Part shown: positions 1-44,540 of the stretch, piece by piece
How positions within the stretch are numbered: the stretch's first letter is position 1
Layout: every line of letters begins with the position of its first letter
Virus record (IMG/VR): IMGVR_UViG_3300011253_000967
Coordinates: 1 to 44,540 of that record
Length of the DNA: 44,540 nucleotides
Reading direction: 5' to 3' (one strand)
Source of the DNA: a virus
The notes under the pieces: model-generated
Database searches by the model: none
What the model saw: the letters and a program-made list of their open reading frames with translations, nothing else
What the model was told of the DNA's origin: nothing
Made by a program: the position numbers and the translations under genes

Positions 1-7
1 CGGCCTC

Positions 8-27
8 TAATACGACTCACTATAGGG
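8..27 (+). promoter_or_regulatory. Exact T7 RNA polymerase promoter consensus
   Basis: TAATACGACTCACTATAGGG is present with 20 of 20 matches to the class III T7 promoter, seven bases from the left edge and reading toward the terminase genes. No T7-like RNA polymerase is encoded in the window and no second copy was noticed. A perfect match at a sequence end most simply means vector, adaptor or primer sequence. A genuine phage promoter cannot be excluded without read data across the end. Confidence 0.9.
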
Positions 28-63
28 GTTGGGCGAGTACGGGCGTCGCGAAAACGCTCCGGA

Positions 64-771
64 GTGCGCCAAGAGTTCGCACTACGGTGCAAAGCATTGA
101 CGGCCGGACGCGAAGTTCCGCTACGCACGGAAGGTCAGCGCGCTTTGATAAAAACGCGCATGAGCGCGAACGCTATCGCGCGAAAAGTTGGCCTTGCGGC
201 AAGCAGCGTAGCGCGATGGCGCAACGGCGAAACAAAGCCGAAGGCCGAAGTGCGCCGAATGCTTTTGACCGAATACGGGATCGCTGTCGAACTCTGGGAA
301 AACAACCTACCCAAAGGTTCAACGATGAAACTTCCCAAGCTCGCTCGCGGAACAAAGACGCCGGCGCAGATCGCGCAAATCGAAAAAGAAAACGCGGAGG
401 CGCGCGCGGCAAGCGAAGAGCATGACGACGTTACGAAGCCAAAGAAGCGCGCAGCCAAACCAAAGAATCCATATCCGGTCGCACCTCCGGACGGCGCTCC
501 GATTATCGAACACATGAGATATTCGCTCAAGTGCGTGCGAGTCGATCTTCGCAAGCCGGATGCAACGGCGTCAGAAAAGTCAAAGTTGCGCGCAGACGAA
601 GCCCGCACATTGAACTACCTCGCGAAGATGGAACGCGAAGAGGAGTTACGCGAAGACAAGTACGTGAAGAACCATCCATACTTCCTAGCGCACTGCGAAA
701 AGATTTTACGTGCGCTAAGACCGTTTCCCAAGGCGTCGAAAGCAGTCGTCAAAGTATTGAAAGAGAAGTGA
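64..771 (+). CDS. HTH protein, probable terminase small subunit
   Basis: This 235-residue protein probably recognises phage DNA and loads the large terminase subunit. Residues about 24-68 form an XRE-like helix-turn-helix (ALIKTRMSANAIARKVG, then SSVARWRNGETKP). A Lys/Ala-rich linker follows, then a charged C-terminal helical region (about 150-235) ending in a pattern of the kind seen in small terminases, HPYFL..CEKILRALRPFPKAS. It precedes terL by one small gene. The start is uncertain: GTG at 64 keeps the first HTH helix but has no well-spaced ribosome site, and ATG at 160 would delete that helix. The frame is open to base 1, so the true start may lie outside the window. The role is inferred from position and domain order. 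Confidence 0.6.
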   Translation: MRQEFALRCKALTAGREVPLRTEGQRALIKTRMSANAIARKVGLAASSVARWRNGETKPKAEVRRMLLTEYGIAVELWENNLPKGSTMKLPKLARGTKTPAQIAQIEKENAEARAASEEHDDVTKPKKRAAKPKNPYPVAPPDGAPIIEHMRYSLKCVRVDLRKPDATASEKSKLRADEARTLNYLAKMEREEELREDKYVKNHPYFLAHCEKILRALRPFPKASKAVVKVLKEK

Positions 772-775
772 TCCA

Positions 776-1081
776 ATGACCGAAAAGACAGACGAACAAA
801 AAGCACAAGACATCATTGATGGGCATCGACACCCGTTCGGCGACGACGGCAACGGCGACGACGGCCCACGCGTATTCCGTGACGACGAAGTGCACGAAGA
901 CGACCCGGACCAACGTCCGATCACGTCGATTCTTATCACGCCGCACAGAGGAGACGATGACTCGGGACGCGCGCAACTCGCCAGGCGCGCCTCGAGGTTT
1001 CACGATCGGCTACACTGGCGAACGGAGAATGGTGCAAGTGGCAAGCTCGATCGATTGCTCGGACGGCGAATCAAAAACTAA
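776..1081 (+). CDS. Acidic hypothetical protein
   Basis: This 101-residue protein has no recognised family. The N-terminal two thirds is very acidic (runs of Asp and Gly, such as DDGNGDDGP) and the C-terminal third is basic (RRASRFHDRLHW, then LLGRRIKN). It sits between the presumed small terminase, whose stop is 4 bases upstream, and terL, which starts 3 bases downstream, so it is co-transcribed with the packaging genes. An overlapping 90-codon frame at 816-1088 is less convincing because it lacks the tight junctions on both sides. A packaging accessory role is possible only by position. Confidence 0.6.
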   Translation: MTEKTDEQKAQDIIDGHRHPFGDDGNGDDGPRVFRDDEVHEDDPDQRPITSILITPHRGDDDSGRAQLARRASRFHDRLHWRTENGASGKLDRLLGRRIKN

Positions 1082-1084
1082 AAC

Positions 1085-2755
1085 ATGACGACTTCGACCG
1101 CGGAGGAAATCGGAAGGGCGTCCGATACCTCCAAAAAGATAAAGGCCCTGGATACGTTCGACGACATGCTAGCGCGGCTATTGGCTGCGCAAATCCGCGT
1201 GACGTCGCGTGTATCCTGGCCTTCGTCGAAGTACGCAAAAGACCCCGTCGCTTTCTTCGTTGAAATCCTAGGCGTAAAACCTTGGGCAAAGCAGATCGAA
1301 GTAATCGAGGCGATACGCGATAACCTACGCGTGGCGGTGAAGTCCGGACACAAAGTCAGCAAGTCGCACACGGCTTCCGGCATTGCTCTTTGGTTCTATT
1401 GTTCGTTCGCGGATGCTCGCGTGATCATGACGTCCACGACGGCGCGCCAGGTGGATGACATCTTATGGCGCGAAGTGCGCATGATGCGCGCACGCTGCGG
1501 ACTTTGCTACGACTGCAAAGAGGAAAACAAAGACCGGTTGCCCACCGAAAAGATCACGGTCCCTTGCGAGCATTCGTCATGGATTGACGGGCAGATAGGA
1601 GAGATGGCGCGCACCGGATTGAAGTCCGATGACTTTCGCGAGATCAAAGGTTTCACCGCGCGTGAGGCGGAAGCGGTCGCCGGCATTTCGGGCAAGAACC
1701 TGCTTTACATTCTGGACGAAGCGAGCGGCATTCGGCAGGAGATTTACGAAGCGATTGAAGGCAACCGCGCGGGCGGCGCGCGTGTCGCATTGTTCTCGAA
1801 CCCAACGAAGACAACGGGCGAGTTTTACGACGCGTTCAACTCAAAAGATCGCTTCTATTCGACGCACACGATTAGCAGCGAAGACACGCCAAACGTTCGG
1901 TATGGCGACGACGATCCACGCGCGATTCCGGGCCTCGCCGGGCGAACGTGGGTCAACGAAAAGAAAGAGGAATGGGGGGAGGACTCCGCGCTTTATAAAG
2001 TGCGCGTCAAAGGTGAGTTCGCCGAACTCGAGGAAGGAAAAATCTTTTCCATCCACACGATCGCGGAAGCGGAAGCGCGATGGAAGAACACGCTAGCAAA
2101 GGGTCGCCTGCGAATCGGACTAGACCCCGCGGGATCGGGTCCGGCGGGCGACGAAAGCGTATGGTGTCCGCGGCGAGGTCAGCGCGTAGGGTCGTTCATT
2201 GCGAAGCGAGGGCAGACCGCCGAAGCGATTTTGATGCATACGCTCGGCATGATCCGCGCGATGAGACTTCCGCGCGAAATCCCCGTCGTCGTGCTGGACC
2301 GCGAAGGCATGGTCGGCTCGGAAGTGCACGGAGTTTTCCGTGCGTATTTGGCAACGCGTGACGATCCAGAGTTTGAACTGCTTGTCGTTCGCGCGTCGGA
2401 CGGCGCGCACAAGGACCCGCTGGTTTACGAACGGCAACGCGATTGCATGGCCAACGAAATCCTAAAGTTCTTCCGCGAGGGCGGCGCCATCCCATCGGAC
2501 GCAAAGCTAGCGAAGGAGTTGCACGCGTTCGAATGGATTGAAAACGAACGAAAGTCGCGCGTGAAGATCACTTCAAAGAAGGATATTCGAAAGGAGTTGG
2601 GGCGTTCGCCGGACCGTTACGACGCGCTTGCGCTTGCCGTTTGGCAACCGGACAACGAAGGCGACGGGCAGTCGTCGCGGAAAACCACTTATGAAGATCC
2701 CGCGCCTCCGGTGCACATTGATCCGTACTCCGAAGGAATCGACCCGTACGCGTAG
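1085..2755 (+). CDS. terL: Terminase large subunit
   Basis: The 556-residue DNA-packaging motor has an N-terminal ATPase and a C-terminal RNase H-like nuclease. The Walker A-like loop is GHKVSKSH (G88-H95, Lys93), a phage-terminase variant of GxxxxGKS. Walker B is LLYILDEA with Asp211-Glu212. The nuclease domain begins near RLRIGLDPAGSG with Asp347 as the likely first metal ligand, and further conserved acidic positions lie near EIPVVVLDRE and SPDRYDALALAVW. The length is normal for the family. The ATG at 1085 follows the previous stop by 3 bases. In the cell it would dock on the portal and translocate DNA into the prohead. Headful versus cos packaging cannot be told from the sequence. Confidence 0.95.
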   Translation: MTTSTAEEIGRASDTSKKIKALDTFDDMLARLLAAQIRVTSRVSWPSSKYAKDPVAFFVEILGVKPWAKQIEVIEAIRDNLRVAVKSGHKVSKSHTASGIALWFYCSFADARVIMTSTTARQVDDILWREVRMMRARCGLCYDCKEENKDRLPTEKITVPCEHSSWIDGQIGEMARTGLKSDDFREIKGFTAREAEAVAGISGKNLLYILDEASGIRQEIYEAIEGNRAGGARVALFSNPTKTTGEFYDAFNSKDRFYSTHTISSEDTPNVRYGDDDPRAIPGLAGRTWVNEKKEEWGEDSALYKVRVKGEFAELEEGKIFSIHTIAEAEARWKNTLAKGRLRIGLDPAGSGPAGDESVWCPRRGQRVGSFIAKRGQTAEAILMHTLGMIRAMRLPREIPVVVLDREGMVGSEVHGVFRAYLATRDDPEFELLVVRASDGAHKDPLVYERQRDCMANEILKFFREGGAIPSDAKLAKELHAFEWIENERKSRVKITSKKDIRKELGRSPDRYDALALAVWQPDNEGDGQSSRKTTYEDPAPPVHIDPYSEGIDPYA

Positions 2756-2831
2756 CGTTGTGCGAAAGCTTGCCGGCGTGGCATACTTCGGGCTATAGGG
2801 CGGTTAGGCATGCGAGGGGTAGACGCGATGA

Positions 2832-4517
2832 ATGGTGGGCTTACGAGATAGGATAGCAGCGCTTCTAGGCGTTTCAGCATTCCAGAACTCCCGGATAGCC
2901 ACGTCGGTTGCTCCGAAGGAATCGACGATCGCGCAAATCCGCGAGGCGAACGGCGGCCATCTTTCGATCGTCCCGAGTTCGAAAACGCGTTGGTATCCGA
3001 AGGATCTAGAATCCGCGGAGTACGCCACGGACGTTGGAAACCTTGCTCCGGCCGCGCGCATCATGCGCGCCGCTCGTAAGGACGGCGTTTACTCCGGAGT
3101 GCTCTCGACGCGCACCGGCGGACTTGTGCGGCTTCCTATTCGCTTCCGCGGCAACCCTGAAATCATCGAGCCACTAAAGCGCGGCAACGATGAAACGCGC
3201 GGCATCTTTGAAGAGATGTTCCCCGCCGCGGAACTCGCATTACTCGCCGCCGACGGTTTGGAACTTGGCGTCGGAGTTGCCGAAATGGTGCCCGTAAAAG
3301 GTCGCGAGTATCCCTTGATGGTGAGACTCGATCCGGAGTTCCTTAGCTACCGGTGGAACGAAAACCAGTGGTACTACAGAAGCATCGCGGGAATGCTTCC
3401 GATTACCCCGGGCGATGGTAAGTGGATCTTGCACATGCCCGGCGGACGCGTGTCGCCGTGGTCACATGGACTTTGGCGCGCCATCGCTCGCGCGTACGTT
3501 CGAAAAGAACATGCGCTGATGCACGCTGACAACTGGATGGCGAAGCTCGCGAACTCCGCGCGAGTGGCGTACTCGCCCCAGGGGGCAAGCGAAACGCAGA
3601 AAGCGACATGGTTTCAGCAAGTCATGTCATGGGGACAAAATACGGTGTTCGGCTTGACGCCGGGATACGAGGTCAAAGTCCTCGAGTCCAACGGCCGCGG
3701 GTACGAAGCGTTTCGCCAGGCTATCGAAGATCAAAACAATGAGTTCGTGATCGCGGTTGCGGGACAGAGCGTAACGACGGACGGCGGAACGGGCTTTTCA
3801 AATCAAGACGTTCACAAGTCGATCCGCGCCGACTTGATCAAAGAGACGGCCGACGGGCTGGCGCACACGATCAACACGCAGGGCTTGCCACAGTGGGTCA
3901 TAGACAACCATGGCGAAGAGTCGCTTTCACCAGGCGTGACGATTGAATGGGACGTGACGCCGCCGCAAGATCAGGCGGCGGAAGCGGGGGCGCTCGCAAC
4001 GACTGCGCAAGCTATGAAGCAACTCACGTCGGCGCTTGCAACGCACGGAATGAAACTCGACGCGAAGGCAATCGCGATCGGGTTCGGGATCCCCGTAATC
4101 GATTCCGAAGGCGACGGCGAAGCGATGCTTTTTGAAGTGTCACTTAGCGAAGCGTTAGACCTTGCGAACGGTGTTGGACTTCGGCCGACGGCGGCGGCGG
4201 TGCGCGCCATCGTAGAGAACGCCGGCATAGAGTTGGAAGACCAGCCGGAGGGCGAGTCCGCGCCTAGAGCTCTGGAGCTGGCGCCCACGGACGTAGCGAA
4301 GTTTGTGAAGGTTATTGAGGGCCGTGCGTCGCAAGGCTTGCCACCGTTCGGTGACGAACGCGATGGCATGACGATCTTCGAACTGGCCGCGATGACGAAC
4401 GCTGATGCGGACGTAGAAGTCGCGGAAGGCGAGGCGGAAGCGGACGCGGACGCGTCGATCGAAGTGACAGACGCAACAAGCGAACCGGCCCAACCGGTAG
4501 ATAAGGCGACGACGTGA
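2832..4517 (+). CDS. Portal protein (DUF935 / Mu gp29-like)
   Basis: This 561-residue protein would form the dodecameric ring at the head vertex through which DNA passes. The order of segments matches DUF935 portals: an N-terminal region with AARIMRAARKDGVYSGVLSTR, a central body (PLMVRLDPEFLSYRW, HMPGGRVSPWSHGLWRAIA) and the C-terminal IEWDVTPPQDQAAEAGALA segment. The tail from about residue 500 is low-complexity and acidic (EVAEGEAEADADAS). ATG 2832 has a GAGGGG ribosome site at about 2816. An ATG four bases earlier is out of frame. The stop overlaps the protease start (GTGA). Confidence 0.9.
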   Translation: MVGLRDRIAALLGVSAFQNSRIATSVAPKESTIAQIREANGGHLSIVPSSKTRWYPKDLESAEYATDVGNLAPAARIMRAARKDGVYSGVLSTRTGGLVRLPIRFRGNPEIIEPLKRGNDETRGIFEEMFPAAELALLAADGLELGVGVAEMVPVKGREYPLMVRLDPEFLSYRWNENQWYYRSIAGMLPITPGDGKWILHMPGGRVSPWSHGLWRAIARAYVRKEHALMHADNWMAKLANSARVAYSPQGASETQKATWFQQVMSWGQNTVFGLTPGYEVKVLESNGRGYEAFRQAIEDQNNEFVIAVAGQSVTTDGGTGFSNQDVHKSIRADLIKETADGLAHTINTQGLPQWVIDNHGEESLSPGVTIEWDVTPPQDQAAEAGALATTAQAMKQLTSALATHGMKLDAKAIAIGFGIPVIDSEGDGEAMLFEVSLSEALDLANGVGLRPTAAAVRAIVENAGIELEDQPEGESAPRALELAPTDVAKFVKVIEGRASQGLPPFGDERDGMTIFELAAMTNADADVEVAEGEAEADADASIEVTDATSEPAQPVDKATT

Positions 4518-5956
4518 GCGTGCTACGAAAGCAAAGATTCGCGCCGCACGGGATGCTTGCGGTTCAACCCAAAGCATTCGGCGGACTCTTCGACGAAGTG
4601 CAACCAACGCCCGCCGAAGTGGACGCGGTAACGGCCGTGGGAATCATTCCGATTCGCGGCCCACTTATGCATCACCGCGAGTATTTCTTTGACTCGTATG
4701 AGTCGATCCTTTCGCGAACTGATCAAGCAATCAAAGACGGAGCGCGAATGATCGTGCTCGACATTGACTCGCCGGGCGGACTTGTCGGCGGGTGTTTCGA
4801 TTGCGCGAGCCAACTTCGGACCATGTGCAAAGCGTCGGGTGTCGAACTCCGCGCCCAAGTGGTGGGACACGCAACGTCGGCCGCGTACGCGCTCGCTTCG
4901 GCGGCGTCTTTCATCGGCGTGTCCGCTTCGGCGATGCTTGGTTCCATCGGCGTTATCGACACCATGATTGACGTGTCGGCGCAAAACGAAGCGATGGGGA
5001 TCAACATACAGCTAGTAACAAGCGGAGCGCGCAAAGCAGACTTGAATCCGAACTCCGGCATTACGGAAGCGGCGCTCGCGGCAACAAAGGGACGCGTCGA
5101 TGAACTGGCGTCCATGTTCTTCGCGCTCGTTTTTGAAAACGGGTGGGGCAAAAGCATCGAAGACATCGAAGGGCTGCAGGCTGCAATATTGACCGGCGAA
5201 CAAGCGGTCACACTTCAGCTTGCAAGCAAGGTTTGCACCCTTGCGGAAACGATCGCATTCGACGCACAACGCGCCGAAGCGAAGGCAACGGAAACGGAAA
5301 AGGAAAACACAATGGCAACACCAATGGAAGACGCCGTCGCATCGCTTCGAAGCGCAGCGGAAGGCGACGACGAAGAGCAAGCGAAGAAAGCAAAGGCCGC
5401 GCTCAAAGCAATGGGCGAGGACACCGACGACAAGGCCGAAGAGCCCGACGACGAAAAGAAGGAAGCCAAGGCCGAAGAGCCCGACGACGAAAAGAAGGAA
5501 GCCAAGGCCGAAGAGCCCGACGACGAAAAGAAAGAGGAAGCTTCGGCCATGGCGGTAGCTACCGCCGCACTCGCCGCGGTTCACACTTTCCAGGCAAACG
5601 CCGCCGCCGAAAAGCTTTCCGCGGAACGCTCGGAACTTATTGCAAGTCGCGCGGACTTCGCTCCGGAGATGGTCAAGGTTCTTGCGTCCGCGAGCACTCC
5701 AATCGAAACGGTTCGCGACATGTGCAAGAACCTTCCGAAGGGGCCAACACGAACCGATCGCGTTGCCGCAGCTGCAACCGTCATGGGGACGCGCGGCGGT
5801 GGCCAGGGCGAAGAGGGTCCGCGACTTGCGCCGGACGCGAAGGCAATCCTCGATCGCCAAATGGGGATCACAAAGATGACGACGGAAGTCGTCAAAGACC
5901 CGTTCAAGCTCACGCTTGGCGCGCGGCGTCCAGTGAACACAAACGGAGGAAAGTAA
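4514..5956 (+). CDS. S49 (SppA/lambda C-like) head maturation protease with C-terminal scaffold
   Basis: This 480-residue protein joins a serine peptidase to a scaffold-like tail. The protease domain (about 30-240) has MIVLDIDSPGGLVGG, the nucleophile block GHATSAAYALASAASF with Ser122, and GSIGVIDT. Lys174 in SGARKADLN is the likely general base. The Ser-Lys spacing of 52 equals that of Bacillus SppA (S147/K199, from memory). The C-terminal part (from about 267) holds tandem acidic/basic repeats and a helical Ala-rich region, as in lambda C where the tail is the scaffold. An internal in-frame start at 5312 could make the scaffold alone. It starts with GTG, overlapping the portal stop. Confidence 0.9.
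   Translation: MSVLRKQRFAPHGMLAVQPKAFGGLFDEVQPTPAEVDAVTAVGIIPIRGPLMHHREYFFDSYESILSRTDQAIKDGARMIVLDIDSPGGLVGGCFDCASQLRTMCKASGVELRAQVVGHATSAAYALASAASFIGVSASAMLGSIGVIDTMIDVSAQNEAMGINIQLVTSGARKADLNPNSGITEAALAATKGRVDELASMFFALVFENGWGKSIEDIEGLQAAILTGEQAVTLQLASKVCTLAETIAFDAQRAEAKATETEKENTMATPMEDAVASLRSAAEGDDEEQAKKAKAALKAMGEDTDDKAEEPDDEKKEAKAEEPDDEKKEAKAEEPDDEKKEEASAMAVATAALAAVHTFQANAAAEKLSAERSELIASRADFAPEMVKVLASASTPIETVRDMCKNLPKGPTRTDRVAAAATVMGTRGGGQGEEGPRLAPDAKAILDRQMGITKMTTEVVKDPFKLTLGARRPVNTNGGK
5312..5956 (+). CDS. Nested in-frame scaffold protein (Nu3-like), internal start
   Basis: ATG 5312 is codon 267 of the protease gene, in the same frame, and is preceded by AGGAAA with seven bases between GGA and the ATG. 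This is a better ribosome site than the GTG of the full gene. Translation from here gives 214 residues beginning MATPMEDAVASLRSAAEG: an alanine- and charge-rich, probably helical protein carrying the EEPDDEKKEAK repeats. In lambda the scaffold Nu3 is made from an internal start within C in the same manner. No separate scaffold gene lies between portal and capsid, which supports this reading. Use of the start is inferred. Confidence 0.7.
   Translation: MATPMEDAVASLRSAAEGDDEEQAKKAKAALKAMGEDTDDKAEEPDDEKKEAKAEEPDDEKKEAKAEEPDDEKKEEASAMAVATAALAAVHTFQANAAAEKLSAERSELIASRADFAPEMVKVLASASTPIETVRDMCKNLPKGPTRTDRVAAAATVMGTRGGGQGEEGPRLAPDAKAILDRQMGITKMTTEVVKDPFKLTLGARRPVNTNGGK
5435..5533 (+). repeat. 36-bp tandem coding repeat, 2.75 copies
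   Basis: Two identical 36-bp units (5435-5470 and 5471-5506) and 27 matching bases of a third encode AEEPDDEKKEAK in frame within the protease/scaffold gene. The copies are identical at the nucleotide level, which suggests recent expansion. The encoded segment is a charged flexible linker. Confidence 0.95.
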
Positions 5957-5957
5957 G

Positions 5958-6383
5958 ATGGCACAACGAATGACGCGGAGCATGGCGTGGGAGTATTTCG
6001 AGCACCCGCTTACCGACGCGCAAACCGGAGAAAAGGGCGAGTTGGTTTGTATCGACACGGCCACCGGCTTGCTTTTTATGAGCGCAGCGGGGACGGCAAC
6101 GCTTCGGCCGATCGGAACGCTGGACAACGGAAACGGGATCACAACCGGCGACGGCGTGACGAAAGTTCGCGTCAAGCTCTTCCGCGAAATCTGGGTTCAC
6201 TGGTTTGCGAATGACGCGGCCGGCACGCCCGTTGTCGCCGCCGACGTCGGAAGCCTTTGCTACTTGTTCGACAAACGAACGGTCACGGGAGCTTCCGCAG
6301 GAAACTCCACGGCCGGCCGTGTGTGGGGCATTCATCCTCTGTACGGCGTTGGCGTCGAAATGCTTGGATTCTTCGCGCAATAG
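5958..6383 (+). CDS. Probable capsid decoration/head-stabilising protein
   Basis: This 141-residue protein lies between protease and major capsid protein, the usual slot of lambda gpD or DUF2190-type decoration proteins. It is rich in beta-prone and small residues (TGLLFMSAAGTATLRPIG, AADVGSLCYLFDKRTVT, GRVWGIHPLYGVGVEMLGFF) and has no signal or membrane segment. The repeated pattern of a parameter-like beta barrel is compatible with a trimeric cement protein on the capsid surface. ATG 5958 has the strong site GGAGGA. The role rests on size, position and composition. Confidence 0.65.
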   Translation: MAQRMTRSMAWEYFEHPLTDAQTGEKGELVCIDTATGLLFMSAAGTATLRPIGTLDNGNGITTGDGVTKVRVKLFREIWVHWFANDAAGTPVVAADVGSLCYLFDKRTVTGASAGNSTAGRVWGIHPLYGVGVEMLGFFAQ

Positions 6384-6410
6384 CGTTGATCTGAAAGGAA
6401 CGGAAAAGAA

Positions 6411-7457
6411 ATGGCTCAGATCACACCAGAGTTTTTGTTCGACCTTGAATCGAACATGCAGATCATTACGGCGAATGAGTACCAACGGTTGCTTAGCAAC
6501 CTTTGGTACCCGCGCGTCATGAAGACAATGGAAAGCAAGTCAAAAAAGGAACGCCTTTTTTGGTCGCTGGACACCGCGAAGATTGAACGCCCGAACGCCA
6601 GCCATGGCGGCGGTCAAGCGATCTTCGAAGACTTGGTCATGCAAACGACCGAGTACGAAAACGAAAACGCCGTCGTTGGCTTGGAGCTCAAGAAAGAGCA
6701 GCTTGAAGATCTTGACGGCAACGGCGTTTCGCTCGCGACGGACTGGTCTCGCCAGGTCGGGGCACAGGCGGCGTATTGGCCACAGAAGATTTGTGCGGCG
6801 GTCATTCGTGACAACGGCACGACGTATGACGGTTTGCCGTTCTTCTCGCCGATCGGCGCGCCGCATCCGGTGAATCCGTTCAACCCGGACGCGGGAAGTT
6901 TTGCAAACGACTTCACGGGCGCCGCGGTTGGCATCTACCCCGGCGCGGTTCCGGTTGACGCTTCCGTGACGATTGATGTTGCGCTGGAGAACTTGAACGC
7001 CGTCAAGGCTTACGTTGCGTCCATCGTGATGCCAAATGGCGAAGACCCTAGGTTTCTAGTGGTCAACGCGATCTTGCATCCGCCCGCTTTGACGGCGCGA
7101 ATGCAGCAACTCACAAACGCCAAGTTCATCGCGCAAGCGGCGGCGGCGGGCGGCGGCTCCGGCGATGTCGATGCAGTGATCCGAAACTTTGGTTTCGGCG
7201 AGCCCATCGAAGCACCGGAGCTTGGCAGCGCATTCGGCGGAAGTGACACCACGTATTACGTGCTCGCACAAGAGATCACGTCCGATCAGTTGGGCGCGAT
7301 CATCTTCATGGAGCGCGAGGCGTTTTCGGTTCTCTTCCATGGTCCCCAGACGGACGCGCAACTTGCGCGTATTCGAAAGTTCCAGTGGACGATGGAAGGA
7401 CGAAACACGGCGAACCCGGGGCACCCTTACCTCATGTTCCGGTGTCAGAGCACATAG
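6411..7457 (+). CDS. Major capsid protein (Mu gpT-like)
   Basis: This 348-residue protein would assemble into hexamers and pentamers of the head shell. Family-like landmarks are the N-terminal NEYQRLLSNLWYPRVMK, the stretch LKKEQLEDLDGNGVSLATDW, the block AAVIRDNGTTYDGLPFFSP, and a C-terminal REAFSVLFHGPQ segment, as in Mu gpT-type capsid proteins. The length is close to the family norm (about 300-350). The ATG at 6411 has an AAAGGA site. A terminator-like hairpin follows at 7501, fitting a gene needing high expression. Cleavage by the upstream protease is likely but no cut site is evident. Confidence 0.85.
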   Translation: MAQITPEFLFDLESNMQIITANEYQRLLSNLWYPRVMKTMESKSKKERLFWSLDTAKIERPNASHGGGQAIFEDLVMQTTEYENENAVVGLELKKEQLEDLDGNGVSLATDWSRQVGAQAAYWPQKICAAVIRDNGTTYDGLPFFSPIGAPHPVNPFNPDAGSFANDFTGAAVGIYPGAVPVDASVTIDVALENLNAVKAYVASIVMPNGEDPRFLVVNAILHPPALTARMQQLTNAKFIAQAAAAGGGSGDVDAVIRNFGFGEPIEAPELGSAFGGSDTTYYVLAQEITSDQLGAIIFMEREAFSVLFHGPQTDAQLARIRKFQWTMEGRNTANPGHPYLMFRCQST

Positions 7458-7471
7458 GTTGCCCGCCAAAA

Positions 7472-7529
7472 GTAGCACCCCCATATGCTACTTGGATCAG
7501 GCCGCGTCCCTAACAAGGGGCGCGGCTTT
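7472..7529 (+). terminator. Hairpins after the capsid gene; the second is terminator-like
   Basis: Two stems lie between the capsid gene and the next start. The first is GTAGCA/TGCTAC (7472-7477, 7486-7491). The second has an 11-bp stem with one G-T pair, 7501-7511 with 7516-7526, loop AACA, followed by only three T residues. The weak T-tract suggests partial termination or protection of the upstream mRNA 3' end rather than a full stop, since the morphogenesis genes continue. Confidence 0.6.
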
Positions 7530-7543
7530 CGCGGTGAAAGCCT

Positions 7544-8047
7544 ATGGCCATTTATCTAGATTACGACGGGTTTGTGCTTCGCACGGTGTTGCCTGAAACA
7601 TCCGTTGACGACGTTGAAAAGCGTTCGCCCGGATGGGTCGACGGCCAGCTTGAAACGTGGGCGCGATGGTTGGACGCGCGTTTGCGAAAACGATACTCGA
7701 CGCCGTTCGCGGCATTCGGCGACGATCCACCGACGCCGCCAACTATTCAGCTTTGGCTTACGAGAATCGTTACGTGGCGCGTGATGCTTCGGCGCGGGGT
7801 TGACCCCAGCGATTTGCAAACGGAGACGATCAAAGACGACCACGACGGCGCGCTAGACGAAGTCCTCGAGGCGGCGAATAGCCAAGACGGATGGTTTGAT
7901 TTGCCAACGCGCACGGACGCGAACGGAAGCGAGATCAACCAAGGCGGAACGATGTCCTATTCAGAGCAATCGCCTTACGTGTGGACGGATCAGCAATACC
8001 AGACCGGCCGCGAAGAGGACAGCAACGGGACCGGATCCGGTGGCTAA
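7544..8047 (+). CDS. Head-tail connector (DUF1320 / Mu gp36-like)
   Basis: This 167-residue protein resembles DUF1320 proteins found just after the capsid gene in Mu-like phages. The diagnostic stretch is WARWLDARLRKRYSTPF near residues 40-57, followed by IQLWLTRIVTWRVMLRRGV, giving a small helical bundle that would sit at the head-tail interface. The C-terminal 50 residues are polar and glycine-rich and probably disordered. ATG 7544 follows the terminator-like hairpin, so it may be expressed at a lower level than the capsid gene. Its end overlaps the next start. Confidence 0.7.
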   Translation: MAIYLDYDGFVLRTVLPETSVDDVEKRSPGWVDGQLETWARWLDARLRKRYSTPFAAFGDDPPTPPTIQLWLTRIVTWRVMLRRGVDPSDLQTETIKDDHDGALDEVLEAANSQDGWFDLPTRTDANGSEINQGGTMSYSEQSPYVWTDQQYQTGREEDSNGTGSGG

Positions 8048-8459
8048 GAACAAAAACAAAAAGGGATTCGATGATCTGAGCGCGCACATTGAAAAGGTGC
8101 GTGGCCTTGCCACGTTGCCGGGCCGTGCTGGCCCTGTGCTGCGCAAAGTCGTGGGCGACGACGCAAAGGCCAACGCACGCAAGGGAATCGATCCTGAGGG
8201 CACACGGTGGCGAAAGAGCAAGAAAGGCGCGGCCGTTTTGAAGAACGCGGCAAGCTCGATTTCTACTAGCTTTTCTCGCGGCGTGATCTTGCTAACGGTC
8301 AAGGGTCGGCATGCAAGGCACCACCTAGGATTCATTCGCGGAACGGGCACGGTGAAGGAGCGGGCACGGCGCGTGATCCCCGTCGATGAAATCCCAACGA
8401 CGACGGCGAAAGCAATGAAGCGCGCGACGCTTGACCTTTTCAAAAAGGACATGAAGTGA
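8040..8459 (+). CDS. Virion morphogenesis / tail completion protein (Mu gpG-like)
   Basis: This 139-residue basic protein starts at GTG 8040, overlapping the previous stop. The frame stays open upstream, but that part is a shadow of the DUF1320 gene. The block GIDPEGTRWRKSKKG matches the DPxGxxWxxL-type motif of phage virion morphogenesis (gpG) proteins, and GRHARHHLGF followed by ARRVIPVDEIPTTTAKAM matches their C-terminal pattern. Members act in joining heads and tails. The position between DUF1320 and the tail terminator candidate agrees. Confidence 0.7.
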   Translation: MAKNKNKKGFDDLSAHIEKVRGLATLPGRAGPVLRKVVGDDAKANARKGIDPEGTRWRKSKKGAAVLKNAASSISTSFSRGVILLTVKGRHARHHLGFIRGTGTVKERARRVIPVDEIPTTTAKAMKRATLDLFKKDMK

Positions 8460-9019
8460 GCGACCGCGTAATATGCTTGGCGTTGCCCACATTGTTTGAC
8501 GCCGTCGTCGCTCGCTTCGAACTTGAAGGAACGGACGCGCCTCAAACGTTCGGATGGCGCACGCCGTTCCGGCACAAAGAAAGCACGTCGCGGATCGCTT
8601 GGGTTCCGGGCTCGCCGTCCGGAGCTCTGGGCGATGTTGACGCGGCTTCAAAGACTGGCGACCGCGAAAGCTATCGCTCACTCGCAACCCTTCGCGAGCT
8701 ATTCACCGTTTACATAGAGTCCGAAGATCCACAGTTTCCAGAAAACGAACGCGCTCAATACCAGGCGACGCGACTTCTTTTTGACGCATGGGTCCGCGCC
8801 GTTTACCTGGCCGCTCGCGGGACTTTCGAAATCGAATCTTCGGATTGGAACATTGAAAAAAACGAGAGACGAAACGGCGCGGAACTGATCGTCGTCTGCT
8901 CTATTGACGCCGTCATTCCTGACGCGCCTTACACGGTTGTTGATCCACCACTTGAAGCGAACATCGCAACAAGCACAGACGACGTAACCGAATCCACTGT
9001 TACCACGACCGCACCCTAG
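8456..9019 (+). CDS. Probable tail terminator / neck protein
   Basis: This 187-residue protein lies directly before the sheath gene, the standard place for a tail-terminator or neck protein. It starts with GTG overlapping the previous stop. Features are an N-terminal helix (ALPTLFDAVVARFEL), a central mixed region with GDRESYRSLATLRELFTVYIESED and YQATRLLFDAWVRAVYLA, and a Thr-rich unstructured C-terminus. This alpha/beta layout with FTVYI strands fits tail-terminator folds such as lambda gpU, but no family motif is firm, so the role is mostly from order. Confidence 0.55.
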   Translation: MSDRVICLALPTLFDAVVARFELEGTDAPQTFGWRTPFRHKESTSRIAWVPGSPSGALGDVDAASKTGDRESYRSLATLRELFTVYIESEDPQFPENERAQYQATRLLFDAWVRAVYLAARGTFEIESSDWNIEKNERRNGAELIVVCSIDAVIPDAPYTVVDPPLEANIATSTDDVTESTVTTTAP

Positions 9020-9029
9020 GAGAAAAAAG

Positions 9030-10493
9030 ATGTCCCAACCAAATGTAGAAATCACGGAACTTGACGGATCGCTAGGCATCTTGCCCACGACTTCGGGCCG
9101 GTTGCTTGCTGTCGCTGGCGTTTCGTCACAGGGACCGGTGGACACGCCGGCCGCGTTTGCACGCGTCATCGATTTGATCGCTTCGTTTGGAACCGGTCCC
9201 GCGGTAGAAGCAGCGGCGATCATGATCGAGCGATTCGGCAAGCCGGTGTTGTTCACGCGCACCGGGCAGACCACGGCGGGAACTTTCCCCGCGGGCACTG
9301 TTACGGTGCAGCCGGGAACGGGAACATGCGTTGCTGTCGTTGACGCCGTGGGGACTGCGCCATGGGACGATTACGAGTTCGCGATCCTCGTGACCGCCGG
9401 CGGAACGATCGGAACTCCGGGGATTACTTTTCAGTGGTCGTTAGACAACGGGCGCACGTTGTCACCAGTCACGGCGCTGGGCGCTGCAACGTCGTTTGTG
9501 TTTCCGGAGTCCGGCGGCGTACAGGTCGACTTTGGGGCGGGCACCCTTGTGCTTGGCGACACCATCACTTTTCGCGGCAGCGCGCCTAAGTGGAACACTA
9601 CGGAAATGGGGACCGCGCTTGACGCGCTCTTCGCTTCCGGCGTTGCGTGGGAAAACGCGGAGATCGTCGGCGATCTTGAGCCCGCCGATATGGTGCTAGT
9701 TGATTCGAAGTTCAGCGCGGGACTGACTCGCGGCAAGTACAAAGGATGGATCGGAAGCGTTCGAATGGAGAACATTGGCGAAACTCCGGCGGCCTATTCG
9801 GCATCGTTGGACGCGGCATGGGGAGCAAGCGCTAGCGTGTACGGCGAAGTATGCGCCGCGGCGGCGCGTACCCTTTCGTCAGTGTCTGGACGGCAGTATC
9901 GTCGCCCCGTCGCGTTTACCGTCGCCCCTCGAGAGCAGAGCGTAAGCGAAGAAATCAACATCGCGGATACGAACCTTGGCTCGCTTCCGGGCGTTTCGAT
10001 TCGAGACAGTAACGGAAACGCCGTTGAACATGACGAGTCGATCAACGGCGGGCTTGACGATCTTCGTTTCACGGTGCTTCGAACGTTCGACGAACTCCAA
10101 GGCGTTTACGTCAACCGACCCCGCGTCTTTTCCGCGGCCGGTTCGGACTTCGATATTTTCCCAAAGCGTCGCGTGATGAATATCGCGCATGCCGCTTTGC
10201 GAAACTACTTCGTGCGACGACTGAGCAAGGCTGTCCGCGTCGATCTAGAAACCGGGTTTATCCTGGAATCAGACGCTTTGGAAATCGAAACGGGCGCACG
10301 TCGCGCGATGGCGTCGGCGTTGCTCGCAAAGCCGAAGGCGTCCGGTATTCAGTTCACGCTATCCCGAACCGACAACATCCTTTCGACAAAGACGCTTACA
10401 GGAAACGCGCGCGTGATCCCGCTCGCTTACCCTGAAAAGTTTGAAATCGACGTCGGTTTTCTAAACCCTGCTTTGCAGGTTCTGGCCGCGTAG
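9030..10493 (+). CDS. Contractile tail sheath protein
   Basis: This 487-residue protein forms the contractile sheath around the tail tube and proves myovirus morphology. The N-terminus (LPTTSGRLLAVAGVSSQGPVD, then VIDLIASFGTGP) matches the sheath start, where the handle strand is followed by a Rossmann-like core. The C-terminal third has NIAHAALRNYFVRRLSKAV and a final strand region, GFLNPALQVLAA, that would link subunits. The length is typical of phage sheaths (about 390-500). ATG 9030 has an AGGAG site. Confidence 0.9.
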   Translation: MSQPNVEITELDGSLGILPTTSGRLLAVAGVSSQGPVDTPAAFARVIDLIASFGTGPAVEAAAIMIERFGKPVLFTRTGQTTAGTFPAGTVTVQPGTGTCVAVVDAVGTAPWDDYEFAILVTAGGTIGTPGITFQWSLDNGRTLSPVTALGAATSFVFPESGGVQVDFGAGTLVLGDTITFRGSAPKWNTTEMGTALDALFASGVAWENAEIVGDLEPADMVLVDSKFSAGLTRGKYKGWIGSVRMENIGETPAAYSASLDAAWGASASVYGEVCAAAARTLSSVSGRQYRRPVAFTVAPREQSVSEEINIADTNLGSLPGVSIRDSNGNAVEHDESINGGLDDLRFTVLRTFDELQGVYVNRPRVFSAAGSDFDIFPKRRVMNIAHAALRNYFVRRLSKAVRVDLETGFILESDALEIETGARRAMASALLAKPKASGIQFTLSRTDNILSTKTLTGNARVIPLAYPEKFEIDVGFLNPALQVLAA

Positions 10494-10520
10494 CACCGAA
10501 ACGAAAAGCAGGAGTAAAAC

Positions 10521-10991
10521 ATGGCAGACGAAATCAGAGTAAACGGCAACCTCCTATCGTGGGGGTCCATCGAAGCGAAGTTTGATGGCGAAAGGTTCTA
10601 CGGCTTTTCATCCATCGGATACGCCGACTCGCGCGAGCGCGTCAAGGCGTGGGGCATGGGTCGAAGCCAAGCCCCTCGAGGGCGGTCGCGCGGAAAGTAT
10701 TCCACCGAACCGGTTACGTTGACCGGAACAAAGTCAACGATTCAAGAGCTACGGAAAGGGCTTGCGGATGCGGGTGATGGGACGTCATACGGAGACACGG
10801 TGTTTCAGCTTGTCGTGCAATACGTGGAACCCGGCGGCGACCCGATCACGGTTGAACTTCAAGATTGCGTATGGGTCAAAAACGTGACTTCCGAAGAGGA
10901 GGGGCCAGACGCTTTGACGGAAGACATCGAGCTAGATTGCATGCGAATCCTTCGCAACGGCCTTACGCTCTTTGACGCGAACGAAGGCTAA
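10521..10991 (+). CDS. Tail tube protein
   Basis: This 156-residue protein follows the sheath, the invariant position of the contractile tail tube. It is beta-rich with a basic loop (GMGRSQAPRGRSRGKYS), as expected of the inner-tube fold, and ends with the conserved-style LDCMRILRNGLTLFDAN. The ATG at 10521 has a CAGGAG site. It should polymerise as stacked hexameric rings inside the sheath, with length set by the tape measure. The identification relies on order, size and overall pattern. Confidence 0.8.
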   Translation: MADEIRVNGNLLSWGSIEAKFDGERFYGFSSIGYADSRERVKAWGMGRSQAPRGRSRGKYSTEPVTLTGTKSTIQELRKGLADAGDGTSYGDTVFQLVVQYVEPGGDPITVELQDCVWVKNVTSEEEGPDALTEDIELDCMRILRNGLTLFDANEG

Positions 10992-11029
10992 GTCAGAAAC
11001 AAAAAAACAAACGGAAAGCAAGGGGCACT

Positions 11030-11715
11030 ATGAACAACGAAAACAAAGAGAACAAAGACAACGAAGACACAACGCTAGCAACGGTAGAGACTCAAGAAGT
11101 CATTGATCTTCGAAAGAGACTCGCCGTTGCACGCGAGCGCAAACGGGTCGCGGAAGCCGCGCGAGATGACGCGGAAGCAAAGGCCGCCTTGCGCAAAAGC
11201 GTCGAAGCGGAAGAAATAGAAGCGGCAGACATCGAGGCGATGCGCGCCGCCGAAGCGGAGCACGGAGCCGATCGAGTGGCATTTGTTCGAACGTCTCTCG
11301 GGTGCGTGATTCTAAGCGCGCCGAATCACATCATTTACAAACGGTTTCGCGACAACGAATCAACGAAGACGGCGGACCTTGAGAAGTTGGTTCGCAGGTC
11401 TCTGGTGTATCCCGACGTGAACAAGTTCGATCGCATGCTTGAAGCGTTGCCGGCCATTCTGGACCGTTCGGCAAACAAGATCGTAGAACTCGCCGGTTTC
11501 AACGCAAAGGAGTCCGCGGGAAAATCCTAGCGCTAAGAAGGTCAGCAAAGAAAGACGCCGGCGTATGGGCGTCTTGCTTGCTGGCCACGCTTGGCGGAGA
11601 TCGAGAACACGAAACGGAATCAGACTACAACCGCGCGTACGCGGGGGCTATGCTTCTAGCGGACGCATTGCACGATTTGAGACTAGTTCGAATAGCGCTG
11701 ACAAAGAAAAGTTAG
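11030..11715 (+). CDS. Tail assembly chaperone, -1 frameshift product (gpG-GT type)
   Basis: The unshifted gene (11030-11530) encodes 166 residues: a Lys/Glu/Ala-rich coiled-coil N-terminus and a compact C-terminal part (RVAFVRTSLGCVILSAPNHI). At 11518-11524 a GGGAAAA heptamer is in the correct phase (G GGA AAA). A -1 slip there bypasses the TAG at 11528 and reads 63 more codons (from ATC 11524) to TAG 11713, giving 228 residues ending IRIALTKKS-like sequence. Lambda-type tails make such short and long chaperones to coat the tape measure, whose gene starts 11 bases later. No other gene fills 11531-11725. Confidence 0.88.
11518..11524 (+). promoter_or_regulatory. Programmed -1 ribosomal frameshift heptamer GGGAAAA
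   Basis: The heptamer matches X XXY YYZ in phase with the 11030 frame: the first G is the third base of a codon, followed by GGA and AAA. It lies two codons before the stop. The -1 frame stays open for 63 codons. Lambda uses GGGAAAG at the same place in its tail chaperone gene. Confidence 0.9.
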
Positions 11716-11725
11716 AGGGTTCAAA

Positions 11726-13525
11726 GTGGCCGACGAAAAAGCAACATTTGCAATCGAGCTTGAAGATGAAACTTCGGGCTCGGCACTGGCCGCGGCAAAG
11801 TCCCTGGAGACACTTCGCGGAAAAATCGAAGCGGACACGAAGTCATTGCGCGCACTCCAAAAGGGAATGCGCGCAATGCGCAATGCGGGTTTGAAGGGTT
11901 CTGACACGTTCAAAAAACTCGCCGCGCAGTCCGACGCGCTCAAGTCTAAGATCGGATTGAATACTCAAAAGTTCGTAGAACTTGGCGGGAGTTTTGACAA
12001 GATAGAGCCGAAGGCGCGGACGCTAGGCGGCGCACTTACTGAGGTAGGTGCGCCGCTTGGCGGGCTCGCCGCCGGCGCCGCGAAGTTTGGCGCCGTTCTC
12101 TCTTCGCCCATCGCCGGCGTTGTGGCATTGACCGCCGGAGCTATCGCGCTTGTCGTTGCGATGGTCTCGCTCGTTTCCGCGGTAGCGAACGCGGCCGTTG
12201 CGCTGGGTAAGTTTAGCCTAGCATCGAGTGATGCACGTCGTTCGGAAGCGTTGCAGATCGAAGGCGCGAATACGTTGACCGCGGCGTACGGACGGTTGAC
12301 GGCAACGGCCGGTGATTACCAGGCGGCGATCGATCGCGCTTCGGACTCGACGAACGTGGGCCGCGATACGCTTCGCGGATACACGCAACAACTCGCGCGC
12401 GCCGGACTACGCGGCGAGTCGCTAACCGCGGCCGTCGAAGCAATGGGACTTGCCGCGACGGTCCAGGGTGAGCGCGGCGCCCGGCGATTCTTGCAGCTCG
12501 CAAACGCAACGCGAGCCGCGGACGGAAGCGTGCAAGGTCTAGTTGACCGTTACCGTAGCGAACTTGGACCGATCGCGCGCCGCGTGATGCTTTCGCTAGA
12601 CAACCAGTCGTCGCGATTGTCTCGAAACTTAGAACGTCTTTTTAGTGGTATCCGAACTGAGCCGATGCTTGAAGCGCTCGATTCGGTGGGGTCGCTTTTG
12701 TCTCAGTCCACCGCTTCGGGCCGCGCGCTCAAAACTCTTTTCGAAAAGCTCTTCCAGCCCATCGTTGATCAAGTCGGCGAAGCTACGCCGATCATTGAAG
12801 CATTTTTCAAAGGCATGGTTATCGGCGCGCTTATCGCGGGCATTGGCATCTTGCGCTTGAAGAACAAACTTGACGACTTGTTCCCCGGATTCATCGGCGA
12901 CGCGAACGCCGCGAAGATTGCAACGTACGCAGGCATTGCCGCGCTGGGCATATTCGTCGGCGTGCTTGTACTCGCCGCCGGCGCCGCGCTTCTTTTAGCG
13001 TTCGCGATGTTCCTAGTTTTGCTTCCGTTCATCGCGTTCATTGCGCTAGTCGTTTTGATCTCCGCGGCCATCATCGAACTAATCGACGGCATCGGGGAGG
13101 CGTTCGAATCTATCGGAAGTTTTGTGGGCGATATGGTGGATGGGATCGTCAACGCCATCACCGGCGAAACGCCACGCGTAGAAGCTGCTTTCGGAAAACT
13201 TGGAGACGATGCGGCGAAGGGATTCGCAGGAGCACTAGGCATTGCTTCGCCGTCCAAGGTTTTCGCGGCGTACGGAAAGAACATTATCGAAGGAACGATC
13301 AACGGCATTGAATCCGGAGGCGCGGCGCTAGGCGATGCGACGTCAAGCCTAGTGGATGAACCCGCCGGCGTCGGCCTTGGCGGAAGCACTTCTATTTCAA
13401 TAGGAGACATCACCGTGGTGGTTGGCGACGAAGCAAGCGGCCGTGACATCGCCTTGTCCATTCGCGACGAACTGGCGTCGGTTTTAGAAGGCGTAAACAT
13501 TGAGTTCGGGGAGCCCGTAACATGA
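11726..13525 (+). CDS. Tail tape measure protein
   Basis: This 599-residue protein sets tail length and enters the cell envelope during DNA ejection. The N-terminal 90 residues are charged and helical (FAIELEDETSGSALAAAKSLE). Hydrophobic blocks occur at about 120-165 (SPIAGVVALTAGAIALVVAM) and about 355-450, including several membrane-like helices. The C-terminus has a Gly-rich part and a small-protein-like FAGALGIASPSKVFAAYGK motif common in tape measures. GTG 11726 has an AGAGGG site. At about 1.5 angstrom per residue the tail would be roughly 90 nm, a short tail (inference). Confidence 0.9.
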   Translation: MADEKATFAIELEDETSGSALAAAKSLETLRGKIEADTKSLRALQKGMRAMRNAGLKGSDTFKKLAAQSDALKSKIGLNTQKFVELGGSFDKIEPKARTLGGALTEVGAPLGGLAAGAAKFGAVLSSPIAGVVALTAGAIALVVAMVSLVSAVANAAVALGKFSLASSDARRSEALQIEGANTLTAAYGRLTATAGDYQAAIDRASDSTNVGRDTLRGYTQQLARAGLRGESLTAAVEAMGLAATVQGERGARRFLQLANATRAADGSVQGLVDRYRSELGPIARRVMLSLDNQSSRLSRNLERLFSGIRTEPMLEALDSVGSLLSQSTASGRALKTLFEKLFQPIVDQVGEATPIIEAFFKGMVIGALIAGIGILRLKNKLDDLFPGFIGDANAAKIATYAGIAALGIFVGVLVLAAGAALLLAFAMFLVLLPFIAFIALVVLISAAIIELIDGIGEAFESIGSFVGDMVDGIVNAITGETPRVEAAFGKLGDDAAKGFAGALGIASPSKVFAAYGKNIIEGTINGIESGGAALGDATSSLVDEPAGVGLGGSTSISIGDITVVVGDEASGRDIALSIRDELASVLEGVNIEFGEPVT

Positions 13526-14091
13526 GTTTTGATCCCATCACCTCACCGATCGACCACATACTTTTGATGAATCAAAAGTCTCCGGGGCTCGCCGTAGTTT
13601 CCAACGTGTCGTCGTTTCGACGTTGGGACGAACGGAAGGGATACGCGCTGAGTGGTGGACGCTTGCGCTATCGCGGGATCGGCATCGCGCGACCCCACGT
13701 AACGATTCGGTTGTTTACTGCCGAAGATTTTGCGGCGTGGGATACATTTCGCATTCTCGTTCAACGCGAACCCGTGGGCCAGCGAGCGAATAGAGCCATG
13801 GACATTTGGCACCCGATTCTAGAGGACGCGGGTATTTCAAAAGTCGTCGTCGAAGACGTTATGCAGCCGAAGCAAACGGCGGACGGCGAATGGACTCTCG
13901 TGATCAAGTTCATCGAGTACCGTCCGCCGGTGCCTCGTTTCGGCACGATTGAATCCAGCGCAGAGCGACCGCCGGATCAGCAAGACCAGGCTATTGAAAA
14001 CCTGCAAGCGATCATTGAAAACAACGGCGTCGGAAACATTACCGAAGCGCTCGCGCCGATCTTCTCTTCCGCCGCGAGCATCATTCCGTGA
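13522..14091 (+). CDS. Baseplate/tail hub adaptor, function unassigned
   Basis: This 189-residue protein is translated through an ATGA overlap with the tape measure. It begins SPIDHILLMNQKSPG and has SSFRRWDERKGYALSGGRLRYRG and VTIRLFTAEDFAAWDTFRI, the sort of beta-rich module that caps the tube and joins it to the baseplate hub in contractile tails. Mu places its gpN-type protein here, but sequence similarity is not evident. The last 50 residues (DQQDQAIENLQAII onward) are a helical tail that may contact the hub encoded next. Confidence 0.5.
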   Translation: MSFDPITSPIDHILLMNQKSPGLAVVSNVSSFRRWDERKGYALSGGRLRYRGIGIARPHVTIRLFTAEDFAAWDTFRILVQREPVGQRANRAMDIWHPILEDAGISKVVVEDVMQPKQTADGEWTLVIKFIEYRPPVPRFGTIESSAERPPDQQDQAIENLQAIIENNGVGNITEALAPIFSSAASIIP

Positions 14092-15332
14092 CCACGTCAT
14101 ATGCAAACGTCGACGGGGAGTATTTGATCGAGGGGAAGCTACACATTCCAAACGTTGGGCCATGGTGGGCGGACGTAGTTTTCCAAGCGTCACCGGAGTT
14201 CGCGGACTCGCAACGCGTAACGCTCAACCTTGGTGGGCTCGAGCTTTCGGGAACGGTCGACCCGAATCAAAACGGAACGTTCGGAACTCAGCGACGAATG
14301 CGGATCGTGGCGGGCGCGAATGGCTGGGCGAAGTTCGTAACGCCGCAGCACTATCACAACGACGCCGGTGTACTCGCGCGAACGATTGCGCAGGACGCGG
14401 CGCGCTTGGCTGGCGAAACGTTGGGCGCGTTTGCCCCCGCTGCGGAAAAGGTGGGGATCGATTACGTAAGGCAATCCGCGCCGGCGGTCCGGACTTTGGA
14501 AGACGTCATTGGTGGTGAAGTGTGGTGGGTGAACGCGGCGGGGGAAACCGTCGTGGGTGAGCGAACCACGTCCGAAGTTTCAGACGCCTCATATGAGGTG
14601 CTTGAATATTCACCGGCCGAAAAGCTCGCTACGATGACTGTCGACGATCTGACAACCATCGGAATCGGCTCGATCTTCACAAACGGCCTAGACGCTCCTC
14701 TAACGGCCTTTCAGATCGAAGTGGTCATATCGCCGGAGCGAGCCCGTGTGATGGTCTGGGGAGGCGGTACAGCTAAGGGACGGGGGCGCCTGGCCGCGAA
14801 CTTCGAAGCGCTGGTTACGTCGGTGCTTCGCCGGCGGCTTTTCGGCAAGTATAGCTATCGCGTTATCGAGATGAGCGGTAACCGAGTAAAACTCCAAGCG
14901 GTGGCCGCGAATCTAGGGCTTCCGGATCTTTCGCCGGTGTCCATGAAACCCGGCGTAGCGGGCGCGTGGGCGTCTCTAGTAGGCGGTTCTATCGTCGTGG
15001 TGGAGTTCCTAAACGGGGATCGAACGATGCCCATGATCACCGCCTTCGCGGGCAAAGACGAAGGCGCGCACGCTCCGGAGTCTTTGGAGCTTTCAGTGGT
15101 CACCACCTTGCGACTTGGCGGACCGGGCGCGAGCGATGCGGTTGCCCTTGCGCCGACGATCGATTCCCAGTTTGACGATATCAACGTGGCGCTAGATGCG
15201 CTCGCCGTCGCGACGCCTGGCACTTCCGACGGTGGCCTAGCGCTGCAAACCGCATTCAAAGCAGCATGGGGCACAGGGATGACTCCTAAGCCAGCGTCGA
15301 ACGTCGGCGCGTCGAAAGTGATGGCAGAATGA
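14088..15332 (+). CDS. Baseplate hub with spike OB domain
   Basis: This 414-residue protein probably combines the hub (gpP/gp44-like) with an OB-fold spike domain (gpV/gp45-like). Residues about 1-260 resemble hub domains, with a segment like those that wrap the tube end (ARTIAQDAARLAGETLGAF). Residues about 285-330 carry ASLVGGSIVVVEFLNGDRTM and PMITAFAGKD, the classic OB pattern of spike proteins where G-D and V-V-F-G-D residues frame the barrel. Separate spike genes, normal in Mu and P2, are absent nearby. It starts with GTG overlapping the previous stop and ends in an ATGA overlap. Confidence 0.7.
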   Translation: MTTSYANVDGEYLIEGKLHIPNVGPWWADVVFQASPEFADSQRVTLNLGGLELSGTVDPNQNGTFGTQRRMRIVAGANGWAKFVTPQHYHNDAGVLARTIAQDAARLAGETLGAFAPAAEKVGIDYVRQSAPAVRTLEDVIGGEVWWVNAAGETVVGERTTSEVSDASYEVLEYSPAEKLATMTVDDLTTIGIGSIFTNGLDAPLTAFQIEVVISPERARVMVWGGGTAKGRGRLAANFEALVTSVLRRRLFGKYSYRVIEMSGNRVKLQAVAANLGLPDLSPVSMKPGVAGAWASLVGGSIVVVEFLNGDRTMPMITAFAGKDEGAHAPESLELSVVTTLRLGGPGASDAVALAPTIDSQFDDINVALDALAVATPGTSDGGLALQTAFKAAWGTGMTPKPASNVGASKVMAE

Positions 15333-15814
15333 GCGCCGAAGTAAAAGCACAGATCGCCGCGGAGCTTGCCGCGATCGTTCAGATTCAAGACTTCCCAACG
15401 GAACCGTTTGGTTACGGTTCTGACATTTCGTGTGCGCGGGATCTCGACCCGTCGATGGCGGAAACGAACGGATTCACAACGCTGGCGCTCGCGCAATACA
15501 TCGTGCGACGACTCGACACGCCGCGCGGAACTTTGCCGGACGACAAAGACTGGGGAATCTCCGTAACGTCGTATCTCAACAAAGGGTCAACGGCTCAAGA
15601 CCTTTTGAGCATTGCCGGGCAGGTTCGCGCGGAGCTTTCGCAGGACGACCGGATCGACACGTTGACGGTACAAGTCACGTCAGACGACACGGGAAAAACT
15701 CTACGGCTTTCGATTCTGGTCACTCCCGTCGCGGCGGGGCTTGGCCCGTTCACACTCACGCTAAACGCATCGGATAGCGGACTACTCCTAGAAGACATAC
15801 AGGCGGCGGCATAA
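15329..15814 (+). CDS. Baseplate wedge protein (gp25/gpW-like)
   Basis: This 161-residue protein matches the gp25 lysozyme-like wedge family: an N-terminal start with DISCARDLDPSMAET, then ALAQYIVRRLDTPRGTLPDDKDWGISVTSYLNKG, where the family has a conserved RRLxTPRGxLxxDPxYG-like segment, and a strand-rich end (LRLSILVTPVAAGLGPFTLTL). It locks the sheath to the baseplate. It is coupled by ATGA to the hub and by TAATG to baseplate J, the order used in Mu (gp46-gp47). Confidence 0.85.
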   Translation: MSAEVKAQIAAELAAIVQIQDFPTEPFGYGSDISCARDLDPSMAETNGFTTLALAQYIVRRLDTPRGTLPDDKDWGISVTSYLNKGSTAQDLLSIAGQVRAELSQDDRIDTLTVQVTSDDTGKTLRLSILVTPVAAGLGPFTLTLNASDSGLLLEDIQAAA

Positions 15815-16995
15815 TGGCAACACTTGAAGAACTCACAACGCCGCTTACGTCGGCCGAAATCAAAGCGAATATTTACGCAGCGATTGAAGCCTTTGGCGCG
15901 AAAACCACGTCGTGGAAACCGGGCGCCGTCGCGCGCACGATCATCGCCGCAAACTCTATCGTGCTTTCGGCGTTCTCGACGTTGCAACAACGTCTTGCGC
16001 AATCCGGATTCTTAGAACTCGCGACGGGCCAATGGCTCACGATCGTGGCGAAAGAAGTCTACAACGTCACTCGCGACGACGGCTCGTTCGCGGCCGGCGA
16101 CGTCACGCTAACCAACACCGCCGGCGGCGTGTACCCGATGGGGATCGGCGACGTCATCGTTTTGAACACGACGACAAGCAAGACGTACCGCAACACCGAA
16201 GCGTTTACGCTTGCCGCTTTCGGAACGGAGATTGTCAACTTTGAAGCGGTGGAGCTAGGGGCCGATTCGACCGCAAACCCTGGTGACATCGACGCGCTTG
16301 AAACGGTGTTGACGGGCGTCACGGTGACGAATGTTTCGGCGCTGGTTGGCAAGGATGCGGCGACGGACGCGGAGCTTCGTACGTTGTGCCTCGCGAAGAC
16401 TGGCACCCTGTCACCGAACGGACCGGCGGACGCGTATCGATTCGTTTCGCTTTCCGCGGAGACGACGGACGGCGAATCGGCCGGCGTGACTCGAATCACG
16501 GTGACACCCGACGGCGCGGGAAACGTTCGCGTTGTAGTGGCCAACGGCGCGGGAACACTCGCCGGAACCGTGGGCGACTTGACGACACCACTAGGCGCCG
16601 TTGACGAAGCGATTCAAACGCAGGTCGTTCCGCTCGCGGTGACTACAACGACGTTCGCCGCGACGCCGCAGTCCGTGCCCGTCACATACGAAGTGTGGGT
16701 CAAGTCCACGGTTGGACTCACGGAAACGCAACTAGGCGACGCGATCGATCTCGCGCTCACAAACTACATGGCGACGGTACCGATCGGCGGAACGCGCAAA
16801 GTCGCCGGCGGCGGTTTCGTTTTCAAAGAAGCGGTTGCATCTATCATCGGCGCGACCGTTGGCCAAGCGAGCTTGATTGACTTCGATCTTGACGACATTG
16901 GGGGCGACACTCCGGAAGGGGATCTAGCAATCCTCACGGACAGCGCACCGGTACAAGGCACCATCACCCGAACGATCAACGTGGTTTCGCTATGA
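15814..16995 (+). CDS. Baseplate J protein (gp47 / gpJ-like)
   Basis: This 393-residue wedge protein forms the baseplate periphery with the gp25-like protein and the tail protein I homologue. Landmarks are the N-terminal helix (TSAEIKANIYAAIEAFGA), LATGQWLTIVAKEVYNVTR, the domain join DAELRTLCLAKTGTLSPNGP and RITVTPDGAGNVRVVVANG, all as in baseplate_J proteins. The start overlaps the preceding stop (TAATG) and the stop overlaps the next ATG. The length is usual for the family. Confidence 0.9.
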   Translation: MATLEELTTPLTSAEIKANIYAAIEAFGAKTTSWKPGAVARTIIAANSIVLSAFSTLQQRLAQSGFLELATGQWLTIVAKEVYNVTRDDGSFAAGDVTLTNTAGGVYPMGIGDVIVLNTTTSKTYRNTEAFTLAAFGTEIVNFEAVELGADSTANPGDIDALETVLTGVTVTNVSALVGKDAATDAELRTLCLAKTGTLSPNGPADAYRFVSLSAETTDGESAGVTRITVTPDGAGNVRVVVANGAGTLAGTVGDLTTPLGAVDEAIQTQVVPLAVTTTTFAATPQSVPVTYEVWVKSTVGLTETQLGDAIDLALTNYMATVPIGGTRKVAGGGFVFKEAVASIIGATVGQASLIDFDLDDIGGDTPEGDLAILTDSAPVQGTITRTINVVSL

Positions 16996-17777
16996 CTATT
17001 CTCGACTGGAAAAACGCAGCGCTTCGCCAGGTTCCGCCGTGGCTCACTCGCGCGATCGGACGCGCCGTAACCAAGGGCATGGCGTCACCCGTTGACGAAA
17101 TGCAAGCAAACACGGCGGAAGCCATCACGCTTCGCTTTCCCGGAGGGAGCGACGAAAACAACGTCGTCATTCATCCGGAGGCGCTGTCACTTCTAGGGCG
17201 CGAGCGCCGAATCCTTCGCGGCCCTGGCGAAGCTGACGAAACGTTCGCGGAAAGGTTGCGCGGATTTTGGGACGCGCACCGAACACGCGGCGGAGCGTAT
17301 GCGTTGTTGCAGCAAATGCACGACTTCTTTTTGTCGACGAACAACGCGCCCATTCAGTACATAAACCAAGTGGGAGCGAGCGTCACCATCGACGCGGCCG
17401 GAGCGTTTACGCGTTCGACGATCGACACGTGGACGGGCGACGGACAGAATCCGACGCAGTGGGCGCGGTTCTTTTTGGTGTTCTACTTGGACGGCGAAAC
17501 GATCTCCGTTCCACTCGTTACGGAAGACGGCGAACCCGTCGTCACGGAAGACGGCGAAGCCATCACCGTCGAGGTTTCTATCTTCGACCTGGACGCCGAA
17601 GACATCGAAACGCTGTGTGCAGTTCCCCGCGAATGGAGCGCCGCGCATATCGATCGGATTTATATAGTTCTCATGCCGGCCGGTGGCTACGCGTGGGGAC
17701 TGCCTCCGGGCACGCGATGGGGCGACCCTGGTTTGACTTGGGGCGGCGGATTGTCTCCGGCCGTGATCACCTGTTAG
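16992..17777 (+). CDS. Tail protein I / Mu gp48-like baseplate protein
   Basis: This 261-residue protein directly follows baseplate J, as gpI does in P2 and gp48 does in Mu. Its early part has the family's short helical stretch (DETFAERLRGFWDAHRTRGG, then LLQQMHDFFL), and the C-terminus contains a beta region ending GLPPGTRWGDPGLTWGGG. An in-frame near-repeat, VTEDGEPVVTEDGEAI, lies at about residues 175-190. It probably connects the wedge to tail fibres. It is ATGA-coupled to baseplate J. Confidence 0.75.
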   Translation: MTILDWKNAALRQVPPWLTRAIGRAVTKGMASPVDEMQANTAEAITLRFPGGSDENNVVIHPEALSLLGRERRILRGPGEADETFAERLRGFWDAHRTRGGAYALLQQMHDFFLSTNNAPIQYINQVGASVTIDAAGAFTRSTIDTWTGDGQNPTQWARFFLVFYLDGETISVPLVTEDGEPVVTEDGEAITVEVSIFDLDAEDIETLCAVPREWSAAHIDRIYIVLMPAGGYAWGLPPGTRWGDPGLTWGGGLSPAVITC

Positions 17778-17786
17778 GAAAAACGA

Positions 17787-18488
17787 ATGCCACAAAACAT
17801 TATTGACGCTCCCGGATATACGGAACCCATCGTCGCACCAGTCGACGGCGACCCGCTTGACGCGGCTTCCGTTGTTCCAACCTCGATCCAAGGGCTCGCG
17901 AATCGTACGGCGTACCTCGCGAGCCTAACGGGCGGGACTTCGGGCGCGGGCGAGTTTGCATATGCTGCGCCTGATCGCGTTCGCACTCGCGTGATATCTC
18001 CGTTCGCTATGACGGAGGGACGCTTACAAGTTGCTGCCGTCCAGTATTGGAGCGTCGCAGCTTTCGTGTCCGGAGGCACCGCGTATTCGCGGACGTCGCA
18101 ATCCGACTTTGCGATCTTGGTTGACGACATTTCCCGTTACCTTCCCGTCGGCGGCTTGCTTACGTCGATTGACGTCATGGTGAGACCAGGCATTGCGCGC
18201 GCTACGGTAGGGAATCGAATCACGGTGGACATGGCGCGCCAAACTCCGGACTGGGGAACGCCCGCTGTCCCGCTTGCAGTGGGCCCCATCTTCACCGCTA
18301 CCGACGATGGAACGACAAACGTTCAAGTCATTTCGAGCGGCGCGCTACCTAGCGGAATCTTCGACAATGTTTCGCGCTCTTCGCAAATCGTATTGCGTAT
18401 TCGAGCGGGAAACGACGCCGGCACAAACAAGGATGACATTCACTCCATTCGCCTTTCGTACACGGTCAACGGGCCGAACGCTTTCTAA
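17787..18488 (+). CDS. Baseplate-attached fibre-like protein
   Basis: This 233-residue protein begins with GDPLDAASVVPTSIQGLANRT, a segment common at the N-terminus of proteins that attach fibres to baseplates. The rest is beta-rich (FAILVDDISRYLPVGGLLTSIDVMV, shown in part) and Ser/Thr/Gly-rich without membrane segments. ATG 17787 has a TAGGA site. It is the first of several appendage genes. Binding to a host surface structure is likely but the receptor is unknown. Confidence 0.5.
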   Translation: MPQNIIDAPGYTEPIVAPVDGDPLDAASVVPTSIQGLANRTAYLASLTGGTSGAGEFAYAAPDRVRTRVISPFAMTEGRLQVAAVQYWSVAAFVSGGTAYSRTSQSDFAILVDDISRYLPVGGLLTSIDVMVRPGIARATVGNRITVDMARQTPDWGTPAVPLAVGPIFTATDDGTTNVQVISSGALPSGIFDNVSRSSQIVLRIRAGNDAGTNKDDIHSIRLSYTVNGPNAF

Positions 18489-18497
18489 GGATCCACG

Positions 18498-19331
18498 ATG
18501 TCTAAAAAAGTTACGCAACTACCCGCGGCAACCGTCCTCGAGGACGCCGACGACTTCATGATTTCACAAGGCGGAGTCTCGAAAAAACTTCCGGCGTCCC
18601 TAGTAGGCGGCGCACTTGGCCCATACGGCGCGCTCGTTTTTGAGTGGAACAAAACAGACCTAACTCAGTTCGAAAGTACGCCAGCTTTTGAGACTAGACT
18701 AAGCGGGTCGCGCGGAGCATTTTCCGTTGTAGCCGCAGCGGAGCACGGAAACGTTTTGCGATATGACAACGGGACGGGCTCGGAACAGGTCGAGATCTGG
18801 CTAGCTACCGCTCCGCTGATTTTCCCGTCGGAAAACCGCGAGCTAACCATTGAAGTTTCGGTACTAGATGATGACGCAGGGTCCGGACAGTTCGCGGGGA
18901 TCGCGCACCATTGCGACGACTCGGGCGCAAACTTTCATGGGTTCGCGTTCGTCTCAAACGTTGGCACAAATGGAGGGCGCTACGTAGTAAACAATGGAGT
19001 CGTGGAACGCACATCGAGTTCGGGCGGATCCGCCGCAGACACGTTCGCGCGTTACACCGTTTCGGGAGTCAAGCCCGCTTCTGGCCCACCAAGGTTTACT
19101 GAGCGAATGCGAGGCCAGACAAAGAACGGAACCGACATAGACAGCTTGTTTCGCACCGGATCGTCGGCCGCGATTCGCAAGTTTGTAAACGACGCCGGAA
19201 ACAACTCTGTGCTGGGCTCAACGTGGGACGCGCTACCGTGCGACAGATGGGGCTTAGCCTTCTATTCCCAGTCGGGAAATACGGCGGTAAACCAAGTGGA
19301 CATTTCATCGATCCGGGTATTTGTATCATGA
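18498..19331 (+). CDS. Tail fibre / appendage protein
   Basis: This 277-residue protein starts MSKKVTQLPAATVLEDADDF, the well-known opening of many tail-fibre proteins, where VTQLPAA-type sequences precede a short trimerising region. The body is a probable jelly-roll (SENRELTIEVSVLDDDAG, AGIAHHCDDSGANFHGFAF) and ends with SSIRVFVS. There is no collagen-like or chaperone domain. It would be a receptor-binding or decoration protein. ATGA overlaps the following membrane protein gene. Confidence 0.6.
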   Translation: MSKKVTQLPAATVLEDADDFMISQGGVSKKLPASLVGGALGPYGALVFEWNKTDLTQFESTPAFETRLSGSRGAFSVVAAAEHGNVLRYDNGTGSEQVEIWLATAPLIFPSENRELTIEVSVLDDDAGSGQFAGIAHHCDDSGANFHGFAFVSNVGTNGGRYVVNNGVVERTSSSGGSAADTFARYTVSGVKPASGPPRFTERMRGQTKNGTDIDSLFRTGSSAAIRKFVNDAGNNSVLGSTWDALPCDRWGLAFYSQSGNTAVNQVDISSIRVFVS

Positions 19332-19822
19332 GCAACGAACGCGAATCAGAACCCGGCATCCCCGTCGTTACAAAGGCGCCGAAGAATCTCGACCCGGAAT
19401 ACATCCGGAACAAGCTTGACGCCATTTCGAAATCGCAAGCGAGACAAAACCAAATCGAAGCGGAGCGAACGGGCGCAGCCAAAAACACGTCGCGCCTTGT
19501 CGCGATCTTTGGCGCGTTCATTACGTCGGCGGCGCTGGCCGGGTTCGGCTGGATCTGGCACATAAGTGAAGCGAGCGCGCAACACGGCGCGCTTATCGAA
19601 CGCGTGTCGGAACGACTATCAGACCACGACCCCGCGCCCGTTGGACACCAAGAGATCGAAGCCGAAGTTCACTCGAACGCGCGGCGCATCGAGTCGAATG
19701 AAGCGACGACGCATGCGATCAACGAACGTCTAGACAGAAACGACGAAGCTGCGGCAGAGCGACAGCGCCAAATACTTGAAGAGCTTCGGCGCCTACGCGC
19801 GTCGACGCGGAGGGGTAACTAA
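19328..19822 (+). CDS. Membrane protein with coiled-coil tail
   Basis: This 164-residue protein starts at ATG 19328 (ATGA overlap), not at an upstream start in the same frame. One membrane helix spans about residues 57-77 (LVAIFGAFITSAALAGFGWI). The N-terminal half before it is charged, and the C-terminal 85 residues are strongly helical and charged (ERLDRNDEAAAERQRQILE), likely a coiled coil. This topology resembles phage inner-membrane or lysis-accessory proteins, but it sits amid fibre genes. The function is unknown. Confidence 0.55.
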   Translation: MSNERESEPGIPVVTKAPKNLDPEYIRNKLDAISKSQARQNQIEAERTGAAKNTSRLVAIFGAFITSAALAGFGWIWHISEASAQHGALIERVSERLSDHDPAPVGHQEIEAEVHSNARRIESNEATTHAINERLDRNDEAAAERQRQILEELRRLRASTRRGN

Positions 19823-20607
19823 TGACGGCAGTACATTTGACAGGACCACCAGGCCCGGCGACTGGTGGCGGCGGCGGCGGTGGCACGGTGAACGCGCTAA
19901 GCGGCATCTCCACAACGGCGCACTACAGCTCGCTCGCGAATCAAATCACCGGCAACGCATCTGGTTTTGTGATCTCGGCTTCTTGGCGGCAACGCCATCG
20001 AGTTGGCGCAGCGACTGAGGAAGCAATATGCGGGATTGTCAATCCGTTCTCGTCTGGCACGGGCGGCTTTTATCTCGGAATGAACACGCAATATCATCGC
20101 TTCGGCATCCGGCAAGCGTCGGACGGCGCTTTGATTCAAAACTTCGGGGCGCCTGTCACTGATCGTACTCTAGGGCGCCTGCATCACATGACGGGGCTTT
20201 TCAATGGCACAACGTTTGTGTTGTACCTTGACGGTTTCGCTTCCTTCACGCTCACACCCGCGGGTGGTTACCAGGTAGCCAGTCCATCACGGGTATTTCA
20301 CATCGGACGCACGGACAACGCAGGGTCGGGAATGTGGCCGGCAACTGGATTAGACATTCTTGGCGTAGGGTACGCAGAGCTTGCCGTCCCAACGGTTTCG
20401 GACGTCGAAGATCACGCGCTTTCATGCTTGTCAGCTGCGGACTTTGTGAACTCCGGAATCGACTTCGATCACGTATGGAAACCAAGTTCCGAGCCAGTAG
20501 GCGCGGCGCCTGCAACATTGGTTGACGTTGCGACAAATGGCGCAACGCGTATCAATCTAACGCGCGCGGGAGCGCCTACTATCGTGGAAGTTTCAAACCT
20601 ACAATGA
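19822..20607 (+). CDS. LamG-like (concanavalin fold) appendage protein
   Basis: This 261-residue protein has a Gly run after residue 12 (a short flexible linker, GPPGPATGGGGGGG) and then a jelly-roll domain recognisable from GGFYLGMNTQYHRFGIR, HHMTGLFNGTTFVLYLDG and VFHIGRTDNAG, the LamG-type pattern in which a ligand-exposed sheet is followed by the W/Y-L-D-G hairpin. Such domains in phage tails bind polysaccharides. Start TAATG and end ATGA are both overlapped. Confidence 0.65.
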   Translation: MTAVHLTGPPGPATGGGGGGGTVNALSGISTTAHYSSLANQITGNASGFVISASWRQRHRVGAATEEAICGIVNPFSSGTGGFYLGMNTQYHRFGIRQASDGALIQNFGAPVTDRTLGRLHHMTGLFNGTTFVLYLDGFASFTLTPAGGYQVASPSRVFHIGRTDNAGSGMWPATGLDILGVGYAELAVPTVSDVEDHALSCLSAADFVNSGIDFDHVWKPSSEPVGAAPATLVDVATNGATRINLTRAGAPTIVEVSNLQ

Positions 20608-21743
20608 GCACTATAACGGTCGGTTTTTCAAACAACGGCGTCCCCGCTACGGGACTGGCGCCAACGATTCGCATCCGCCGAACCGACACGCAAGCGCTTG
20701 TTGTGACGGACGCCGCGATGACAGAACAAGGCGACGGCGCGTATTCGTATGAGTTCGCGCCCGTCGACGGGCTGGATTATTCGATCCGCGCGGATGGCAC
20801 GGCGACGCTTCCGGACGCGGAGCGGTACGCGTACGGCGGGTTATCCGGAACGACGGAGGCGCGCATTGAAACGGACGTGCCGGCGATCCTTGCAGACACG
20901 GACGCACTAGACACCAGGTTGACCGCGGGGCGCGCAACGAACCTGGACGAAATCACGTCGGCGCGCCTTGCGGAACTCGACCCGGCGAACCTTCCCGCAG
21001 ACGTTGACACGCTTGCCGCTCGATTGACGCCTGGCCGCGCGTTGTTGCTCGACAATCTTTCGAGCCTTGATGCGCTCGTTTCGTCACGCGGAACGGCGAA
21101 CGCGGGCGACGCAATGACGTTGACGCCGGCGGAGCGTGCGGCGCTGGACGCCGTTCTATCAGTCGCACACGGCGCGGGATCTTGGGCCGGCGTGTTCGGC
21201 GTTACCGCTCAAGACGTACGCGACGCGATGAAGTTGGCGCCGTCGGCCGGCGCGCCCGTTGCCGGATCGGTGGACGATTCGCTTGACGTAATCGAGGCGG
21301 ACACATCCACCATTGAGCCTATCATTTCCGCAAATCTAGACGCGGCCGTATCAACTCGAGGTACTGCAAACGTGGGCGACGCTATGGCGCTTACTCCGGC
21401 CGCGGTGACAGCGATCGATGCGGAGCTTTCAGCCGAGCACGGCGCGGGCGCATGGACAGGCGGCGGGTCTGGGCTCACTGCCCAAGAGACGCGCGACGCA
21501 ATGAAGTTAGCGCCTTCGGCCGGAGCTCCGGCCGCGGGCTCTATCGATGCGGAGCTAGACGCGATCGAAACTTCGTCCGCAACGTTGGTTACGCGCACGG
21601 TGAACCTGGACGCCGCGCTAGCGTTCTTCGGCGCGGTGCTTGGGACTCCGGTCACGCATACGCCCACGCTCGTTTCCGCCGGCGGCTTCACTTGGAGCGT
21701 TGCACTCGCCGGGCCGAACGTGACGTTTACGAGGTTGACCTAG
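20604..21743 (+). CDS. Repeat-containing tail fibre protein
   Basis: This 379-residue protein has an N-terminal Ig-like domain (about 1-85) and then two near-identical modules of about 75 residues. The first begins SSRGTANAGDAMTLTPAE and runs to DAMKLAPSAGAPVAG; the second begins STRGTANVGDAMALTPAA and runs to DAMKLAPSAGAPAAG. A short C-terminal domain (LVSAGGFTWSVALAGPNVTF) follows. The modules are similar in DNA as well. Repeats of this kind build fibre shafts and commonly vary in number. It ends in a TAGTG overlap. Confidence 0.7.
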   Translation: MSTITVGFSNNGVPATGLAPTIRIRRTDTQALVVTDAAMTEQGDGAYSYEFAPVDGLDYSIRADGTATLPDAERYAYGGLSGTTEARIETDVPAILADTDALDTRLTAGRATNLDEITSARLAELDPANLPADVDTLAARLTPGRALLLDNLSSLDALVSSRGTANAGDAMTLTPAERAALDAVLSVAHGAGSWAGVFGVTAQDVRDAMKLAPSAGAPVAGSVDDSLDVIEADTSTIEPIISANLDAAVSTRGTANVGDAMALTPAAVTAIDAELSAEHGAGAWTGGGSGLTAQETRDAMKLAPSAGAPAAGSIDAELDAIETSSATLVTRTVNLDAALAFFGAVLGTPVTHTPTLVSAGGFTWSVALAGPNVTFTRLT

Positions 21744-21982
21744 TGCCGTTCAATCTCGACGTGTTTTCGACGGTGCACCTCGGGCGACTCCGAACGGGGC
21801 CGCCGGCGACGGGCGTTGAACCACAGCGCGACAACTTGTTGCGTGTGAACATTGGACGCTATTTGATAGACGATGGTCTTTCATTCGTTGGCATCCGCGA
21901 CGACAAGCCGTTCAGCATTGTGAAGACAGACGACGGAACTTATTACGTAGTCAAGACAGACGACGCAGAGGTAAAGCTATGA
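21743..21982 (+). CDS. Small hypothetical tail-associated protein
   Basis: This 79-residue protein starts at GTG 21743 inside the stop of the fibre gene. The same frame is open upstream but that part is out of frame with the fibre gene and is a shadow. It has a C-terminal tandem of similar strands, KPFSIVKTDDGTYYVVKTDD, and no membrane or zinc features. It is coupled to both neighbours, so it probably belongs to the appendage set. No family recognised. Confidence 0.6.
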   Translation: MPFNLDVFSTVHLGRLRTGPPATGVEPQRDNLLRVNIGRYLIDDGLSFVGIRDDKPFSIVKTDDGTYYVVKTDDAEVKL

Positions 21983-22305
21983 GCACTCCTGTTATTCAAG
22001 TGGGCGCAATCGGCGTCGTTTTTGTGTTCACCGTACTAGACGAAACGGGCGCCATCGTTGATCTTTCGACGGCGACGGTTTTGAACGCGCTCTTTCGGGC
22101 CGGTCCCCGCGGCGTTCTGAAAACGTTTCCGGGATCGCTCACCACCGACGGAACCGACGGCAAGTTCCAATACGTAACAGAGAACTTGACGGACTTGGAC
22201 GTCGCTCACCAATGCTGGCAACGCCAGGGATTCATTACCGTGCCCACGTACTACAGCGGCCACACCGAAACGAAAACTTTTCCCGTAAAACCAAACATCA
22301 CCTAG
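21979..22305 (+). CDS. BppU-N/Ig-like baseplate or appendage protein
   Basis: This 108-residue beta-sandwich has GAIGVVFVFTVLDETGAIVDLSTA, the typical opening of BppU N-terminal-like and similar phage domains in which F-x-F and D-L-S/T positions recur. It also has GSLTTDGTDGKFQYVT and a final GHTETKTFPVKPNIT. It is probably a small structural module of fibre or baseplate. It starts by ATGA overlap and is followed after 9 bases by the endolysin gene with its own AGGAG site. The identification is tentative. Confidence 0.5.
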   Translation: MSTPVIQVGAIGVVFVFTVLDETGAIVDLSTATVLNALFRAGPRGVLKTFPGSLTTDGTDGKFQYVTENLTDLDVAHQCWQRQGFITVPTYYSGHTETKTFPVKPNIT

Positions 22306-22314
22306 GAGCGCAGC

Positions 22315-23493
22315 ATGGCAACGAAGAAAAAAAAGACGACGAAGGCGAAGACAAAGGCCGCGAAGGGCTCGCTCGATGAGACGCCCACAAAGAAGCACGG
22401 AACGATCCCTCCACTAGAGAGGCCTAGCGGCCCTTCTAAGGACTTCGATTTGCCGCCGCCACCTAGCGGCATTGCTGGCGAAGGAGCTGAGGAGGCAACG
22501 GGGGAGGCTGGGGAAGCGGCGAAGGAGTCGGAGGCCAAGACGGAGGCGGACTTCGAAACCCGCCTAGACATGCTTCGCGCGGAACTGAAAGACGAAAGGG
22601 AGCGGCGCCAGGTTTCGGACGCTCTCCTAGCAAACGCCGGCGTGACCATTCCGAGCGAACCCGCGGTGATGATTTCAAACGCGATCTATGACCAGGCGCG
22701 CGCGTTTGGAATGGACGAACGAAACGCGGACCGGTTCGCCGCGTACACGCTGGACCGGATGCGCGCGCCGTCGCCGGAGATGCCTCCGAACTTTCATCCC
22801 GACGACTGCGATTTTTACGACCTACGCAGCGAACAGGATTACGACTATCCCGGCGGAAAGAACAAGGCGCGCATGGTCGCACCCGGCGTTCCCGCGCGCC
22901 GCGACCCGTCCACGGTAGACACGTTGATCGTTCACCAGACGGCCGTCGAATACGGCGTTACTCAGCGAATGGTGGACGCGCATGGCGGCGACGTGGAACT
23001 AGCGCGGGCGCATCGTGCGCTCGACGTCGCGTGCCATGCGATGGTGTTTCGGCAAGGATACTTTGTTGCTGCGCACGACCTGGACGTTTACGTCAACCAC
23101 GCGGGAAGGTTCAACGCGCCGTCTCTTTGTCTTGAAATCGACGGGCGGTATTCTGGACTTGAAGACGACCCGGACACGGTTGCGCGCGAAGATCTGAAAA
23201 GCACGTGGGGCGGATTGCCCACGGAGTTGACGGAGCAAACGATCGAAACAGCGAAGGCTGCTATTCGGTGGCTGATTTTGGAAGCGCGCGAGCGTGGCAT
23301 GTTCATTACTAAGATCGCGTCGCATCGCCAGTCAAGCGACATGCGGCGCAGCGATCCGGGCGAAAGTATCTGGCGCGAAATCGTGCTACCTATCGCCGAA
23401 GAGCTGGGGCTTGAAGTGATTACGGCTTCACCCTGGAATCAAGGCCGGCCGGTGCCGGTGCAATGGGATCCGAACGGGTCCGGGGAGTATTGA
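22315..23493 (+). CDS. N-acetylmuramoyl-L-alanine amidase (endolysin)
   Basis: This 392-residue protein would cut the amide bond between MurNAc and the stem peptide. The amidase_2/PGRP-like domain occupies about 200-375: VDTLIVHQTAVEYGV with zinc ligand His207, CHAMVFRQGYFVAAHDL, YVNHAGRFNAPSLCLEI, and SHRQSSDMRRSDPG with His337 and Asp347 as the later ligands. Residues 1-60 are Lys-rich then Pro-rich and a coiled-coil region follows to about 110; these may be a wall-targeting or anchoring part. No signal peptide is seen, so a holin is needed, and one follows. Confidence 0.9.
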   Translation: MATKKKKTTKAKTKAAKGSLDETPTKKHGTIPPLERPSGPSKDFDLPPPPSGIAGEGAEEATGEAGEAAKESEAKTEADFETRLDMLRAELKDERERRQVSDALLANAGVTIPSEPAVMISNAIYDQARAFGMDERNADRFAAYTLDRMRAPSPEMPPNFHPDDCDFYDLRSEQDYDYPGGKNKARMVAPGVPARRDPSTVDTLIVHQTAVEYGVTQRMVDAHGGDVELARAHRALDVACHAMVFRQGYFVAAHDLDVYVNHAGRFNAPSLCLEIDGRYSGLEDDPDTVAREDLKSTWGGLPTELTEQTIETAKAAIRWLILEARERGMFITKIASHRQSSDMRRSDPGESIWREIVLPIAEELGLEVITASPWNQGRPVPVQWDPNGSGEY

Positions 23494-23495
23494 GA

Positions 23496-23690
23496 ATGAA
23501 GAAAGTTCAGTGGTCGACGGCGGTGGTTCTCGTCGTTGTTATCGCGGCCGTATGGTCTGCGTTTCTTTTCGGGCCGGCGCTTGGCGTTCCCGAAGACTCA
23601 CACAAAAGTCTTGTCGCTGGTGTTGGCGTTGCCGGCGCGAGCGTCCTCGCATTCATGCGTTCGGTACGCGGCGAAGGCGGTGCGAAGTGA
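23496..23690 (+). CDS. Probable holin (two membrane helices)
   Basis: This 64-residue protein has two hydrophobic segments, about 9-28 (AVVLVVVIAAVWSAFLFG) and 39-54 (LVAGVGVAGASVLAF), with basic MKKVQ at the start and a charged RSVRGEGGAK end, as in class II holins. It lies two bases after the endolysin and starts at ATG 23496, although the frame is open further back. It would form lesions in the inner membrane that release the amidase. Confidence 0.75.
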   Translation: MKKVQWSTAVVLVVVIAAVWSAFLFGPALGVPEDSHKSLVAGVGVAGASVLAFMRSVRGEGGAK

Positions 23691-24202
23691 AGACACCTAA
23701 CAGGGTCGCGGACGTGTGCGCGTTCATCATCGTCGCGCTTTCGGTGGTGGCGTTTTTCTTCGTCAGCGGATGCGGCAACCAGGCGTTGAAAGCAAACGCC
23801 GTCATCGCCAGCGGCATGCTCTCCGTTCAAGAGGAGTCAAACCCGGTCATTCGTCGCGCGCGAGTTGCGGCCTTGCTCGAGGCGGCAGAGCAGGCGCACG
23901 AAGGGGGCCTAGCGCTTGGCGAAACGTTGGCGCGCGTCGAGGAAACCAAAGAGGAATGGACGTGCGCGATCGACGGCCACGCACTCTATTCCGCGGCCGT
24001 AACTTCGTACATTGAGGTGCTCGCACTTGTGAACGCTGGCGCGCCGTTCGACATCGTGACGCTGATACGGTTTGGTGTACGCGCTTTGAGTTCGTGGCGC
24101 GCACTCGATTCGTGCCTTGAATCTTTGGGCGTCGACTTTCCCACGCCTGATTTTGTGAATCTGATCCCGCTATCGTGGGAAGAAAGAGAAACCGATGAGT
24201 GA
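23687..24202 (+). CDS. Lipoprotein, possible spanin-like lysis protein
   Basis: This 171-residue protein starts at GTG 23687 within the holin stop. It has a membrane-like signal (IIVALSVVAFFFV) and a lipobox V-S-G-C with Cys29, so it should be an outer-membrane-type lipoprotein. The mature part is helical and Ala/Glu-rich with no proline-rich rod, so it is larger than usual outer spanins (about 60-90 residues). Its place after the holin makes a role in outer-membrane disruption plausible. It implies a Gram-negative host. The alternative is a superinfection or envelope protein. Confidence 0.6.
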   Translation: MKTPNRVADVCAFIIVALSVVAFFFVSGCGNQALKANAVIASGMLSVQEESNPVIRRARVAALLEAAEQAHEGGLALGETLARVEETKEEWTCAIDGHALYSAAVTSYIEVLALVNAGAPFDIVTLIRFGVRALSSWRALDSCLESLGVDFPTPDFVNLIPLSWEERETDE

Positions 24203-24548
24203 AGACAGTAGAGAAACCGCCGCGGCGATGTTCGACCGAACCGGCAAGCTTGCCGGTACCCTTGCGGGGAGACTTCGCGGAAACGCGGCCGTCGCCGTGC
24301 AAGGCGCGTCGGCCATCGCGAGCACCGTTGCCGTGTTGATTCGTGCCGTTGGCGCGAAGGATGCGGCGGTGCTCATCGCGGATCTTGTCGAGCGCAAGGG
24401 CGCCGGCGCCATCACCGAAGAGCAGATCGCGGAGGATGACGCGAGCGTCGCCGACGAAATCGAAAAAATGTACCAGCCCAAAGAGGTCGACACATTCGGA
24501 ACCGGTGAAGTCGATCCCGACTCGCCGTTGATCCTCGCCACAGAGTAG
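24195..24548 (+). CDS. Hypothetical protein of the lysis cassette
   Basis: This 117-residue protein is coupled to the lipoprotein by an overlap of 8 bases. A hydrophobic but Ala-rich stretch (AAVAVQGASAIASTVAVLIRAVG, about 31-53) could be a marginal membrane helix or amphipathic helix, and the C-terminus is acidic (EEQIAEDDASVADEIEKM). It may be an inner-membrane partner of the lipoprotein, by position only. No family recognised. Confidence 0.6.
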   Translation: MSEDSRETAAAMFDRTGKLAGTLAGRLRGNAAVAVQGASAIASTVAVLIRAVGAKDAAVLIADLVERKGAGAITEEQIAEDDASVADEIEKMYQPKEVDTFGTGEVDPDSPLILATE

Positions 24549-24588
24549 CCGTGCCCTAACGCCCCTTGCGGGCGCGGTTGCGGAATGT

Positions 24589-24613
24589 GGCGCCCCGGCT
24601 TAGCTTGGGCGCC
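24589..24613 (+). promoter_or_regulatory. Hairpin abutting the start of the secreted hydrolase
   Basis: GGCGCCC (24589-24595) pairs perfectly with GGGCGCC (24607-24613), with an 11-base loop, and the next base is the ATG of the hydrolase. A smaller stem CGCCC/GGGCG lies just upstream. No normal ribosome site is visible, so the structure may restrain initiation or hold coupling to the preceding gene. Function is inferred. Confidence 0.5.
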
Positions 24614-25447
24614 ATGTTTTTATTCAAACGGATTCTACTTCGGGCGGCGAGCATTTCTCCGCTCATCTTCTTTGGACTTTTGCTGGCGACGCTCGGGACT
24701 TGCGTACTGTCTCGGATGGCGTTCGCCGATGACATTGCGGAACAAGTGCAGTTGCAGCCGGACCCGGGCAACGGAGCGCCGCCGCGTATTGGTGGCGCAA
24801 GACTTGGGCGCGATGCTTCACTAGTCGCCGCGCGACTTTGTGTGGCTGAACTCGGCTGGCGTGACCGCGAAATGTGCACGGCGTTGATCTACTCGACGGG
24901 GCGCAGAGCGGCGAAGCTTGGCCGTACATTCGTGACGCAGGCCCGCGCTTATTCAGCGGGGTTACGTGGCGCGCAACGTGGCCGATTGTGGCCCGCTCAT
25001 CTGCACCTCGAGACGTCGCCGCCGGAGCATTGGGACGCGCAAACATCCGCAGGCACCACGTGGCGTGGCTGGGGCTTGCCTCGCTTCCGGAACGTCGAAG
25101 CGCACGCCCGTGAAGTCCTCTCCGGCGCCGTGCCCGACACGTGCGCCGCGTGCGTCCACTATGGCAACGTTGGCGACGGCCCTCCGGATGGTCACCCGGA
25201 AGGCGGCGGCGAGTGGACGCCCGTATGCGATGGACTCTCGACACCGAACGCGCGCGGTGAATACCAAGTGTGTTGGGGAGCCCCGGCGGACGGTGAGAAC
25301 GTTTATGCGGGGGACGTGGGCGCACGAATGAGACGTGCACTTGATGCCCAACGGGTCGCACGACTGGCCGGGTACGATCCACGTAGCGACATGCCGCCTC
25401 CGGAGGCGTCAACAAGGGAACGTGAAAACGTCATCGGCGTTCCCTAG
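24614..25447 (+). CDS. Secreted cell wall hydrolase (SleB/hydrolase_2-like)
   Basis: This 277-residue protein with ATG 24614 has a clear signal: basic FLFKRILLR, a hydrophobic core (SPLIFFGLLLATLGTCVL) and cleavage likely after A38 (AFA|DD). The mature part has LVAARLCVAELGWRDREMCTA and VEAHAREVLSGAVPDTCAACVHYG with a late W-T-P and cysteine-containing end, reminiscent of SleB-type cell wall hydrolases acting on peptidoglycan. Six or more cysteines suggest disulphides outside the cytoplasm. A TTG start at 24566 is possible but would put 16 basic residues before the signal. There is no clear Shine-Dalgarno site and a 7-bp stem ends exactly at the ATG. Confidence 0.7.
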   Translation: MFLFKRILLRAASISPLIFFGLLLATLGTCVLSRMAFADDIAEQVQLQPDPGNGAPPRIGGARLGRDASLVAARLCVAELGWRDREMCTALIYSTGRRAAKLGRTFVTQARAYSAGLRGAQRGRLWPAHLHLETSPPEHWDAQTSAGTTWRGWGLPRFRNVEAHAREVLSGAVPDTCAACVHYGNVGDGPPDGHPEGGGEWTPVCDGLSTPNARGEYQVCWGAPADGENVYAGDVGARMRRALDAQRVARLAGYDPRSDMPPPEASTRERENVIGVP

Positions 25448-25513
25448 AAACCTGGCGAAGCTTCGGGCCCTGCGATAGGGTCCGGACTTGGTTGGTTTGG
25501 TTTTCGACCATGG

Positions 25514-25563
25514 CCCCTGCAGTGCGCGAGCTTACCCCTCCCCCGCGCTGCAGGGGTTTTCTT
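25514..25563 (+). terminator. Late-operon intrinsic terminator
   Basis: CCCCTGCAG (25514-25522) pairs with CTGCAGGGG (25548-25556), a 9-bp stem with inner CG pairing across a bulge, followed by TTTTCTT. It lies 67 bases after the last lysis gene and faces rightward, so it should end the packaging-to-lysis transcript. Confidence 0.85.
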
Positions 25564-25693
25564 ATTCCGTCGAGCCTGGCCCGCTAGGCTCGCGCGATAT
25601 TAGGATGCGCGCCCAACGATTAGAGGTTGCACCGGGGGGCAACGGCGGTTAGTGTCTTCGTGTCGGAAGGAACCGACGGGAAAGAAAACCAAA
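25564..25693. other. Intergenic region between late and accessory operons
   Basis: This region holds a 6-bp stem GAGCCT/AGGCTC (25572-25577, 25586-25591), a small GTTGC/GCAAC stem, and a GTCGG/CCGAC stem around the ribosome-site region of the next gene. It must contain the promoter for the 25.7-27.8 kb genes if the upstream terminator is efficient, but I cannot point to good -35 and -10 boxes. A GATATTA near 25600 is the only -10-like string. Confidence 0.4.
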
Positions 25694-25918
25694 ATGCCTA
25701 ACTCTAAAATAGTTGCTCGACATTTCGCGAACGCGCGCGCCGCATTCGACGCCGCGAACCCAATAGCTGCCAAGGCGACCCATCCGCTAGACGGCGAAAT
25801 CAGCGAAGCTGAGTGCAAAGAAGCAACGCGTATAGCGGCGTCTGCGCCTAAGAGCACGCGATGCCATTGCGGGCGTGCGGCGCATAACGATGAGTGCGAA
25901 TACGAGGGGCGTTTCTAA
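25694..25918 (+). CDS. Small protein with a Cys-His zinc motif
   Basis: This 74-residue protein has an N-terminal helical, Ala-rich part and a C-terminal CHCGRAAHNDEC, a CxC-x4-H-x3-C cluster that could bind zinc. ATG 25694 follows GGGAAAG. The frame is open for 14 further codons upstream but those would pass through the ribosome site. It is coupled to the next gene by TAATG. Probably a regulatory or accessory protein. No family recognised. Confidence 0.6.
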   Translation: MPNSKIVARHFANARAAFDAANPIAAKATHPLDGEISEAECKEATRIAASAPKSTRCHCGRAAHNDECEYEGRF

Positions 25919-26112
25919 TGAAAGTCACATTCGAAGTTACCTTGCCCGCCGGCGCATCATTCACCGACGACAACTCGCAAATGCTCGACACGTTTCTAGA
26001 GTTTCTTGCGCAGCAATCCTACGAAAAGCGCGACGCCATGGGCGACGACGTCGAGTTCACGGACGCGGAAAACGAAGCTATGGAGCAATCCGCAACGGTG
26101 ACATTTTCGTGA
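25918..26112 (+). CDS. Small acidic hypothetical protein
   Basis: This 64-residue acidic protein (MKVTFEVTLPAGASF at the start, EFTDAENEAMEQS near the end) probably has a strand-helix-strand fold. It starts inside the previous stop (TAATG) and its own stop overlaps the next GTG, so three genes are translated in relay. No recognised family. The size and acidity are compatible with a host-takeover inhibitor, but nothing in the sequence shows a target. Confidence 0.6.
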   Translation: MKVTFEVTLPAGASFTDDNSQMLDTFLEFLAQQSYEKRDAMGDDVEFTDAENEAMEQSATVTFS

Positions 26113-26384
26113 GGCTCTGCGGCGCCGTGACAACGGATGACGAAGGTAGCGTTACGCGTTACCACGTCTTCAGTCTCGCTTATTTCATGTCCAAACTGAA
26201 CGGCGGAGCACTGTTCGGCCTGGATGATAAGTCAGCGTCGCCGGAGGCGCATGGCTTGGCGCGTGACTTGACCGGTTTTTGGGTCCACGACGGAGCGCCC
26301 GGGCAATGGTTTTGGGGCGTCGCGCATGTTCGCGTGTCTCGAAACCGTGTGCTCGTTACGCAACACGGTGGGTACGATATCTAG
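26109..26384 (+). CDS. Small hypothetical protein
   Basis: This 91-residue protein starts at GTG 26109 (GTGA overlap). It is mixed alpha/beta with many aromatics (YHVFSLAYFMSKLNGGALFG, FWVHDGAPGQWFWGVAHVRV) and ends VTQHGGYDI. It has no membrane, zinc or nucleotide motifs. It is coupled to the PPC-motif protein by TAGTG. No family recognised. The tight packing on both sides supports that it is translated. Confidence 0.55.
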   Translation: MRLCGAVTTDDEGSVTRYHVFSLAYFMSKLNGGALFGLDDKSASPEAHGLARDLTGFWVHDGAPGQWFWGVAHVRVSRNRVLVTQHGGYDI

Positions 26385-27022
26385 TGAAGTATTCCGGCCC
26401 ACTATTCGCGCCCGTCTCAACGGCCGACGTCGCCGCGCTCTTCGTCGCGAAGGGTTCGACGTACTGGACCGTTGACGGAGTCGACGCTTGGGACGAATCG
26501 AGGGACGCGCGCTTGTACCCGGGGCCGCTCCCCGTCGTTGCGCATCCGCCGTGCTCTAGATGGTGCCGGTTGGCCGGACTGGTGGAAGCGCGATGGGGAC
26601 ACAAGCGCGGCGACGACGGCGGGTGTTTCAAGTCGGCGCTCGATTCCGTGCGGCGATGGGGCGGCGTACTTGAACACCCGGCATACAGCGACGCTTGGGC
26701 GGCCTTCGGGATCGAACGCCCGGACAAAGATGGCGGATGGCGCAAGGCTGACGACGTCGGCGGATGGACGGCCCACGTTGAACAGTGGCGCTACGGTCAC
26801 GCCGCGAAGAAAGCGACGTGGCTTTACGCCGTGGGTTGCTCTCTTCCGGAACTCAAGTGGGGATACAAGCACGACCACAAAGCGGGCTCACTCGTTTCGT
26901 GGTGCGGCAATCACGTTTCCAGCGGAGAGAATCGGCCGCGACTTGGAGAGAAAGCCGCGAAGGCAACGCCCCTCGAGTTCCGCGACGTGCTCCTAAAAAT
27001 GGCGCGCTCGGCTACCCGCTGA
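26384..27022 (+). CDS. PPC-motif, DNA-methyltransferase-like phage protein
   Basis: This 212-residue protein starts at GTG 26384. It carries VVAHPPCSRWCRLAGL, reminiscent of the PPC catalytic loop of C5 cytosine methyltransferases, then VRRWGGVLEHPAYSDAW, where GVLEHPA sits where ENV-type residues occur, then GHAAKKATWLYAVGC and a C-terminal RLGEKAAKATPLEFRDVLL resembling the target-recognition/motif X end. I remember a phage family of this kind that is usually uncharacterised. A recognisable SAM-binding FxGxG is missing, so it could be a degenerate or non-enzymatic relative. DNA modification would protect against restriction. Confidence 0.5.
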   Translation: MKYSGPLFAPVSTADVAALFVAKGSTYWTVDGVDAWDESRDARLYPGPLPVVAHPPCSRWCRLAGLVEARWGHKRGDDGGCFKSALDSVRRWGGVLEHPAYSDAWAAFGIERPDKDGGWRKADDVGGWTAHVEQWRYGHAAKKATWLYAVGCSLPELKWGYKHDHKAGSLVSWCGNHVSSGENRPRLGEKAAKATPLEFRDVLLKMARSATR

Positions 27023-27050
27023 GCTGCTCTAGATTTCAAACCCTAAACCC

Positions 27051-27064
27051 GGCCACTAGTGGCC
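27051..27064. promoter_or_regulatory. 14-bp palindrome before the RHH gene (candidate operator)
   Basis: GGCCACTAGTGGCC is a perfect palindrome 16 bases before the ATG of the ribbon-helix-helix gene. The half-site GTGGCCAC closely resembles the GTGGGCCAC iteron at 42.1-42.5 kb. RHH proteins often bind such short inverted repeats and repress themselves. Binding here is inferred. Confidence 0.55.
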
Positions 27065-27080
27065 ACACATCGGAGACCAA

Positions 27081-27317
27081 ATGAACGAAACCAAAGACCA
27101 GAAGAAACAAGCAAACCGAACGTACACGGAGCGCATTGCCGCACGCGTCACGGACACGCAACTAGAGCACATGAGGCGGGCCGCTAAGCGTGCCGGACTA
27201 GACCTCGCGACGTGGGCGCGCGTCGTGTTGGTTGCGGCAGTTACGCTGCCAGCTGACAACATTTGCGGGCAGACGATGCGCGGGAATCTCGCCGGGCAGG
27301 CAAAGGCGGAATCGTGA
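27081..27317 (+). CDS. Ribbon-helix-helix DNA-binding protein
   Basis: This 78-residue protein has RIAARVTDTQLEHMRRAAKR, then AGLDLATWARVVLVAAV: the short strand, helix, turn and helix of RHH/CopG-like or relaxase-type Arc repressors, with a basic N-terminus (KKQANRTYTER). It would dimerise and insert a two-stranded sheet into the major groove. The palindrome 16 bases upstream suggests autoregulation. It is GTGA-coupled to the next gene. It could be a repressor of this block or act at the iterons. Confidence 0.75.
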   Translation: MNETKDQKKQANRTYTERIAARVTDTQLEHMRRAAKRAGLDLATWARVVLVAAVTLPADNICGQTMRGNLAGQAKAES

Positions 27318-27778
27318 GCGGCGATAACGGCACGAACTTCAGTCAACCCATGAGACAAGCGCAGGCGGCGGCGCACGCGAAGGTGTGCACCGCCGTGGGC
27401 GACTACATACAGATCCTTGGGCGGCACACGCATCATCCGGAGGTCGTTTTAGACGCGGCGCTCGCGACCCTCGTTTCGTTCTTCGCAGAAAACGGGGTTC
27501 CTTTGAGCCAACTTCAAGAAAGGGTGAGCGACGCTTACGCGATAACAATGAAGTGCATCACGAAGGGCAACGCCAAAGAGCAGGCGGAAGAAAACGAGCC
27601 GCTGTTCTTCGCGCTCAAGAGAGAAGACGGAGCGCTTCCGGATTGGCGTCGAGGCACGCGCGCCAGCCTTCGCACGTGGGCGGCGTCTCTTCCGCCGGCG
27701 ACTCGTTTTCTTGTGCGCAAAGAGACCGCCGATTCCGAGCCCGAAGAGTTCGTTACGAATTTGGAGTTTCGACACTGA
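27314..27778 (+). CDS. Hypothetical protein paired with the RHH gene
   Basis: This 154-residue protein starts at GTG 27314. The first 90 residues are helical (AAAHAKVCTAVGDYIQILGRHTH, then LDAALATLVSFFAENGVPLSQL) and the C-terminus is charged (PLFFALKREDGALPDW, then RFLVRKETADSEPEEFV). It is coupled to the RHH gene in the way an antitoxin is coupled to a toxin, but no toxin motif is visible. It is the last gene before the large bidirectional terminator. Confidence 0.55.
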   Translation: MSGDNGTNFSQPMRQAQAAAHAKVCTAVGDYIQILGRHTHHPEVVLDAALATLVSFFAENGVPLSQLQERVSDAYAITMKCITKGNAKEQAEENEPLFFALKREDGALPDWRRGTRASLRTWAASLPPATRFLVRKETADSEPEEFVTNLEFRH

Positions 27779-27809
27779 AACGCGAGTCGCCATACCGTTA
27801 GTAGCAGAA

Positions 27810-27861
27810 CGAAAAACAGAAGGCCGCGCACCCTGGCAGGTGCGCGGCCTTCTGTTTTTCG
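27810..27861. terminator. Bidirectional intrinsic terminator, 23-bp perfect stem
   Basis: Bases 27810-27832 pair perfectly with 27839-27861 around a 6-base loop (CTGGCA). The GC-rich core AGGCCGCGCACC is flanked by AAAAAC on one side and GTTTTT on the other, so each strand gives a hairpin followed by a T-run. It lies between the rightward gene ending at 27778 and the leftward gene ending at 27888, and should stop both transcripts. Confidence 0.95.
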
Positions 27862-27887
27862 GCTTCCGGATTTGCTGCGTTCTTCGG

Positions 27888-28700
27888 CTAGAACCTGAAA
27901 GCTCTCCGAAGTAGAGACACAAAGTCAAGCGCCATCGCCTTTGTCTTCGCGCGCCGTCGCCCTCTCACGCGCCCGTCTAAGGGCTTCGCCGATTCGCTGG
28001 GATGCTTGTTCATCTTCGGCGAGGGACCGCCGGAGCGTGGGGCGTAACTAGGCGGCGGGGGTTCGCTGGGGAGGTTGAAGGTCAAGTAAGGGTGAGCCGG
28101 CTCGCGGCCTAGCATTTCCTCGCGGATTGACCTTGCGGTTTGACTCTCTTGCTTGATCCGAAACTCGCGCATGATTTCGAGCGCTTCGCCGGCGCGGCCC
28201 AAAGCTTCGACGGCGGCGGCTTCATCGATGTAAGTCGCGACCGCATTAGACAGCGGGCTTGGGCCGGCTTTGAGTTCCGCGGGAGCCGGGCCGCGGTCTT
28301 TCCATGCTTTCGCGTTCGCTACCTCTCCGGGGTTTAGATGCCCAGACGCGGCGGCTGCGTCAAAAGCTGCGCACCAAGTTTCCGCCACGCCGTAATCGGC
28401 TTTGATTTCCACGGGCGGCGGTACCTTCGGCGCGTGAATCGTCGCGGGCCCTGTCTTTGCGAACGTCTTGATTACGCCCGGCGCAACTTTCATCCTGACT
28501 TGTTCGGTGACGGTCTTCCGTTCGACGGTGAAAGGAAGTTCAGCCGGGCGCCAAGGTGACTTGACATCACCCGCCGCTAGTCGCCGTTGCCAGTGACGGT
28601 GAGAACTCACTTTGACTTTGCACTTCGGGCAAATGTCGTGACCGGATAGCGAGTTCAACGCGAGCGTGCACGCAAGCGGATCGACGGGCCCCGGCTTCAC
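27888..28700 (-). CDS. Zinc-ribbon hypothetical protein, Pro-rich C-terminus
   Basis: This 270-residue protein is the last gene of the leftward operon. It starts at GTG 28700. The frame is open about 20 codons further upstream with no start codon, so the true N-terminus may be elsewhere. Residues 24-27 are CPKC, followed by a basic region. The middle is Ala-rich and helical (NAVATYIDEAAAVEALGRAGE), then comes a proline-rich stretch (PSEPPPPSYAPRSGG) and a basic end (RVRGRRRAKTKAM). No catalytic motif is seen. A frameshift could have separated it from the overlapping 28824 frame, which carries more cysteines. Confidence 0.6.
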   Translation of the reverse strand: MKPGPVDPLACTLALNSLSGHDICPKCKVKVSSHRHWQRRLAAGDVKSPWRPAELPFTVERKTVTEQVRMKVAPGVIKTFAKTGPATIHAPKVPPPVEIKADYGVAETWCAAFDAAAASGHLNPGEVANAKAWKDRGPAPAELKAGPSPLSNAVATYIDEAAAVEALGRAGEALEIMREFRIKQESQTARSIREEMLGREPAHPYLTFNLPSEPPPPSYAPRSGGPSPKMNKHPSESAKPLDGRVRGRRRAKTKAMALDFVSLLRRAFRF

Positions 28701-28824
28701 GGTCGCGTCCCGTGAAGATGAGCAAGAATCCGCAGCGTGATCCGCAGTCGCAAGCGAGTAAGGTACGCGAGCGCTTGCCGCACGCCGCGCACTTCATTGG
28801 TATTCGTTTGTTCGGTTTGGTCAT
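28567..28824 (-). CDS. Cys-rich small ORF, possibly the 5' part of the following gene
   Basis: This 85-codon frame begins with ATG 28824, which overlaps an upstream stop as ATGA. It has MKCAACGKRSRTLLACDCG, then SRCGFLLIFTGRD: a CxxC plus CxC and further Cys, a zinc-ribbon signature. After residue ~45 it becomes Arg/Ser-rich and overlaps the 28700 gene for 134 bases in another frame. The first part looks coding and the last part does not, so a frameshift mutation or sequence error joining it to the 28700 gene near 28705 is plausible. Confidence 0.4.
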   Translation of the reverse strand: MTKPNKRIPMKCAACGKRSRTLLACDCGSRCGFLLIFTGRDREAGARRSACVHARVELAIRSRHLPEVQSQSEFSPSLATATSGG

Positions 28825-28996
28825 TCATCGTTCTTATCCGTTTCCGTTGTTGGCCCCAACTTTTCGACATCACAATAGCAGGCGTTGCAAAGTGCAAAGA
28901 GTTCATCGCCGCATCCGAACGACCACGGCACCCAAAGATCGCAACGGTGGTTTCAATGAGCCCGGCCCAAGGTTGGCGAACGGACAGCGCTTTCAT
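28697..28996 (-). pseudogene. ASCH-like gene remnant
   Basis: ATG 28996 overlaps the preceding stop (ATGA) and the first 14 residues, MKALSVRQPWAGLI, are the classic opening of ASCH-domain proteins (RNA-binding or PUA-like). After that the family's conserved G-x-K-x-[IV]-E-x-R is absent in all frames, and the remaining 85 codons are low-information sequence overlapping the two zinc-finger frames. The likely reading is that a recombination junction or deletion has replaced the rest of an ASCH gene. A short functional peptide cannot be excluded. Confidence 0.45.
28821..28931 (-). CDS. Short zinc-finger-like ORF (36 residues)
   Basis: A 36-codon frame from GTG 28931 encodes VPWSFGCGDELFALCNACYC and ends EKLGPTTETDKNDE, with its TGA overlapping ATG 28824. 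Cysteines in GCG-x7-CNACYC suggest metal binding. The frame is open a few codons before the GTG (a Cys-containing RCDLW) and then closed. It may be the surviving end of a longer gene. Weak because there is no ribosome site and the size is small. Confidence 0.3.
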   Translation of the reverse strand: MPWSFGCGDELFALCNACYCDVEKLGPTTETDKNDE

Positions 28997-29181
28997 GCTT
29001 TCTCCAAATAAACGCTAGCGTCTAAGTCGTTGTGTATCGGTGGGGCGTGCCAGTGCACGGACTCGACGACGAAGTTTACGAGACCAACGTGCACCCCGTC
29101 GCCCTTTCTTGGAACCGGCCCGGCAAAAGATATGCGGCGTCCGCTTGGCAAAATAAGTACGTGTGTTTTCTGTGCGCTCAT
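28993..29181 (-). CDS. Small hypothetical protein
   Basis: This 62-residue protein begins at ATG 29181 (MSAQKTHVLILPSGRRISFA); the frame continues upstream, but that part overlaps the preceding gene. It is beta-prone (VHVGLVNFVVESVHWH) and ends DLDASVYLEKA, with the stop overlapping the ASCH-like ATG. The 4-base gap to the previous stop and the ATGA junction favour translation. No family recognised. Confidence 0.5.
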   Translation of the reverse strand: MSAQKTHVLILPSGRRISFAGPVPRKGDGVHVGLVNFVVESVHWHAPPIHNDLDASVYLEKA

Positions 29182-29185
29182 ATCT

Positions 29186-29470
29186 CTACCAGTCCTCGTT
29201 TGAATCATATGGAGGTCGGCGGATAGGCGTCCGCCGACAACCGGGCGCCAGATATCCGGAGCCACGGTATTGAGTGTTCGCGCCGACGTACGCGTCGCGT
29301 GATGGGCCGGCGACGTCTCTCTTTATGGGTTGGTTTCGCACGCGTTGCAGCCGTGTAAACAGGCGGCATTCGCTTCCCACGCATCCGCGGCCGCAGTCGC
29401 TTACGTACCTGCCAATACCAGGGCACCAGATAGCAGCCGACCCCGGCGCGATAGTTTCGAGCTCGCTCAC
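29186..29470 (-). CDS. Cys-rich hypothetical protein
   Basis: This 94-residue protein starts at GTG 29470, overlapping the previous stop (GTGA). Residues 16-36 contain CPGIGRYVSDCGRGCVGSEC, four cysteines spaced 9-3-4 that could form a zinc site. The rest is basic and Pro/Arg-rich (GCRRTPIRRPPYD), probably nucleic-acid binding or disordered. It belongs to a run of small leftward genes. No enzyme motif. Confidence 0.5.
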   Translation of the reverse strand: MSELETIAPGSAAIWCPGIGRYVSDCGRGCVGSECRLFTRLQRVRNQPIKRDVAGPSRDAYVGANTQYRGSGYLAPGCRRTPIRRPPYDSNEDW

Positions 29471-29703
29471 GATTCGTCACTCTTGCAAGCGTCGAGGTTC
29501 TTTTGCGCGGCGAGGCACCGCGCGATCCTCAGCTCGTTGCCTGTCAGAAGACAGCTGACTTGTCTTAGGTCTCGCGCGGCCGCTTCGTATACCAGTTTGC
29601 GCTTTACGTATCCGTCTATCAGTCTTTGACGATTGCTAGGCCGCTCGTCGTACGCCTCTTTGATGTCCGCGTCCGTCCACACCTTCGGGCTTACGTGGTT
29701 CAC
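29467..29703 (-). CDS. Small helical hypothetical protein
   Basis: This 78-residue protein starts most likely at GTG 29703, which overlaps the stop of the RecD2-like helicase (GTGA). A GTG at 29727 is the only earlier choice. It is helical and charged (WTDADIKEAYDERPSNRQRLI, shown in part, and VKRKLVYEAAARDLR) with two cysteines at the end region. It may bind DNA or the helicase. No family recognised. Confidence 0.5.
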   Translation of the reverse strand: MNHVSPKVWTDADIKEAYDERPSNRQRLIDGYVKRKLVYEAAARDLRQVSCLLTGNELRIARCLAAQKNLDACKSDES

Positions 29704-30899
29704 AGTTCCCCCATGATGCGCTCGCACAAAGCGGTGTTTCGTTTCGTGTCGCGCTTCGACTTGAGCGCGTGCGCTATGCCGCGTTCATCGCCGACGATGC
29801 ACACGCCTTTCTTGCCGCGTGTGATAGCGGTGTAAAGCAACTGGCGAGTGAGCATGTAACTGTGCGTTGAGTGCGCGATGACGATGACCCACGGCCATTC
29901 ACTGCCCTGCGATTTGTGGATGGTGAGCGCGTACGAAAGTTTCAGCTGGCGCGCGTCCGCCTTCGTGTATGTGACGTGGCCTTGTCGGTCCGCGTATTTC
30001 ACGCGGAGCCCGCGCGCGTCGATGGACGCGACCGTGCCGCACTCTCCGTTGAACACGCCTAGGTTATAGTCGTTCTTCGTGTGGATCACTGGGTCGCCGA
30101 CGCGAAGGAAGTTCGGTTCAAACCCCCATTGTATTGTCCCTGGAATGAGAGGATTGAACCGGGCTTGTAAGCGCTGGTTGATCTCTTCGGCCCCGGCCTT
30201 GCCTGTCTTCTGCGGGACTAGGATTTGCGGAAGTGCAAGTGCGCCTAGCCGCTCTCTCAAAATGCGTCCGATGTCACCGGCGAACTTTGGGATATTCGGA
30301 GCGGCGTCGACACTCTTGAAAATGAAGTCGGTGCGCTCCTCGAGGTCAAGCGCCTCGCCACTCAGAATACGCGGCGCGTTGGTGCATATCCACGACTCCG
30401 CCGCCGACCGGTGCACGTTGGTGAGACGTGCGCACGGAATGAGTTCCGACTTTACGAGGTCCGCAAGGATCGCACCGGGCCCCACGCTGGGGAGTTGGTT
30501 AGCGTCGCCCACTAGGACAAGCCGCGTGCGCGTTTCGTCGATGGCGTCTAGGAGCGAAGCGAAAATCTTCACATCTACCATGCTTGATTCGTCGATGACG
30601 ACGACGTCGCAATCAATCGGGTTGTTCGCGGAATAGTAGAACGCACGCTCTGCCGGGTTCCATCCTAGAAGGCGATGAATCGTCACCGCTTCGGCGCCCG
30701 TCGCTTCGCTCATTCGCTTGGCCGCTTTGCCAGTCGGCGCTGCGAGTCGAACGAACTCGCCATCGCTTTGCATTCTCTTGAGCGCCGTCGCGAGAATCGT
30801 TGTTTTCCCCGTGCCCGGTCCGCCGGTGATGATCGAAATAGGTTCGCCCGTGATCATGTCGAGCGCCGCGCGTTGCGATTCGTCTAGTTGGATGCTCAC
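29700..30899 (-). CDS. RecD2-type SF1 helicase, C-terminal ATPase half
   Basis: This 399-residue protein consists of the SF1B helicase core only. Motifs in order are Walker A IITGGPGTGKTT (Lys32), the Ia-like RLAAPTGKAAKRM, Walker B VVVIDESSMVD, motif III LVLVGDANQLPSVGPG, NVHRS (IV), YALTIHKSQGSEW (V) and LLYTAITRGKK (VI). The N-terminal OB/helix-hairpin-helix part typical of RecD2 is missing here but is encoded by the 33250 gene upstream in the same operon. RecD2 is a 5'-3' helicase. A complex of the two halves is inferred. It is GTGA-coupled to the 71-residue gene. Confidence 0.85.
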   Translation of the reverse strand: MSIQLDESQRAALDMITGEPISIITGGPGTGKTTILATALKRMQSDGEFVRLAAPTGKAAKRMSEATGAEAVTIHRLLGWNPAERAFYYSANNPIDCDVVVIDESSMVDVKIFASLLDAIDETRTRLVLVGDANQLPSVGPGAILADLVKSELIPCARLTNVHRSAAESWICTNAPRILSGEALDLEERTDFIFKSVDAAPNIPKFAGDIGRILRERLGALALPQILVPQKTGKAGAEEINQRLQARFNPLIPGTIQWGFEPNFLRVGDPVIHTKNDYNLGVFNGECGTVASIDARGLRVKYADRQGHVTYTKADARQLKLSYALTIHKSQGSEWPWVIVIAHSTHSYMLTRQLLYTAITRGKKGVCIVGDERGIAHALKSKRDTKRNTALCERIMGEL

Positions 30900-31111
30900 G
30901 TGTTCGCCTTAGCTAGGTCTTCAATCAGCTCGTCAAAGTCAAACGTCTTCGCGCCGCGTCTGGCAGCGTGAAATGTGTGCCAGTCGTGCAGAACGTACGG
31001 CGGCATGAGCACGCACCACATATAGTTCGTGTTCATGAGCCAAAGCTCACGCCCCTTAGGCGTCGTGATTAGGTACGCGCCGCTCTCGTGTTTTTTTCCG
31101 ATAGTGTTCAT
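30896..31111 (-). CDS. Small hypothetical protein
   Basis: This 71-residue protein begins at ATG 31111. The longer open frame before it is Arg-rich shadow of the methyltransferase gene. It has GAYLITTPKGRELWLMNTNY, then MWCVLMPPYVLHDWHTFHAA: a beta-then-helix layout with aromatic residues. It ends FDELIEDLAKANT, GTGA-coupled to the helicase. No family recognised. It lies between methyltransferase and helicase. Confidence 0.55.
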   Translation of the reverse strand: MNTIGKKHESGAYLITTPKGRELWLMNTNYMWCVLMPPYVLHDWHTFHAARRGAKTFDFDELIEDLAKANT

Positions 31112-31140
31112 TGAGCTTCGTCTTTCTTTCGTTTGGTTTT

Positions 31141-31827
31141 CTAGTTCCACGCGTCGCCCCACCATTCGGTTTGCGGGCGTTGGATCGGGTCGCGCTTTCC
31201 GCGCGGCAGCTGGTAGCGGACCACGCACCATTCCTGTTTGCCTCCGCCTTCTCCGTACGCGGGGCGTCTGGACAAGTAGGCAACGTTTAGGATGTTCGCC
31301 ACGGACCAAACGACTTCCCGACGGTCGACGCCCGCTAGACAGTTGAGCCGTAGCAGCGCCACGACGTCGCCCGAAGGTCCTGCGTCATGCATCGCCTTGA
31401 CCATGAAGTCAGCGACGTCGATGCCCTCTCTCGAGGCGTCCGGCGGATTCATAAAGACCGTGGCTCCGCGCACATCAAAGCTCGGGCCGGTCTTCAAGTA
31501 GTCCATGCGCAACGTCTGCACGCGCTGCGGGCTACGGCCGCCAAGCGCTGGCGTTGGTTGGTACACGTCAGCGAATCGCTCGCGAATATGTTCGATCCAT
31601 CGTGGGTCAACGTCCATCGCTAAGACCGTTTCCGACTCCGCCTCTAGGGCCGCTTTTATAAGCGATCCGCTTCCGGCAGTGGGCTCAACCACAAGCTTGC
31701 GACGCGCAACAAAACTTCTCGCGATCCGGCGCGCGAGCTTGGGCGGTGTGAACCACTGCGCCAAGCTCGCGTCATAGGCCGGGGCGATGTCCGGCATTAG
31801 TGAAAGCTGGACATCGCCGTCGCTCAT
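31141..31827 (-). CDS. Class I SAM methyltransferase-like protein with NPPD
   Basis: This 228-residue protein has an N6-adenine methyltransferase-like core. LAQWFTPPKLARRIA resembles the QxFTP N-terminus of M.TaqI-type enzymes, VVEPTAGSGSL (E48-P-T-A-G52) is the SAM-binding motif I, and FMNPPDAS (N127-P-P-D130) occupies motif IV. The usual catalytic NPP[YFW] has Asp instead of the aromatic, which flips and stacks on the adenine in active enzymes. It may be inactive, have changed target, or act on something else. It is ATGA-coupled to the upstream gene. Confidence 0.65.
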   Translation of the reverse strand: MSDGDVQLSLMPDIAPAYDASLAQWFTPPKLARRIARSFVARRKLVVEPTAGSGSLIKAALEAESETVLAMDVDPRWIEHIRERFADVYQPTPALGGRSPQRVQTLRMDYLKTGPSFDVRGATVFMNPPDASREGIDVADFMVKAMHDAGPSGDVVALLRLNCLAGVDRREVVWSVANILNVAYLSRRPAYGEGGGKQEWCVVRYQLPRGKRDPIQRPQTEWWGDAWN

Positions 31828-32354
31828 GTGCTTGGCCCTTCGGTTTCAGACGACGGGCTGTAGTTCGACACTGCGTCGCCCTTTGCTTCGGCGGCGCGTC
31901 GGACTTCGGCGGCTTCCGCGAGTTGCTTCGCCAGCGCCGCGTTTGCCTCCTCTTTTTTCTGCGCCGCTTCCGCGCTGATCTTGGATCGCTCACCAAACGT
32001 GGCTTCAGCATCGTGCACTAGTTTATGAATGTCCGCGCCGGAGATGCCGGAGCACAAGAGTGCGTCAACACCAATGAGCACAGCAACCGATCCGATGACG
32101 CTTCGTGGCACGCCGGCGCCGCTAAGCTTGTCGCACGTCACCGCTAACGTCATCGCCGTCGCGTTCTCTACGGCGGCGCGCGCGTCAAGCTCCGCCCCGT
32201 CTTCCGTGACGTCGATCACCGAACCGGGCTCTACTGCGCCATGCTTTGACCCGGCAACCTTAGCCTTTGCGTCGATGACTTTCGCCGCGTTGCTCATTGT
32301 CTCTTTGTGTCCGGACTTGATGGCCGGGCGTTCTTCGTTTGTGTTTTCTGACAT
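31824..32354 (-). CDS. Ala-rich hypothetical protein
   Basis: This 176-residue protein has a disordered N-terminus, an Ala/Val/Gly middle part (SVAVLIGVDALLCSGISGAD) and a charged Ala/Glu/Lys helix at the C-terminus (AAQKKEEANAALAKQLAEAA), likely a coiled coil. ATG 32354 has AGGAAGCGAG. It follows the RecD2 N-terminal gene by 11 bases and overlaps the methyltransferase by ATGA. It may bridge the helicase halves, by position only. Confidence 0.55.
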   Translation of the reverse strand: MSENTNEERPAIKSGHKETMSNAAKVIDAKAKVAGSKHGAVEPGSVIDVTEDGAELDARAAVENATAMTLAVTCDKLSGAGVPRSVIGSVAVLIGVDALLCSGISGADIHKLVHDAEATFGERSKISAEAAQKKEEANAALAKQLAEAAEVRRAAEAKGDAVSNYSPSSETEGPST

Positions 32355-32365
32355 GGTCTCGCTTC

Positions 32366-33250
32366 CTATTTTCGTTGTTGTAAAAGCGCACGGATTCTAT
32401 CCGCGCAACGTTGTTCATGCTTGTTAAGCGAGCGCGTAAACGTTCGCTTTCCATGTTGGACAAACTCGCCACGCTTGCGCATGATCGCGAGGTGCTTCGC
32501 CACTATGTCGCCGTCGATGCGCAGCACCTTTTCGGCGGAGATTTTCACGAGCTTGCCGGTCGGGACGTAGCAGTGCCCGGAGCCCGTGGCTTCTTTCATT
32601 GTGTGCCGTAGTCCGCACTCAATGCGTCCCACGCTGTCCTTGGGAACTCCCATGCGTTGGGCGATGGCGTCCGCGCGAAGGAACCCGAAACCGTCCACGA
32701 CTTCGGCCAGGTCGAACGGGTTCTTTCGTAAGCGCTCTTCGGATTCGTCGCCCCACTTCGCGAGCATCCGCGCGACTTGGTTTTCAGTCATGCCCCACGA
32801 ACGGAAGCGGATCATTTCGTCACGCTCTTTGCGAAAGGATTTGTATGCCTCGACGATCTCCGTTGCACGCTCCGGCGTGATGCCTTTCACTTCGACTAGT
32901 CGGCCGGGCTTCCGCTCAATGACGTCCCATAGTTTAGCCGCACCATCGAAGTGCGATAGCAGAGCTCTCGCGCGATTCTTACCCACGTGCGGAAGTCGCA
33001 TAGAGATCCAAGACACTGCGCCGTTGTCCGTTTGCGGCACGGTCACGCGCGAAGTGATCACTTTGAACTGACGTCCGAACTTCTGGTGTTGAGTCCACTC
33101 GCCGTCGAGTTCAATCGAGTCCCCAACTTGTGCGCCTAGAAGCTTCCCGACTGCGGCGACTTTCCCCGTTGACGTGGCGATCGTTGCGATGCTCCAAAAG
33201 TCATCACCTACGATTCGGTGTTGTTCAAGTTCGCCTTTGATCGTTTCCAC
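32366..33250 (-). CDS. RecD2-like N-terminal half (OB plus helix-hairpin-helix)
   Basis: This 294-residue protein lacks ATPase motifs. Residues 1-80 look like the OB-like opening of RecD2 (QVGDSIELDGEWTQHQKFGRQFKV). Then a HhH-like module follows (LPHVGKNRARALLSHFDGA, EVKGITPERATEIVEAYKSF), then RMLAKWGDESEERLRKNPFD and DGFGFLRADAIAQRMG, the succession found before the helicase core of RecD2. It ends after about the position where the motor domain should begin. GTG 33250 has GAGGGG upstream. The motor half is at 29700-30899, three genes away. Confidence 0.75.
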   Translation of the reverse strand: METIKGELEQHRIVGDDFWSIATIATSTGKVAAVGKLLGAQVGDSIELDGEWTQHQKFGRQFKVITSRVTVPQTDNGAVSWISMRLPHVGKNRARALLSHFDGAAKLWDVIERKPGRLVEVKGITPERATEIVEAYKSFRKERDEMIRFRSWGMTENQVARMLAKWGDESEERLRKNPFDLAEVVDGFGFLRADAIAQRMGVPKDSVGRIECGLRHTMKEATGSGHCYVPTGKLVKISAEKVLRIDGDIVAKHLAIMRKRGEFVQHGKRTFTRSLNKHEQRCADRIRALLQQRK

Positions 33251-33277
33251 ATTTACCCCTCACGTTGGTTTGATTTT

Positions 33278-33344
33278 TGGTGGAGCGTACGGGATTCGAA
33301 CCCGCTCCCAGACGCGGCCGCTCCCTGGGTTGCCTACACGCCCC
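33278..33344 (-). tRNA. tRNA-like element with encoded CCA, atypical (no D arm, odd anticodon loop)
   Basis: Read on the minus strand from 33344: GGGGCGT pairs with ACGCTCC (one G-T) as a 7-bp acceptor stem; then an 8-base linker; then CCCAG/CTGGG as a 5-bp stem with a 13-base loop; one A; then a standard T arm GCGGG-TTCGAAT-CCCGT; then discriminator A and CCA (33278-33280). The total is 67 bases. The T arm and acceptor are excellent, but there is no D stem and the loop is not a 7-base anticodon loop. It could be a degenerate tRNA, a tmRNA-domain-like RNA, or an attP core copied from a host tRNA/tmRNA 3' end. Confidence 0.5.
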
Positions 33345-33354
33345 TTAGGCCGGA

Positions 33355-33382
33355 GTCGTGACGATGCGGACACCGTCACGAC
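33355..33382. repeat. 9-bp perfect inverted repeat upstream of the tRNA-like element
   Basis: GTCGTGACG and CGTCACGAC (33355-33363, 33374-33382) flank a 10-base loop. On the leftward transcript this stem is 10 bases before the tRNA-like 5' end. A further GGGCT/AGCCC stem lies beyond it. No T-run follows, so it is not a normal terminator. It may be part of a structured RNA in this 226-bp gene-free gap (33251-33476). Confidence 0.7.
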
Positions 33383-33476
33383 CTTTCATTGCACGGGCTC
33401 CGGCCAGCCCGCGACCGCCGCGTGATGCTCGACCCCGCCCAGAAAACGGAATCGTACGTGTCACGCGGCGCAACGT

Positions 33477-34376
33477 TCAGTCGTCGGCGAACTCGTTCCC
33501 GTCAATGTTCGACGACTCTCCATCAGGAGTGGACACGAAAGAATCCTCTCGCTTGTCGGCGGCGGCAATCGCTTCGTTCGCCATCGAATCCCATTCCTTC
33601 GCGACGGCGGCGTAAGAAAGAATGTCGTCGGTTGGTAGGAGGTACTGAGGCACGCCGTCGGCGGTGCGCGATTGCTCGATTGGCTCAAGTACGGGTATCG
33701 AGTACATGCCGTTGTCACTCATCTTCAAAGACAGGCGACACGCGTACGCGAATAGCGGCATGTTTTTTCGTGTCTTCTTTTTTGTCTTCTTGTCCACGTG
33801 TACGCGCGCGTTTTTGTGGTGCGTCGAAGTGTGCTTCTGAAACGGAGTGAGCCCCGTTTTCTTGAAGCGGATCATGATCGGCTTCTGCGTCTCTTGCTCT
33901 TCGGCCACGACGTTCATGACGTCGCCGCACCTGCGAACGTTCTTCCCTTCGTCATCGGTGAACCAACCATAGTCCGGACAGTCGAGGCACGGTCGACGTT
34001 GCCCGTCTTCCATCACTCCGGTAACGCGGTCGTTTGACTGGCAGTGCACGATCGTCTTGTCTAGACCCTGGTCGAACGAGTCCCACTTGTACGTTTTTTT
34101 CAACGTGAGCATGACGACGTCAATCGTCTCTCGCGTCTCTTCGCTCACGGTGTCAAAGAAGACGTCTTTCGTCATCGTCTTTCCGTGCTTGTCCTTCCCG
34201 CGCATGTTCCAAAGAATGGAGCCGATCTTGATGTCCGACGTTTCGAAGTCGTCAAGGCCGTCGACGAAGTCTGGGTCGTCAAAGAATGCTCCAAGCTCTT
34301 CGGCCGCGGCCGCGAGTGCAAGTTCCGCAGTCTCTTCGGGGTCAACTTTTGCGATGTCTGTTTTTGCTTTTGCCAT
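33477..34376 (-). CDS. Cys-rich protein with acidic tail, candidate ssDNA-binding/recombination protein
   Basis: In this 299-residue protein, residues about 40-120 are a mixed domain (SDIKIGSILWNMRGKDKHGK, LTLKKTYKWDSFDQGLDK). Cysteines follow in IVHCQSNDRVTG and RPCLDCPDYGW, then RRCGD, a zinc-ribbon-like set. A basic patch (KKTKKKTRKN) and beta strands come next, and the C-terminus is acidic (DGNEFADD), as in single-strand-binding proteins. I recall phage proteins of this layout next to Cas4-like nucleases, most uncharacterised. Here it precedes such a nuclease's operon partners. The role is inferred. Confidence 0.5.
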   Translation of the reverse strand: MAKAKTDIAKVDPEETAELALAAAAEELGAFFDDPDFVDGLDDFETSDIKIGSILWNMRGKDKHGKTMTKDVFFDTVSEETRETIDVVMLTLKKTYKWDSFDQGLDKTIVHCQSNDRVTGVMEDGQRRPCLDCPDYGWFTDDEGKNVRRCGDVMNVVAEEQETQKPIMIRFKKTGLTPFQKHTSTHHKNARVHVDKKTKKKTRKNMPLFAYACRLSLKMSDNGMYSIPVLEPIEQSRTADGVPQYLLPTDDILSYAAVAKEWDSMANEAIAAADKREDSFVSTPDGESSNIDGNEFADD

Positions 34377-34402
34377 GTGTGTCTCTTTTCTTTGATGGTG
34401 GT

Positions 34403-34819
34403 TTAGGACTTGGGATCAAGGTGTGCCGGTGGTGTATCGCGGTCGTGTGTCTCTTTGAAAATGCGATTGAACTCCCCTTGCCCGTGGTCGCGATCGTAGA
34501 GTCTATCGGATCCGTCACGTATCACGCCGTCACGCGAGACGAGTTTCAGCGGCACGCCGAACACGTAATCGAAATAGTAGGTTCCATCCCCACGGCGGCA
34601 CGCATTACCGTAGGCGTCATCTATCTCCTGCTCACTTGCAACCTTGTGTTGTAGCGAACCCATGCCAACGGGGCGCCCTGCGTTTTGCAGTGCGGTTACG
34701 AGCGCCGCGAGTCGGACGGGGCGCGGTTTCGTATCTCCATCCACGGCCCACGAAACGACGACGTCTTTGAAGGCGGTCTTCTGGTTGACGTCTACGATGT
34801 TTACTTCTGGTTGAGTCAT
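34403..34819 (-). CDS. Hypothetical protein
   Basis: This 138-residue protein starts at ATG 34819, which has the site AGGAAGA at good spacing. An ATG at 34852 (11 codons earlier) overlaps the nuclease gene and lacks a site, though it would give coupling. It contains FKDVVVSWAVDGDTKPRPVR, ALVTALQNAGRPVGMGSLQH and YYFDYVFGVPLKLVSRDG, a mixed fold without known motifs. It lies between the nuclease and the Cys-rich protein, suggesting a part in the recombination module. Confidence 0.55.
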   Translation of the reverse strand: MTQPEVNIVDVNQKTAFKDVVVSWAVDGDTKPRPVRLAALVTALQNAGRPVGMGSLQHKVASEQEIDDAYGNACRRGDGTYYFDYVFGVPLKLVSRDGVIRDGSDRLYDRDHGQGEFNRIFKETHDRDTPPAHLDPKS

Positions 34820-34841
34820 GTTTTCTTCCTTTGGTTTTGTT

Positions 34842-36098
34842 TCAGTCGTCATCGTCGAACCCGTCGAATCCGTCGAGTGTCTTTTGTATTTGTTCCAATC
34901 GTTTTTTTTCTTCGCCGATGGGCTGATACCCGTCGGTCAAGCACGGTCCGCGGAACTTGCACCGCGCACACATTTCGCCAGGCGCCGCGGGAAAGTGTCC
35001 GAAGCGAGCGGAGCCAACGATTGCTTTTAGGAGCGCGAGCAACCGAGGCGTGTCGCTCGCGGCGCGTTGCACTCTGTAGAACGCCGGTCCGCGGTGCTCG
35101 CCCTTTTCAAACTGGTGAGACTCCGGGGCACTGAGCCCCATCCACTCGAGTTCTTCCGGACGTGTGAGCATTTTCTTTTGCTTGCGCGTGTATGGGATTA
35201 GGTCCCTCATGTGAACGTACCGAATGTGTTCGGGGTACTCGTCAAAGCGCCTAAGTGAGAAGCGTTCAACCAGTCCTTGTAGCGCCAGCTCTTCGGGCGT
35301 CGTCGCGTCGACGCTGTCAAAGTCGTCGTCTGTCAAGTTGAGCTCATCTACGGCGTGTTGTGCGGCGGCGACTTCGAGACAGATGTTTTCAACCGTGTCG
35401 CGATGGCGTTCGCCTTCGACCTTTGGCACCGCATCGAACGGAACGAACCACGCGGACATGAGCGCGTTGCCGTAAATGCCGGACTGCCATCCATGGTCAA
35501 GGTCGATTTGGTGAGGTCGTTGCGCGCCGGTTTTCCAGTCGGCGAACGAAATGCGCGTGCTCACGTCGCCGTTTTTTAGGCGGGCTCTGTAGATGAGATC
35601 GACAGAGCCAGTCATCCATATGCCGCCAAGCTGATAAACGAAAGCGGACTCCGTCAACACTACTTCTCCCACGTGTTTGTGAAGGATCTCAAAGAGACCG
35701 TTCACCATGGCGAGCGCTTCGCTGCGGATCTTTTCCGGGTTTGTTTTGTACCAGTCGATGGGGCGCCCGTTTACTTCTGCGGCGAACTCCTCGTCAAAAG
35801 CTTTCTCGACGTGGGCGGGATCGACACGGTGAATCATCGTGTCTTCATCTGGAAGCGCGAGAACTTGCGGCGCTAGCTTGGACTTTAGAACGCGATGTAT
35901 AACGCCGTGCGCCGCGTTGCCCACGGCGAGCTTTCCTCCGGCGTTTTCGTACGCGACCTTGCCGGCCGCGCGCTCCTCCTTCTTTCGTCGGAGTTGCGAC
36001 GGGCAACCGAACTTCCCAATAAAACCGTTCAGATCCGATTGGTGGATCAAGTCATCGTGTCGGCCCCATCGTTGCCAGTTCCAAATGCGCGCCATCAC
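34842..36098 (-). CDS. Cas4/AddB-like PD-(D/E)XK exonuclease
   Basis: In this 418-residue protein, GKFGCPSQLRRKK (Cys32) and C-terminal CARCKFRGPC (about 377-386) give four cysteines, as in Cas4 and AddB nucleases that hold a 4Fe-4S cluster. Between them, GNAAHGVIH provides the conserved His, WMTGSVDLIYRARL the Asp, ISFADWKTGAQRPHQ the D-x-K core, and WQSGIYGNALM the Q-x3-Y motif. A long insert (about 220-330) is not typical. It starts at GTG 36098 (ATG 36095 is equally possible). It likely trims double-stranded ends for recombination together with the RecD2-like helicase. Confidence 0.85.
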   Translation of the reverse strand: MMARIWNWQRWGRHDDLIHQSDLNGFIGKFGCPSQLRRKKEERAAGKVAYENAGGKLAVGNAAHGVIHRVLKSKLAPQVLALPDEDTMIHRVDPAHVEKAFDEEFAAEVNGRPIDWYKTNPEKIRSEALAMVNGLFEILHKHVGEVVLTESAFVYQLGGIWMTGSVDLIYRARLKNGDVSTRISFADWKTGAQRPHQIDLDHGWQSGIYGNALMSAWFVPFDAVPKVEGERHRDTVENICLEVAAAQHAVDELNLTDDDFDSVDATTPEELALQGLVERFSLRRFDEYPEHIRYVHMRDLIPYTRKQKKMLTRPEELEWMGLSAPESHQFEKGEHRGPAFYRVQRAASDTPRLLALLKAIVGSARFGHFPAAPGEMCARCKFRGPCLTDGYQPIGEEKKRLEQIQKTLDGFDGFDDDD

Positions 36099-36478
36099 TC
36101 ACCCCCCTGCGGGTTGCATCGCGTGCACTCGGAATAGGGCGCCGCGTCCTTGTAAAACTTCGAAAGCCGATTGCTCGCTCCGTGGCGTTCCTGGTCAAGT
36201 TCTTTCGAACATGAGCGGCATAGGACGGGCTTGGCCTGAGCGAACTCGCCCATCACGCGCGTTCTGAAACCCGGGTGAGTGCCGCCCATGTCTCCCAGCT
36301 CCATGCGCTTTTCGTGCAACCACTCGGGCGACGCGTACTCTTGGTAGAAGAACTCGCTGTCAGGATGCGGCGGGTTCGAAATGCATATCAACTTCGCGTT
36401 TTTGTTGTTGAGCTTTTGCGCCAACCAGTCGAGCAAGTGATTCGCCGTCGCGTCGAAGTCGTCTTTCACTTTAGCCAT
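36095..36478 (-). CDS. Zinc-ribbon hypothetical protein
   Basis: This 127-residue protein has a helical N-terminus (ANHLLDWLAQKLNNKNAKLI), SNPPHPDSEFFYQEY and, near the end, VLCRSCSKEL followed by ECTRC, a CxxC-x20+-CxxC pair that should bind zinc. ATG 36478 overlaps the preceding stop (TAATG) and the TGA overlaps the nuclease start. It may recruit DNA for the nuclease. No named family. Confidence 0.6.
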   Translation of the reverse strand: MAKVKDDFDATANHLLDWLAQKLNNKNAKLICISNPPHPDSEFFYQEYASPEWLHEKRMELGDMGGTHPGFRTRVMGEFAQAKPVLCRSCSKELDQERHGASNRLSKFYKDAAPYSECTRCNPQGGE

Positions 36479-36699
36479 TACGAAATGTCCACTTTGCCAG
36501 GGTCGACCTGGAAAACAGATTCAACTTTTGTGACTTTCACTTCTGCGTCCATGTGCCTCCGGAACACCGTTAGAGCGTTCATCGCGCCTTTGTGATCCGC
36601 GTAGTCATCGAACTTCTCTTGCGCCTCGAGGGCGGTCTTAGCTTCGACGATCGCCGTCCCTTTGTGCGTGACGGTGTAGCTGACCTCAAAGTGCTTCAC
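36478..36699 (-). CDS. Small hypothetical protein
   Basis: This 73-residue protein, GTG 36699, has the alternating strand-helix pattern HFEVSYTVTHKGTAIVEA, KTALEAQEKFDDYADHKG and AEVKVTKVESVFQV, a probable ferredoxin-like small fold. It is coupled on both sides (GTGA before, TAATG after). No motif to assign function. It lies upstream of the nuclease and zinc-ribbon genes in the same transcript. Confidence 0.55.
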   Translation of the reverse strand: MKHFEVSYTVTHKGTAIVEAKTALEAQEKFDDYADHKGAMNALTVFRRHMDAEVKVTKVESVFQVDPGKVDIS

Positions 36700-36881
36700 C
36701 GGGCCGCCTCACGTCGTCGCTGCGCACGGTCCAGCTCTTTCAGCTCCATCATTTCGGAGTGGCTTGCGACGCCCTCTAGATCGCCGCGTGAGTCCCGCAT
36801 CCCGCGTACCGAAAGAACCCTGGAACCTCGCCGTTGCATGCGTCGTTCGTACTTCGTTTTCTGTCCTGCTTTTCGTTTCAC
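36696..36881 (-). CDS. Small basic protein
   Basis: This 61-residue Arg/Lys-rich protein starts at GTG 36881 after a CAGGTGA site (KRKAGQKTKYERRMQRRGSR, then a helical acidic/basic end DRAQRRREAAR). It is probably nucleic-acid binding. The stop overlaps the next GTG. It is the first gene after the 215-bp gap that holds the start-stop and hairpins, so its level may be set by that leader. Confidence 0.5.
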   Translation of the reverse strand: MKRKAGQKTKYERRMQRRGSRVLSVRGMRDSRGDLEGVASHSEMMELKELDRAQRRREAAR

Positions 36882-36905
36882 TGGTCACCTGCTTTCACCC
36901 GGAAA

Positions 36906-36932
36906 GCCCGCACGCCGTTGGGGGCGGCGGGC
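36906..36932 (-). terminator. Hairpin with short T-run, possible attenuator
   Basis: On the minus strand GCCCGC-C-GCC pairs with GGC-GT-GCGGGC (about 36906-36932) and is followed by TTTCC. It lies between the start-stop site (36964) and the gene at 36881. The stem is strong and the T-run weak, as expected of a partial terminator or attenuator. Not proven. Confidence 0.4.
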
Positions 36933-36963
36933 GGGCGATCGGGTCGCGGTTTTATGGCGCGAG

Positions 36964-36979
36964 TTACATGGTGCCTCCT
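36964..36979 (-). promoter_or_regulatory. Strong Shine-Dalgarno followed by ATG-TAA start-stop
   Basis: On the minus strand AGGAGG (36974-36979) is four bases from ATG (36967-36969), whose next codon is TAA (36964-36966). Such a start-stop would stall a ribosome or hold it in the leader of the downstream genes at 36881. A stop exactly after a near-perfect ribosome site is unlikely to be neutral, but chance is possible. Confidence 0.5.
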
Positions 36980-37070
36980 AGGTTCGTGTTCACGAGGCCC
37001 GCGACCCCCTGGTCACCTCCCCTTTGGTCCGCGGAGTCATGGCCGCGGCACTGGCGTGTGTCGTCGCCTT

Positions 37071-37091
37071 GCGCCGGGATAAGCCCGGCGC
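37071..37091 (-). other. Perfect 8-bp GC hairpin after the Lys/Ala-rich gene
   Basis: GCGCCGGG/CCCGGCGC (37071-37078, 37084-37091) with a 5-base loop lies just after the stop at 37096 on the leftward transcript. No T-run follows, so it would serve as an mRNA-stabilising or processing stem rather than a terminator. Together with the start-stop it fills the 214-bp gap 36882-37095. Confidence 0.6.
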
Positions 37092-37095
37092 GCCG

Positions 37096-37467
37096 TTACT
37101 TGCCCTTAGCGGCCTTCGCCTTTGCGGCCTTCTCTTCGGCTGCGGCCTTCTTTGCGTCGGCGGCCTTCTTTGCCGCAGCGACCTTCTTTCGGTGCGCCTT
37201 CTTTCCTTCGTCCATGTCTTCGCGAACCTGAATCCCATCCATGAATCCTAGCCCGTGCGCCTCCGATGACATTGTGTGTCGCGTTGTGTCCGGCTTGCGA
37301 CCCTTCGTTGTGACGATGACTGTATAGTCGCCGGCATTCCTCAGCGCTTCGGGCGGGATTCCCTCCGGCGCATGCTTCGCAATGAGCGCTTCCAAATCGA
37401 GCACGCTCGCAAGCGTGAATGTCGCGGCCTTGGTTTCGATCGTCTTGATTGTTGTTTCGCTTTTCAT
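37096..37467 (-). CDS. Protein with histone-H1-like Lys/Ala tail
   Basis: This 123-residue protein has an N-terminal part of about 85 residues (TFTLASVLDLEALIAKHAPEG, shown in part, and YTVIVTTKGRKPDTTRH) that is a small mixed domain. Residues about 88-123 are almost only Lys, Ala and Glu (KKVAAAKKAADAKKAAAEEK), resembling histone H1 or bacterial AlgP-like tails that bind DNA. ATG 37467 has AAGGGA. It may compact or protect phage DNA, or simply be disordered. The function is unknown. Confidence 0.6.
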   Translation of the reverse strand: MKSETTIKTIETKAATFTLASVLDLEALIAKHAPEGIPPEALRNAGDYTVIVTTKGRKPDTTRHTMSSEAHGLGFMDGIQVREDMDEGKKAHRKKVAAAKKAADAKKAAAEEKAAKAKAAKGK

Positions 37468-37493
37468 ACTTCTGTCCCTTGTCTTTGTTTGTT

Positions 37494-37865
37494 TTAGATG
37501 TCGTCAACGATGAACGTTTCAACGATGACGCCGTGAATGGTGTTCTTCTCCTTGAACTCGACGCGTTCCCCGCGAATGCGCTTTCGGGCGCTCAGGTACT
37601 CAAAGATCGTTTCTTCGAATCGATTCATGGGGCGGCCTACGACGGCTTTGAAGAACTTGCTCATGCTTCTGTTTTCTTCCGCTTCGTTACGAAGACAGTT
37701 GCACCCCATCGGAAGGAACCCGTGATTAGTGTTCCCGTAGAAGTGTCGGTTTCGTCCCTCGCCGCATCCGCATGTTTCAAGGTCGACCGCTTCGCCGCAT
37801 CCTTCGCAAACGGTTTCCGGTCCAAGGTCCAGAACGACGACCGGTTCAATCTTATTGACGCTCAT
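37494..37865 (-). CDS. Zinc-binding hypothetical protein
   Basis: This 123-residue protein, ATG 37865, has a cysteine-rich N-terminal half: VCEGCGEAVDLETCGCGEG and GFLPMGCNCLRNE, seven cysteines that could hold two zinc ions. The C-terminal half is helical then beta (RFEETIFEYLSARKRIRGERVE, shown in part). ATGA coupling with the upstream gene. The longer open frame before it is out of register with the upstream gene. No family recognised. Confidence 0.6.
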   Translation of the reverse strand: MSVNKIEPVVVLDLGPETVCEGCGEAVDLETCGCGEGRNRHFYGNTNHGFLPMGCNCLRNEAEENRSMSKFFKAVVGRPMNRFEETIFEYLSARKRIRGERVEFKEKNTIHGVIVETFIVDDI

Positions 37866-38080
37866 CGAAGCCCCTTGCGTGACGTTAGAATCGTCCACTC
37901 GTCTGCGTCCGCCCATACTTTGCAAAGTATGCTTGTGTGGTTTGTTTGGTGGTCGTAGACACGTTGCGCGGCGGAATACTTTTGCGAGCGGTACCGGTGA
38001 CAAACGCCGTGCGCGTCAATCCATCCGACGACGTACCACCGTCCGGAGAGCTTGTTCGTCGAGTCTGATTTCAGTTTCAT
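37862..38080 (-). CDS. Small hypothetical protein
   Basis: This 72-residue protein, ATG 38080, TAATG-coupled, contains SGRWYVVGWIDAHGVCHRYR, a strand-turn-strand with W/Y residues, and then ILCKVWADADEWTIL, a probable second hairpin. It is basic overall and could bind nucleic acid. It ends in an ATGA overlap. No family recognised. Confidence 0.55.
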   Translation of the reverse strand: MKLKSDSTNKLSGRWYVVGWIDAHGVCHRYRSQKYSAAQRVYDHQTNHTSILCKVWADADEWTILTSRKGLR

Positions 38081-38613
38081 TAGAACCGGTGCCCGCGCGA
38101 ACGTTTTGCGACGATGCGCGACGCCATGGCCAAGACTTCGGACACAGGTTTGACTTCGTCCAGTTCCCGTAAGCGTTCGTTGAATGGGGCAGCAACGCGA
38201 AAGCCGAATAGAGCGCGCGAAAACTCTTGAACTTCCTTGCTCCATTTTTCGATGGAATCCAGAAGGTCGTACGTGCTTTGGTTTTTGAGGTGCGTCGCGA
38301 TAAGTCCTTCCGCGATAAACGGCGCATGGTCGCGCCACCCGTCAAGATAGGCCTTCGCGCGCGCCACCTCCGCTTCGTCGGAAAGCGGACCGATGTGCAT
38401 CCGTAAGAAGTGCACCGCGAAACGAAAGTCTTCGGCATTGCAGCATGCGCACCCGCCTGAAACTGGTAGCCGGCAGTATTGGCAAGATTTGCCCGCGTGG
38501 TCGCGGTCAAATGACGCCTCGGCAATGCCAGGTGTGACGTCATGTTTATGTCTCCACGATTCCAGCCGACGGCGTGCGCGCGCCTTTCGCCGTCGGTTGT
38601 CTCGCGCGTTCAC
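38080..38613 (-). CDS. Zinc-binding helical hypothetical protein
   Basis: This 177-residue protein starts at GTG 38613 overlapping the previous stop. The basic N-terminus (NRRRKARARRRLES) is followed by SCQYCRLPVSGGCACCNAED, five cysteines likely to bind zinc. The remainder is a helical domain (AKAYLDGWRDHAPFIAEGLI, shown in part, and WSKEVQEFSRALFGF). It ends in KRSRGHRF. It may be a DNA-binding regulator of this early operon. Confidence 0.55.
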   Translation of the reverse strand: MNARDNRRRKARARRRLESWRHKHDVTPGIAEASFDRDHAGKSCQYCRLPVSGGCACCNAEDFRFAVHFLRMHIGPLSDEAEVARAKAYLDGWRDHAPFIAEGLIATHLKNQSTYDLLDSIEKWSKEVQEFSRALFGFRVAAPFNERLRELDEVKPVSEVLAMASRIVAKRSRGHRF

Positions 38614-39017
38614 TCGGCCGCCGCCATAAGTGCGATCATTCCAACAACGATCAGCGCTTCGCGGCGACGTTGCGCGCGTTCCATCGACGCGACGAAGGCA
38701 ACGGCGAACGCGCGGTGATGCTCTGACTTAGCTCGCTCTTTACGAATGGTTAGTATCTGCGCCGCGCGCACCTCTGCCAAAAACTCCGCTTCGTCTTTCA
38801 ACTCGCGGTATTCGTTCGCCCATGGGGTCAACGCGTTGTTGAGCGCGGCCACGGCGGCGTCACTTTCTGGACCCCAGTCTTTCCCCATCGCTACGTTTGC
38901 GCCGATGATTTGATTTCGGAAAACTTCGCGCGCCGTTTTTACGAGCTGCGCAACGGTCGGCGCATTCACGCCGCTACGTGGATTGTTTGACGCGGGTGCG
39001 CCCCTGTCGTCTGTCAT
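38610..39017 (-). CDS. Hypothetical protein, first gene of the leftward operon
   Basis: This 135-residue protein starts best at ATG 39017 with a GGGG-containing site. The frame continues to GTG 39068 without a ribosome site. It is helical and Ala-rich (LVKTAREVFRNQIIGANVAM, LKDEAEFLAEVRAAQIL) and ends with a hydrophobic stretch (ALIVVGMIALMAA) that could be a membrane anchor. As the promoter-proximal gene it could be an early host-directed factor. Confidence 0.5.
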   Translation of the reverse strand: MTDDRGAPASNNPRSGVNAPTVAQLVKTAREVFRNQIIGANVAMGKDWGPESDAAVAALNNALTPWANEYRELKDEAEFLAEVRAAQILTIRKERAKSEHHRAFAVAFVASMERAQRRREALIVVGMIALMAAAE

Positions 39018-39241
39018 GTCTCTACCCCTTCTGGTTTCGTTCGGCCGGTCAACCAAACTTGTCGTCACGTTAGCGGCGGCGCGCGGCTTTGCAAACTTCT
39101 TTTTTCAACTGTGTGCGTTTTGTTTGCCATACGTGACGTTGCAATACGTTTGCGTATTCGGTGCGTCGACGTTTTCAAAACTTGCTTAGGCGGCGGCGTG
39201 CGCGTATTTGTGAGCCTCCAAACCAACCCGAAGGACACCCT
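39018..39241. promoter_or_regulatory. Divergent control region between leftward and rightward operons
   Basis: This 224-bp region separates the leftward operon (start 39017) from the primase-helicase (start 39242), so both early promoters should be here. I could not assign confident -35/-10 pairs. It contains an AATACG-TTTG-CGTATT inverted repeat, several GTCACG/GTGACG strings and a GTTTTCAAAAC near-palindrome. Similar GTGAC/GTCAC strings recur at 42.0 kb. Confidence 0.6.
39143..39158. promoter_or_regulatory. Inverted repeat, candidate operator
   Basis: AATACG-TTTG-CGTATT is a perfect 6-bp inverted repeat with a 4-base spacer in the divergent early region. It is the right size for a small dimeric repressor. 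Binding is not shown. Confidence 0.45.
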
Positions 39242-41848
39242 TTGACAGACGAAAAAACGCCGCCCAACGAAGGCCCCGGCGAGCCTAAACCCTTTCACCT
39301 AAAACCCGTCGACGGTGACACGAAGGACGCGCCGCCTGTGCTCATTCCGAAGCACCTCGAGGACCTAGAAGCGTCCGGGTTGAACGCCGAAACGATCGCG
39401 GCGTGCGGCATCTATTCCGAAACCGCGAGCGCGCCCGTCGCTGCTTGCCTGGGGTATGCGTGGCGCGGCGGCGGCGGGATGATCATTCCGTTTCGTGACT
39501 ACGATTCGCGAGCGATCATCTTCCGCAGAGTCAAGCCGGACAAGCCGCGGTTTCGCGTCCGGAAGGGGAAGAAAAAACCGGTCAAGTATGAGCACCCGCG
39601 CGCCATCGCGACGGCGCCGTACTTCGGACCGTCGACGCTCAACAAGCAACGGCTCGGAAGCGAAAACCGAATCGTTTGGACCGAAGGCGAAAAGAAGACC
39701 CTTGCGCTAGACCAGATGGGATTTGCCGCCATCGGCCTGACGGGCGTGCACAACTTCAACGACGCGAAGAAACTGAAAAACGGTGACGGGCTCGCGTGGC
39801 ATCCGGCGTTGGTCAAAATCGCCGGGCGCTACATCGCGAACAAGGACCACTATATCGTCTTCGATTCGGACTCTATGACGAATGACGACGTGATGTTCGC
39901 GGCGCGGCGTTTGGCGGGGTTGCTGCTCGACACGAAGGCGCGTTCGGTGCGTTTCGTTGTCATCCCCGGCGGTGAAAAAAAGTTGGGCATCGATGACTAT
40001 CTAGTCGAGCACGGCGAAGCGAAAGCAAAGGCGCTTTTCGACGTCGCGGCAAAGGTCGCCATGGGCGAAGAGCTAGAGCCCATCGCGCCGCGCGACCCGC
40101 TCGTAAAACTCGATTCGCTCGCGTGGTTGAAACCCGCGAAGGTGAGCCCGGACCTTCGCTTGCCTCCGCGCTTTGAGATTCGTCGCGACCGCTCTTTGTG
40201 GATCGAACCACTGGATCCGCAAGCGGACATGAAAGAGCTTACGCGTTCGGTGGTGCTCCCTGTTCGTCTCATGCGCGAGCACGCCGGCGAAGCGGAGCGC
40301 GTCGAACTTGCATGGTTCGTTCGTGGCGAATGGCGGCGCGCCGTCGTCAACCGGCATTCGTTGCGAGACTCGCGGAGGCTGCTCGCCGACACGCCGCCGT
40401 CGATGGCCATCACTTCGAATAACGCGAGCGCCATCGTCGCATGGTTCGAAGAATACATGAGGCACAACGAAACGCGATTGCGATGCGTGAGCTACGTTAG
40501 CGTTGGCGGGTGGCAAGACAACATAGCGGGCACCTGCTTTATGTTGGACCAACCCATCGCGAGGGGCGTCGAAGAAACGCTAGTAGGCGACGACATGGGA
40601 GACAGCGCGAAAACGCTTTCGGCACTCAAGCCGAAGGGTAGTTATGACAAGCACATAGGTGTGCTTCGTGAGGCGTTCGAAGCGGATGACACCGCGGCGA
40701 TTGCGATACTCGCGGCACTCGCCGCGCCGCTGCTCAAAGTGTTCAACGCGCCGAACTTCACGATCAACCTTTACGGAGATTCGTCGACGGGCAAAACGTC
40801 CATGATGAAAGTGGCGACGTCGACGTACGGCGACCCTTCGTCGCCTCAGTGGGTCGCTAGTTGGAATGCTTCCGCGGCCGCGATGGAGGCCAGGGCTCAA
40901 GTCTTGTGTGACTTGCCGTTGCCCTTTGACGAGGTCGGTTCGGGCGAACAACGCGCGATTGAAAAGTCCGTGTACATGCTCAACAACGGAACCGGCCGCG
41001 CGCGTTCAAATCAGCAACTAGGAACACGCGAAACGGCAAGTTGGCGCAGCATTGTTTTCTCGACAGGCGAACACCAGTTGGTTGACCGTCACGCAACTAC
41101 GGGTGCGCAAATCCGCGTGCTTCAGTTCAATGTGGTTCGCTTCGGCGGGGAGCGCGGCGCGGCGTGGGTCGATACGATGCGCGACACGTGCGAGGCGAAT
41201 AGCGGCAACGTGGGGCGCAGGTGGATCGAAGCGCTGGTTGACGTCGATGACTGGCGCGGCGTGATCGAAGAGTATGAGGACGCGAAGGCGTGGTTTCGTG
41301 AGAACGCGCAAGGTCAGCTCATGAAACGCCAGGCGGTTTACTTCGCGCTCATGTGGATGGCGGAATGCCTTGCGCATGAATACCTCGGCTTAGGCGACGA
41401 AAACGGAGAGACGGTCAAGGCGTTCTTTTTGGACGAAGACAACCGCGAGGAAATCGAGAGCGCGTCGACGCGCGCGCTCGAATGCGTTTCGCAGTGGCTT
41501 GCTTCAAGCGCGGAATCTTTCCCCGCTTTGGTGTCGGACGCCGGCGGAAAGCTCAAGACAGAGCGAAAGCAAGTCGGCGCACGTCTGCTCGCGGGCGTCC
41601 GCCACGGCACAAGGGTCTACGTGCTTACGTCCGCCCTTCGCGATCGTCTTTCGAAAGAAGGGATCAACTATTCAGAAGCGTGCGGCGGATGGAAGCGTGA
41701 GGGCTTTACGGCGTGCGATTCGAAGCGGATGGATACGCGGGTCAAGTTCAACGGGGAGCGCGTTCGCGTAGTGAGTTTGTCTTGCGAAGCGCTTGGAGTT
41801 GAACCACTGGACGAAGACGAAGCGGCGCGGGAGTTTCAGGATGCATAG
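39242..41848 (+). CDS. TOPRIM-like (DUF3854) / DUF927-type primase-helicase
   Basis: This 868-residue protein probably drives replication initiation. The N-terminal region has WTEGEKKTLALDQMGF and GLTGVHNF (DUF3854/TOPRIM-like Glu), YIVFDSDSMTNDD (the D-x-D of TOPRIM) and KLGIDDYLVE. The middle part, about 300-480, is the DUF927 linker. The helicase/ATPase has Walker A NLYGDSSTGKTSM, Walker B-like LPLPFDEVGSGEQ and IVFSTGEHQL (sensor-like). TTG 39242 with AAGGA at 6 bases is the best start. The frame is open back to a GTG at 39161 without a site. No polymerase gene is present. Confidence 0.85.
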   Translation: MTDEKTPPNEGPGEPKPFHLKPVDGDTKDAPPVLIPKHLEDLEASGLNAETIAACGIYSETASAPVAACLGYAWRGGGGMIIPFRDYDSRAIIFRRVKPDKPRFRVRKGKKKPVKYEHPRAIATAPYFGPSTLNKQRLGSENRIVWTEGEKKTLALDQMGFAAIGLTGVHNFNDAKKLKNGDGLAWHPALVKIAGRYIANKDHYIVFDSDSMTNDDVMFAARRLAGLLLDTKARSVRFVVIPGGEKKLGIDDYLVEHGEAKAKALFDVAAKVAMGEELEPIAPRDPLVKLDSLAWLKPAKVSPDLRLPPRFEIRRDRSLWIEPLDPQADMKELTRSVVLPVRLMREHAGEAERVELAWFVRGEWRRAVVNRHSLRDSRRLLADTPPSMAITSNNASAIVAWFEEYMRHNETRLRCVSYVSVGGWQDNIAGTCFMLDQPIARGVEETLVGDDMGDSAKTLSALKPKGSYDKHIGVLREAFEADDTAAIAILAALAAPLLKVFNAPNFTINLYGDSSTGKTSMMKVATSTYGDPSSPQWVASWNASAAAMEARAQVLCDLPLPFDEVGSGEQRAIEKSVYMLNNGTGRARSNQQLGTRETASWRSIVFSTGEHQLVDRHATTGAQIRVLQFNVVRFGGERGAAWVDTMRDTCEANSGNVGRRWIEALVDVDDWRGVIEEYEDAKAWFRENAQGQLMKRQAVYFALMWMAECLAHEYLGLGDENGETVKAFFLDEDNREEIESASTRALECVSQWLASSAESFPALVSDAGGKLKTERKQVGARLLAGVRHGTRVYVLTSALRDRLSKEGINYSEACGGWKREGFTACDSKRMDTRVKFNGERVRVVSLSCEALGVEPLDEDEAAREFQDA

Positions 41849-42020
41849 GCGTGAACAAGAATACGAAAGCGAACTTTTGTATTGGGCTCTATTCGCTTGG
41901 CGCGCGATTTTGTGGCGGCGCTACTTCCGCACTGATGATTGCGCGAAGAGAGCAGCGAACGCGGTCTTTCGGCACTCCGATTGCGTCCGCGGCATGACGG
42001 AGGCGTGGCCCAATGAATAA
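41841..42020 (+). CDS. Small hypothetical protein
   Basis: This 59-residue protein begins at ATG 41841 inside the end of the primase-helicase (overlap 8 bases). It has an aromatic helix (ELLYWALFAWRAILWRRYF) that is amphipathic or weakly membrane-like, and two cysteines (TDDCAKRA, RHSDCVRG). It lies right before the iteron region and could help origin opening or be a phage membrane protein. No family recognised. Confidence 0.5.
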   Translation: MHRREQEYESELLYWALFAWRAILWRRYFRTDDCAKRAANAVFRHSDCVRGMTEAWPNE

Positions 42021-42447
42021 CCGTGACAAAACGTTACGTTCGTTCCCTTCTGTCACATGGTCACGCGTTGTGACATACGTCAACATATATGAGGGTGCAC
42101 GTATGGTCATAAGCGGAGTGTATCCATTTGTTCACGGGCCACGTGGGCCACGGCACCTCTGTAAGTCTGCGGAATCATTGGCGTGGCTCACGTGGCCCAC
42201 GTGGCCCACCGAAATCATGGGGGGTCGGATGCGCATGCAGGCGGGTGCGGGTGCGGGCGCGCACACGAGCCTATGGCGCAGACGGTGGGCCATGTGGGCC
42301 ACACTCAATGAATTGATTGAATTTCTATACATATATATATGGAAAACCGGCCCAAAACGGCCAAAACTACATGTAGTACACCGTGGCCCACTTTCAAAAA
42401 TCCAAAGTGGGCCACACCTCAAAAAGTGGGCCACGGGAGCAAGGTAA
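42013..42447 (+). CDS. Doubtful ORF across the origin-like region
   Basis: This frame of 144 codons starts at ATG 42013, overlapping the previous stop, and ends with TAATG shared with the next gene, so its edges look like the coupled genes around it. Its content argues against coding: it translates the iterons into repeated WPTWPT and the AT-rich tract into LYIYIW, with no recognisable domain. Most likely it is an open frame in a regulatory/origin region. Confidence 0.25.
   Translation: MNNRDKTLRSFPSVTWSRVVTYVNIYEGARMVISGVYPFVHGPRGPRHLCKSAESLAWLTWPTWPTEIMGGRMRMQAGAGAGAHTSLWRRRWAMWATLNELIEFLYIYIWKTGPKRPKLHVVHRGPLSKIQSGPHLKKWATGAR
42051..42075. promoter_or_regulatory. TGTCAC...GTGACA inverted repeat
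   Basis: TGTCAC (42051-42056) and GTGACA (42070-42075) form an inverted repeat with a 13-base spacer; another GTGACA is at 42023-42028. Similar strings occur in the divergent region at 39.06 and 39.13 kb, so one regulator could act at both. No such regulator is identified. Confidence 0.5.
42305..42347. other. AT-rich tract (possible DNA unwinding element)
   Basis: In an otherwise GC-rich window this 43-base stretch is nearly all A and T, with ATATATATAT at 42331-42340. It lies in the middle of the iteron cluster, the usual place for duplex opening in iteron origins. It also carries the best promoter-like boxes of the area. Confidence 0.6.
42313..42341 (+). promoter_or_regulatory. Candidate sigma70-type promoter
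   Basis: TTGATT (42313-42318) and TATATG (42336-42341) are separated by 17 bases, 4/6 matches each. Transcription from it would enter the gene at 42447. AT-rich DNA gives many chance matches, so this is weak. Confidence 0.35.
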
Positions 42448-43115
42448 TGCCTAAAAACAAGTCTAGAGTTCGTGGGCCACACCTCGAAAAGCCCACGGTG
42501 CAGGGTTCAAAGCCCCAAAAAGCCAAAACGGCGACCAAATCGAAAGAGAAACGCCCTGCAAGCGCTCCTAAGCGCCGAAAGCGTTCGCCTAGGTCAAATC
42601 CCACCAAGGTGAAGAAGGAATCGACGAGCACCGCCGTCTTGCCCCGGGAATCGACGCCTGCGGTCGTTTCAGACGAGCAGCGGCGCGCCGTCGGCGTCGC
42701 TCTTTTGGAGATCTTGAACTTCCCCGCGGCGCTACTCGCGGATTTACCCAAGGCGTTCGCCATCCGATGCCACGTCCAGCGCGTCGATCCCCGCGACGAC
42801 GACGGCGAGTTCGTCATCGTGACCAGCCAAGCGCGTTACACGGCCGCGCGCGCCGCAGGCGTGCCCGCGTTCACGGGGAGCGAATGGCGCGCACTCTCGC
42901 GCGCATGCGAGCACGGGCGCGTTGGGCGGCGTGAGTTGCGCAAGTGGCTCGCGCTCAAACGCAAAAATCCATCGTGGAACTTGACGTCGCACACGGCGTA
43001 TGATGCCGGGTTCGGATGTGTTCCCACCCTCGCAAAACAAAAACCAACGTGGCGCGTGGGGCAAGTGCTCTCACGTTTGCACGCGAACATTATCAAAGTG
43101 GAGATGAGCGCATGA
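42447..43115 (+). CDS. Protein with basic histone-like N-terminus
   Basis: This 222-residue protein starts at ATG 42447, with GGAG at seven bases. ATG 42339 in the same frame would translate iteron DNA. Residues 1-65 are Lys/Arg/Pro/Ser-rich (KSKEKRPASAPKRRKRSPRS), a likely DNA- or RNA-binding tail. The remaining domain has VGVALLEILNFPAALLADLP, EFVIVTSQARYTAARAAGVP and LRKWLALKRKNPSWNLT with no known family. The gene directly after the iterons is a natural candidate for a protein acting at the origin. Confidence 0.55.
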   Translation: MPKNKSRVRGPHLEKPTVQGSKPQKAKTATKSKEKRPASAPKRRKRSPRSNPTKVKKESTSTAVLPRESTPAVVSDEQRRAVGVALLEILNFPAALLADLPKAFAIRCHVQRVDPRDDDGEFVIVTSQARYTAARAAGVPAFTGSEWRALSRACEHGRVGRRELRKWLALKRKNPSWNLTSHTAYDAGFGCVPTLAKQKPTWRVGQVLSRLHANIIKVEMSA

Positions 43116-43276
43116 GGACACACGCCGACGTGAAACGGGACTTTTTGAGAATGCGCGAGCGACGCAGGTACGCGCAATGGTTGCTCACTGTCGAAGTTGC
43201 GCTTTCGCAAATGAGCGAAGACGACATCATCGACACGCGCGCGAGAATGTTCAAGTCACGATGGTGGACGTCATGA
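43112..43276 (+). CDS. Small hypothetical protein
   Basis: This 54-residue protein starts at ATG 43112 (ATGA overlap) rather than at an upstream start, which would overlap the preceding gene. It is basic and helical (DVKRDFLRMRERRRYAQWLL) with an acidic middle (QMSEDDIIDT). It ends KSRWWTS and the stop overlaps the RuvC-like start. No family recognised. Confidence 0.5.
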   Translation: MRTHADVKRDFLRMRERRRYAQWLLTVEVALSQMSEDDIIDTRARMFKSRWWTS

Positions 43277-43914
43277 CAAAGACTTGGCGTTGCAATCGAT
43301 GCGGATGGCTATCACCGATGGATGCGCGAGCGTGCGCGTCGTGCGACAAGCGCAAGCCGCGTGCAAAGAAGGCGAAGCCGCCGCCCGTCTTTCGCCCTTG
43401 GAAGTGCGTTATCGTCGCACTCGACGCGGGAAGCAAAAGCGGTTGGTCGGTATGGGCGCTCGGAAAGCTTGTCGAGTCCGGCGAGTTCAACATTTACACG
43501 GACGCGGGCGTCGCAATGGTCGCGGAAGTTTGCGACAAAGCGCGCACGCTCGCGCTCAAACTTGGCGTGCCTTGGTGCGCATGGATTGAAGCATCATGGG
43601 GCGGACACATGGGCGTCGTGGGGCGCGCCGGAGCGGGTTGGTACTGGACCTATGCGCTGCGCAACGCACAGCTACCGATCGCGCGCATCGGCGACGTGTA
43701 CCCGTCCACCTGGCGCGCCCGTGCGTTGCCGAAGGGCGCAAACGGAAAGAAGCGCGACGACGTGCGCGCAGTTGAACTCGCGACCGCGCGAAAGATGGTC
43801 GAAGGTCGCAACGTGGGCCAGGACGAAGCACCCGCTATACTCATTGGAAAATGGGCAACGCAAGCGGGCGAGACTGGCGAACTGTTACCAAAAAACCAAA
43901 GGACAACGACATGA
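43273..43914 (+). CDS. Zinc-ribbon / RuvC-like resolvase
   Basis: This 213-residue protein is a fusion of a zinc ribbon (RCNRCGWLSP, then ACASCDKRK, CxxC-x10-CxxC near residues 7-24) and an RNase H-fold nuclease. The fold has VIVALDAGSKSGWSVW with Asp51, WIEASWGGH with Glu106 and GQDEAPAILIG with Asp184/Glu185, the spacing of RuvC-type Holliday junction resolvases. It would resolve branched DNA before packaging. It is ATGA-coupled on both sides. Crossover and terminase-associated roles both fit. Confidence 0.8.
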   Translation: MTKTWRCNRCGWLSPMDARACASCDKRKPRAKKAKPPPVFRPWKCVIVALDAGSKSGWSVWALGKLVESGEFNIYTDAGVAMVAEVCDKARTLALKLGVPWCAWIEASWGGHMGVVGRAGAGWYWTYALRNAQLPIARIGDVYPSTWRARALPKGANGKKRDDVRAVELATARKMVEGRNVGQDEAPAILIGKWATQAGETGELLPKNQRTTT

Positions 43915-44312
43915 GTGAAGACGAAAGCCAACGCGGCATATCGCGCGAAGAGTTCGACGCGTGGCAAGCGAAGTTCAAACGACTCGCACCCAACTGCATC
44001 GGAAGTGATGCGCAGGTGAACGAATACTTTGAGTCGCTTCAAGACATGCCAACGCCCTCGCTTCGAAACGCGTTACAGCGAAAGCTTGACCTAGAGACAC
44101 GGGGGTCGGATTTGTTCAACGAACGCGCAGCTCGGCCGGGCACCGACTACGGCATGCCGCGCGCTGAGTTTGACGAGTTCGTTGAATCGATGCGCGCGAT
44201 GGGCCACCCGGTACCGGAAGATTTGTTCGCCTACCTCCGCTGCCTTCCTATCGGGCAGGCACGCGACAACCTCGCGGCGCGCCTCAGTCATGCCAGCAAG
44301 GCGACGTCATGA
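43911..44312 (+). CDS. Helical hypothetical protein
   Basis: This 133-residue protein, ATG 43911 (ATGA overlap), has an internal duplication-like pattern: REEFDAWQAKFKRLAP with LQDMPTPSLRNALQRKL, and RAEFDEFVESMRAMGHPVP with LRCLPIGQARDNLAARL. Each is a helix followed by P-x(4-6)-A-R/N-L-A/Q-x-L. This suggests two copies of a roughly 50-60-residue helical module. No known family. It ends in ATGA. Confidence 0.6.
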   Translation: MSEDESQRGISREEFDAWQAKFKRLAPNCIGSDAQVNEYFESLQDMPTPSLRNALQRKLDLETRGSDLFNERAARPGTDYGMPRAEFDEFVESMRAMGHPVPEDLFAYLRCLPIGQARDNLAARLSHASKATS

Positions 44313-44488
44313 GTACGCGAACGCGACGCATACGACGGCGGCGAAAGCGGAAAGCGCAAGCCTTCGAACGCGCGTTCAGTCGCCTAGAATGGCTGCAAGG
44401 TCTGGCAAAAAAACTGAACGAATGCCTTGCGCCATCGTTCACCGTTGACACGGAAAAACTGTCAACGCGCGTAGGATTGACACCATGA
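44309..44488 (+). CDS. Small basic protein
   Basis: This 59-residue frame starts at ATG 44309 overlapping the preceding stop and ends TGA 44486-44488. The first 15 residues are almost all Arg/Lys (TRTRRIRRRRKRK). Then a helix (FERAFSRLEWLQGLAKKL) and a short tail follow. It is likely nucleic-acid binding. The ATGA junctions on both sides favour translation. Confidence 0.5.
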   Translation: MSTRTRRIRRRRKRKAQAFERAFSRLEWLQGLAKKLNECLAPSFTVDTEKLSTRVGLTP

Positions 44489-44540
44489 ACGCGCGCGAGC
44501 ATGCACACAGGCCCGGGGGTAACAGTATTGGGTTGCTCGT
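44485..44540 (+). CDS. Partial ORF at the right edge
   Basis: ATG 44485 overlaps the previous stop by ATGA and the frame (MNAREHAHRPGGNS onward) is open to the end of the window. If the two window ends were joined, it would stop after four further codons at the TAA that begins the T7-like promoter, giving only about 22 residues. In a longer molecule it could continue. Not assignable. Confidence 0.3.
   Translation, partial: MNAREHAHRPGGNSIGLL

Follow-up and report, generated by a model that had tools for sequence, protein, structure and literature searches.

Bacterial RecD2, as represented by Bacillus YrrC/RecD2 and by Deinococcus radiodurans RecD2 (PDB 3e1s, 3gp8 and 3gpl), is a helicase made as one polypeptide. 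The Bacillus enzyme prefers forks having two ssDNA arms, and for the N-terminal region of RecD2, which comprises approximately 280 residues and is otherwise uncharacterized, a role in holding the second arm and promoting strand switching has been proposed (PMC12143592). A point mutation in this region of B. anthracis RecD2 is as damaging as a catalytic one, and Deinococcus RecD2 missing its first 150 residues is still an active motor; in E. coli RecD, a shorter N-terminal region touches a separate protein, RecC (PMC12143592). Among viruses, Dolichospermum phage Dfl-JY45 possesses a RecD2 encoded by a single 739-aa ORF, and PHROG 4412 (exonuclease V) is the phage RecD2 family. The window analysed here, which is the whole IMG/VR virus record IMGVR_UViG_3300011253_000967 (44,540 bases), encodes Mu-like portal and head genes and a phage RecD2 helicase that is divided between two separate genes, one for the N-terminal region and one for the motor (Table 1). 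The window proteins resemble bacterial RecD2 in domain order, motor motifs, SH3 insertion, OB/HhH region and folds, but they are two polypeptides instead of one, the linker being lost and replaced by a gene slot. Both halves match PHROG 4412, and the motor is 42% identical to the RecD2 of Dfl-JY45, which differs in being a single ORF. The RecD of E. coli RecBCD is likewise an SF1B motor, whereas the N-terminal half of the window helicase has a RecD2-type OB/HhH region that E. coli RecD does not share, and neither RecB nor RecC was seen among the annotated early-region proteins in the part of the window ORFs that was scanned. T4 Dda (PDB 3upu) is an SF1B helicase of a phage that lacks the RecD2 N-region; it matches the fold of the window motor (E 3e-20) with just 22% identity, and no N-subunit gene is known for it. 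No report of a split RecD2 was found in the open-licence papers searched, which is a lead and not proof.

In the product of the N-terminal gene, Pfam places OB_YrrC (E 2.3e-13) over residues 1-72 and HHH_RecD2 (E 1.3e-24) over residues 140-228, and the end of this protein coincides with the site of the approximately 20-residue linker of intact RecD2; the RecD2-type OB and HhH region of approximately 280 residues is present in the window on a protein of its own, apart from the motor. The motor gene starts with a GTG codon that overlaps the stop of the preceding gene, and its product begins a few residues ahead of the Walker A strand. Pfam matches of the motor are AAA_19/AAA_30 (E ~1e-42), UvrD_C_2 (2e-17) and SH3_13 at residues 240-300 (E 1.2e-15), the last corresponding to an SH3-like segment inserted into the second motor domain, and the SF1 motifs (Walker A GGPGTGKTT, the DE of motif II, QLPSVGPG, HKSQGSE and TAITR) are conserved in alignments with both intact and split relatives. 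Along the 743 positions of the profile phrog_4412, the match at 43-307 (E 8e-32) belongs to the N-terminal half and that at 328-735 (E 1.8e-103) to the motor; the two are complementary with zero overlap. These results bear out the preliminary description, in which one gene was said to carry the OB/HhH region of RecD2 and to end where the motor should begin, and the other to open near Walker A with the helicase motifs; its coordinates and its count of three intervening genes are also correct. No second RecD2 motor match occurs elsewhere in the 44,540-base record, and the N-region and the motor, which RecD2 carries on a single polypeptide, do not share one in the window. Because the N-terminal reading frame stops at codon 294 and contains more than 20 further stops downstream, and because the gap of 1.47 kb before the motor gene contains many stops, simple read-through or a single frameshift is excluded. 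When modelled alone by AlphaFold2, the N-terminal half (pLDDT 92.0) has the RecD2-DNA complex 3gp8 as its top PDB match, and the motor (pLDDT 88.5) has RecD2 3gpl and 3e1s (36% identity, TM 0.79-0.87); from these confident models and matches, both halves look like complete domains and not fragments. As a separate observation, in three split motors (L061:6004-7377, L062:5953-7287 and L065:6004-7275) a low-complexity tail is followed by a terminal DDIPW, DDLPW or DELPW, which resembles the partner-recruiting acidic tip of bacterial SSB; the window motor has no such tip.

Table 1. Genes of the split RecD2 locus in the window, in cassette order.
Feature	Coordinates	Strand	Length	Evidence
PD-(D/E)XK nuclease, conserved cassette gene	34842..36098	-		Pfam PDDEXK_1 (E 2e-13)
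Protein between nuclease and p299	34403..34852	-	149 aa	No Pfam match
p299, conserved cassette gene, distantly Pam3_Gp34-like	33477..34376	-		Four invariant Cys
RecD2 N-terminal subunit (putative): OB fold, helix-hairpin-helix, winged-helix-like end	32366..33250	-	294 aa	Pfam, AlphaFold2
Slot gene 1: Ala-rich, partly coiled-coil protein	31824..32354	-	176 aa	
Slot gene 2: methyltransferase-like protein, motifs PTAGSGSL and NPP	31141..31827	-	228 aa	phrog_799 DNA methyltransferase (E 4.8e-9)
Slot gene 3: protein with stop overlapping the motor start	30896..31111	-	71 aa	Overlap in sequence
RecD2 motor subunit (putative): SF1B helicase core with SH3 insertion	29700..30899	-	399 aa	Pfam, AlphaFold2

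Relatives were collected by scanning IMG/VR and bacterial genomes with profiles, and each locus was classed according to whether the N-region and the motor share a single ORF. Scans of IMG/VR with a single protein of either half gave zero matches and profiles alone succeeded; a 20-row alignment was too variable for use as a pattern scan. Apart from the window, 37 contigs have a split RecD2 (36 once the near-identical L066 is removed as redundant), and the cut point is the same in all 37, falling in the inter-domain linker at profile position ~293 of the N-region and ~15 of the motor. The halves are separated by ~200-1,470 nt in 19 split loci, the window among them, and in the others they abut or overlap, with an exact 4-base stop/start overlap in four loci (L067, L070, L097 and L131). 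Every split locus whose flanks permit a view retains both halves, with the N-region ahead of the motor. The two-gene reading of the preliminary description is thus upheld by the same linker cut in 37 other contigs, together with the purifying selection on both halves described below. The split is neither unique to the window phage nor a recent accident, but a trait of a group of uncultured phages. In bacterial genomes, the N-region is fused to the motor at 79 of 80 loci, and the sole split locus, L200, lies in a Polyangia (Myxococcota) bin. This 74-kb contig contains the split cassette, and the bin is a possible lead to the host of split-RecD2 phages. Two sets of candidates were discarded: Rctr197k, which carries two recD2 annotations and was considered as an earlier example of a split, has a frameshift-like break inside the N-region, and many matches labelled "Bacteriophage sp." in the phage collection look like pieces of bacterial chromosome, those read carrying mreB-like or flagellar genes.

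In the tree of motors, 5 changes of the split label are required against 28.8 expected after label shuffling, one viral group holds 34 of the 36 split rows, and a single origin for those 34 motors was not rejected (AU p 0.364). Because no root was inferred for this tree, the direction of change, fission or fusion, is itself an inference. L096 and L190 fall outside the main group and look like separate splits, L096 being nested with strong support among intact rows; at this locus (L096:4123-7188), the linker site is occupied by two genes unrelated to each other's counterparts elsewhere in name or length only as 123- and 150-aa products, in an otherwise intact viral lineage. A full-length fused RecD2 of 804 aa (L155:5866-8280) lies downstream of the nuclease and p299 inside the split group, and the grouping of its motor among split motors suggests that the two parts were probably re-fused there; L078 is an ambiguous, partial case. 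The preliminary description had named an intact RecD2 next to one half in relatives as counter-evidence; L155 supplies this in part, having the intact gene after the same nuclease and p299, but no spare half adjoins it. Among the 21 split or re-fused records searched, 12 encode the window terminase at 39-58% identity (these 12 being 43.9-46.7 kb long) and 17 encode the window primase/helicase-like protein, indicating that the split RecD2 belongs to a phage group. The latter protein (39161-41848, 895 aa) has DUF3854 and DUF927, is conserved in most split-RecD2 phages and is likely a primase-helicase. RecD2, the nuclease and p299 are all missing from three relatives that share the terminase (G004-G006), so the module is exchanged between phages. 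These three had first suggested that the split was a unique oddity, an idea overturned by profile-found phages with split genes and terminases of up to 58% identity.

The conserved order of the cassette is PD-(D/E)XK nuclease, p299, RecD2 N-region, variable slot and RecD2 motor. The nuclease and p299 are both located upstream of the N-terminal half in 21 split loci, and likewise in L155; p299 without the nuclease was seen in L097 and L131, and, of the split loci whose upstream flank is intact, most have a p299 homologue ahead of the N-terminal half. The nuclease was found beside no intact-RecD2 locus other than L155, and p299 adjoins a few intact RecD2 genes (L034, L035, L082, L083, L103, L162 and L173). 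The invariant cysteines of p299 are C112, C130, C133 and C150, and its acidic tail is variable. The p299 homologue in L080 matches Pfam Pam3_Gp34, the homologue in L064 used as a query gave no match among 50,697 deposited phage records, and a convincing PDB relative was not found with the p299 profile; a role in ssDNA binding is a guess. The 149-aa protein encoded between the nuclease and p299 in the window has no homologue in other split loci.

Based on these comparisons of sequence and predicted structure, we lean towards a two-polypeptide RecD2 that would have arisen by gene fission at the linker, would be encoded in one operon with the nuclease and p299, and would most likely reassemble on DNA. 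Fission would have separated the N-terminal DNA-binding region from the motor, and both polypeptides would be produced together with the nuclease and p299. At a fork or end, the motor may then translocate 5'-3' along one arm, and the N-subunit may grip the second arm in trans, a contact that could let the phage tune strand switching. The split, its constant cut point, the intact motifs, the purifying selection, the co-inheritance and the cassette are established; we infer that the pair is active as a helicase, forms a complex and serves phage DNA replication or recombination. That the helicase is an obligate two-subunit enzyme, as the preliminary description supposed, is plausible; that an obligate heterodimeric SF1B helicase with a detachable fork-gripping and strand-switching N-subunit, a dedicated nuclease and p299 would constitute an undescribed recombination/replication machine is offered only tentatively. 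The activity of N-truncated Deinococcus RecD2 implies that the phage motor might work without its partner.

The two halves could instead be independent proteins of the same pathway, the motor being a Dda/Pif1-like accessory helicase and the N-terminal half a free-standing ssDNA- or junction-binder, with no RecD2-like complex. The SF1B helicases Dda and Pif1 act without a RecD2-type N-region; the fold match of the motor to Dda, the prediction that the N-terminal half is well folded by itself and its faster evolution than the motor in some pairs (86% against 92% identity between L106 and L111) are consistent with such independence. However, the halves are always kept together, N first, where the flanks show, a close relative (L155) has the fused form, and the cut lies exactly at a RecD2 domain boundary, all of which make independence rather doubtful. 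Distances of the N-region and the motor are correlated (Mantel r 0.82, p 0.0005, n 27), but other cassette pairs also correlate (0.63-0.79), so this correlation shows joint inheritance only and not contact.

It is improbable that three genes or a mobile element recently inserted into recD2 of the window phage and broke it into fragments that are now decaying or have newly adapted. Three phage-specific genes do separate the halves, and L096 illustrates an otherwise intact lineage split with two genes inserted, but the nearest relatives are split too, and in many of them no gene intervenes; both ORFs of the window are complete and keep all their motifs, and the terminal branch of the window on the motor tree is not unusually long. 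Both halves are also under purifying selection in relatives, as dN/dS in four close pairs is 0.11-0.24 for the N-region and 0.06-0.24 for the motor; in the more distant pair L092/L111 it is 0.48 and 0.33, respectively, with synonymous sites near saturation. The earlier suggestion that an insertion split one gene is therefore not upheld as a recent event, since the split is older than the window phage.

The three intervening ORFs are on the same strand as the halves and have coding-like codon-position GC, and their tight packing and stop/start overlaps would suit true subunits of a five-protein helicase complex. The 176-aa protein has no Pfam match above cut-off and no PHROG match, the 71-aa protein has no family match in Pfam or PHROG, and homologues of all three are absent from other split loci, where the slot contains an MT-A70 methyltransferase (L079), DUF7768 (L152), small uncharacterised proteins or, in about half of the split phages, nothing. 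Because the content varies from phage to phage in this way, the three proteins are best seen as variable cargo in an insertion slot and are not likely helicase subunits; a five-protein complex is very improbable, and the notion of inserted partners in the preliminary description finds no support. A sequencing or assembly artefact, in which a frameshift or mis-join turned one gene into two, can be dismissed as a negligible prospect, for although Rctr197k and L101 look like N-region frameshifts and the same may hold for some loci with contiguous, overlapping halves (L076 and L077, for example), the 200-1470 nt between the halves in 19 loci including the window are beyond any frameshift.

The split loci define a conserved nuclease-p299-helicase cassette. 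Nature has here separated exactly the N-region of RecD2 and kept it so across a phage family, so that the motor and the N-region could each be purified or knocked out on their own, and combined at will, with no need for artificial truncations, and the split offers a natural test of the poorly understood DNA-gripping part of RecD2.

Follow-up and report, generated by a model that had tools for sequence, protein, structure and literature searches.

A bidirectional iteron array directly 3′ of a primase-helicase gene is a probable P4/SaPI-type replication origin in an uncultivated tailed phage

The window analysed in this work is the entire 44,540-base virus record IMGVR_UViG_3300011253_000967. 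Between the gene of a large primase-helicase and the downstream part of its gene cluster, which includes a RuvC-like resolvase gene, lies a non-coding gap, in and around which a short GC-rich word is repeated on both strands on either side of an AT-rich stretch. The features of this locus, with their positions in the window, are the following.

39161-41848, + strand: primase-helicase of 895 aa, proposed replication initiator (Pfam, PHROG, PDB profiles and predicted fold)
41841-42020, + strand: ORF of 59 aa between the primase-helicase gene, whose end it overlaps, and the array
42021-42446, no strand: non-coding gap with the proposed origin (codon score)
42143 (+), 42192 (-), 42201 (-), 42294 (+), 42383 (-), 42407 (+), 42426 (+), 42472 (+): starts of the exact GTGGGCCAC/GTGGCCCAC sites, the sole eight of the record
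42134: iteron variant ACGGGCCAC, 2 mismatches
42183: iteron variant, reverse complement GTGAGCCAC, 1 mismatch
42285: iteron variant GTGGGCCAT, 1 mismatch
42134-42151, + strand: outer iteron pair, ACGGGCCAC and GTGGGCCAC
42183-42209, - strand: iteron triple with a 9-bp period, the GTGAGCCAC variant and two GTGGGCCAC
42285-42302, + strand: inner left iteron pair, GTGGGCCAT and GTGGGCCAC
42303-42382 (approximately), no strand: AT-rich spacer, proposed melting and helicase-loading site
42383-42391, - strand: inner right iteron, opposed in orientation to the inner left pair
42407-42415 and 42426-42434, + strand: two right-hand iterons
42472-42480, + strand: last iteron, within the 5′ end of the 222-aa gene
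42447-43115, + strand: 222-aa protein with a basic N-terminal tail (coding score 0.12)
43177-43914, + strand: RuvC-like Holliday-junction resolvase of the same gene cluster (PHROG 827)

A preliminary description of this DNA had reported eight exact copies and three variants, arranged as tandem pairs, a triple with a 9-bp period and one long inverted repeat around an AT-rich tract, and all of this was confirmed. The exact nonamer GTGGSCCAC occurs eight times in the whole 44.5-kb record, always within 42143-42480; the 9-bp tandems start at 42134/42143, 42183/42192/42201 and 42285/42294, and the inverted repeat pairs 42192-42211 with 42283-42302 (20 nt, 95%). A reverse-complement TTGGGCCAC at 42005, slightly beyond 42134-42480, is a possible twelfth site. 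The AT content is 63% in the spacer, where it is highest at 42307-42346 (82%), and 38% in the remaining array. The largest inter-site gap measures 90 bp start-to-start and has oppositely oriented sites on its two sides, the orientation of a site being given by one central base and by the match to the layout in relatives, because the 9-mer is near-palindromic (GTGG-S-CCAC). As for the flanking genes, the primase-helicase upstream and the basic-tailed protein downstream are indeed there, except that the 59-aa ORF intervenes and the last copy falls inside the 222-aa gene. Within the RuvC-like ORF, ARAGORN additionally called a tRNA-Arg (43621-43717, - strand), which is probably a false positive.

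The array is far beyond chance and unique within the record. The observed number of matches with at most one mismatch was reached in none of 100 dinucleotide shuffles of the record, the top 8-mer has 9 copies in 481 bp compared with a maximum of 3 across 200 shuffles, and a sliding scan of the whole record peaks at the array. An open frame does run through it (42013-42447), with a codon score of -0.165 as against +0.08 to +0.29 in the neighbouring genes, by which a 144-aa coding gene was ruled out. A switch in GC skew, which had been suggested as a check, was not observed at the array: the cumulative skew of the record makes no turn there and has a local minimum at 39358, where gene direction switches, and this reading is confounded by gene direction. 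Searching phage records with the DNA of the array region returned no matches.

Elsewhere in the record, positions 8-27 are an exact 20-bp T7 RNA polymerase promoter, present as a single copy. Contig L005 (99.99% identical) starts at window position 45, and contig L006 (69% identical) at the apparently homologous place; therefore, positions 1-44 may be foreign, adapter- or vector-like DNA joined to a natural DNA end. In the viral collection, CTAATACGACTCACTATAGGG was present in one other contig only. A RecD2-like helicase on the - strand (29700-33250) is in two pieces, one with OB and HHH (32366-33250) and one with AAA/SH3/UvrD_C (29700-30899); between them lie three ORFs, one of them methyltransferase-like (31141-31827), and no Rfam intron was found. 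In two portal-gene relatives (47-48 kb), neither the primase-helicase nor the array was seen; members of the group may therefore be able to exchange the replication module.

The primase-helicase carries the Pfam domains DUF3854 and DUF927 (1.9e-38 for the latter) and matches PHROG 8841, and its layout is that of a DnaG-type (TOPRIM/DUF3854) primase followed by an MCM-like AAA+ helicase (DUF927) and a C-terminal winged-helix-like region. A profile built from 61 relatives and compared with the PDB matched the SaPI 'pathogenicity island protein', SaPIbov1 Rep (8tch), at E 4.9e-68 and the SCCmec helicase Cch (5dgk) at E 4e-45, both matches extending into the C-terminal part, and the N-terminus gave a profile match to bacterial DnaG. 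In the AlphaFold model (pLDDT 81, pTM 0.67), residues 334-883 align with SaPIbov1 Rep at Z 33.7, the fold aligns with Cch (5dgk) at Z 32.4, the next-best helicases, MCM, reach Z about 13, and residues 57-306 align with DnaG at Z about 14. Therefore, the profile matches and the fold alignment indicate a DnaG-type primase fused to an initiator helicase of the self-loading type. The predicted helices and strands at 768-874 follow the winged-helix order, and the C-terminal DNA-binding domain is accordingly predicted to be winged-helix-like at the level of the modelled fold.

Viral contigs searched directly with the sequence of the primase-helicase or of the 222-aa protein yielded no relatives; for the primase-helicase, a five-member alignment then gave 357 matches, of which the best 80 loci were taken. 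Among the 76 testable loci of these best 80, a significant array, defined as an 8-bp word with at least 4 copies within 450 bp, lies 3′ of the gene in 67, whereas one lies on the 5′ side in 3 of 76, and at least 4 copies were found in 5 of 426 random windows. Since the loci are related, these counts are not independent events. The rule has exceptions, since the 450 bp 3′ of the gene contain no significant array in nine of the 76 relatives; in L040, L043, L063, L065, L073 and L077, no array was found within these 450 bp and the best 8-mer has 2 copies. Outside the viral contigs, a genome scan yielded three weak relatives, all in metagenome-assembled genomes, and the sole one that matches both primase and helicase (L112, a Desulfuromonadales MAG) carries 9 copies of CGGGAACA 3′ of the gene. 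In Stenotrophomonas phage AXL_3, which matches the primase half only, the upstream gap has no iterons, and two other viral contigs with GTGGGCCACGTGGGCCAC (L003 and L004) show 2-3 tandem copies, with nothing comparable to the array in the stretch examined.

Across the related loci, the words vary widely while position and geometry stay. The words include AGGTGTAAC, GGTAACCGA, TGTGGGAC, AGTGGTAAC and GGGGAACA among others, and the groups nearest to the window's GTGGGCCAC are TGTGGGAC and TGTGGCAC. Copies lie on both strands in 64 of the 67 arrays. When 70 arrays were compared, the window included, the largest inter-site gap had a median of 99 bp (IQR 90-108), the orientations across it were opposite in 65, it was AT-richer than the remaining array in 66, and the commonest tandem spacing was 9 bp. 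The window matches this shared geometry throughout (90 bp, opposite, 63% versus 38% AT, 9 bp); a difference is that its right half has a single inner site, against two in most relatives. The preliminary description had regarded a 9-bp period with head-to-head copies as unusual; this does not hold, since a tandem spacing of 9 bp and copies on both strands are what these loci typically show.

L029 encodes the closest relative of the primase-helicase (41% identity) and has the gene order of the window: primase-helicase, array, a gene homologous to that of the 222-aa protein (36% over 104 aa by tblastn, E 1e-4) and RuvC (36% identity, E 9e-15). Its array consists of 11 copies of another word, TGTTACTGG. 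Absence of the repeats from relatives with the same genes had been named as evidence against an origin; in L029 the array keeps its place and number and only the letters have changed, as expected if the word co-evolves with the initiator. Consistent with this, in a partial Mantel analysis iteron similarity correlated with the identity of the helicase C-terminus, given the AAA+ core (0.22; 0 of 500 permutations), and the reverse partial correlation, with the core given the C-terminus, added little (0.08); the correlation is modest and confounded by phylogeny.

Taking together the placement and geometry of the array, the predicted fold and the homologies of the upstream protein and the recurrence of this arrangement in the relatives, we propose, with a probability of about 0.88, that 42134-42480 is a replication origin of the P4/SaPI type, the iterons of which are recognised by the C-terminal domain of the upstream primase-helicase. 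Comparison strengthens the origin reading of the preliminary description: 67 of 76 relatives, among them the syntenic L029, carry an array at this position and with this geometry. Through its C-terminal winged-helix domain, the primase-helicase would recognise the GTGGGCCAC iterons, and two oppositely oriented hexamers could assemble on the iteron groups flanking the AT-rich spacer of about 80 bp and melt it. The primase-helicase would then travel outward as the replicative helicase, with its DnaG-type N-terminal domain laying down primers.

The 222-, 59- and 78-residue proteins had been put forward as binders of the repeats, and the C-terminal domain of the primase-helicase now appears the likelier candidate. 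An origin whose iterons are read by the 222-aa or the 59-aa protein, which in turn recruits the primase-helicase, is in our estimate improbable. The 222-aa gene does lie immediately downstream, its product has a basic tail at the N-terminus and its synteny is preserved in L029. However, among all loci fetched by then, a homologue of it was found in L029 only, whereas the protein common to the 67 array loci is the helicase. Against either small protein, moreover, iteron similarity follows the helicase C-terminus, and SaPI Rep and Cch2 bind their iterons via their own C-termini (PMC7581432).

Two further explanations take the array not to be an origin. It precedes a gene, its sites are near-palindromic and one copy lies inside a coding start, all of which would suit a transcriptional operator with repressor or activator sites for the 222-aa and RuvC genes; however, there are eleven sites spread over about 350 bp around an AT-rich spacer, in relatives with 20-30% identity arrays of a like geometry come after the initiator gene, and the closest parallels (P4 crr, the Sfi21 origin) serve replication, so that we consider an operator instead of an origin very improbable, while regulation could be an extra role of the array. 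A packaging (pac/cos) or parS-like partition site has hardly any probability at all in our view: the array being some 2 kb short of the record's right end, and a terminase large-subunit gene being near its left end, would fit packaging, but the arrays come after the helicase gene in the relatives, the searched window proteins revealed no partition gene, and portal-gene relatives without this helicase, most of them fragmentary records, are also without the array.

The P4/SaPI-type origin proposed here is of a known type, and its layout, with other words, recurs 3′ of the same gene in dozens of phages. The analysis places a probable origin and its initiator in an uncultivated contractile-tailed phage, and it shows that dozens more phages have, 3′ of this helicase gene, the layout of SaPIs, P4 and a few dairy phages. 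This provides a simple rule by which phage origins can be predicted from sequence, and numerous natural initiator-iteron pairs for studying the word choice of the winged-helix domain and the loading of opposed hexamers. Specialists may find the regularity of the layout, and the freedom with which the word changes, useful. A limited literature search found no paper describing this regularity in tailed phages, and novelty is not claimed. More broadly, the evidence seems to us evenly balanced as to whether caudoviruses with DUF927-type initiator helicases share one common origin geometry with a freely drifting word that co-evolves with the helicase C-terminus; under this geometry, iteron groups would face one another over some 100 bp of AT-rich DNA immediately 3′ of the gene. 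If so, origins and the recognition code of the helicase family would be readable from sequence for hundreds of uncultivated phages, and the unusually GC-rich and palindromic GTGGGCCAC of the window would be one extreme of the word family.

Among the known systems, the closest protein is SaPIbov1 Rep (8tch), an MCM-like initiator helicase whose homology to the primase-helicase extends through its C-terminal DNA-binding part. The C-terminal domain of the SaPI initiator recognises iterons directly downstream of its gene (PMC7581432), and in SaPI origins oppositely oriented repeats recruit two head-to-head self-loading hexamers (PMC9894130). As judged from these published descriptions, the SaPI origin resembles that of the window in having multiple short, oppositely oriented iterons directly 3′ of the gene, whereas the window has a primase-helicase fusion (895 aa), a whole tailed phage as the replicon and the word GTGGGCCAC. 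The SCCmec helicase Cch shares the homologous helicase fold, and the C-terminal domain of Cch2 binds short direct repeats downstream of cch2 (PMC7581432); unlike the window, Cch2 has only three 5-bp iterons and a separate primase-polymerase, and it does not belong to a phage.

The type 1 repeats annotated in P4 are 8-bp words that occur on either strand, with a spacing of 9-11 bp in the close pairs; of its two arrays, crr immediately follows the alpha gene on the 3′ side. By annotated layout, P4 resembles the window in its primase-helicase initiator and its 3′ repeats in both orientations; however, it has two cis regions (ori1 and crr) and the word GGTGAACA, while all eight exact sites of the window are in one array, which is not a P4 replicon in the narrow sense (ori1 plus crr). 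The annotated origin of Streptococcus phage Sfi21, a 302-bp non-coding region directly 3′ of the primase gene, has an AT-rich tract flanked by 8-bp sites, two pairs in all and opposed in orientation, and so shares with the window its non-coding nature, its place 3′ of a primase-type gene and its opposed flanking sites, although its word is GTAACTAA and its sites are fewer. Iterons of the plasmids RK2, P1 and pSC101 are about 17-22 bp long and uniform in orientation, and a small Rep protein recruits the host helicase; the window is not of this type, having 9-bp bidirectional sites beside a phage-encoded helicase. A DUF927/MCM-like helicase related to SaPI Rep, a C-terminal winged-helix-like domain in its predicted fold, iterons directly 3′ of its gene and opposed iteron groups on the two sides of an AT-rich spacer are together what aligns the window with the P4/SaPI type.
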